Origin: Deltaproteobacteria bacterium
GTDB lineage: Bacteria > Desulfobacterota > Syntrophobacteria > BM002
Length of the DNA: 32,141 nucleotides
Direction of reading: 5' to 3'
Assembly (NCBI GenBank): GCA_020347625.1
Contig: CP070735.1
Location: 1,013,075 to 1,045,215 of the forward strand
The translations under genes were made by a program, and so were the position numbers. This document shows positions 1 to 32,141 of this stretch, one piece after another. How positions within the stretch are numbered: the first letter of the stretch is position 1; each line of letters starts with the position of its first letter. The notes under the pieces were generated by a model. That model was not told the origin of the DNA, did not search any database, and saw only the letters and a list, made by a program, of their open reading frames with translations.

Positions 1-41
1 ATGTGGGCTCAATAGCTGGGCACCAGCAAAATCGCACATCC

Positions 42-69
42 CAGATCTCAGATCACAGATTTGAATTTG
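42..69. repeat. Heptad array (cagatct-type)
   Basis: Four consecutive 7-bp units starting at 42, 49, 56 and 63, with consensus close to CAGATYT, drifting to GAATTTG in the last unit. It lies about 55 bp beyond the 3' end of the minus-strand Cys-cluster gene. The word belongs to the same family as the arrays at 811-866, 1661-1704 and 21441-21530. Nothing else is recognised in positions 1-125. Confidence 0.6.
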
Positions 70-125
70 CCACGTTCTCTCTATTTTTGCATCTAACGTG
101 GGCGTCAATAAGTTAGCTCGCCGTA

Positions 126-761
126 TTAGGTACCCTTCTCAGTTCTCAGGCCATGCTTGGCCTTAAGACGCAACAGCCCTGGACTGCGATGAAGGTACAT
201 CAGTGGACTGTCAAAACCAGCTTCAATGAAAAAAGCTTCCAAGTCATCGAAGAGTATGGGTCGATTCGGCCAAGTGTATCGTCGTTCTCGTCGCCGCAAT
301 CTTTCCCACTGCTGACCCAAATTATGGTTACCATCAAGAACATTCTGCTTGGCGTGTTCGCAAAGGAACATCTCACAGACGATGGGTTTAACACGCCAAA
401 GACAACCGCTCTCATTCAAATAAACACAATTGAATCCACCTGTATCCCGCTCGATGGTCTCCAATAATTTGTCGATTTCCTTATCAGTTGACAGGAGTAT
501 ATTGATCACCACGTCTGCGAAAAAAGTGATAATGCCCTCACGACCACAGCAAGCGCTTGTCTGACTTGCAAAACATTTCCGCGAGCAAATGTCAGCGAAG
601 TGTTTCCCCTGGAAGCGTGCCACGTCTGCCCTGAATTTCATATAGGACCTGATGCGGTTCCGAAGCCAGCGTATCTGAACCAAAGGCAGCCCTCTAAGGT
701 GTTGGCGCGCCATTCGGATTGCCTCTATCTGCTGGGTGTTATAATCGTTCATGCTTGCCAT
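126..761 (-). CDS. YkgJ-like cysteine-cluster protein
   Basis: A protein of about 211 residues rich in cysteines: a CxxxC pair, an adjacent CC pair, then single cysteines in the contexts NCVYL, GCLW, VC and LC. This spacing resembles the YkgJ/UPF0153 type of putative zinc- or iron-chelating proteins, where the cysteines are thought to bind a metal or cluster; the actual function is unknown. The frame is open up to 806, but its first 15 residues would be encoded by a 7-bp repeat array, so I favour the internal ATG at 761 (or 752). None of these starts has a clear ribosome-binding site. It stands alone on the minus strand, downstream of the FmdB-like gene. The family call is moderate and no substrate is suggested. 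Confidence 0.6.
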   Translation of the reverse strand: MASMNDYNTQQIEAIRMARQHLRGLPLVQIRWLRNRIRSYMKFRADVARFQGKHFADICSRKCFASQTSACCGREGIITFFADVVINILLSTDKEIDKLLETIERDTGGFNCVYLNESGCLWRVKPIVCEMFLCEHAKQNVLDGNHNLGQQWERLRRRERRYTWPNRPILFDDLEAFFIEAGFDSPLMYLHRSPGLLRLKAKHGLRTEKGT

Positions 762-785
762 TTCGTTTGTTTCAGGCGTAGGCAC

Positions 786-866
786 GGAGCAGAGGGCATG
801 GCGCATAGGGAAGACTTGAAGTTTGAAATTTCAAATCTTGAAATCAGAAGTCCGCAATCCGAAATA
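786..866. repeat. Two abutting heptad arrays (gcatagg and gaaatct types)
   Basis: From about 786 to 810 there are 7-bp units of the GCATAGG family (on the minus strand CCCTATG, CGCCATG, CCCTCTG). They run directly into eight in-phase units from 811 to 866 of the GAAATYT/CGAAATC family. The first array is an inverted partner of the array at 903-926, so the two could pair across about 90 nt. The upstream start candidate of the neighbouring minus-strand gene (ATG at 806) lies inside this repeat. Confidence 0.7.
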
Positions 867-902
867 ATTTAGATTTGCCTCATACAACTATTTTAGTTTT
901 AA

Positions 903-926
903 CCCCATGCTCTATGCCCTATGCCT
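903..926. repeat. Heptad array (ccctatg type), inverted partner of 786-810
   Basis: Three clear 7-bp units with consensus CCCTATG (starting at 903, 910 and 917). They are in opposite orientation to the CATAGGG-type units at 786-810. The array ends 7 bp before the stop codon of the FmdB-like gene, so it sits directly at the 3' end of that transcript. Confidence 0.65.
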
Positions 927-932
927 ACTTCA

Positions 933-1421
933 TTACAGTTCATATAGTGTATCATCTTTCTTCGGTGGACGCTTTCGACTACCCAACTTTCTCTTCCCTT
1001 GGGGAATAAAGGGGTCTTCCTCTTCAAGTAAATCACCCATCTCCGCCTCAATCTGCTCGGGGTCTTCACCAGCTTCCATTCGGCGCAAAGCTTCCTCCAT
1101 GCCGGAGCCAAGTTCGAGACCGGTCATATCGGTGAGTTTTCGCATCAACTGGGCCGCCTGCCGTGGATCATCCTCATTGATCCGCTCCGCCTCGCTGGCA
1201 AGGGCACCCATTGCCTTTTCCAGTTTGGACTCATCAATATCGGGAAGCCCGTTTTCCTGATCCTCCTTTTGACCACGAAGTACCGCGAAGGAGGACATCT
1301 GCCGCTCGAGCTCGGAACGATTGCACTTGGGACATGACGGTATTTTCTCAGTATTGATCGTGCGGGAGTAGAAGTTAAAAATCATGTGGCACTGCGGGCA
1401 GTAAAATTCATATATCGGCAT
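933..1421 (-). CDS. FmdB-family zinc ribbon protein
   Basis: A 162-residue protein that begins with the hallmark MPIYEFYCPQC of the FmdB/CxxC_CxxC_SSSS family. Two CxxC pairs (C8/C11 and C30/C33) make a zinc ribbon, followed by the ELERQMSSF segment. The remainder is a charged, acidic helical region and a basic tail (KRKLGSRKRPPKK), longer than the minimal family member of about 70-100 residues. FmdB was named as a putative regulator of formamidase expression, but most homologues have no known role. The start is supported by GGGAGG nine bases before ATG. It is transcribed away from rdgB, with the repeat-rich gap 1422-1813 between them. Confidence 0.85.
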   Translation of the reverse strand: MPIYEFYCPQCHMIFNFYSRTINTEKIPSCPKCNRSELERQMSSFAVLRGQKEDQENGLPDIDESKLEKAMGALASEAERINEDDPRQAAQLMRKLTDMTGLELGSGMEEALRRMEAGEDPEQIEAEMGDLLEEEDPFIPQGKRKLGSRKRPPKKDDTLYEL

Positions 1422-1537
1422 CTTATGGAACCTCCCTTTTTCTTCAGCAATTTTCCAAACGACGATCCAATGCAGTTATCTGCATTTGTTAAATAATTTC
1501 AATACAAAAGTCAATGGTAAGTGGAAGTCAGCAGGCA

Positions 1538-1704
1538 TCCGCCTTCGCTAGAGCTTCCGCCTTCGTTAAAACTACGGCGGGACAAGTCGGCGGACAGGGC
1601 GGGCAGCGGGCAGCACGCAGCTGAGCTAAATCATGGAGTGATGGTGCCAAGGCCATTTCAAATTGCAGATTGCAGATTGTCTCAAGCAAAAATCTAGAAT
1701 CTGA
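1538..1704. repeat. Mixed GC-rich direct repeats and heptad arrays
   Basis: This is the main content of the gap 1422-1813. A 10-bp direct repeat TCCGCCTTCG occurs at 1538 and 1556, followed by GC-rich CGGCGG-type repeats. Heptads CAGCGGG/CAGCACG run in phase over 1597-1624. An AATTGCA/GATTGCA array (1661-1681) then faces an AATCTAG/AATCTGA array (1691-1704) as inverted arms. No gene is seen here, and promoters for the divergent fmdB-like and rdgB genes could not be picked out. Confidence 0.6.
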
Positions 1705-1813
1705 GACCAAAAATCGCTGAAACAACAACACACCGAAGATGCAAGATTGACTCGATGAACGAAGTGACTTACGATAACCACTTCCTATACCCATCAACTT
1801 GCGCGAGGTTCAT

Positions 1814-2458
1814 ATGAGCCCAGTACCACTGGTTCTAGCCACTAGGAACGAGGGAAAAACCCAGGAGCTCAAAGCTTTACTTGCAGACTTTCCAGTAGAT
1901 ATCAAGAATCTCACCGACTTCGGCCCCACGCCGGCAATCGAAGAAGATGGCGAGACGTTTGAAGAAAATGCCGTCAGTAAAGCACGCTTCACCGCCAAAG
2001 TCCTGGGCTTGCCGGCTCTAGCCGATGACTCAGGTCTGATGGTTGAAGCTCTGGAAGGCGCTCCTGGAGTTCGCTCCGCCCGATACGCGGGTGAAAATGC
2101 CACCGATCTTGAAAATAACATCAAGCTGCTTCAGGAGCTTGAAAATGTGGAGAATCGTTCAGCTGCTTTCGCCTGCACAATAGCCATTGCCGTACCGTGG
2201 GGGCCAGCTTTAGTTTACGAGGGGCGTTGCGAGGGCTCTATTACCACAGAGCAAGCGGGGACCCAGGGGTTTGGCTATGATCCTGTTTTTTACTACCCAC
2301 CATTACAAAAAACCTTTGCTCAACTCAGTACCCAAGAGAAGAATCGGGTAAGTCACCGTGGGCAGGCGCTAAGGGAGCTTCGCAGTGAGTTTGAAAAAGT
2401 ACTCATATGGCTGCGGCAGCGGTTGATTGAATCTGGCTGGCAATGGTTAGAGGAATAA
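1814..2458 (+). CDS. rdgB: XTP/dITP diphosphatase (RdgB/HAM1)
   Basis: A non-canonical purine NTP pyrophosphatase that hydrolyses XTP, dITP and ITP to the monophosphates and so keeps deaminated purines out of DNA and RNA; cytoplasmic housekeeping. The family motifs are in order: TRNEGK near residue 10, the EDGETFEENA region near 44, DDSGL at 71-75, GFGYDPVF at 152-159 and SHRGQA at 180-185. The 214-residue length is slightly above the usual 190-205 because of a C-terminal tail. A TTG at 1799 would add five residues, but GAGG lies five bases before the ATG at 1814, so that start is chosen. It is monocistronic and ends just before the hairpin at 2462-2493. Confidence 0.95.
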   Translation: MSPVPLVLATRNEGKTQELKALLADFPVDIKNLTDFGPTPAIEEDGETFEENAVSKARFTAKVLGLPALADDSGLMVEALEGAPGVRSARYAGENATDLENNIKLLQELENVENRSAAFACTIAIAVPWGPALVYEGRCEGSITTEQAGTQGFGYDPVFYYPPLQKTFAQLSTQEKNRVSHRGQALRELRSEFEKVLIWLRQRLIESGWQWLEE

Positions 2459-2461
2459 AAA

Positions 2462-2493
2462 AATACCGACTCTTTTTTATGAGAGTCGGTATT
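2462..2493. terminator. Terminator between convergent rdgB and HesB-like genes
   Basis: A perfect 11-bp stem (AATACCGACTC paired with GAGTCGGTATT) with a 10-nt loop lies between two converging genes. Reading the minus strand, the stem is followed by a run of Ts, a canonical Rho-independent terminator for the HesB-like gene. On the plus strand the tail is ATTCTTCTGTT, so it probably also serves rdgB. Confidence 0.85.
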
Positions 2494-2510
2494 CTTCTGT
2501 TGAGAAAAAA

Positions 2511-2822
2511 CTAGCAACTGCAGGGGCCGCAGCCATCTGGCTTAGCTAGACCGGAAGTGATGGCAAAGCCAGAACAGTGGCCGTCTTCCATGTAATCCAC
2601 TTTGATGGGGCGAGCCTGATTCATTAGGCTGGAGTCGACGAGATAGGTAAGACCTTCCAATTCAAAGACCTGATCCTTTTCGTTTGGCTCATCCAGAGCC
2701 ATTCCCAGGGAGGGACCCCCTCACCCAATTTGTGATACAAAAATACGAATGGCAGATTCGAGCTGGCGCTCTTCGAGGTATTCTTTCAGTTTCTCTGTGG
2801 CCTTCTCAGTAACTTCAAGCAT
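2511..2822 (-). CDS. HesB/IscA-like protein with selenocysteine at codon 34
   Basis: Translating through the in-frame TGA at 2721-2723 gives a continuous 103-residue HesB-like protein: MLEVTEKATEKLKEYL, then SQIG-U-GGPSLGMALDEP, and a Cys-rich end DGCGPCSC. In A-type Fe-S carriers a conserved cysteine sits at this point, before the G-x-S/A-G-x-x-L-x-x-D/E segment, so Sec replaces a probable cluster- or metal-binding ligand. HesB-like selenoproteins are an established family in deltaproteobacteria. The ATG at 2822 has GAGAGG eight bases upstream, and a near-consensus promoter lies at 2892-2920. Homology continues on both sides of TGA in one frame, which argues against a frameshift. A likely role is Fe-S assembly or sulfur/selenium handling; no partner genes are adjacent. 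A reading that stopped at TGA, or started at 2702, would miss half the domain. Confidence 0.85.
2686..2700 (-). promoter_or_regulatory. Candidate bacterial SECIS hairpin (HesB-like)
   Basis: A perfect 5-bp stem GGCTC/GAGCC closes a TGGAT loop, starting 23 nt after the T of the TGA codon within the coding sequence. Bacterial SECIS elements are short hairpins directly downstream of the UGA with a G in the apical loop. This one is a few nucleotides further away than the hairpin in the rhodanese gene, and an alternative CCC/GGG stem is also possible, so the exact fold is uncertain. Confidence 0.45.
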
Positions 2823-2891
2823 GCTAACAACCTCTCTTAATTAATTTGTCTCTTAAGACTCTTACTTTCTGACCAAATTGGCAGAGGCCAT

Positions 2892-2920
2892 ATATTAAGG
2901 ACAGTCTCAGATTGTGTCAA
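2892..2920 (-). promoter_or_regulatory. Sigma-70-type promoter for the HesB-like selenoprotein
   Basis: On the minus strand TTGACA (2915-2920) is followed, after exactly 17 bp, by TAATAT (2892-2897), a nearly perfect housekeeping promoter. The predicted leader before the ATG at 2822 is about 60-65 nt. No obvious operator overlaps it. Confidence 0.75.
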
Positions 2921-2980
2921 GAGGTTATTGGGACAGGGAGGGGATGGAAAGCTTAGGCGAATCATGTTAAGAAAAAAATT

Positions 2981-4132
2981 ATGAGTGTTTTTCTTATAAG
3001 TTTCCTTTCTATCTATGGAGGCGTGCACCTCTACTTGTTTCTCAAAGCAAGGTCCGCCTTGGCTCCAGGTCTCGCAGCAAGTCTGGCCTTGGCCTTTTTC
3101 TTGACGGCAATGGTGGTAGCACCGATAGCGGTGCGGCTGCTGGATCGACAGGGAATGCATTTGGCCAGCCGATATCTTGCCTATGTTGGCTATACCTGGA
3201 TGGGATTGGTCTTTTTTTTCTTCTGGCTCAGTCTTTGCCTGGATGTGTTCAATTTGAGCATGAAGATACTGGCTTTGCTGCCTGGATCTAACACTGGCCG
3301 CTTCGCATGGAGTGGCAGGGGCAGCTTCATGTTTTTGACTCTGGGGGTCATCTTTCTTGGCTTTTTGTCTGGTTTTAGTGCCTGGCGGATTGGTTTAGAT
3401 CGGGTGGTCTTGCAAACCATGAAGCTACCCTCTCGAGTGGATAAGTTGACCATTGCGCAGATCTCTGATGTGCACTTGGGATTGATGGTGGGCGAGAGGA
3501 GATTGGACCGCATCATTCGGCTGGTGCGAAAAGCCGATCCAGACTTGCTGGTTTGCACCGGTGACCTGGTTGACGCCCAGATGGACCGGTTTAACCACCT
3601 GGCAGAGATGTTGGCCGACATACGACCACCTCTAGGGAAGTTTGCCGTTATGGGCAATCATGAGTTTTATGCAGGGATTCGTCAGAGCGAGAGTTTCCTG
3701 AAAGCAGCTGGATTTGTGCTGTTGCGCAATCAAGAACATCGTCTGGACGATCTGCTCAGCATTGTCGGAGTGGATGATCCCGTGGGAAGACGGCGGTATC
3801 CGGAAAAAGGTTCAGCCAACCTGAGCGAAACCGATTTAGTGGCTCGTTCCGACTCACAGACATTCACCATTTTGTTGAAACATCGACCAACGGTGGAGAA
3901 AGCATCCTTGGGACATTTCGATCTACAATTGAGCGGTCACACGCATGGAGGCCAGATATTTCCCTTCAATCTGGTGGTAAATCACTTCTATCCAAGACAG
4001 AATGGCTTTTACCGTCTGGGCGGGGACAGTATGTTACATGTTAGTCGTGGGGCCGGTACCTGGGGCCCCCCCATGCGGTTTTTTTCTTCTCCGCATGTGA
4101 CGGTGATTGAACTTAGCAGAATAGAGAAGTGA
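2981..4132 (+). CDS. Membrane-anchored metallophosphoesterase
   Basis: A 383-residue calcineurin-like phosphoesterase of the YkuE/YaeI type. The N-terminal 140 residues carry about four hydrophobic helices (near 1-20, 30-53, 68-90 and 115-135). The catalytic domain follows with the metal-binding motifs in order: DVHLG at 163-167, GDLVD at 194-198, GNHE at 225-228 and SGHTHGGQ at 318-325. The domain normally binds two metal ions and hydrolyses phosphoesters; some relatives cut UDP-diacylglucosamine or other lipid-linked phosphates, but the substrate here cannot be told. The ATG at 2981 has only a weak upstream AAG. It is divergent from the HesB-like gene and convergent with the next gene, 28 bp away. 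Confidence 0.88.
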   Translation: MSVFLISFLSIYGGVHLYLFLKARSALAPGLAASLALAFFLTAMVVAPIAVRLLDRQGMHLASRYLAYVGYTWMGLVFFFFWLSLCLDVFNLSMKILALLPGSNTGRFAWSGRGSFMFLTLGVIFLGFLSGFSAWRIGLDRVVLQTMKLPSRVDKLTIAQISDVHLGLMVGERRLDRIIRLVRKADPDLLVCTGDLVDAQMDRFNHLAEMLADIRPPLGKFAVMGNHEFYAGIRQSESFLKAAGFVLLRNQEHRLDDLLSIVGVDDPVGRRRYPEKGSANLSETDLVARSDSQTFTILLKHRPTVEKASLGHFDLQLSGHTHGGQIFPFNLVVNHFYPRQNGFYRLGGDSMLHVSRGAGTWGPPMRFFSSPHVTVIELSRIEK

Positions 4133-4160
4133 AGCGGTGGGATAAGGGGAAAATTTTCCT

Positions 4161-5189
4161 TTACCGAATGATCTCCACAATGTCTGCTTTCTTGACGGTA
4201 AAACTATATTTCCCGCCAAAGCGGAAGCTCTCGAGAGTGAGAGTTGTGTCATCTTCGGCGATGACCACACCCTGATGTCGTGCGCCACTGCTCAATTTAA
4301 TCCTGATGGTGCTGCCGACCAAATAATCTTTCTCGTTTTCGATACTCTTCTCAAGCTGTTGCTCTATCTTCTCTATGGATACAGCTGAGGCGGGCATCTT
4401 CCCAGCGTCCCTGTAACTATTGACAATAGCGCTATAATAAGGCTGCAATTTGGCATATTCTTTTTTGGAAGCGATCAGTCTAACGATAAAATATCTGTCC
4501 GGGTTGTGATTAAAAACAGTGACAGCCATGTGTTTATCTGACAGGACCCCACTCAATTGCACAACCTCAAGCTTGTTTATTTTCTTGGCTTCATCCTTAA
4601 TATTGGTGTATCCAGCTCTCCTCATCGTATCTTTCAAGGACTTGGCATAACTGTTTCCATACTGTCTGCCCCGGAAATAACACTTTAAGCTTGCTTTGGT
4701 CTTAGGAGCCTGCAGACTAATTGCTTGTATCACGTTCTTTTCAGCAGGGATCTCACTTCTGCTCCAGTCGGATGGAAAGGAAATGTGGGAACTATCTTGG
4801 AATTCAAAACTATGCCACTTGCTAATGTCAATCTTATTATCCGCCTTCACCTCGACTTTTTCCGCGGTCTTTTCTGGTGTCGGCTTTTCTTGAACTGCGG
4901 TTGTCTGTTCAGTAACCTCCTCCGCTGGGACCTCCGTTTCTGGTTGGACTTGTTTTTCGGGTACCACCGTTTTCTGCGGTTTCACAATTTGAGAGCTTGA
5001 GGCGACCTGCTGCTGCGGCTCAGTGGTAAAGTCCTTATACATCACGGCAACGAAGTAGATCGCGTAGCCGACAACCATTACGCCGATCACCAGATACAGC
5101 CCGAGAATCGGATTTTTACGGACATCGTGTGAGATGAACCGTTTCAGCCTCTGCGGGATTTCATTCAGCTTGAGTTTCAGACCACCCAT
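4161..5189 (-). CDS. Single-pass membrane protein with Pro/Glu linker, unknown function
   Basis: A 342-residue protein with a short cytoplasmic N-terminus, one membrane helix (about 27-51), a long Pro/Glu/Lys/Thr-rich linker (about 55-125), then a folded domain. That domain begins DISKWHSFEF and resembles PsbP/DUF1795-like outer-face domains in pattern only (hydrophobic strands, SFPSDW, ending VNSYRDAG). The last 60 residues (GSTIRIKLSSGARHQGVVIAEDD) look like a small beta-barrel of SH3/Sm type. I do not recognise a named family. It follows malQ on the same strand after a 243-bp gap, so co-transcription is uncertain. The high linker charge suggests a periplasmic spacer. Confidence 0.7.
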   Translation of the reverse strand: MGGLKLKLNEIPQRLKRFISHDVRKNPILGLYLVIGVMVVGYAIYFVAVMYKDFTTEPQQQVASSSQIVKPQKTVVPEKQVQPETEVPAEEVTEQTTAVQEKPTPEKTAEKVEVKADNKIDISKWHSFEFQDSSHISFPSDWSRSEIPAEKNVIQAISLQAPKTKASLKCYFRGRQYGNSYAKSLKDTMRRAGYTNIKDEAKKINKLEVVQLSGVLSDKHMAVTVFNHNPDRYFIVRLIASKKEYAKLQPYYSAIVNSYRDAGKMPASAVSIEKIEQQLEKSIENEKDYLVGSTIRIKLSSGARHQGVVIAEDDTTLTLESFRFGGKYSFTVKKADIVEIIR

Positions 5190-5432
5190 TGTTCCAGCCT
5201 GTGCATATCTAGAAAAAAGTCACCTTATAGCCACTTTGTCGTCAGCAAATTGGCGGGGTCCCCCTGCCGACCCCAAGAGAGCATAGGCCTTAAAGCACCT
5301 CAAAAATACGCAAAAATTATGATCAAGTTCTTGCTTTCCAGCTCCCCACCAGGTGAGGTCGACCCGTGTGGCTCTAAAAATTAAGCAAGGAACATGCCAG
5401 TTATTCGTCGTAGCCCGCCTGGTTTCGAAAGT

Positions 5433-7703
5433 CTAGGAAGACATTGAAATACCCCTGCCGGAACGATCCATCCAGCCGCTAAAAAGACGGATGCAATCCT
5501 GGACTCTGGGATCCTGCCACAGTTCCTCCAAGGAATAGCTCATTTTGGTTGACCAGTTGGGATTCTCTGCGACTGTTCCGGGCAGATTCTGTTGCCTAGT
5601 ATCCCTGAACAGATCCTCCTGGCTGAGGAGGACCAGTTTGGCGGGGGTCGAGAAAAGAAAACCAATTATGGCGTCGTGGATTTGGGGGGGTAACTCTGTA
5701 TCTATCTCAGCAGCATGGGTTAGTTCCTCGGTTAGGAAAGCTGAGGTGACCAGTCGCTGTATGATTTGTTGCTTGTCGTTCTTCCTGGTTTCCAAGGCAA
5801 CGTGAAATTGATCCTCAGTGGGAAACATCCCCAAGCGATTACGTAAGGCAATATCCTGTGCAGTCCAAAATCCCGCCAGGGTGGGAAGATCATGAGTGCT
5901 CACCGCAGCCAAGGCATAGGATGGGTAAGATTCCGGTTCTTTGAAGGTGCCCTGCATCTCTCTTTCAAAGTAGAATAGTCGATAAGAGAATATGCCGAAC
6001 TGGGATAGAATCTCTCTGACTCGGTCGGGAACTGTCCCTAAATCTTCGCCGATAATAAGGGTTTTGGTGCGCTCGCTCTCCAGGGCGATGATTTTAAGTA
6101 GATCTTGATAATGGTCCTCCACATAAGTTCCGTTTTTTGGCGGCTGTCCTTCAGTTATCCAAAAGAGTCGAAAAAATCTCATAATGTGGTCAATTCTCAG
6201 TGCTCCCCCCGCTTGACAGTTCTTTCTAATTTCCTGGACGAATAGCCTGTAGCCGTGGTTGCGGTATTTTTCTCTATTGGGCGGATGAAAGCCCCAGTTC
6301 TGACCTTCGAGAGCGAAATCATCAGGTGGCGCTCCGACCGTGACGCCATCCACATAGAACTCTCGGTAGGCCCAGAAATCAGCCCCGCCCGGATCACTGC
6401 CCAATGCCAGGTCATGATAGAGACCGATACCGGCGCCCAATGAGCTAGCAAGATCCTGGGCTTCCTGCAGCTGTTTCTCCAGTTGCCATTGTAGGTATTT
6501 ATAGAAAAGGATACGCTCCGAGTATGTTTGTCGAAACCTTCGGACCGCTTCGGAAAGCGGTTTCTGGAAGGGCTTGGGCCACTGCCACCAGGTCCAGATA
6601 GCCGGATCCTTCTCATTAAAGAAGACCTGCAAGGCGCAGAAAGTGGCAAAATTTTCCAGTAGAGCACCTTCCCTGACCAGGTATTCCTCGAACTGTAGAC
6701 GCCGGTTTGTCTTTTTCCCCTCATGGCGCCAATGGTGTTGGAGGAAGCTTTGAAATACCTTTTCCAACAGCTCAAGTTTCAGCGCGGCCACCTGCTCGTA
6801 TTGCACCAGTTCGGCAGAGCGAAGTTCGGTTAACAGCTCTTGGGTCGTCTCAGCCTGTACCAAGCTTATAGCCTCAGGGCACGAGTGATAATCTTCCAAG
6901 GCCTCTATATCGAGGTAGATAAAGTTTCGGTAGAAACGGCTGGAGGGAAAATAGGGACTGATATTATACGGTTGGCGATTGGAGATGGCGTGCAGAGGAT
7001 TCAACCCTATTGCGTCCACCCGAAGAGATCCAATCGCCCAACGAATGAATTCCTTTAGATCCGTGAAGTCGCCTACACCCCAATTGCGTTCAGATCGGAG
7101 GCCGTAAAGGGAAATTGCTATACCTGCTCTCTTTCTATCCCCCCGCAAGTTTGCTGGCAGACAAACCTTTTCTGGACAAATAATCACCGAGATTGACTGA
7201 TGGTGGGTTTTTTGTTCATGAGTAACAGTAAGGTTGAATTGGTAATAGCCGTTGGAAAGTCCCTCAGGAAAAGGAACACCCCAGCGCACGGCGGTAATGG
7301 ATTCAAATTTTTTGGTGTCCCGGAAAGTAATTTGCTCAGGGGTGTAGGAGTAGTTGATGGGCCTACCGTTTTCTCCGGTAACCTGCAACAGGACCTCGGG
7401 CCTGCCATCGATTTGCTCATCAGGGGGGGATTGAGTGGGTAGTCGAAAAAAAAGCTCGGCGGGTAAATGATCCTTGGCTTCAACCAATATGGATTCGGCC
7501 AACTGGCTCCATGAGCGGTGTTCCAATTCGTGCAGGGTCTCTTTGAGACGACTGTTATCCACTCCCAAGGCTACCAGCATTTCCTTGAGAGTCTTCGACG
7601 GAACTTCGTGGACATTACCCCAAATGTCAAAATAAGAAGACTGGATGCCATAGGCAGCTGCCAATCTGGCTAGGTTGTCATTTTCCTGTTCTACCCTTTC
7701 CAT
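5433..7703 (-). CDS. malQ: 4-alpha-glucanotransferase (amylomaltase)
   Basis: A 756-residue GH77 enzyme that transfers alpha-1,4-glucan segments between maltodextrins and so works in glycogen or maltodextrin turnover in the cytoplasm. An N-terminal extension of about 185 residues precedes the catalytic barrel, as in long MalQ proteins. Barrel signatures are LYGLRSERNWGVGDF (about 200-213), GAPPDDFALEGQNWGFHPP (about 458-475), the nucleophile in ALRIDHIMRF (D505), the acid/base in IIGEDLGTVP (E553) and the third carboxylate in VSTHDLPTLAGFW (D605). All three catalytic acids are present. It starts 12 bp after nadE and is probably co-transcribed with it. The ribosome-binding site is weak. Confidence 0.95.
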   Translation of the reverse strand: MERVEQENDNLARLAAAYGIQSSYFDIWGNVHEVPSKTLKEMLVALGVDNSRLKETLHELEHRSWSQLAESILVEAKDHLPAELFFRLPTQSPPDEQIDGRPEVLLQVTGENGRPINYSYTPEQITFRDTKKFESITAVRWGVPFPEGLSNGYYQFNLTVTHEQKTHHQSISVIICPEKVCLPANLRGDRKRAGIAISLYGLRSERNWGVGDFTDLKEFIRWAIGSLRVDAIGLNPLHAISNRQPYNISPYFPSSRFYRNFIYLDIEALEDYHSCPEAISLVQAETTQELLTELRSAELVQYEQVAALKLELLEKVFQSFLQHHWRHEGKKTNRRLQFEEYLVREGALLENFATFCALQVFFNEKDPAIWTWWQWPKPFQKPLSEAVRRFRQTYSERILFYKYLQWQLEKQLQEAQDLASSLGAGIGLYHDLALGSDPGGADFWAYREFYVDGVTVGAPPDDFALEGQNWGFHPPNREKYRNHGYRLFVQEIRKNCQAGGALRIDHIMRFFRLFWITEGQPPKNGTYVEDHYQDLLKIIALESERTKTLIIGEDLGTVPDRVREILSQFGIFSYRLFYFEREMQGTFKEPESYPSYALAAVSTHDLPTLAGFWTAQDIALRNRLGMFPTEDQFHVALETRKNDKQQIIQRLVTSAFLTEELTHAAEIDTELPPQIHDAIIGFLFSTPAKLVLLSQEDLFRDTRQQNLPGTVAENPNWSTKMSYSLEELWQDPRVQDCIRLFSGWMDRSGRGISMSS

Positions 7704-7715
7704 ATAATCTCTAAA

Positions 7716-9362
7716 TCAACTTTCGAATCTGGCTGCGATGGGCATTCTCCTGCCCATGCCGAAGGCCTTGGAAGTGACCTTGAGTCCCGGGACTGCTTGT
7801 CTTCGCTTGTACTCATTTCGATCAATGGTTCGGATGACCCACTTCACCGTCTCGGGGTCGAAGTTGAGCTGGACAATCTCGGCCAGTGAGTAGCGTTCGT
7901 CCAAGTAGTAGTGCAAAATCTGGTCTAAGACCTCGTAGGGCGGCAGAGTATCCTGATCGGTTTGATTCTCTCTCAGTTCGGCGGAAGGTGCTTTATCGAT
8001 GATCTCTTGGGGAATTATTGGAGATTCTCTATTAATATATTGTGCCAGTTGGTAGACCATGGTTTTGGGCACGTCAGCAATGACGCTCAGTCCGCCACTC
8101 ATATCCCCATAAAGGGTGCAGTAGCCAACCGCAAGTTCACTTTTGTTGCCTGTGGAGAGCACAAGATGGCCGAATTTATTGGACAAGGCCATGAGAATGT
8201 TGCCCCTTATTCTGGCTTGAATGTTCTCTTCAGTGATGTCAAGCTCCTTTCCTTTGAAGTGATCCTGAAGAGACTTCAGGTAAGTCTCATAGGCGGGGAC
8301 TATTGGGATAATCTCGAATCTGACTCCGAGGTTTTTGGCAAGTTTTCTGGAATCTTCCACGCTGCCGGGTGAGGAATAGGGTCCGGGCATGGTGACTGCT
8401 AGAACATTTTCAGCACCGACCGCATCCACAGCAATAGAGCAGGTTACCGCTGAGTCAATGCCGCCAGACAGGCCAACAATGGCCGAGGTAAAACCACACT
8501 TCCGCATATAGTCCTTGACCCCCAAAATGAGTGCCTGATGGACACTTTCGATTTCCTCCTGGAGAACGTAGAGGCCCGGGGTTCCAGCACTGTCCACAGA
8601 AACGGTTTGGACATGCTCTTTGAAGGGTGGAAAGACGACAAGGGGTTCGCCTGCTCCATCCAAACAGATGCTCCTGCCGTCGAAAATGAGTTCATCGTTG
8701 GCTCCAACCTGATTGACAAAGACAAAAGGGATGCGGTGTTTGGTAGCATGGCTTCGAACAATATCGTATCTGATTTGCTCTTTCCCCTTGTGGAAAGGGG
8801 AAGCGGCTATATTGATTATGACGCCGGCACCCTCTCTGGCCATGATCTCGATGGGGTCATAAGAGTAGGTGCGGGGGTACCATAACGCCGGATCGTTCCA
8901 CGCGTCTTCACAGATTGATATGGCAAGAGTTTTTTCTTTGAATGTCACTACAGTATCCTCAACCGCGGGATCAAAGTGTCTCGCTTCATCGAAAACATCG
9001 TAGCTGGGCAGCAAGGATTTGTGTTGAGCAAACAGGATTTTCCCTTGAAACAGCAATAAAGCGGAGTTGTGGAGACCTTTCCCGGTAGGCTGGAGACTGG
9101 GTTGGGGCGCCCCCAAAATGATGCCTGTCTGCGGGTACCGTGTGGAAATGTTCAACAGCTCTTGAACGGCCTCCTGAGCCCTGGCGATGAATGAGGGCCT
9201 CTCCAGGAGGTCCCTGGGAGGATAGCCAACGAGAAAAAGTTCTGGAAAGACGACGAGATCGGGAGAATCCTGATTGCATTGTGCCAGTGTCTGCACTACC
9301 TTGGACACATTACCCTGAATGTCTCCGACAACCGGATTCAGTTGTGCCATTGTTATCTTCAT
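7716..9362 (-). CDS. nadE: Glutamine-hydrolysing NAD+ synthetase
   Basis: Catalyses the last step of NAD biosynthesis, amidating nicotinic acid adenine dinucleotide with glutamine and ATP. From the chosen start (ATG 9362, 548 residues) an N-terminal nitrilase-type glutaminase carries E41 (FPELFL), K115 (AQHKSLLPS) and C151 (ISICEDAW). The C-terminal synthetase has the PP-loop SGGIDS at 299-304, and STGNKSE and YGDMSGG further on. The frame is open to 9449, but the family normally begins MKI-x-x-AQLNP, so 29 upstream residues are discarded; no clear ribosome-binding site helps. It is followed 12 bp later by malQ. Confidence 0.95.
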   Translation of the reverse strand: MKITMAQLNPVVGDIQGNVSKVVQTLAQCNQDSPDLVVFPELFLVGYPPRDLLERPSFIARAQEAVQELLNISTRYPQTGIILGAPQPSLQPTGKGLHNSALLLFQGKILFAQHKSLLPSYDVFDEARHFDPAVEDTVVTFKEKTLAISICEDAWNDPALWYPRTYSYDPIEIMAREGAGVIINIAASPFHKGKEQIRYDIVRSHATKHRIPFVFVNQVGANDELIFDGRSICLDGAGEPLVVFPPFKEHVQTVSVDSAGTPGLYVLQEEIESVHQALILGVKDYMRKCGFTSAIVGLSGGIDSAVTCSIAVDAVGAENVLAVTMPGPYSSPGSVEDSRKLAKNLGVRFEIIPIVPAYETYLKSLQDHFKGKELDITEENIQARIRGNILMALSNKFGHLVLSTGNKSELAVGYCTLYGDMSGGLSVIADVPKTMVYQLAQYINRESPIIPQEIIDKAPSAELRENQTDQDTLPPYEVLDQILHYYLDERYSLAEIVQLNFDPETVKWVIRTIDRNEYKRRQAVPGLKVTSKAFGMGRRMPIAARFES

Positions 9363-9533
9363 TACACAAATACCGAAGCTGTTGCACAAAACCAATGTCA
9401 AATGGTTTAACGATTTCTTAGGATACCCCTTAATGACCACTAAGAACACAAAGCGTTTATTGAGGCAAGGAAAACCTGGTCCTGCCCCGCACAGCAGGAT
9501 GTTCGATGGGTTAGGTCAAGTTTTAATGGCTCA

Positions 9534-9706
9534 GAGGTATAGGGTGCAAGGTGCATAGCATAGAGCAAGCCAATTTATTTCACATACTCCTGTCTTCTAT
9601 CTTCTGTCTCCCTTCTCTTGAACTCTGACCTCTGACGTCCGACTTCTGCCTGCTGTTTGCTGCTGGCTAACACAGGCCTTGTACCTTGAGACCTGTACCC
9701 TGAACC
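9534..9706. repeat. Composite heptad element; 17 units in one register
   Basis: Fills the gap between nadE and the PPOX gene. First come five 7-bp units (9534-9568) of AAGGTGC and ATAGCAT types. A 19-nt AT-rich spacer follows, then 17 consecutive 7-bp units from 9588 to 9706 in one unbroken register. These begin as TTCTGTC, pass through CTCTGAC (two identical copies at 9623 and 9630) and TTCTGCC, and end as TTGTACC/CTGTACC. The seventh base is C in 14 of 17 units. The array ends 3 bp before the stop codon of the PPOX gene. Positions 9363-9533 hold nothing else I recognise. Confidence 0.85.
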
Positions 9707-9709
9707 TTT

Positions 9710-10168
9710 TTAGTATCCGGATTCTTTACCGGTCAACCGCTCTATTTCAACCTTTATGACGACGGTATTGTCAATGGCACTATCGGGATAATCAGAGGAT
9801 CTACCGCCATAATGCGCCATAATTAAATCGAGCCCCCGTCTCTTTTCCTCCCGGCTGTTTACAAAAGAAGCCTTGCCAAATCCTATGACGCTTCTGTAAC
9901 GCATGCTCCAGTTACACGCTTTTTCATCCGGTACCACTTCATGATCAATGTCGAATTCGAAACAAACCTTACTGTTCTTTTTGAGTATTTCCAACTTTGT
10001 ACCTTCGGGTGAGGAGTGAAAATAAAGCGTGTTGTTTTGGTAGGCGAAGCAAAGGGGAACGACATATGGGCAGTCGTCTGCTGAGAGAGCGAGACGACAA
10101 ACAAGAGATTTCCCGATGATGGCTTCAATTCCGGCCAAGTTATGTATTGCCTTTTCTTTCCTTCTCAT
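9710..10168 (-). CDS. Pyridoxamine 5'-phosphate oxidase-family flavoprotein (NimA-like)
   Basis: A 152-residue FMN-binding split-barrel protein. The MRRKEKAI opening, the segment CRLALSADDCPYVVPLCFAYQNNTLYFHSSPEGTK (quoted in two parts in the family as VVPL.F and YFHSA..G.K) and the late VIGFGKASFV are typical of PPOX proteins of the NimA/5-nitroimidazole reductase branch. Such proteins reduce small molecules with FMN or bind flavin/F420; a drug-resistance role should not be assumed. The ATG lies two bases beyond the aminotransferase stop (TGAGATG), so translation is coupled. Its stop codon lies just beyond the end of the heptad array. Confidence 0.85.
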   Translation of the reverse strand: MRRKEKAIHNLAGIEAIIGKSLVCRLALSADDCPYVVPLCFAYQNNTLYFHSSPEGTKLEILKKNSKVCFEFDIDHEVVPDEKACNWSMRYRSVIGFGKASFVNSREEKRRGLDLIMAHYGGRSSDYPDSAIDNTVVIKVEIERLTGKESGY

Positions 10169-10169
10169 C

Positions 10170-11351
10170 TCACGCCATCAGTTTTTTTATAGCTTCAGCC
10201 AAGCGCTTGATTCCCTCTTCGATCTGTACTTCATCCGTATTTGAAAAATTTAGTCTCAGGGTATTTTCCCCGCCTCCATCGACATAGAAGGGCTGCCCCG
10301 GAACAAAGGCCACATTCAACTGGGTTGCCTGGTCGAATAATTCCAGAGAGGATATACCTTGCGGCAGTGTTATCCACAGAAACATGCCCCCCTCGGGTCT
10401 GGTGTGATTTGTCTCTTCCGGAAAATACTCCTCTATCATGGACACCATAACATCTCGCTGCTCTTTGTACACTTTTCTTATCTTCAGGACGTGCTCATCT
10501 AAATCATTGTCGAGCAAATACTGGTGAACGATCCGCTGTGAAAGATGGTTTGAATGTAAGTCGGAGGCTTGCTTGGCAATGATCAGCTTTTCCATTGCCC
10601 CCTCTTGCCCACAAATCCAACCAAGCCTTAACCCGGGCGAAACAATTTTTGAAAATGATCCGAGGAGAAATACCCTGTCGTTCAGGTAATTTCGCATGGA
10701 GGCTAGATCTCTTCCCATAAAACGCAGTTCTCCGTAGGGGTCATCCTCAACTAAAATCACTTTGTGGCTTTTCAAGAGACGAGCGACATCCTGCCGTTTC
10801 TGCTCAGAGTAGGAAATGCCTGATGGATTCTGGAAATTGGGCACGGTGTAGAATAATTTTATTTGTTCGGTTTCAAGTGTCCTCTCCAGTGCTTCAGTAT
10901 CTATACCGTCCTCAAACAGTTCTATTGCTTGAAACTCGGGCTCATAGAGAGAGAAAGCCTGAATGGCACCCAGATAACCTGGACGCTCGATAACTACCTG
11001 CTCCCCCCTATCCAGAAACACTTTAGCGATGAGGTCGAGGCCTTGCTGTGAGCCATTGGTAATCAATATCTCATCCGGATCAATCTCTAAGCGGTGTCTT
11101 TTGAGATACCTTTTGGCAATGTATTCCCGCAGGGGCAGATAGCCTTCGGTTGTACTGTACTGAAGAACACTCTCCCCTTTCTGTTGCAAGACCTTCAAAG
11201 CTGCGTCTGCAATTTCTTGGACAGGAAATAACCTGGGATTTGGGAGTCCTCCGGCAAATGATATGATCTCCGGTCTTTCGGTGACCTTGAGAATCTCCCT
11301 GATAAAAGACCTGCGGACGTTATGCATCCTGTTTGCAAATGTGTCGTTCAT
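10170..11351 (-). CDS. PLP-dependent class I/II aminotransferase (LysN/MocR-domain type)
   Basis: A 393-residue fold-type I aminotransferase without the GntR DNA-binding domain that MocR regulators carry. It has the pattern of the 2-aminoadipate/valine/aromatic transaminase group: SFAGGLPNP (31-39), YSTTEGYLPLREYIA (65-79), TVPNFQNPSG (169-178), EDDPYGELRF (202-211) and the Schiff-base lysine in GSFSKIVSPGLRLGW (K235), followed by the phosphate-binding arginine. It transfers amino groups between an amino acid and a 2-oxo acid in the cytosol; the substrate cannot be fixed from sequence. It sits 21 bp after the AcuI-like gene and is coupled to the PPOX gene, which may point to a small amino-acid catabolic operon (inference). 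Confidence 0.92.
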   Translation of the reverse strand: MNDTFANRMHNVRRSFIREILKVTERPEIISFAGGLPNPRLFPVQEIADAALKVLQQKGESVLQYSTTEGYLPLREYIAKRYLKRHRLEIDPDEILITNGSQQGLDLIAKVFLDRGEQVVIERPGYLGAIQAFSLYEPEFQAIELFEDGIDTEALERTLETEQIKLFYTVPNFQNPSGISYSEQKRQDVARLLKSHKVILVEDDPYGELRFMGRDLASMRNYLNDRVFLLGSFSKIVSPGLRLGWICGQEGAMEKLIIAKQASDLHSNHLSQRIVHQYLLDNDLDEHVLKIRKVYKEQRDVMVSMIEEYFPEETNHTRPEGGMFLWITLPQGISSLELFDQATQLNVAFVPGQPFYVDGGGENTLRLNFSNTDEVQIEEGIKRLAEAIKKLMA

Positions 11352-11372
11352 CGCTCTTCAGGTAAGGGCTTT

Positions 11373-12374
11373 CTAGCGCAGCAAATCTACGATCACTCTT
11401 CCTTTTTGCTGGCCTGCCAAAATACGATCGATTTCACCATCCAACTCATCGAGTGAGCATACGGAAGTCTGTCGGTCCAGATCAGCCAGCTTCCATTCAT
11501 TGGCAATCTTTTCCCATGTCTGGCGCCGAAAGGTCATAGGACAACTCTGGGAGTCAATGCCAACGAGCGATATGCCCCTCAATATGAAAGGATAGACGTT
11601 AATCTGCAAATTCGGCGATGCCACGTTGCCGCAGCAAGTAACCGCACCGTGAAGTTTTGTAGACTTGATGGCTGTTGCAAGGATTTCACCCCCCACCGAG
11701 TCTACCACCCCAGCCCAGCGCCCTTTCAAAAGAGGCTTGCCCGAGGTGTCGGTTGCCTCCTCCCTGGAGATGATTTCCTTGGCGCCAAGATCGATAAGAA
11801 ACTGCTTCTCATCCATCTTTCCAGTTACCGCAACCACTTGATATCCGATTTGGCCAAGCATTGCCACGGCAAAACTGCCCACACCACCTGTGGCACCTGT
11901 AACTAGTATTTGTCCTCGATCGGGAGTGATGCCATTCTCTTGGAGTTTAAGGATGCAAAAGCCAGCAGTGAGACCGGCTGAACCATAAGCCATGCTCTCT
12001 TTTAGTGAGAGGTTGTCTGGAAGCGGCACCACCCAGTCAGCCGGTACTCTAATGTATTGTCCGAAACCACCTGGGGTGTTCATACCAAGGTCGTAACTGG
12101 TGACAATCACTTCGTCCCCAGGTCGAAATGCATCACTGAGGCTCTCCTCTATAACGCCGGCAGCATCAACTCCAGGGGTGTGTGGATATCTTTTGGTAAC
12201 CCCCTTGTGCCCGGTGGCGGAAAGTCCGTCTTTATAATTTAAGGATGAATAGTGAACCTTGACCAACACGTCACCTTCAGGCAAGTTGTTGAGCGTCTGC
12301 TGAGCGATCTCCCTGGTATATTTACCATCAGCCGTTTCTTGTACAACCATGGCTTTGAAAGTCTTGCTGTTCAT
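11373..12374 (-). CDS. YhdH/AcuI-family NADPH-dependent reductase
   Basis: A 333-residue medium-chain reductase of the YhdH/YhfP group, which includes acrylyl-CoA reductase AcuI. Signatures are SSLNYKDGLSATG (43-55), YPHTPGVDAAGVI (63-75), GFGQYIRVP (103-111), the nucleotide-binding TGATGGVGSFAV (159-170) and a C-terminal LDGEIDRILAGQQKGRVIVD. There are no zinc-ligand cysteines, as expected. Known members reduce acrylyl-CoA to propionyl-CoA; that role here is inference. The frame is open to 12425, but AGAGGG nine bases before the ATG at 12374 decides the start. It heads a minus-strand run with the aminotransferase and PPOX genes. Confidence 0.9.
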   Translation of the reverse strand: MNSKTFKAMVVQETADGKYTREIAQQTLNNLPEGDVLVKVHYSSLNYKDGLSATGHKGVTKRYPHTPGVDAAGVIEESLSDAFRPGDEVIVTSYDLGMNTPGGFGQYIRVPADWVVPLPDNLSLKESMAYGSAGLTAGFCILKLQENGITPDRGQILVTGATGGVGSFAVAMLGQIGYQVVAVTGKMDEKQFLIDLGAKEIISREEATDTSGKPLLKGRWAGVVDSVGGEILATAIKSTKLHGAVTCCGNVASPNLQINVYPFILRGISLVGIDSQSCPMTFRRQTWEKIANEWKLADLDRQTSVCSLDELDGEIDRILAGQQKGRVIVDLLR

Positions 12375-12700
12375 AGTATTTTTCCCTCTAACCTTTGGGG
12401 GCAGTAAGAAGGAGCCTCGAACCACACAGTGGCCGCAAGTTAGCTATGCTGGCTTTCGCAAAAAGCGGCCAATGATTGAGGCCGGCAGCCTCAGCGAAAT
12501 CCTTTCGGCATGAGCTTATGCTTGCTTAGGTTTGCAGTCAAGAGGTAACTAGGAAGGGAGGCGGAAAAATACGACCAATTGGCAGCCTGAGATCATTAAT
12601 GTGCATCCCCAAGGAATTGGCGACGGAAGGCAATTAGGTCAATACGCTTCGCTGTCATTTATAGTCATTATGTCGTTGAGATCACCCGATCCAGCGGCTT
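12375..12700. other. Gene-free gap upstream of the AcuI-like gene
   Basis: No credible gene. The only structure noticed is a 6-bp stem TGAGGC/GCCTCA at 12477-12493. It may carry the promoter of the minus-strand AcuI-like operon, but no convincing -35/-10 pair was found by eye. Confidence 0.4.
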
Positions 12701-12785
12701 TGGAGTAGTGGAGTATTGGAGTGTTGGAGAAAGCAAGAATCTAACGATTCAACTTTAAGAAGTTCTTACATTACTCCATTACTCC
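12701..12785. repeat. Inverted 8-bp arrays (tggagtat / attactcc)
   Basis: Three units of an 8-bp repeat TGGAGTRK begin at 12701, 12709 and 12717. They face two identical units ATTACTCC at 12770 and 12778 in inverted orientation, about 40 bp apart. The period is eight here rather than seven. The arrangement resembles the other facing arrays of this window. Confidence 0.75.
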
Positions 12786-12788
12786 AGC

Positions 12789-12862
12789 TGACTTCCGTCC
12801 GAAGGAAAGACGCCTGAAGCCCCCTCGGGGGGCAGCTCAGGGCCAGGTCCTTTGGGCCTGGA
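12789..12862. repeat. Cluster of three small hairpins
   Basis: Directly after the octamer arrays come three successive stems: a small TTCC/GGAA stem near 12792-12806, a GC-rich GCCCC/GGGGC stem around 12819-12833, and CCAGGTCC/GGGCCTGG with a TTT loop (one G-U pair) at about 12843-12861. No T-run follows on the minus strand, so it is not a standard terminator for the dehydrogenase gene that ends at 12922. Confidence 0.55.
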
Positions 12863-12921
12863 TTCTTTACTCTTTATTATTTGGGACCACGCCGCGAACG
12901 GCACGCTGCAATTGGCCTTTA

Positions 12922-13992
12922 TTATGGTTTCATCAGGATTTTTCCAAAAAGGCCTTTTCCCGTGACCATTTTTGTGTGAGCCTCTGCTGCATCTTCGAAA
13001 GAGTACACTGAGTCAATAACAGCCTTTATCTTTCCCTGAGACATCCAGTAGAACCCTTTCTCAACTTCAGCCTTTGTTCCTTGAGTTGATCCGAGGATGT
13101 TTGTGCCCTTGAAGAAGACGTGTCTTAGATCAGTTTGGGCATCGTAACCTGTGGTAGCGCCGCATTGAACAAGCGTTCCGCCATACTTGAGCAAAGTAAG
13201 CTGTTTGTTGAAGTGGGTCTGGCCGATGTGATCAAAGGATACATCGATTCCCGGAGAGACTCCCGTTTTTTGGGAGATTTCCTTACAGATGGCCCGGACT
13301 TGCTTGTGCCAGTCATCCTTCCGATGATCCACCGCGTAATCGGCGCCAAGTTCGATACAGTTATCCAATTTATCTGGACTCGCCGTTGCAATCACCGTAC
13401 AGTTGTAAAGTTTAGCAATCTGGATTCCAAAGCTACCAACCCCTGAACCTCCTCCCATTACAAGAACGGTTTGACCTGGCCTGATCTTCGCTCTACCCAC
13501 AAGCATATGCCAGGAAGTGAGTAAGGTCATAGAGGCTGCAGCTGCGTCATCAAAGCTGACGTTATCCGGAATCTTAATTACATTGACCTCCGGTAGATGA
13601 GTAATCTCCGAAAAGCCACCCCACAAGGGGCCGGTCTCAAAGCCCCAGATCGTCCTCTTTCCACAATCGTATTCGCGACCATCGGTACATGCAGAACAAA
13701 CTCGGCACGACATATTCGAGTGAGAGACAACTCTATCTCCCACTTTGATATCGATGACATCTTCCCCTACGGCGATTACTTGACCGGCTGCGTCGGAGCC
13801 GGAAATATGAGGCAAGGGGACTGGTATGGGAGTTCCTCTCATCCCCCAAATATCGTTGTAATTCAAGGCAGCTGCTTTGACTTCAAAAACGACCTCGTTG
13901 GGTTTTGGTTTTGGCTCTTCAACATCCTTGACCTTTAGGATTCGCTTGTAATCATCATCCGGGGCATATTCTTCGTAAACTACTGCTTTCAT
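12922..13992 (-). CDS. Zinc-binding medium-chain dehydrogenase/reductase
   Basis: A 356-residue MDR protein. The structural zinc lobe is complete (C96, C99, C102, C110 in CRVCSACTDGREYDC). The usual catalytic-zinc cysteine is replaced by the quinone-reductase-like AALNYNDIWG near 41-50. The Rossmann glycine motif is VMGGGSGVGSFGIQ (about 173-186), and the tail GKGLFGKILMKP is typical. It probably oxidises or reduces an alcohol, enone or enoyl-CoA with NAD(P)H; substrate unknown. AGGAG lies eight bases before the ATG. It lies 128 bp downstream of the tetR-family gene on the same strand and is probably controlled by it. Confidence 0.88.
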   Translation of the reverse strand: MKAVVYEEYAPDDDYKRILKVKDVEEPKPKPNEVVFEVKAAALNYNDIWGMRGTPIPVPLPHISGSDAAGQVIAVGEDVIDIKVGDRVVSHSNMSCRVCSACTDGREYDCGKRTIWGFETGPLWGGFSEITHLPEVNVIKIPDNVSFDDAAAASMTLLTSWHMLVGRAKIRPGQTVLVMGGGSGVGSFGIQIAKLYNCTVIATASPDKLDNCIELGADYAVDHRKDDWHKQVRAICKEISQKTGVSPGIDVSFDHIGQTHFNKQLTLLKYGGTLVQCGATTGYDAQTDLRHVFFKGTNILGSTQGTKAEVEKGFYWMSQGKIKAVIDSVYSFEDAAEAHTKMVTGKGLFGKILMKP

Positions 13993-14120
13993 GTGTTCTT
14001 CTCCTTTCCACTGATTATGCTTTGTTAACGTTATCGTTATTTAGATGGCAATGGGCCCAAGCAATTCATATTAAGATTACATTGAGACCAACCTGCCTGG
14101 TTCCTCTGAGGCTAGCATTT

Positions 14121-14714
14121 TTAGAGGGCTAAACTACCAATGTACTCAATGAGGGAGTTGATGGTTCGATTTAAGTTCACAATGGATTTGTCCATGCCGT
14201 ACCTTACCGACGCACCCAGCATTCCCGAAAAGATCATATCCGCAGTATCCTCGGTATTTGTTTCATTTCTTAATTGACCACCGTTTTTCGCTTGGTCCAA
14301 GAATCCTTTAACCATAAATTTCAGCCGATCAAATCCTTCATTGATCTCTTTGGCTAAATGGGGCCACTGGTCGCCAATTTCTGCCGACTCTACCGAGACC
14401 CTGACGAAAATACAGCCGCCAGGAAGATTTCCCGAATCTATCAGATAACGATCTCTATAGTTTTCCAGAAGTTTCTTGATTTTCTTTATTGGACTTTCTA
14501 TTTCGTCCAAGCCGGCAAGATTCTTCTCCCGCCAAATCTTGCGCGACTCGCTCAACACAGCCGAAAACAGCTCTTCCTTTGTTTTGAAATGATTGTACAG
14601 TCCACCCTTCGAAGCCCCTGCTGCCTCAAGGATTTCGTTAATTGAGGTGCCCGAAAAACCTTTTGAGGAAAACAACCTCGAGGATTCTTGAATGATTTTT
14701 TCCTTCAGGGTCAT
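14121..14714 (-). CDS. TetR-family transcriptional regulator
   Basis: A 197-residue TetR/AcrR repressor. The N-terminal helix-turn-helix is clear (IIQESSRLFSSKGFSGTSINEILEAAG, then SKGGLYNHFKTKEELF, about residues 7-50). The rest is an all-helical ligand-binding and dimerisation domain of the TetR_C type. A TTG at 14732 would add six residues, but AAGGA seven bases before the ATG at 14714 fixes the start. A perfect palindrome at 14742-14759 lies 28 bp upstream and partly behind its promoter, implying autorepression. The dehydrogenase gene that follows on the same strand is the likely co-regulated target. The inducer is unknown. Confidence 0.92.
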   Translation of the reverse strand: MTLKEKIIQESSRLFSSKGFSGTSINEILEAAGASKGGLYNHFKTKEELFSAVLSESRKIWREKNLAGLDEIESPIKKIKKLLENYRDRYLIDSGNLPGGCIFVRVSVESAEIGDQWPHLAKEINEGFDRLKFMVKGFLDQAKNGGQLRNETNTEDTADMIFSGMLGASVRYGMDKSIVNLNRTINSLIEYIGSLAL

Positions 14715-14741
14715 ATGCTTTCCTTCTTGCAATGAGCAATA

Positions 14742-14759
14742 AGACCGACCGGTCGGTCT
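14742..14759. promoter_or_regulatory. TetR-type palindromic operator
   Basis: The perfect 18-bp palindrome AGACCGACCGGTCGGTCT lies between the promoter and the start codon of the TetR-family gene. Palindromes of this ACCGACCGGTCGGT kind are common operators of TetR regulators. Its position just downstream of the -10 region would block transcription when occupied. Confidence 0.85.
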
Positions 14760-14772
14760 CTAAAGTTTAATT

Positions 14773-14799
14773 TGTATATTATTTCCGGCACACCGTCAA
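14773..14799 (-). promoter_or_regulatory. Promoter of the TetR-family gene
   Basis: On the minus strand TTGACG (14794-14799) precedes TATACA (14773-14778) by 15 bp; a 16- or 17-bp spacing would use ATACAA or TACAAA. The A/T-rich stretch runs straight into the palindrome at 14742-14759. Spacing is slightly short, so confidence is moderate. Confidence 0.5.
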
Positions 14800-14851
14800 G
14801 TAAAATTTTATTGAATCGTAGAAAACCGCGTTCTCTTAGCCAGGTCAGATC

Positions 14852-14965
14852 GCATGGCGCATAGGGCATAGAGCATAGTGCATAGGGCATGGAGTTAGCC
14901 AATTACTTTTATATACTCCTGTCTCCCATCTTCTGACCTCTGACCTCCGAATTCTGCCAGCTGCG
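14852..14965. repeat. Composite heptad element (gcatagg array, spacer, ctctgac array)
   Basis: Six perfect-length units of GCATAGG type run from 14852 to 14893. A spacer of about 23 nt containing AGCCAATT and ATACTCCTGTC follows, then seven units of the TTCTGAC/CTCTGAC family from 14917 to 14965. Order, orientation and spacer match the element at 9534-9706. It fills the gap between the divergent tetR-family and ubiA-family genes; 14966-15074 holds nothing else recognised. Confidence 0.85.
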
Positions 14966-15074
14966 TGATCTGACCCCCTTTCATATCCTTGAAAGGCAAG
15001 CCTAAAACTGGCATGATGACAGGTCGAGGAGCACAACAAACTCAAGCGGTTCTTCTCAATGGAGTCTGTTGAAT

Positions 15075-15977
15075 ATGGATAAATCTCTCAATGCGGTGAT
15101 AGTTGGCCCAATGAGGGTACCATTTCTCATATTGACCCCTGCATGCGTTTTATTGGGTACAGCTACGGCAGCATGGTCTGGGGCTCAACTGAACCTGTAT
15201 TATCTTGCATTGGCATTTGTTGGCGCTGTGGCATCACATATAAGTGTTAATGCCCTTAACGAATACCATGATTTCAAAAGCGGTCTTGATTTCAAGACCC
15301 GACCCACCCCCTTTAGCGGAGGAAGCGGAACCCTCCCCCAAAATCCTGAGAGGGCACATGTGGCACTCATTACAGGTCTAACGAGCCTGACCTTTACCGC
15401 TTTAGTGGGTATCTACTTTTTGTATGTTAGAGGGCTGGGGCTTTTACCTGTGGGATTACTCGGCATCATTATCATTGTGGCCTACACCAAGTGGATAACC
15501 AGAAACTCTTTTCTGTGTCTGGTTGCTCCTGGCCTTGGTTTTGGCCCATTAATGGTTATGGGTACTGACTTCGTTCTCACCGGCTCTTACTCCTGGACCT
15601 CATTTTCGGCGTCCTTAGTTCCATTCTTCCTCGTAAGCGATTTGTTGCTACTCAATCAGTTTCCAGATGTTGAAGCTGATAGAACCGTGGGGAGACTTCA
15701 TTACCCCATCGCCTTGGGGAGGGAGGCAAGCGTAAGACTTTACGCGCTGTTCCTCGCGGGTGCATATGGAACAATCGTTTTTGGCTATGTTGCCGGGAGT
15801 CTTCCGCTGGAAGGATTTTTGGCTCTTGGCACAATTGTTATAGCGCTTCCAACGGTGAGAGGTGCGGCCAGATTCGCCGATGATGTGGAAAGTCTGATCC
15901 CCTATATGGGGAGGAACGTCGTGGTTGTAATCTTGACTCCAGTGTTGCTTGCAGTTGGTCTGTTTATCGGGAAATAA
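15075..15977 (+). CDS. UbiA-family prenyltransferase
   Basis: A 300-residue polytopic protein with about eight to nine membrane helices. The two Asp-rich motifs of UbiA/MenA enzymes are present in altered form: NEYHDFKSGLD (62-72) and NQFPDVEADRTVGR (194-207), which bind the Mg-prenyl diphosphate. Such enzymes attach an isoprenoid chain to an aromatic acceptor, for example in menaquinone synthesis. MenA is plausible here, but the acceptor is unproven. A TTG at 15069 is possible; GGAG ten bases before the ATG at 15075 favours the latter. It is convergent with the radical SAM gene at 16026. Confidence 0.88.
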   Translation: MDKSLNAVIVGPMRVPFLILTPACVLLGTATAAWSGAQLNLYYLALAFVGAVASHISVNALNEYHDFKSGLDFKTRPTPFSGGSGTLPQNPERAHVALITGLTSLTFTALVGIYFLYVRGLGLLPVGLLGIIIIVAYTKWITRNSFLCLVAPGLGFGPLMVMGTDFVLTGSYSWTSFSASLVPFFLVSDLLLLNQFPDVEADRTVGRLHYPIALGREASVRLYALFLAGAYGTIVFGYVAGSLPLEGFLALGTIVIALPTVRGAARFADDVESLIPYMGRNVVVVILTPVLLAVGLFIGK

Positions 15978-16025
15978 AAAATTTTCATTTCGGCGAGAAA
16001 AGGCCTTGAAATCCTCAGTGGAACT

Positions 16026-16799
16026 TTACCTGCCAAGGAAAAAAGGAGTTATCTTTACTCCGGTCTCCCTCTGTCCTTGCGATGCGATTTCTTTCAGCCT
16101 TTCTGGAGAAACTAGAGCAATCTGTGTCTTGGGAACAGGTCGGTCAATGGAATATATCTGGGCTTCTATAGGTTGAATTCTTTGTAGTTGTCCAAAATAT
16201 GCTTTAAGGTCTTCTTTAGATACATTGGCCGGACTTCCCTGTATAAAAATGGTCTGAATGTAGATATCGTTCAAAGAACAAAGTAGATTCAACATTTCGG
16301 TAAAATCCACATCCTTAACGGGCCTGTTTATAAGTTTGAATTTTCTTTCTGAGCCGGCGTCAAGCTTGAAAATTGGAATGTCTATTTTCGCAATGCGCTC
16401 TCGGACACTCGGGTTGACCAAACCGCTGGAGTTGGATAAAAGGGCAACTTTTACCCTTGGCCTATGTTGGTTCCTAATTGCTACCACCTCGTCCACCAAC
16501 TCAGCGAACCGAGGGTGAAGGGTGGGTTCTCCATTGCCAGAGAATGTTAAGAAGTCGAATTGGAGTGAAGATTTTGCCGCTTCATCCACTGCTTTCACAA
16601 CATGGTCAAATGTTGGTAAGTCTTCAATATATTTGCTGGTGTCCATTGTAGGCTTTCTCGTCCAGCCGTAATGGCAGTATACGCAATTGAAGGAGCAGAG
16701 TTTGTATTCAGAAGGCATCAGGTTTATGCCAAGAGATTTGCCTAATCTCCTTGAGTTGACGGGTCCGTACAGAATTTCCCTTTGCAAGGGTATGAGCAT
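16026..16799 (-). CDS. Radical SAM protein with YGPVxSRRLGxSLGIN signature
   Basis: A 257-residue radical SAM protein. The cluster motif CSFNCVYC (C35, C39, C42) is preceded by the family opening YGPVNSRRLGKSLGINLMP and followed by FSGNGEPTLHP, the SAM-binding GGE-like segment, and a TxFIQG strand. It belongs to a widespread group of short Fe-S oxidoreductases in anaerobes, often annotated as radical SAM or wybutosine-type proteins, without an established reaction. No auxiliary cluster motif is visible at the C-terminus. It lies on the minus strand with its 3' end facing the ubiA gene and about 90 bp downstream of the methyltransferase gene. Confidence 0.85.
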   Translation of the reverse strand: MLIPLQREILYGPVNSRRLGKSLGINLMPSEYKLCSFNCVYCHYGWTRKPTMDTSKYIEDLPTFDHVVKAVDEAAKSSLQFDFLTFSGNGEPTLHPRFAELVDEVVAIRNQHRPRVKVALLSNSSGLVNPSVRERIAKIDIPIFKLDAGSERKFKLINRPVKDVDFTEMLNLLCSLNDIYIQTIFIQGSPANVSKEDLKAYFGQLQRIQPIEAQIYSIDRPVPKTQIALVSPERLKEIASQGQRETGVKITPFFLGR

Positions 16800-16890
16800 G
16801 ATCAGACCTCCGAACTAATTGAACTCCACACGAACGTTTGAAAGCTTAGCCATTCTCTCCGCTTCGAACTCCAACCCAAATTAGACTTAG

Positions 16891-17442
16891 CTATTTTAAC
16901 TGATATAAATAGATGGGGCTGTTGTGTATGGAGTTGCCAGGGCGCAAGACCTGGTCAGGACTGAAACCCGGCAGATCAAAGTTGCATGAGACCACCACAG
17001 CTCCGGGTTTGAGCTCGGATGTGAGCTTTGCCGATAAATCTTGCATAACGTCGGGAAAAAGATAGCAGAACACAATGTCCGCACCGGACAGGTCTGCCGT
17101 CCAGAAATCTCGCCGCGTGACTTCGATGTGTTTAAATCCAAGACACAACACTTTAGCTTTCAGATAGGCCAGCAGATTCAGTTCGTAGCCGATCGCTTTA
17201 ACACCATAACGTTTCCAGGCCTGTCGCAATACACGTCCATCACCGCAGCCAATATCAATCAGCAGTTGCCCAGGTCGCATCTGCAGGGCGTCCATCACTG
17301 CCGAAATCCTCACCCTGGAGGTCGAGACGTAAAGGGCTCCTCGAGTGGCGGGAAGGACCATGGCGGTGCACAAGACGTAAGCAGCCTTCAGTGCGAACAA
17401 TGTTCCCATCAAAATAAGAAATATCCAGATCCAGGTGTACAT
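16891..17442 (-). CDS. Membrane-anchored class I SAM methyltransferase
   Basis: A 183-residue protein with one N-terminal membrane helix (about 4-27) followed by a Rossmann methyltransferase core. Motif I is LLIDIGCGDGRVL (about 60-72), the acidic residue at the end of strand 2 is in AIGYELN, and motif IV-like DIVFCYLFPDVM is present. The acceptor cannot be predicted; similar small anchored enzymes resemble lipid or lysine methyltransferases. It begins 59 bp after the Tat-type radical SAM gene on the same strand, so an operon with the two flanking radical SAM genes is possible. Confidence 0.8.
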   Translation of the reverse strand: MYTWIWIFLILMGTLFALKAAYVLCTAMVLPATRGALYVSTSRVRISAVMDALQMRPGQLLIDIGCGDGRVLRQAWKRYGVKAIGYELNLLAYLKAKVLCLGFKHIEVTRRDFWTADLSGADIVFCYLFPDVMQDLSAKLTSELKPGAVVVSCNFDLPGFSPDQVLRPGNSIHNSPIYLYQLK

Positions 17443-17501
17443 GTCGTCATAGCATCTGCGTGAGAATTACTGCTCAGCCAGATTGAACCGCCTGCAAAAT
17501 T

Positions 17502-18575
17502 CTAGCGATCCCCCTTTGTTCCGCGCCGTTGCTGTCTAGAGTAAATGTTATAAATTGTCACAGACCTGGGGTCAAGGTTGCTCAGGCCGCATTCCACCGC
17601 CCAAGCCATCGCTTCCAAGAATTCCTCTGCCGTAATTGCACGCCAGATCTCCGGATAGTTATAGGCTTTGTAGTCCACCCGATATTGATTCATGATGTTC
17701 ACATAGGTAGATTTCGGCAGGGTGTCGGCCACCCACTTGACGAACTTCTTTGTCCCGGCCACCCGATTGGGCATGACCAAGTGCCTAATCATCAGCCCAC
17801 GAACGGCAATCCCTCGCTTGTCCACCCGATGCTCTCCCACCTGACGGTTCATTTCAATAATCGCCTTCTTTGTGACCTCTGGATAGTCTGAAGCCCCGGA
17901 GGAATACTTGGCCGCTTTCGCAGATTCCATATATTTCATATCAGGCAGATAGATATCCACTATGCCGTCCAGGAGCTTCAATATCTCAACTCGCTCGTAA
18001 CCACTCGTGTTGTAAACCAAGGGGAGGCGAAGCCCCTTGTGAAAGGCAATCCTCGTGGCATTCAGGATATTGGGCATCACGTGGGTGGGAGTTACCAGGT
18101 TGATGTTGTGACAGCCGATCTTCTGGAGGTGGATCATCAGATCCGCCAGGTGCTCATCGCGAATTTCCTTGCCTTGGCCCTCATGGGCAATGGGCCAGTT
18201 CTGGCAGAAAACACAGCGGAGGTTGCAGTTGGAGAAAAAAATGGTGCCGGAGCCGCCTCGGCCAACCAACGAAACCTCTTCGCCGAAATGTGGCTGGGCA
18301 ACATAAACCATGACTTTGGCAGGGGCACGACAGAACCCCCGTTCACCATCTTGCCGATTAGCCCCACACTGTCGGGGACAAAGTTGACATTCTGCGAAGA
18401 TGGAATAGGCCTGCTCAACCCTTAGAGCCAATTCGCCCTCTACTTCCAACTTCGCATAGGCTGGATACTGTAGCTCTGCGTTGCTCAGCGCTCCATAAAG
18501 GGAACTGGGCGGAATGAGTAGCGAGCCACCTAAGACTAGAGAGCATTTAATGAAATCTCTACGCGTGATTTCCAT
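17502..18575 (-). CDS. Radical SAM protein (PflA-like/AmmeMemoRadiSam type) with Tat-like signal
   Basis: A 357-residue protein with an N-terminal twin-arginine motif RRDFIK (residues 5-10) and a hydrophobic stretch ending near 30. It then has a CxxCxxxC plus C segment (C63, C66, C70, C82: ECQLCPRQCG...GFC), as in PflA-like PqqE/AmmeMemo relatives, and the radical SAM cluster CNLRCVFC (C117, C121, C124) followed by QNWPIAHEGQGK. Later LVTPTHVMPNI and YNTSGYE match the family. The reaction is unknown. Export of a radical SAM enzyme is unexpected because it needs low-potential electrons, which makes the signal notable. A weak alternative is that the N-terminus is only an anchor. Confidence 0.85.
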   Translation of the reverse strand: MEITRRDFIKCSLVLGGSLLIPPSSLYGALSNAELQYPAYAKLEVEGELALRVEQAYSIFAECQLCPRQCGANRQDGERGFCRAPAKVMVYVAQPHFGEEVSLVGRGGSGTIFFSNCNLRCVFCQNWPIAHEGQGKEIRDEHLADLMIHLQKIGCHNINLVTPTHVMPNILNATRIAFHKGLRLPLVYNTSGYERVEILKLLDGIVDIYLPDMKYMESAKAAKYSSGASDYPEVTKKAIIEMNRQVGEHRVDKRGIAVRGLMIRHLVMPNRVAGTKKFVKWVADTLPKSTYVNIMNQYRVDYKAYNYPEIWRAITAEEFLEAMAWAVECGLSNLDPRSVTIYNIYSRQQRRGTKGDR

Positions 18576-18663
18576 ATAGAGAATCTACCATCGAAAAGGA
18601 TGAAGAGGAAGAGTTTTAACCGTGGGCTGTTCTGGCAGTCTCAGTAGTGACAAGCATGCGAAG

Positions 18664-18739
18664 GAGGTATAAGGTGTAAGGTGCAGGGAAAGAAGGAATA
18701 TTAAGAATTTATTTTACCATGTACCTTGAACCCTGTACC
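18664..18739. repeat. Inverted heptad arrays (aaggtgt / accttga)
   Basis: Three in-phase units GAGGTAT, AAGGTGT and AAGGTGC (18664-18684) face three units ACCATGT, ACCTTGA and ACCCTGT (18716-18736), with about 31 bp of AT-rich sequence between. The arms are complementary enough to form a long imperfect hairpin. It occupies the gap between the Tat-type radical SAM gene and the zinc-ribbon gene. Confidence 0.75.
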
Positions 18740-18819
18740 TTTTCCTGGGTAGAGCTCTAAGCCAGCTCCTTATATTCTTTACTTACTATCTGGGAATCAC
18801 TTGGCCAAAAGAATCAAAG

Positions 18820-19047
18820 CTAGGCAGCTTCTCCCTTTTTGGAAATCTTCCTGGCCTTACTAACCTCGCCAACAAATTCAATTGTGCCACAGTCCAAACA
18901 CATTATTGAAATGATTGGGACGTATCCGGTGTGAAGCGTCATAAATTTTGGGTTCTCAACGTAGAAGTGGATTCGACCTGTGGATTGGACTCGGCCAGTT
19001 TCTAGGGTAGAACTTCCGCAACGATAACAAGTTTTTTCAGCAGCCAT
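18820..19047 (-). CDS. Small zinc-ribbon protein
   Basis: A 75-residue protein with two CxxC knuckles (C7/C10 in CYRCGSSTLE and C50/C53 in IMCLDCGTIEFVG), 40 residues apart. This suggests a single zinc ribbon with a beta-hairpin insert, and a lysine-rich tail. No named family is recognised. A start seven codons upstream (19068) is open, but AAAGGAG seven bases before the ATG at 19047 decides. It is a stand-alone minus-strand gene between two repeat- or structure-rich gaps. Confidence 0.7.
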   Translation of the reverse strand: MAAEKTCYRCGSSTLETGRVQSTGRIHFYVENPKFMTLHTGYVPIISIMCLDCGTIEFVGEVSKARKISKKGEAA

Positions 19048-19411
19048 GCGATAACTCCTTTCTTTCAAAGAACTACCTGAGATCTACTGAGCTTGCCAGT
19101 GCTGGTCTCAGCAAATTCCCGTAAAGGTAAGTTGTGACGCCCCTGGGGGTCGATTGCAATCAATGGCCAGCATGGACTTCTGCCAAAAAATGGCAATTCA
19201 TTGCCCATAAGGGGACATTTGAGTCAGCGATAGCAGGCCCAAAGCCTTGCGAGTAGGCTCTATGCAAAATCCGTCCCAAGACGAGGCTATAGGTGTTTTA
19301 AGCTAAGGAATTCTGGAAAGGATGAAGCTTCAGACTAATGGGATCTGACAAACGATCAAAAGAAGCGGGGCGAATTGCTGCTTCACGGTGTTGCGACAGC
19401 ATTAATGATGG
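19048..19411. other. Gene-free gap, no recognised element
   Basis: 364 bp between the DUF922 gene and the zinc-ribbon gene. Unlike most longer gaps in this window it shows no 7- or 8-bp array. A GGCCCAAAGCCTTGCGAGTAGGC segment lies near 19230 (described, not matched to a riboswitch family). The promoter of the zinc-ribbon gene should lie here but was not identified. Confidence 0.4.
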
Positions 19412-19987
19412 TCAGGGGAAAATGGCTCCCTGAGTCTCGCCGAAATTCGTCCTGGCATCATACTCTTTCTCCTCATTAGCATATTGCTCAAGAATACGGT
19501 AACCTAAACCGTTGGCCTCTTCACCAAGTTCTTCACATGTTTTGCGGGGAGTCAAGACAGCTATGGCCTGTTCAATTTCGGCTGCGGCCTTTATGCCAAA
19601 ATCTCTGTGCCCATCTTCATGCACCTTCAATGCACGGATGTATATATCCCACCTGTCCCGCAAATCATATGGCGCACCAGCGTAATTGATCCATCTTGGC
19701 ATTCTATAAACAATATGAACAGCCGTTGTTACTGAATGAATGGCGCAGCCCCCCTCTGACGCGTTATACTGATAATTCCACCTCACGCGCCAACTTGTAA
19801 ATGCATCGTATGTCTTCCCGTTCGTCCATTTGATGCCAAACCGGCTCATCTGCTGCCTGAGCTCGTTTGCACTGTTACCTTTTATATCGTAGTAGTCGTA
19901 TTTGATAATAACTTTTGGTTCTGCCCGGACCAGGGACGCGAGAGATATGAGACATATGATCAAGATGCTTTGCGGACAGTACTTCAA
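19412..19987 (-). CDS. Secreted DUF922 putative zinc protease
   Basis: A 191-residue exported protein with a signal peptide (about 1-22, cleavage near VRA/EPK) and the DUF922 pattern: YDYYDIKGNSANELRQQM near 30-47, then KVHEDGHRDFG with an HExxH-like zinc site (H123, E124, H127). The family (COG5661) is predicted to be a secreted zinc-dependent protease, not well characterised experimentally. Two cysteines (C81 and C154) could form a disulfide in the periplasm. It lies 29 bp downstream of the DUF5329 gene on the same strand, so the two are likely co-transcribed. Confidence 0.82.
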   Translation of the reverse strand: MKYCPQSILIICLISLASLVRAEPKVIIKYDYYDIKGNSANELRQQMSRFGIKWTNGKTYDAFTSWRVRWNYQYNASEGGCAIHSVTTAVHIVYRMPRWINYAGAPYDLRDRWDIYIRALKVHEDGHRDFGIKAAAEIEQAIAVLTPRKTCEELGEEANGLGYRILEQYANEEKEYDARTNFGETQGAIFP

Positions 19988-20016
19988 GTATTTTTTCTCC
20001 TACGGCATCAGAACAG

Positions 20017-20403
20017 CTAGTTGCCTTTAAACTTGTCTCTACGGTAGTTGGTGAGCTCCGTCATTAACCAGTCTGCGGTGGGTTTCTTTAGATTGTCTGC
20101 ACATTGGACAAAGTATGGTTTGCCGCTGATTAGGCTCCTGGTTGCGCACCGTTCGATAAAAGCCTCGGCCGTATTGATATCTCTTTTAGCATGTTCGTAT
20201 TTTGTTTTTATGTGCTGAGCAGCATCCTTCGAATCGTACGCCACGTCGTTGCGGATGAATTTGCAGTTAGATTCTTGGATGTATTTTAATAAGTGATTGA
20301 TCGTGCTCTCCAAAGAAGTCTCACCAGAGAGCAGATTTGCAGGCAGAAAGACAGCGAGGCTCAGGAAAGTAATCCATGTTATGAATTTTAGTCTTTTTTG
20401 CAT
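20017..20403 (-). CDS. DUF5329-like exported protein
   Basis: A 128-residue protein from the ATG at 20403, with an N-terminal signal sequence (MQKRLKFITWITFLSLAVFL) and a mature part that matches the DUF5329 pattern: INHLLKYIQESNCKFIRNDVAYDSKDAAQHIKTKYEHA (in family terms F.RNG..Y...EAA.HL..KY) and GKPYFVQC near the end. Function unknown; periplasmic by signal peptide. A TTG at 20436 overlapping the upstream stop would give 139 residues and possible translational coupling. Neither start has a good ribosome-binding site. Confidence 0.65.
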   Translation of the reverse strand: MQKRLKFITWITFLSLAVFLPANLLSGETSLESTINHLLKYIQESNCKFIRNDVAYDSKDAAQHIKTKYEHAKRDINTAEAFIERCATRSLISGKPYFVQCADNLKKPTADWLMTELTNYRRDKFKGN

Positions 20404-20432
20404 GGTGGCGAGCCGGAGAAAAAACGTCAGCT

Positions 20433-20816
20433 TCAACGAGTTGTTGGTTGCTGGGTTTTACGTTCCCAGAGTGGCTGTGAACGAAATCCATATAGGTAAA
20501 GAGCTACATATCCTGGAATGATGATGCCATAGCCGATCAATATTGCCACCAGGTCCACGGGTTGGAAAACGGCTGATTCGGGTGGGATCAGGTTATAGAA
20601 GCCGTCCCAGAGCACGATAACGAAAAACCAGATTTTCCAGAGATTATGATGACCAATTGGCCGTTTGAAGGCATAGCCATATATTCCAAGCAAGGCGACC
20701 ATTGAAATTGGAACGTCGAGATAGTGAAGGACTCCCTCCAGCGGCCCGGAAAAGGTGATAGCGTAGAAAACTAAGAGAAGCCCAGTCAGTATGAAGAAGT
20801 ATATTTTCCAACCCAT
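20433..20816 (-). CDS. Small four-helix membrane protein, unknown
   Basis: A roughly 127-residue, very hydrophobic protein with four predicted membrane helices (about 3-21, 32-50, 63-80 and 88-113) and a short charged tail. The pattern, including a GHHNLWKIWFFV segment and WDGFYNLIPPE, does not match a family I can name with confidence. The ATG at 20816 is the first in frame; a TTG at 20831 is open, but its GAGGG is too close. The stop overlaps the TTG candidate start of the next gene, so the two may be coupled. Confidence 0.6.
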   Translation of the reverse strand: MGWKIYFFILTGLLLVFYAITFSGPLEGVLHYLDVPISMVALLGIYGYAFKRPIGHHNLWKIWFFVIVLWDGFYNLIPPESAVFQPVDLVAILIGYGIIIPGYVALYLYGFRSQPLWERKTQQPTTR

Positions 20817-20948
20817 GACTTCGCTTGACAACCCTCCCTCATTATCTCCAGAGCGCCACTATTGCAGTAGCCTTGGTGAAGGCTGGTTCCAGGTTCCGCT
20901 ACAATGACCCAAAGAGATACTCCCAACAAGCTTGATTGGTTCAGTGTT

Positions 20949-21428
20949 TCAACCGGTATCTCCGGTGCTGGAACCGGAACTATCGTGATAGATAATTTTT
21001 TTGATGCGAGTGTCTTTTGCAATCTTAAAGGTGGATGAGAATTCCAGCACAGCTTTTTCCGCTTCATCGTAAACGGTGGCTTGACCCTGCAGTGTTCTTC
21101 CTTCTTGGCTGGTAACCCTTGCCTTGGCGGTGACAACCCCTTTTTTCACCGGATAGAGGAATTTCGTCTGAAGTGAAATGGTCGCAAAATGAGTTTGAGG
21201 GGGGACTATGCTCTTGATGGCCATAACAACTGCGGTATCCGCCAAACTCACCAAGGCACCACCGTGCATTAGCCCGCCACCTTGGGCGAAATCAATGAGG
21301 AAAGGCATGGTCAATGTTGCACGACCGTCTGAAGCTTCGACGATCTCCATATTGAGCAACCGCTCAAATGGTGCACAACTAATCCAACCTTCCATGCCAA
21401 ATTGGTGTGGTCCAGTCAATGGAGCCAT
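20949..21428 (-). CDS. PaaI-family hotdog thioesterase
   Basis: A 159-residue hotdog-fold acyl-CoA thioesterase. The central FAQGGGLMHGGALVSLADTAVVMAI (about 47-71, quoted by its key residues H55, G56, G57 and D64) is the PaaI active-site helix region. The strand pattern RATLTMPF and FLYPVKKGVVTAKARV fits. It hydrolyses acyl- or aryl-CoA thioesters in the cytosol, often as a clean-up activity in aromatic or fatty acid metabolism. The C-terminal KDTRIKKIIYHDSSGSSTGDTG tail is not conserved in the family. It follows the YqgE/AlgH gene after a repeat-filled 58-bp gap. Confidence 0.88.
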   Translation of the reverse strand: MAPLTGPHQFGMEGWISCAPFERLLNMEIVEASDGRATLTMPFLIDFAQGGGLMHGGALVSLADTAVVMAIKSIVPPQTHFATISLQTKFLYPVKKGVVTAKARVTSQEGRTLQGQATVYDEAEKAVLEFSSTFKIAKDTRIKKIIYHDSSGSSTGDTG

Positions 21429-21440
21429 ATTCTCATTTCC

Positions 21441-21530
21441 GATTGTAGATTGTAGATTGAGGTCGCATACTTTCCTTACTGTGTAGTTATAAGCTCTTAA
21501 ATCTTAAATCTGCATTCTGAAATCCAAAAT
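21441..21530. repeat. Inverted heptad arrays running into the yqgE-like gene
   Basis: Three in-phase units GATTGTA/GATTGAG (21441-21461) face five in-phase units of the CTTAAAT/CTGAAAT type (21496-21530). The second array lies inside the reading frame of the YqgE/AlgH-like gene and encodes about its last 11-14 residues, and the stop codon at 21487 lies between the arms. Confidence 0.75.
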
Positions 21531-22320
21531 CGTTGTGCTTCAGCAGACCCTTGCAGTTAACCTGCACTGATCCTGTCACAATTGGAGTGCCGGGATCAGA
21601 GTTGACCCACAGAACGCTACTCCGGCGAATAAGTTCTGGCCAAATCTTAGAGGGCGCTTCATTGAAAACAGTCTCCGCATCAGCTTCCAAGATGTGCCAG
21701 GCGCCTCTCGAAACTTCGTGGTCGAGTTGGCCGGGAGCCCAGCCAGCATGGCCGGCATAGACACGAAACCGCTCTCGCGGGTCAGCATCGCCAATCATAC
21801 GCTCGAGCACTGTCCGGCTCGAGCTGACGTAGATATCATTGAATATTTTATGAGCATTCTCCGGCTTACTGGCAGATCGTACCAGCATGAACAGATCTCT
21901 TCTGGCGACCGGACCGCCAAGGAACACGGTGTCCGTTCGCTTCTGCAGTTCTTTTATCTGGGGAAACACCTTGGAAAGTTTCACCTCACTGGGTCGGTTG
22001 ATGACCAAACCCATGGCGCCGTGTCGTTCGTATTCAATTAGCAGGACGACGGTTTCCGCAAACGATGGATCAGTTAGGCTACGACTGGCAACGAGGAATT
22101 TTCCTTTGGAAAGTTGCGCTTCAGGGCGGGGACTATCCGACGTAAGTGAAGAGACCAGAAACTGTGCAGGCAACAGATCAGTATATTGACCGGAAAACTT
22201 CTGCATGATCAATGGCTTTCCAGTCAGCAAAGCGAGCACTATCAACACAATCCCGAGTGCAAGTGTTAATGACTCTCTACGAATTCTCCAATTGTTCCTA
22301 AAACAAGTATTTGGTTTCAT
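21487..22320 (-). CDS. YqgE/AlgH-family protein with N-terminal membrane segment
   Basis: A 277-residue protein whose middle is a YqgE/AlgH (DUF179) domain: KGKFLVASRSLTDPSFAETVVLLIEYERHGAMGLVINRP (about 72-110; key GxxLxA and GAxGLVxNRP), FLGGPV, and RVYAGHAGWAPGQLDHEVSRGAWH. The family usually has about 185-190 residues and no membrane segment. Here an extra N-terminus carries one helix (about 18-40) and a linker. AlgH was linked to alginate regulation in Pseudomonas, but the molecular role is unknown. The C-terminal end beyond NCKG is encoded by heptad repeats and is probably not functional. Confidence 0.85.
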   Translation of the reverse strand: MKPNTCFRNNWRIRRESLTLALGIVLIVLALLTGKPLIMQKFSGQYTDLLPAQFLVSSLTSDSPRPEAQLSKGKFLVASRSLTDPSFAETVVLLIEYERHGAMGLVINRPSEVKLSKVFPQIKELQKRTDTVFLGGPVARRDLFMLVRSASKPENAHKIFNDIYVSSSRTVLERMIGDADPRERFRVYAGHAGWAPGQLDHEVSRGAWHILEADAETVFNEAPSKIWPELIRRSSVLWVNSDPGTPIVTGSVQVNCKGLLKHNDFGFQNADLRFKSL

Positions 22321-22540
22321 GATTATTATTCAAGGTGTTTACATGGGTTCTGATTCTTGCAGACGGTTGACTCTGGAGAGCTGACCGGCAACGATTAAAG
22401 TTTTGTTAGCTCTATGTTTTCCATCCTCTTATAGAACAAGAATAACAGGAAAATTCCAGTCATGCCGTAAAAAAGATACGTCTATTACCTTTGCTTAGCA
22501 TGCTGTCGATACTAGATTTCGATATTCTCTTTTATTTTTT
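22321..22540. other. Gene-free gap upstream of the yqgE-like gene
   Basis: 220 bp with no credible gene or strong hairpin before the element that starts at 22541. It may hold the promoter of the minus-strand YqgE/AlgH gene. Confidence 0.35.
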
Positions 22541-22775
22541 AACCACGGAGACACGGAGAGCACAGAGTCCGTTTTCTATTTTGCCCGATCGGGAGACGGC
22601 GATCGGGCAAAAGATCGCAGCCCTCCGGGCACGATCTAGCAACCGCATGTCTTCATATCATCGGTTGGCGCCGACTAAAGAGCATTCGCCGCAGGCGGAG
22701 GCTCTTTTCCCTGGCCGTCGTCTCCCGGCCAGGGAAAAATCACCCCTCTCTGTGTCCTCTGTGCCTCTGTGGTGC
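22541..22775. repeat. Nested inverted element with five hairpins and complementary loops
   Basis: Outer arms ACCACGGAGACACGGAG... (22541-22569) and ...CCTCTGTGCCTCTGTGGTG (22744-22774) are imperfect inverted repeats of an 8-bp-like word. Inside are five stems. H1: 12 bp, 22579-22590 with 22601-22612. H2: AGATCG (22612-22617) with CGATCT (22632-22637), enclosing GCCC/GGGC. H3: CAACCG with CGGTTG, 22640-22645 and 22662-22667. H4: GAGC/GCTC enclosing CGCC/GGCG, 22680-22704. H5: 12 bp, 22705-22716 with 22727-22738. The loop of H1 (GGGAGACGGC) and the loop of H5 (GTCGTCTCCC) are fully complementary if one G-U is allowed. An overlapping 99-codon frame is not a gene. 22776-22932 holds nothing else. 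Confidence 0.85.
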
Positions 22776-22932
22776 CTGCCCTATTTTTAATGTGGAGCAA
22801 AGTAAGTAATCGGAAATATATTATGCCTTGAGTTTCTCTTCAGGAGAAAATAGAGGGAATACTGTCTACTGACATTAAAAAGATATCCAAGGCTACCGCA
22901 AGTGGTCTGGTGGTTGATAGTTCAGATACCCA

Positions 22933-23301
22933 TTACTGATTTTGCTTCATGCTCTTTCTCATTGAAGCGGAGGCAACGTAGTCTCTACTTTGCAGTATGG
23001 TTAGGGCAAGGACACCCAGGATGAAACCACCATAATGGCCAATGCACATCGCCCATCCTTTGCTAGTTTCAGCCCAAAGATATGTTACCAAAGGCATCAA
23101 GGCTGAGGCTATGCCTGTCAGCAAACATACGCGGGCGACGAGTCTCGCAAGACCGGGTTTATCAGTCACGTACTGGGCTGTGCGCTCGTTATAACCTGCA
23201 ATGAGGTGCATTTTACCTTTCACACCAATGGCGTAAGCGAAAATAAACATCAAAACCGCAATACCTTCCATAATAAAAATCTCAATGATTTTTCCAAACA
23301 T
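22933..23301 (-). CDS. DUF3784-like small membrane protein
   Basis: A 122-residue protein with three hydrophobic helices (about 8-26, 55-78 and 85-104) and the segment KMHLIAGYNERTAQYVTDKPGLARL, which resembles the LIAGYNTM/KYD motif of DUF3784 proteins. Function unknown, presumably inner-membrane. GGGAGGA lies about ten bases before the ATG. It lies about 130 bp downstream of the DUF4203 gene on the same strand. Confidence 0.65.
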   Translation of the reverse strand: MFGKIIEIFIMEGIAVLMFIFAYAIGVKGKMHLIAGYNERTAQYVTDKPGLARLVARVCLLTGIASALMPLVTYLWAETSKGWAMCIGHYGGFILGVLALTILQSRDYVASASMRKSMKQNQ

Positions 23302-23429
23302 AGGATAGTCTGTCCTCCCTTGCCATATTAGAACCTGGGCAAACGGTCGGAAAGTCTTAAAAGCAAATACTTACGATCTATAAAGCTTTATTGCGACCTA
23401 TCTCACCTTCCAAAACGGTTTGGAGAGGT

Positions 23430-23948
23430 CTAGCGCTCTTTCCTCGGGGTCATGAGTCTAGCCTGAACAAATGTGCCAGCGATCAGCAATGCAACGAACA
23501 CCAAAAATCTCATCGATTGCCCGAGATCTAGAGTTGCAACAACCGCGCCAGATCCAACCAGGCAGGAGAGGACAATGATGGCCCAGTCCATAATCATTGC
23601 TGCGAACAGAGCCCCAACCACTCCTCCGACAGCAAACAACACAATGCTATTGCCGCCGGTAGCAAACGACTGAGCCACAATGAGCGCAAGGTAAGAGCCG
23701 GCATAGAATCCTGCGAGAGCAAAGGCAATTCTTTTAACGAAGACAGCGAGTAACGCTCCTACAAACCCAGCACCTAGAGCGACAAAAAGCGAGAGCCACT
23801 GCGGTTGATCAGCAAAGACAGCAGCGGTGAGTTCCATACCGACAAGAAATCCAGCGATGCCAACAAAAAGCCAAAAAAGCTTTCGGCCAAAGACAAGCAG
23901 AATTAGACCTAAAATGATATAGGAGAATTCCATCCCATTTTCGTCCAT
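23430..23948 (-). CDS. DUF4203-like polytopic membrane protein
   Basis: A 172-residue, glycine/alanine-rich protein with about six to seven membrane helices and hardly any soluble loops. Repeated GxxxG patterns (GFVGALLA, GGVVGALFAA) suggest close helix packing, as in TMEM198/DUF4203 proteins. Function unknown. Two starts are possible (M1, or M6 at 23933), with no clear ribosome-binding site. It begins 27 bp after the MBL hydrolase gene and could be co-transcribed with it. Confidence 0.65.
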   Translation of the reverse strand: MDENGMEFSYIILGLILLVFGRKLFWLFVGIAGFLVGMELTAAVFADQPQWLSLFVALGAGFVGALLAVFVKRIAFALAGFYAGSYLALIVAQSFATGGNSIVLFAVGGVVGALFAAMIMDWAIIVLSCLVGSGAVVATLDLGQSMRFLVFVALLIAGTFVQARLMTPRKER

Positions 23949-23975
23949 GGCAGCAGCCTAATACGCTATGCCATG

Positions 23976-24848
23976 CTAATCTTTCAGTAAATCTTGCTGG
24001 TCGCGGATCTTCAAGTTGGCCTGGAAAGACTTGGCGACTAGAGGATTGGCGACAAACTCAGGCAGGCCCAATTTTCCCAAGACCTGCCGACATAGGTCCA
24101 TTGGCTCCAGTGAAAAATCGTCCCCCGCCAACCCAGTAACTGTTTCATGGATTCGTTGGAGATAGCCCAGAGCTTCATCTATCAGCAGGGATACACGCTT
24201 ACCTTCCCTCGGATCATCCCATGAGGAAAGCAAAATGTTAATCTCGTCAATCTCCTTTAACTTCTTTATTGATCTGACAGAAGCCAAAACATCCTCATAT
24301 ATGGGTATATCTCCTGCTATTGGCACGGCATCACCAGCGAAAAGTGCCCCATCCTCACGAAGGAAAAGGGAGATGGAACCTTTAGAATGGCCTGGAGTGT
24401 GGATCACTTCCAAGCTCAGGTCGTCGCCCAAGTCCAGGAGATCTCCGTCCTCAAGAATGCGGTCAACTTCAACGGAGCCCGCCACCAGGGAATGAAAACC
24501 TGGGACCGACCGCTCTCTGTACTGCAGCTCTACGTCTTCAATCCAAGATTTTTCGCCGGAATGAGCCGCAACCATACAACCAGAGGTCCTTTTTATGGCC
24601 TGTACCGCTCCAATGTGATCTGGATGAGAATGCGTTAGAACGGTTATGGAGATCTCACCTGGCGAACGCCCCGTTGTTCTGAGATAATCGAAAATCGGAA
24701 TTTCCGATGACGCAACTCCGGTGTCAATGAGACAGATATCTTCTCCATAAATGAGATAAACGTAGACGAACCGGTCAACCGCTAAGTCCGGGCTAACCCT
24801 CACCTGAAAAGGGATCTTAAGTGCATGAATATGTTTAGTAACCTGCAT
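23976..24848 (-). CDS. MBL-fold metallo-hydrolase
   Basis: A 290-residue metallo-beta-lactamase-fold hydrolase. The metal ligands are in order: THSHPDHIG (H73, H75, D77, H78), HTPGHSKGS (H154) and AGDAVP (D173), typical of a dinuclear zinc or iron site. The C-terminal helical domain of about 80 residues fits the glyoxalase-II-like or ribonuclease-Z-independent group. The substrate is unknown. AGGAG precedes the ATG by seven bases. It is flanked on the same strand by a lipoprotein gene (17 bp) and the DUF4203 gene. Confidence 0.88.
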   Translation of the reverse strand: MQVTKHIHALKIPFQVRVSPDLAVDRFVYVYLIYGEDICLIDTGVASSEIPIFDYLRTTGRSPGEISITVLTHSHPDHIGAVQAIKRTSGCMVAAHSGEKSWIEDVELQYRERSVPGFHSLVAGSVEVDRILEDGDLLDLGDDLSLEVIHTPGHSKGSISLFLREDGALFAGDAVPIAGDIPIYEDVLASVRSIKKLKEIDEINILLSSWDDPREGKRVSLLIDEALGYLQRIHETVTGLAGDDFSLEPMDLCRQVLGKLGLPEFVANPLVAKSFQANLKIRDQQDLLKD

Positions 24849-24865
24849 TCCCTAACTCCTTGCAG

Positions 24866-25177
24866 CTATTTCTCTATGACGCAGTCCTTGTGAGAGACTT
24901 TATCATGGGTTGTTATGAAAGCTTGAATTCCTTTCGACCAAAAAGTAGTTTCCCCATCACTGTACTTTGCGCCGGAAGCTGAGCGGACATGGGGAAGTTC
25001 CAGCAGACGTTCGCCTAGCCGCAAAATCACCTTCTCACCGTTATGGGTCATAGTAACCTGGAACCGGTTTCCGTCAGAACACAAATAGTTATAAGTAGTT
25101 CCTTTACTGCTGGCGCAAGCAGCTACCAACAGAGCAACGATTACATAGACAGAGAACATGTATTTATTGAACCACAT
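24866..25177 (-). CDS. MliC-like lysozyme-inhibitor lipoprotein
   Basis: A 103-residue lipoprotein: the N-terminal hydrophobic stretch ends in the lipobox LVAAC, so the mature protein is lipid-anchored at a cysteine. The mature domain has the membrane-bound C-type lysozyme inhibitor pattern (PF09864): TYNYLCSDGNRFQVT, ELPHVRSASGAKYSDGETTFWSKG, and a final DCVIEK cysteine that can pair with the first. Known MliC proteins block host C-type lysozyme from the periplasmic face; the role in a free-living anaerobe is open. AAGGA seven bases before the ATG at 25177 decides the start; 22 upstream codons are excluded. Confidence 0.8.
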   Translation of the reverse strand: MWFNKYMFSVYVIVALLVAACASSKGTTYNYLCSDGNRFQVTMTHNGEKVILRLGERLLELPHVRSASGAKYSDGETTFWSKGIQAFITTHDKVSHKDCVIEK

Positions 25178-25251
25178 GACGGAATCCTTATGTGACACTG
25201 TTTCCTTTATCAAAGAAAAGCTGGATCGGCGAGCCCGTTGCATGACCGAAC

Positions 25252-25998
25252 TCAGCCACGTAGCTGCTGAACCACAGAAGCGACGTCGGCGAAAACACCG
25301 CTGAAGTCCGGAGTTGGAATGTGTTGAAGCTGATAGCGATCATCAACATTCACTATCACTGAGGTGTAATCGATTTCGCCAGCTTCCCTTGTAAGAAAGG
25401 TCTTCATCCCCACCGCGCCGGCGACCATGTCATGAACTGCATCGTTGCCCACCATCAGACAGTCTCCGGGATCTTCGCCGATTTTTTCACAGATCTGAAG
25501 ATAATACTCAGGCCGGGGCTTGACGAAGGACATGTTGTCAATGTGGGTCACCAGATTAAACCTGGACTTCTCGATACCCGCCCAATCCATCCGGCTGTGC
25601 TGTACCATCAGTGGAAAGATGGGATTAGAGGCGACCACCAGCCTCAGCCCATCTCTGTGCATCCGTTCGAGCGTGTCGTGAAGACCATCCGGGACCTTCA
25701 CCTCTACTTCGATTTTGTGGTACTCGGTCTCGTAGAAATGCATGAATCGCCGCCAGATTTCGTCCTCACGCTCCTCGCATCCCTCGGTAAACACGTTCAT
25801 AAAAAAGCGGCGGTTACTCACCTCTCCATTGTTTTGTCGAAGCGCCATCGTAGCCCGAATCACCCTTGTCTTCAATTCGTCAGGTGTGAAGATATCCGAA
25901 AACATCCTGCAAATGCTAATAAAGTAACTTTCGTAGAAAGCCGGTTCATCATAAAGTACCATGGTGTTGTCAAGATCCAACAATACTGCTTTCAACAT
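25252..25998 (-). CDS. HAD-family hydrolase
   Basis: A 248-residue haloacid dehalogenase-like phosphatase. Motif I is DLDNT (nucleophile D8, acid D10), motif II is VVASNP (about 121-126), motif III is K160 in FVKPRPEYY, and motif IV is MVGNDAVHD (D186, D190). A helical cap lies between motifs I and II. Substrate unknown; it is comparable to phosphoglycolate-phosphatase-like proteins. The frame is open to 26034, but GAGGA seven bases before the ATG at 25998 decides. It lies 75 bp before the lipoprotein gene on the same strand. The gap 25999-26209 has only a 7-bp stem TCTCAGG/CCTGAGA at 26181-26203. Confidence 0.9.
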   Translation of the reverse strand: MLKAVLLDLDNTMVLYDEPAFYESYFISICRMFSDIFTPDELKTRVIRATMALRQNNGEVSNRRFFMNVFTEGCEEREDEIWRRFMHFYETEYHKIEVEVKVPDGLHDTLERMHRDGLRLVVASNPIFPLMVQHSRMDWAGIEKSRFNLVTHIDNMSFVKPRPEYYLQICEKIGEDPGDCLMVGNDAVHDMVAGAVGMKTFLTREAGEIDYTSVIVNVDDRYQLQHIPTPDFSGVFADVASVVQQLRG

Positions 25999-26209
25999 GC
26001 TGCGTTCCTCATATGGGATAAACTTCATCCCCAAATGACTGCCGCTTTGACACCTGGGCGCGAGTCAACCAAGACGATATGTGGAAGTATGACTGCAACG
26101 CCATCCGACACTTGAAATGAGCGTGCAGACGGGTAGGCTGCATGGTGTGGTCTAAGGTTCCTAATGCTGTTCCAATGCGTTCTCAGGGTATCGTAGCCTG
26201 AGAGACTTT

Positions 26210-26413
26210 TCAGAGACCACGCTGCCGTCGCAACGTTACTCTCTCTCCGCCAATTCCCCAGTTGTCGGTATCGACCTCGTCTATCACCACAACGGTAGTT
26301 TCTGGATTCTTTCCCAGAACATTGGCGAGGAGGTCCGTGACTCCCTTGATAAGCTCACCCTTTTGGTTCGGTGTAACACCTTCCTTGGTCACCTTGATAT
26401 TCACATAAGGCAT
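26210..26413 (-). CDS. 4-oxalocrotonate tautomerase-family protein
   Basis: A 67-residue protein of the tautomerase superfamily. Pro2 (Pro1 after Met removal) is the catalytic base in MPYVNIKVTKEGVTPNQKGELIKGVTDLL, and the hexamer-forming beta-hairpin follows with TVVVIDEVDTDNWGIGGE. It catalyses keto-enol shifts of small 2-oxo acids; its substrate is unknown and no aromatic meta-pathway genes are near. AGGA lies six bases before the ATG. Confidence 0.88.
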   Translation of the reverse strand: MPYVNIKVTKEGVTPNQKGELIKGVTDLLANVLGKNPETTVVVIDEVDTDNWGIGGERVTLRRQRGL

Positions 26414-26738
26414 AATTGTTCCTGTTATCTTGTTTATGGAGCTGCAAACTTAAATTCTGGGATCTTATAGTATCGTTTTATGAATCCGACGTCTTTCCGT
26501 TTGGACGGAATACTACCCCATTAATCATGAAGTTTCCTTCAGCAATAGTCCAGCAATAATAATCAGTCCCAAAAAAGGAGAAGGCGCGCACCCAAAGAAA
26601 GTCAATAGGTTGATATCTTGTAAGAAATGATTAGTTTTACCGACTATGGAAATACCATGAGCCGCTAAAACCAATCTATTCTTGTTGGAAAAGCTTGGGC
26701 GCCGCAAGGTTAACTGAAATTGTGGGGAATGTTAAAGA
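26414..26738. other. Divergent gap between tautomerase and permease genes
   Basis: 325 bp between divergently transcribed genes. A 60-codon minus-strand frame at 26525-26707 has no recognisable homology, only a hydrophobic end, and lacks a clear ribosome-binding site, so I do not call it a gene. No 7-bp array was seen. Promoters for both neighbours probably lie here. Confidence 0.4.
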
Positions 26739-28109
26739 GTGATTTTTGAGAATACAAAGGCGACTATCATTATACCGCTGAGCATTGCGCTGGGCATCAT
26801 ACTCTCGCCGGAATCCCTGGTTATCCTGGGAAACGGTATGGGAGGTGGAGGATTTCTGTTCTTGGCTTTTCTCCTTCTGGCCATGACCGCCTACTTTCTG
26901 ACCGGTCTCAGCTACGATGAAGTGTTTGCCCTCAGCCCCGGCTGGGCGGGCGAAGCCCGCCTCATACGGCAGGCCTTTGGCTGGTTGCCAGTCACGGTTC
27001 TTGTGTTTTGCTCCAAAGTGGTATTTATCATTTGTGCTTCTACGGGAATTTTGGCCACGGCAGGCTATGCGTTTAATGAGGTGTTCGTGTACTGGTTTCC
27101 AAACCTGGGTTTCTCTTTTTGCCTTTTGGGTTTCCTTCTGCTGATAAATCTCCTAGACCGTAGGGTGGTAACCCTGGCTCAGATGATTTTTGTATCAGTT
27201 GCCTTGTTGGGACTTGCCGTTCTCGTTTTTGCTGGTTTCCTGAAAATGGGTCAGGTGACAGAATTTAGCGTTACAGGAATCTCCCCTGCTGTAGACCTGA
27301 GCAGGATTGCCCCCGTCGGCCTTATTCTTTTCGTCGGATTTGAACTTGCCGCAATTTCAAGTAAGAAGAAAGGAGAGCAACAACACAGGGTGGCATTTCC
27401 ACTTTTGGGTGCCATCGGGCTGGCTGGTTTTATTTTCTCTGCCTGGGGGCTGGTCTCTCTCAGATATGTGGACATGCAAGAATTGACCGGCAGCACCATA
27501 CCCCATATGATCGCCGCGCGGGCAATACTTGGTGAAAATGGGCGTTTAGTCATGGGATTGGTGGTAATCGCAGGATCCCTGAGCGCAGTAAATGGGCTGA
27601 TATATACAGTGTCCAGATTGCTCTCAGGGATGGCGCAAGAAAATCTGTTGCCGTCCTTTTTTGCCGGAAGCAGCGATAGATCGTTACCCACTCTTATTAT
27701 TCTGGTTGTAGGGATAGCAGCCATGCTGGGGTTGGGCATGGCTGGCGAGCCGGCACTTGGGATCTACGTAAGGAGTGCGCTGCTATTCTGGCTACTATTT
27801 TATTCAGCAGTCCACCTTTCCCTATTAAAAGTAAGAAAAAATTACCTGCAAATTGGACGGGTCTCAAGGTTCGGTTGGCGCCCGGTGGTCTCCACGGTGA
27901 GTGTCCTTATTATGCTTATTGGCGTCATAGGACTTTTATGGACCGATCCCGAATCAGTTGAACTCGTAAAATTTATGCTTACCATAAGTGTCGCTGGTTC
28001 CATTCTCGGTCTGTTTTGGCTGAGACTTAATAGGGGCGGGAAAGCTTTTGTTACTGTTGGAAAAGGGCATGGTTTGAATTACCCTGAAAATGCATCACAC
28101 AAAATTTAA
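26739..28109 (+). CDS. APC-superfamily amino acid permease
   Basis: A 456-residue transporter with 12 predicted membrane helices. Helix 8 and the following loop (AGSLSAVNGLIYTVSRLLSGMAQENLLPSFF) show the APC permease pattern A..N..I...SR.L..MA..G.LP..F. It probably moves an amino acid or related solute across the inner membrane with a cation; the substrate is unknown. The start is a GTG at 26739, with GGGGA about ten bases upstream; no later ATG keeps the first helix. It ends 12 bp before the rhodanese selenoprotein gene, so the two are likely one operon. Confidence 0.82.
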   Translation: MIFENTKATIIIPLSIALGIILSPESLVILGNGMGGGGFLFLAFLLLAMTAYFLTGLSYDEVFALSPGWAGEARLIRQAFGWLPVTVLVFCSKVVFIICASTGILATAGYAFNEVFVYWFPNLGFSFCLLGFLLLINLLDRRVVTLAQMIFVSVALLGLAVLVFAGFLKMGQVTEFSVTGISPAVDLSRIAPVGLILFVGFELAAISSKKKGEQQHRVAFPLLGAIGLAGFIFSAWGLVSLRYVDMQELTGSTIPHMIAARAILGENGRLVMGLVVIAGSLSAVNGLIYTVSRLLSGMAQENLLPSFFAGSSDRSLPTLIILVVGIAAMLGLGMAGEPALGIYVRSALLFWLLFYSAVHLSLLKVRKNYLQIGRVSRFGWRPVVSTVSVLIMLIGVIGLLWTDPESVELVKFMLTISVAGSILGLFWLRLNRGGKAFVTVGKGHGLNYPENASHKI

Positions 28110-28121
28110 GGAGAAGTCAAA

Positions 28122-28532
28122 ATGAAAACGCTCTTATCGGCGATCTCAAAGATATCACTGAGTCTTGCCCTGGTGTCTATAATGACCATGAATTCTGTGG
28201 CTGCAAACGCACCCAGGCTGAGCAAGGACGACCTCCGACAGATGCTGGACAATCCAAAGGTTGTAGTTGCGGATGTTCGAACCGGCAGGGACTGGAACTC
28301 TAGTGAATTTAAAATAAAGGGGGCAGTCCGGGTGGATTATCGACAGGTGGTTTCATGGGCGAGTAAGTATGACAAAGATAAGATAATTGTTTTCTACTGC
28401 GCTTGACCTGACGAACGTACAAGTGCCCGTGCGGCACTGGTTCTGAAGGGCAAGGGACACACCTCCGTCTATGCCCTCCAAGGTGGCTGGCACGAGTGGT
28501 TTCGAGCCAAGTATCCGGTAGAGCCGAAGTAA
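28122..28532 (+). CDS. Exported rhodanese-like selenoprotein (Sec at codon 95)
   Basis: Reading through the in-frame TGA at 28404-28406 gives a continuous 136-residue single-domain rhodanese. It has a signal peptide (about 1-28, cut near SVAA/NAPRL), the strand KVVVADVRTGRDW, the active-site loop IIVFYCA-U-PDERTSARAA, and the end VYALQGGWHEWFRAKYPVE, which is classic. Cys-containing relatives have YCACPxExxSA; U95 aligns with the catalytic cysteine (C-x5-S-A). A clear SECIS-type hairpin lies 18 nt downstream. AAGGAG precedes the ATG well. It would act in sulfur or selenium transfer or redox chemistry in the periplasm. It lies 12 bp after the APC permease and is convergent with the ACT gene. 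A 94-residue truncated reading would lose half the domain. Confidence 0.85.
28422..28438 (+). promoter_or_regulatory. Bacterial SECIS hairpin (rhodanese)
   Basis: A perfect 6-bp stem AGTGCC/GGCACT (28422-28427 with 28433-28438) with the loop CGTGC lies 18 nt after the T of the TGA. Distance, stem length and a GU inside the apical loop match what is known of bacterial SECIS elements recognised by SelB. Confidence 0.75.
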
Positions 28533-28554
28533 AAGAGCAAAACGCAGAATGTCT

Positions 28555-28629
28555 GGTAAACGGTGAACAGTAATCGGTGAACCGATCAACGGGCTGTTGT
28601 CAACTGTTTACCCTTTAGCATTTACCGTT
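28555..28629. repeat. Inverted heptad arrays (ggtaaac / taccgtt) between convergent genes
   Basis: Four in-phase units GGTAAAC, GGTGAAC, AGTAATC and GGTGAAC (28555-28582) face four in-phase units AACTGTT, TACCCTT, TAGCATT and TACCGTT (28602-28629). The two arms can fold together. They lie between the rhodanese stop and the ACT-gene stop, in the position of a two-way terminator. The same word family returns at 31972-32045. Confidence 0.8.
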
Positions 28630-28648
28630 AACGTCAGGTGTTTTGTTC

Positions 28649-29038
28649 TTACTGATTTATATGATAACCTGCCTGTGACAATGCCTGGACAGCCTTATCC
28701 ATCTGATCCTTCTTAACCAATATGTAGTCAGTATCAAAGGTTGACACCGCGAAGATACTGATACCTTCCCGGGCCAAAACCGCTGTCAACGAGGATAATA
28801 CTCCAATCACAGTGAAAGCCACAGGGCCTTCCACCTTGATACAATGGTAACCTTTTTCGCAGGGGATTTCTGCCGGCACATCTGCCTGGCGACAGACAAT
28901 AGATAATTCGTCGGCAGTCCGGGTAATGGAGGTAAACTCTCCGGGGATGGCCCAAGATGGCAGGAGAGCATCAGGCTCCAGCCTGCAGATGGCCAAAGTG
29001 TCAGAGAGGCACGATAGGGTCGGTTTGGTGTCGGTCAT
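28649..29038 (-). CDS. ACT-domain protein
   Basis: A 129-residue protein made of two ACT-like halves: residues about 8-60 (LAICRLEPDALLPSWAI...SITRTADELSIVCR) and 68-129 (CIKVEGPVAFTVIGVLSSLTAVLAREGISIFAVSTFDTDYILVKK). The latter matches the CASTOR/ACT_7 pattern. ACT domains bind amino acids and regulate enzymes; this stand-alone form may sense an amino acid, and its partner is unknown. ATGs at 29044 and 29038 both fit; AAAGG with a six-base gap favours 29038. Its 3' end faces the repeat arms at 28555-28629. Confidence 0.82.
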   Translation of the reverse strand: MTDTKPTLSCLSDTLAICRLEPDALLPSWAIPGEFTSITRTADELSIVCRQADVPAEIPCEKGYHCIKVEGPVAFTVIGVLSSLTAVLAREGISIFAVSTFDTDYILVKKDQMDKAVQALSQAGYHINQ

Positions 29039-29044
29039 GTTCAT

Positions 29045-29347
29045 CCTTTCCTTACAATCAAGCTTGCTTATGTCCTCTTCATATAATACTTTTGGAATCT
29101 GACAAAATGTTTTGTTTATGGTGTTAATCGTCTGTAAGCTATATTTTATATAGTCCTAAACAAGACTTTATTGTATTTTTCCTACAGAGGTCAGGCAGTT
29201 CTGCCTGGTATGGTAATCTCAGAGCTTGCTGGAGTTTGGAATTCAGGTTGAGGTGTGTATAAAGTCGTCGGGCCGTGAAATCTGAGGCCGTGCAGCACCA
29301 TTCTAGGTGGACGCAGGCAAGTATTGACAATCTATTGAGGTGAAATA
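29045..29347. other. Divergent gap with a small perfect hairpin
   Basis: 303 bp between the ACT gene and the plus-strand decarboxylase operon. It holds a 7-bp perfect stem CAGGCAG/CTGCCTG with a TT centre at 29192-29207 and an A/T-rich stretch near 29140-29180. No 7-bp array is seen. The operon promoter is presumably here, but no clear -35/-10 pair was fixed. Confidence 0.45.
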
Positions 29348-29794
29348 GTGATCCCGACCCACGAACTAAAAAACTATGAAATCTTTGCAGAATTGGATCC
29401 GGCAGAGCTCGGGGTGTTGTCCAAAATGGCTGAGGTGAGGCATGCTGGCGAGGGTGAGGTGTTGATTCAGGCCGGTCAACCAGCGCGAATGCTTTATGTT
29501 CTAAAGGAAGGCGGCCTTATGATAACCTTCCCGGATGGTCGAGCAATCACTTTCCATAAGCCGGGCAGGGTGGTGGGCTGGTCCGCCCTAGTTAGTCCTA
29601 CTCACTACACGGCTTCCGTCACCTGTCTAACGGACTGTGACCTACTTGCTTTTCCCGGCAGTGAGCTCTTGCGTTTGGTCCAGAGAAACGTTGCGGCGGG
29701 TACCAAGATCATGCGGAAAATTTCAGAGGTGCTGAGCAGACGGCTGCCTTTCTTGCGGGAAGAGGACAAGCGAAGATTAAAAGGTGGGAGATAA
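29348..29794 (+). CDS. Cyclic nucleotide-binding domain protein without DNA-binding domain
   Basis: A 148-residue protein that is almost entirely one cNMP-binding beta-roll (Crp N-domain): YEIFAELDPAELGVLSKMAEVRHAGEGEVLIQAG, then MLYVLKEGGLMITF, and GRVVGWSALVSPTHYTASVTCLTDCDLLAF. The usual ribose/phosphate-binding loop is present but degenerate, so ligand binding is uncertain. No helix-turn-helix follows; the chain ends in a helix rich in Arg/Lys. The GTG start has GAGGTG five bases upstream. It is the first gene of the operon and ends 3 bp before the OadG-like gene. Confidence 0.82.
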   Translation: MIPTHELKNYEIFAELDPAELGVLSKMAEVRHAGEGEVLIQAGQPARMLYVLKEGGLMITFPDGRAITFHKPGRVVGWSALVSPTHYTASVTCLTDCDLLAFPGSELLRLVQRNVAAGTKIMRKISEVLSRRLPFLREEDKRRLKGGR

Positions 29795-29797
29795 TTT

Positions 29798-30286
29798 ATG
29801 GGTGGCTTTTCTGCAATCAACGCAGCAAATGGCTGGCTGATCGCTGCACTGGGCATATCTGTGGTCTTTTTTGGGCTGCTATCGCTGGCCTTTATAGTCT
29901 CATACTTTCCGCGGATGATCGCTTGGTGGAATGCGCACGCTAAAGCTCCCAAATATTTTGTTCCCTGGGTAAAGAGCCTAATCAGCCAACCACTGGCAAA
30001 ACCAACTTCAAGCAAGGCAACGGTGCAGAGCGTTGAACCCGGGGAGCTGGATGACGCAGAAGAAGCCCTGCGTCTACTCACCGCTCACATGGGTGAGCCG
30101 TTCAAGCTCCCGCGTCTCATAGAGGTGGCTGAACAGCGAGGCCTGGCCCGAGTTCACTCAACCATCAATGGTCTTCTTATCAAAGGCACTATGGTGGGTG
30201 GCCCGGATGGCTTATTCCGCTGGGCAATCGGAAGCGAGCGCAAAAGTGGCCCTCAGGGTGTAGAGGTCTCCCGTGGATCAACATAG
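29798..30286 (+). CDS. OadG-like decarboxylase gamma subunit with extra C-terminal domain
   Basis: A 162-residue protein. The first 45 residues match the OadG/gamma subunit of Na+-translocating decarboxylases: a short periplasmic end, one membrane helix (about 13-36: WLIAALGISVVFFGLLSLAFIV) and the PRMI segment. A linker of about 40 residues leads to a soluble domain (85-142: DDAEEALRLLTAHMGEPFKLPRLIEVAEQRGLARVHSTINGLLIKGTM, key parts) that may be winged-helix-like; normal gamma subunits of about 80-100 residues lack it. It would help anchor the carboxyltransferase to the beta subunit in the inner membrane. It lies directly before the beta subunit gene. Confidence 0.75.
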   Translation: MGGFSAINAANGWLIAALGISVVFFGLLSLAFIVSYFPRMIAWWNAHAKAPKYFVPWVKSLISQPLAKPTSSKATVQSVEPGELDDAEEALRLLTAHMGEPFKLPRLIEVAEQRGLARVHSTINGLLIKGTMVGGPDGLFRWAIGSERKSGPQGVEVSRGST

Positions 30287-30332
30287 AGGCTAAAAGAAAA
30301 ATTGGTTCCGTGAGGAGCTAAAGAGGAAAGTC

Positions 30333-31457
30333 ATGGAATTGCTCATTGATTTTCTACAGAATACCGGATTTGCTATGGCCGATTATCGCAATTTGGTTAT
30401 GATCGGTGTGGGACTGATCTTCCTCTATCTTGGTATTGCCAAGCATTACGAACCTCTACTCCTAGTTCCCATCGGTTTCGGTATCCTGGTCGGCAATGTC
30501 CCGGTTTTCAAGGGGTTGGGATTGGGAATTTATGAAAAGGGTGCAGTACTCAACTATCTTTACTTCGGAGTCAGTAAAGGGATATATCCTCCGTTGATAT
30601 TCTTGGGTATTGGTGCCATGACCGACTTCTCCACGCTCCTGGCCAGGCCGAAGTTGGTACTCTTGGGCGCCGCTGCCCAGCTCGGTGTTTTTTTGACATT
30701 TCTGGGAGCTCTATTTTTAGGTTTTGTTCCGAGGGAGGCAGCTTCAATCGGTATCATTGGTGGCGCGGACGGCCCCACAGCCATCTTCTTGTCGGCTAAA
30801 TTAGCACCCCACCTGGTTGGCCCTATCGCCATTGCTGCCTATTCCTACATGGCTTTGGTGCCGGTGATTCAACCCCCAATAATGAAGTTGCTCACTAGCC
30901 GAAGGGAACGTCTCATCAAGATGAGCGACCCCAGGGAAGTGAGCCTTCAGGAGAGGATCCTCTTTCCCATTGCGGGATTCCTACTTTGCTGTTTTCTGGC
31001 ACCCGCTGCCTTGCCCCTATTGGGTATGCTATTTTTAGGAAATCTCTTGAAGGAATGTTTGGTTACTGACCGGTTGGCTCGGACAGCCAGAACCGCGGTG
31101 GTTGATACGGTGACCATCATTCTCGGACTCACAGTGGGGGCCAGTACGCAGGCCGATGTCTTCCTAACCGCAAAATCCGTCGGTATATTTATTTTGGGAG
31201 CCTGCTCCTTCATGGTAGCCACAGCTGGGGGCGTGATTTTCGCCAAATTTATGAACGTAGTGAGCCAAGACAAGATTAATCCGCTTCTCGGTGCAGCCGG
31301 GGTGTCCGCTGTTCCAGACTCAGCCCGAGTGGTGCAGATGGTGGGTAACGCGGAGGATCCTAGTAACTACCTGCTCATGCATGCCATGGCACCGAACGTC
31401 GCGGGGGTGATCGGCTCAGCCATCGCCGCAGGCGTTCTTTGGAGTTTCATTGGTTGA
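30333..31457 (+). CDS. Na+-translocating decarboxylase beta subunit (OadB/GcdB/MmdB)
   Basis: A 374-residue integral membrane protein with about nine to eleven helices that couples decarboxylation of a carboxybiotin to export of Na+. Family marks are NYLYFGVSKGIYPPLIFLGIGAMTDF (74-99, key D98), GIIGGADGPTAIF (140-152, key D146), SYMALVPVIQPPIMKLLT (171-188) and INPLLGAAGVSAVPDSARVVQ near the C-terminus. The usual residues after SAVP are MAARV; here they are DSARV. The biotin carrier and carboxyltransferase alpha subunit are not in the window. GAGG with a suitable gap precedes the ATG; the stop overlaps the next gene. Confidence 0.93.
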   Translation: MELLIDFLQNTGFAMADYRNLVMIGVGLIFLYLGIAKHYEPLLLVPIGFGILVGNVPVFKGLGLGIYEKGAVLNYLYFGVSKGIYPPLIFLGIGAMTDFSTLLARPKLVLLGAAAQLGVFLTFLGALFLGFVPREAASIGIIGGADGPTAIFLSAKLAPHLVGPIAIAAYSYMALVPVIQPPIMKLLTSRRERLIKMSDPREVSLQERILFPIAGFLLCCFLAPAALPLLGMLFLGNLLKECLVTDRLARTARTAVVDTVTIILGLTVGASTQADVFLTAKSVGIFILGACSFMVATAGGVIFAKFMNVVSQDKINPLLGAAGVSAVPDSARVVQMVGNAEDPSNYLLMHAMAPNVAGVIGSAIAAGVLWSFIG

Positions 31458-31935
31458 TAGACTGAAAGGGCATCCGTGGAAATCCACTTCAGTGGGGGAT
31501 GAGACTGACTCCAACTGTCCCCGCTGCAAGGAGGAAACCATCCATCGGGTGGTAGCCATGATGGCGGAAGAGGTGCACTTGGTAATTTGCACCCGCTGCG
31601 GTAGCCAGCACAAATACCGTCCTTCGCTCGCGGCCATGAGGAAGAAAGTGCCCCTCCCTTCCGAACGTCAGGCAAGGCTCTTGAAGAAAATTGCCTCAAG
31701 CCAGGCATCTAAAGACGGCGAATCTCTAGAGGATTGGCGTAAACTTAAGGAGTTCGCCGGGGAAGGCCAACCCCTGCCATACGATCAAAACGTTTCCTAC
31801 CATGAGAATCAGGCGATACAACATCCAACTTTTGGACTCGGTTTCGTCCGCACGGTGATCGATGCTTCAAAGGTTGAAGTTGTCTTCGAGCGCGAGGTGA
31901 AGATCCTCGCAATGAACCGCCTGAAGTCAGACTAG
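31450..31935 (+). CDS. Zinc-ribbon protein with C-terminal beta-barrel-like domain
   Basis: A 161-residue protein starting at a TTG that overlaps the end of the decarboxylase beta gene by 8 bp; no ATG precedes the zinc site, and a GTG at 31492 is the only close alternative. The N-terminal zinc ribbon has C23/C26 (NCPRCKEE) and C47/C50 (ICTRCGSQ). A lysine/serine-rich middle of about 50 residues follows. The end (QHPTFGLGFVRTVIDASKVEVVFEREVKILAMNR) resembles the small barrel at the C-terminus of UvrD/PcrA and CarD-like proteins, in pattern only. Its function in a decarboxylase operon is unknown. The TAG stop is the first triplet of a heptad array. Confidence 0.7.
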   Translation: MVDRLKGHPWKSTSVGDETDSNCPRCKEETIHRVVAMMAEEVHLVICTRCGSQHKYRPSLAAMRKKVPLPSERQARLLKKIASSQASKDGESLEDWRKLKEFAGEGQPLPYDQNVSYHENQAIQHPTFGLGFVRTVIDASKVEVVFEREVKILAMNRLKSD

Positions 31936-32045
31936 GCACTAAACACTAGGCAATAAGCACTACTAAGGCAACCGTAAATGGTAAACGGTAAAAAGTTTAA
32001 GTCGGTCCCTTGATCCATTTACCGTTCACCGTTTACTGTTTACCC
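31933..32045. repeat. Heptad arrays (taggcac; ggtaaac / tttaccg inverted pair)
   Basis: Five in-phase 7-bp units of TAGGCAC/TAAACAC/TAAGCAC type (31933-31967) are followed by CGTAAA/TGGTAAA/CGGTAAA units (31972-31992). Four facing in-phase units TTTACCG, TTCACCG, TTTACTG and TTTACCC lie at 32018-32045. The inverted pair is the same family as 28555-28629. It lies between the operon end and a probable minus-strand gene. Confidence 0.8.
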
Positions 32046-32139
32046 CAACGTCTGGCGATGAAGTGGATAAAGTGGGCCAGGAAATAACAAAGGGCAAAAT
32101 GGCTGTGATGTTGACCAGAGCCATGATCAGGAAAGTCTG
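32026..32139 (-). CDS. Possible C-terminal end of a minus-strand gene (partial)
   Basis: The last 100 bp give two overlapping minus-strand frames without early stops. One (32139 to 32026) reads QTFLIMALVNITAILPFV, like a membrane helix, and stops inside the heptad arms. The other (32140 to 32033) reads HFALCYFLAHFIHFIARRWG. Only one, if any, is real, and too little is present to name a family. Confidence 0.25.
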   Translation of the reverse strand, partial: QTFLIMALVNITAILPFVISWPTLSTSSPDVGVNSKR

Positions 32140-32141
32140 AA

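Follow-up and report, generated by a model that had tools for sequence, protein, structure and literature searches.

The window, by which we mean the whole stretch of 32,141 nt analysed here (positions 1013075–1045215 of a 3.22 Mb genome that is 87.5% complete), contains an intergenic element with a DUF179/AlgH-like gene on one side and a DUF3784 gene on the other. Direct reading of the sequence places two hairpins, H1 and H5, between terminal inverted repeats beginning ACCACGGAG, and the remaining parts are collected in Table 1. No conserved gene was recognised inside the window element, which is overlapped by a mechanical 99-aa TTG ORF (22491–22790). Repeat finding located both hairpins where a preliminary description of this DNA had placed them, with 13-nt stems that are 100% complementary (22579–22591/22600–22612 and 22705–22717/22726–22738), and a 36-nt inverted pair relates H1 to H5. 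The hairpin plan given in that description holds for the TTTT and AAAA flanks and for the paired stem, but its 8-bp stem and 10-nt loop become a stem of 13 bp, once TTTT/AAAA and the closing C-G are included, and an unpaired loop of 8 nt. The 10-nt motif GGGAGACGRC is likewise present, with one closing pair counted within it (GGAGACGG and TCGTCTCC are the unpaired letters).

Table 1 Features of the window element and related loci (window positions, except in the last row)
Feature	Position	Strand	Basis or remark
Left outer arm of the larger repeated unit	22478–22541	+	own copy aligns with positions 2–71 of the outer-arm query
Left terminal inverted repeat ACCACGGAGACACGGAGAGCACAGAG, 9-nt units	22542–22567	+	sequence; kept in copies
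Hairpin H1, 13-bp stem, loop GGAGACGG	22579–22612	+	repeat finding, covariance model, covariation
Conserved loop of H1, GGAGACGG	22592–22599	+	sequence
Inner hairpin H2 (GATCG..GCCC..GGGC..CGATC)	22613–22636	+	sequence, folding; conserved among own-genome copies
Weak central hairpin AACCG...CGGTT	22641–22666	+	folding; most variable part among copies
Inner hairpin H4 (AGAGC..CGCC..GGCG..GCTCT)	22679–22704	+	sequence, folding
Hairpin H5, H1 motif inverted, different 13-bp stem	22705–22738	-	repeat finding, covariance model, covariation
Conserved loop of H5, TCGTCTCC on +, GGAGACGA on -	22718–22725	-	sequence
Right terminal inverted repeat CTCTGTGTCCTCTGTGCCTCTGTGGT	22748–22773	-	sequence; copy alignment
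Right outer arm (ATGTGGAGCAAAGTAAGTAATCG)	22774–22813	+	copy alignment
Own-genome TIGR02436 loci	G000:C1:2237168, 1831545, 929623, 1545156		

A covariance model built from relatives recovered exactly 22579–22612 (plus strand, 54.0 bits, E 4e-9) and 22705–22738 (minus strand, 54.9 bits, E 3e-9), with E-values that are not fully independent, as some training sequences are congeners with the same stems. Its other matches were confined to these two hairpins read from the complementary strand. When the 235-nt element was folded and compared with dinucleotide shuffles, the z-score was −8.9 for DNA and −10.1 for RNA, and 0 of 200 shuffles folded as well for DNA. Intrinsic terminators were rejected on inspection, as on either strand each stem has the T run before it and the A run after it, which is the wrong order. 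A search of Rfam returned no match at gathering thresholds and nothing credible at E ≤ 1, the best weak match having an E of 0.2.

The covariation of the stems was examined in GTDB contigs, which were scanned with a pattern that left the stems free but insisted on TTTT, AAAA and the CG-loop-CG core; these columns are therefore conserved by construction and the variable stem columns are not. The outcome was two-peaked, with chance matches that have few pairs and a large group of perfect stems of many sequences, mostly from Desulfobacterota; matches without a neighbouring terminus also split into two groups. We picked 38 distinct hairpins blind to pairing, with a 9-nt-repeat terminus within 110 nt as the sole criterion; of the 11 positions that lie outside the fixed core, 10 or 11 are paired in every hairpin. 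In their alignment 97.6% of cells are paired, and both sides have changed in 8 of the 13 base pairs. Double-change cells number 126, compared with 35 in shuffles, and the covariation score is 0.634, compared with 0.167 for shuffled and at most 0.148 for slid alignments. The loop CG-GGAGAYGN-CG is constant across the set, and T4/A4 stands at the foot of nearly all the hairpins, which were found with a pattern that demanded TTTT..AAAA nearby. Since pairing and a fixed loop are maintained while the stems change, what is conserved is the loop and the ability to fold, not the stem sequence, in agreement with the earlier reading that pairing is kept as the sequence varies. The case made there had been staked on finding other copies with compensatory stem changes and on the loop match surviving in relatives; many such copies exist, and the loop motif is kept.

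The suggestion that the two loops form a kissing complex fares less well. The loops of H1 and H5 are complementary by geometry, the two hairpins being one motif repeated in inverted orientation, and within one element the loops are near-identical when read in the same frame. The differences among distinct loop types comprise 11 G-U and 12 A-C/C-A changes, plus others, in counts that are nearly symmetric by design, as both strands of most elements entered the count. A-C/C-A changes between the paired loops are therefore as frequent as G-U, which gives a kissing complex no specific support, and we rejected kissing as a selected feature. A recognised motif present in duplicate accounts for these differences no less well than would selection for a loop-loop helix; a kissing contact between the H1 and H5 loops is, as such, possible.

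The element matches 12 places in its own genome, ten of which were aligned, and fragments also occur. The near-full copies are 80–100% identical to the window copy, and runs of N occur at copies E8 and E9. The outer flanks of the aligned copies are largely unrelated, and the hairpins are near-identical wherever sequence is present. Five genomes of the same genus (G003, G004, G006, G007 and G008) hold many copies, in numbers that are to be read as at least those counted, with four candidates scored per genome; most of the full-length ones are 79–90% identical. A genome search gave no match to the element in the congeners G001, G005 and G009. Most of the relatives are draft MAGs. With respect to the window copy itself, the genes flanking it are too diverged in the congeners to tell presence from absence.

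In most copies the ACCAC element is surrounded by conserved outer arms (window 22478–22541 and 22774–22813), and in the copy alignment the sister copies of the left arm start AAAACGCCTATT...TTAGCTCCGCAT. Since most copies carry these arms along, it may be the larger unit that was amplified. The copy alignments thereby bear out the nesting that had been proposed, in that the window element sits within further arms. The bounds 22541–22775 given before do contain the element, but the repeated unit runs on, with arms of about 64 nt on the left and about 40 nt on the right. The arms were also considered as an insertion target that should have left empty copies, and this was rejected, as no contiguous joined-arm match was found in the own or congener genomes. 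Four loci in G001, G002 and G003 (L314–L317) share the outer ends AAAACGCCTATTAACTTAGCTCCGCA ... TGCGGAGCTAAATACATATGCGTTT, with the ACCAC interior absent and another interior in its place; elements of this type are possibly the host that once received the ACCAC element as an insertion. No target-site duplication was visible by eye at the own copies or at the presence/absence site described below, an absence that is not decisive, since some mobile-element families make none. A cleanly excised form was not seen either.

Nested and internally deleted copies occur among L307–L326. In L308 (G006:C1:3029705–3030329) a deletion starts in the loop of H1 and ends in that of H5 (GCCCGATCGGG|TCTCCCGGCCAGGG), as though the loops had met. 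In L307, L309, L318 and L325, the ACCAC termini surround another inverted array, with AGATTGC...-like or CGAAAT...-like units, and the hairpins are absent; palindromes are nested three deep in these copies. Four own-genome copies, E6 (L014), E7 (L015), E8 (L016) and E10 (L018), carry an extra GC-rich palindrome at one point within the H5 loop. Loop palindromes (for example AGCCCGCC...GGCGGGC) are also present in G004b (L094) and in the H1 loop of G008d (L092), and the termini of L312 and L326 contain a similar one, so the hairpin loops may be insertion hot spots. A hairpin pair of the Desulfobacterota type was also observed on a contig labelled as a Puia sp. MAG of the Bacteroidota (L180), which reflects either horizontal transfer or a binning error.

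The genome that holds the window has one GxxExxY gene, which is truncated and followed by CTCCGTGTTCTCTGTG. The sequence beside this gene resembles the element termini, and we therefore compared the GxxExxY loci of the class. Inverted matches were scored between the 220-nt flanks of each locus, with a threshold set at the 99th percentile of the scores from 491 control windows. Inverted short-repeat arms above this threshold, which about 1% of control windows exceed, surround GxxExxY at 25 of 30 class loci and at 23 of 28 new phylum loci, the latter being an independent phylum-wide draw. The two arms agree in type within a locus and the types differ between loci (CACGGAG, CACGAAG, CGCAGAG, CACAAAG). 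Hairpins with a GGGAG-type loop flank the gene on one or both sides at L125, L126, L128, L130, L149, L206 and L356, and at L348 another loop, TGAGAGG, stands on both sides with different stems. Hairpins of at least 9 bp on both sides were found at 8 of 57 GxxExxY loci and at 0 of 238 controls. Most GxxExxY loci are without such a pair, and subterminal loop-conserved hairpins are a minority feature, present in the window copy.

In G037 and G040, copies with no detected gene align with the GxxExxY element L126 over terminus, hairpin and adjacent filler (79–91% over 72–101 columns), and at L356 a cargo-less stretch with both hairpins adjoins a GxxExxY gene, with the CGCAGAG terminus type common to both. 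Window-type copies have termini and hairpins in common with GxxExxY elements in other genera, but an exact match to the GCCCGATC/CCCTGGCC stems was found in none of the congener GxxExxY elements examined, nor was any intact element with these stems, so that the autonomous partner of the subfamily was not found. At one syntenic place a GxxExxY element is present in G005 and G006 and absent from G003 and from the own genome. L147 was rejected as a second such site, as relatives retain right-end remnants, so that the difference there reflects decay and not an empty site. Among plasmids, tblastn found GxxExxY in 8 records and no near-identical occupied/empty plasmid pair. In Sphingomonas parapaucimobilis (NZ_CP155749.1, L330) the gene lies with tight inverted repeats between fabD and fabG, in a fatty-acid operon, and in a Bacteroides record it lies between radA and another gene.

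The gene inside full versions of the window-type element belongs to the GxxExxY/PDDEXK_3 family (TIGR04256, PF13366), which consists of small single-domain proteins. Residues E30, D70, E80, K82, Q94 and Y98 are invariant, and we take them to form a PD-(D/E)XK pattern with a QxxxY motif. The AlphaFold2 model has a pLDDT of 94.9, and the closest solved folds found by Foldseek are SSO0001 (4ic1), a Cas4, and an archaeal Holliday-junction resolvase (2wiw), with modest similarity (best E 3e-3, TM 0.50). GxxExxY is thus predicted to be a compact PD-(D/E)XK nuclease with a Cas4/Hjc-like fold. In the open-access sources searched, GxxExxY/PDDEXK_3 occurs as a protein family name only, with no role, element description or experiment, and nothing relevant to the terminus sequences was found; the mobile-element family is apparently undescribed so far.

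These elements follow a common plan, in which inverted arrays of 9-nt repeats form the ends, subterminal hairpins have a conserved loop and a free stem, and a gene or filler lies between. The window copy has inverted arms of about 9-nt repeats at both ends (22542–22567 and 22748–22773), as GxxExxY elements do, and, as it contains no GxxExxY gene, we regard it as a non-autonomous derivative and not as a full member of the GxxExxY-associated elements. It is also short and gene-less, with ten aligned copies of 235–270 bp at different loci, as is expected of a MITE-like element. The window element probably represents a single copy of a scattered mobile DNA element, MITE-like and non-autonomous, which measures about 235 bp, lies here within a unit of about 340 bp and derives from the GxxExxY mobile-element family. 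Judged from the shared termini and hairpins, a kinship with GxxExxY elements is well supported, and we infer that GxxExxY would mobilise the element as single-stranded DNA, with the hairpins as recognition sites. In such a mechanism a single strand of the element would fold, and a GxxExxY-type nuclease supplied in trans would recognise the conserved loop, which a hairpin presents at either end of the element, and cut at or near the 9-nt terminal repeats, so that the element is excised or copied. GxxExxY could itself be the passenger of something else.

Several known systems resemble parts of this plan. Bacterial MITEs are also short, gene-less, dispersed and nested, with terminal inverted repeats, whereas the window element has no identified DDE transposase parent and no observed target-site duplication. 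The ends of IS200/IS605 elements both carry subterminal hairpins, which are recognised on one strand by the Y1 transposase, but the window hairpins form an inverted pair, and long inverted repeats make up the termini. REPINs are the closest known analogue in logic and Coxiella-type rRNA intervening sequences the closest in architecture. REPIN/REP-RAYT systems (PMC3116915, PMC3733652) consist of paired inverted palindromes with a spacer, are intergenic, non-autonomous and dispersed, show compensatory changes (PMC3116915) and are proposed to fold as a single strand. The two palindromes of the window element could accordingly depend on a Y1/HUH transposase (RAYT) encoded elsewhere in the genome that moves them in single-stranded form, with GxxExxY an unrelated passenger of similar palindromes, which we consider unlikely: one end of most REPs bears a GTAG or CGTC tag that is left unpaired (PMC3733652), whereas here the foot is T4/A4 without that tag, the conserved bases lie in the loop, the termini are long arrays of 9-nt repeats, and the shared hairpins and termini lead to GxxExxY genes, with a PD-(D/E)XK gene in place of a Y1 transposase.

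The 23S rRNA intervening sequence with its S23p ORF (PMC4990558) is alike in size and architecture, being a small selfish element with terminal inverted repeats that form a stem around one small ORF, and with adjoining short tandem repeats. An RNA-level selfish element of this kind, transcribed with an operon, cut in its terminal stem by RNase III and passing through an RNA or cDNA intermediate, seems improbable here. GxxExxY genes are mostly co-oriented with their neighbours (39 of 48 upstream and 46 of 52 downstream, as between fabD and fabG), but this is close to the local background (20 of 25 control neighbours), and co-orientation was set aside as evidence for an RNA mechanism. The intervening sequence differs further in lying inside rRNA, in encoding a four-helix bundle and in its heptameric rather than 9-nt units, with no loop-conserved hairpin pair reported, whereas the window copy is intergenic and has no S23p gene inside. 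The enzyme encoded by GxxExxY elements has a predicted PD-(D/E)XK fold, and such folds usually act on DNA. As the two hairpins carry the conserved loop in opposite senses, the arrangement suits symmetric DNA ends better than one RNA. A structured regulatory or non-coding RNA with kissing H1 and H5 loops could draw on the strong fold, the complementarity of the loops on one strand and the selection for foldability. That reading is very unlikely, given the dispersed copies in unrelated surroundings, the Rfam result, the loop differences described above and the large insertion in one loop of some copies. A protein-binding cruciform with a host function in chromosome organisation or supercoiling would suit a palindromic, intergenic sequence in several copies, but we hold it to be scarcely credible, as the element is patchy among congeners (with no match in three of them), includes nested and internally deleted copies, and has parts in common with GxxExxY elements. 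Of the three options in the preliminary description, a folded-DNA mobile element is thus the best; the structured RNA drew no match at Rfam gathering thresholds.

The repeated occurrence of the widespread GxxExxY family between matching inverted repeats, together with loop-conserved, stem-covarying hairpins and gene-less relatives, assigns it a role that can be tested, that of the enzyme behind a minimal mobile element. If true, a lone PD-(D/E)XK nuclease acting with folded ends would be a form of mobility unlike the DDE, HUH, tyrosine and serine systems. More speculatively, and with rather less confidence than for the window copy itself, GxxExxY elements might constitute a new class of mobile DNA in several bacterial phyla, defined by a lone Cas4/Hjc-like nuclease gene, inverted 9-nt arrays, hairpin ends recognised by their loop, and cargo-less derivatives. 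S23p elements with inverted 7-nt arrays might then be a sister class, and the 23S rRNA intervening sequences its rRNA-inserted members. The S23p/four-helix-bundle genes (TIGR02436, class loci L267–L296) are also found between inverted short tandem repeats, above the control 99th percentile at 23 of 30 loci, and heptameric repeats precede the S23p ORF in the Coxiella 23S rRNA intervening sequence (PMC4990558). Taken together, the occurrence of S23p genes between period-7 repeats and the Coxiella heptamers suggest that the intervening sequences of rRNA may belong, as one particular case, to a broader class of intergenic elements, a parallel that opens a way to the long-standing question of their nature and movement. 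The repeats at the S23p loci have mostly a period of 7 and not 9 (14 of the 19 with a clear period).
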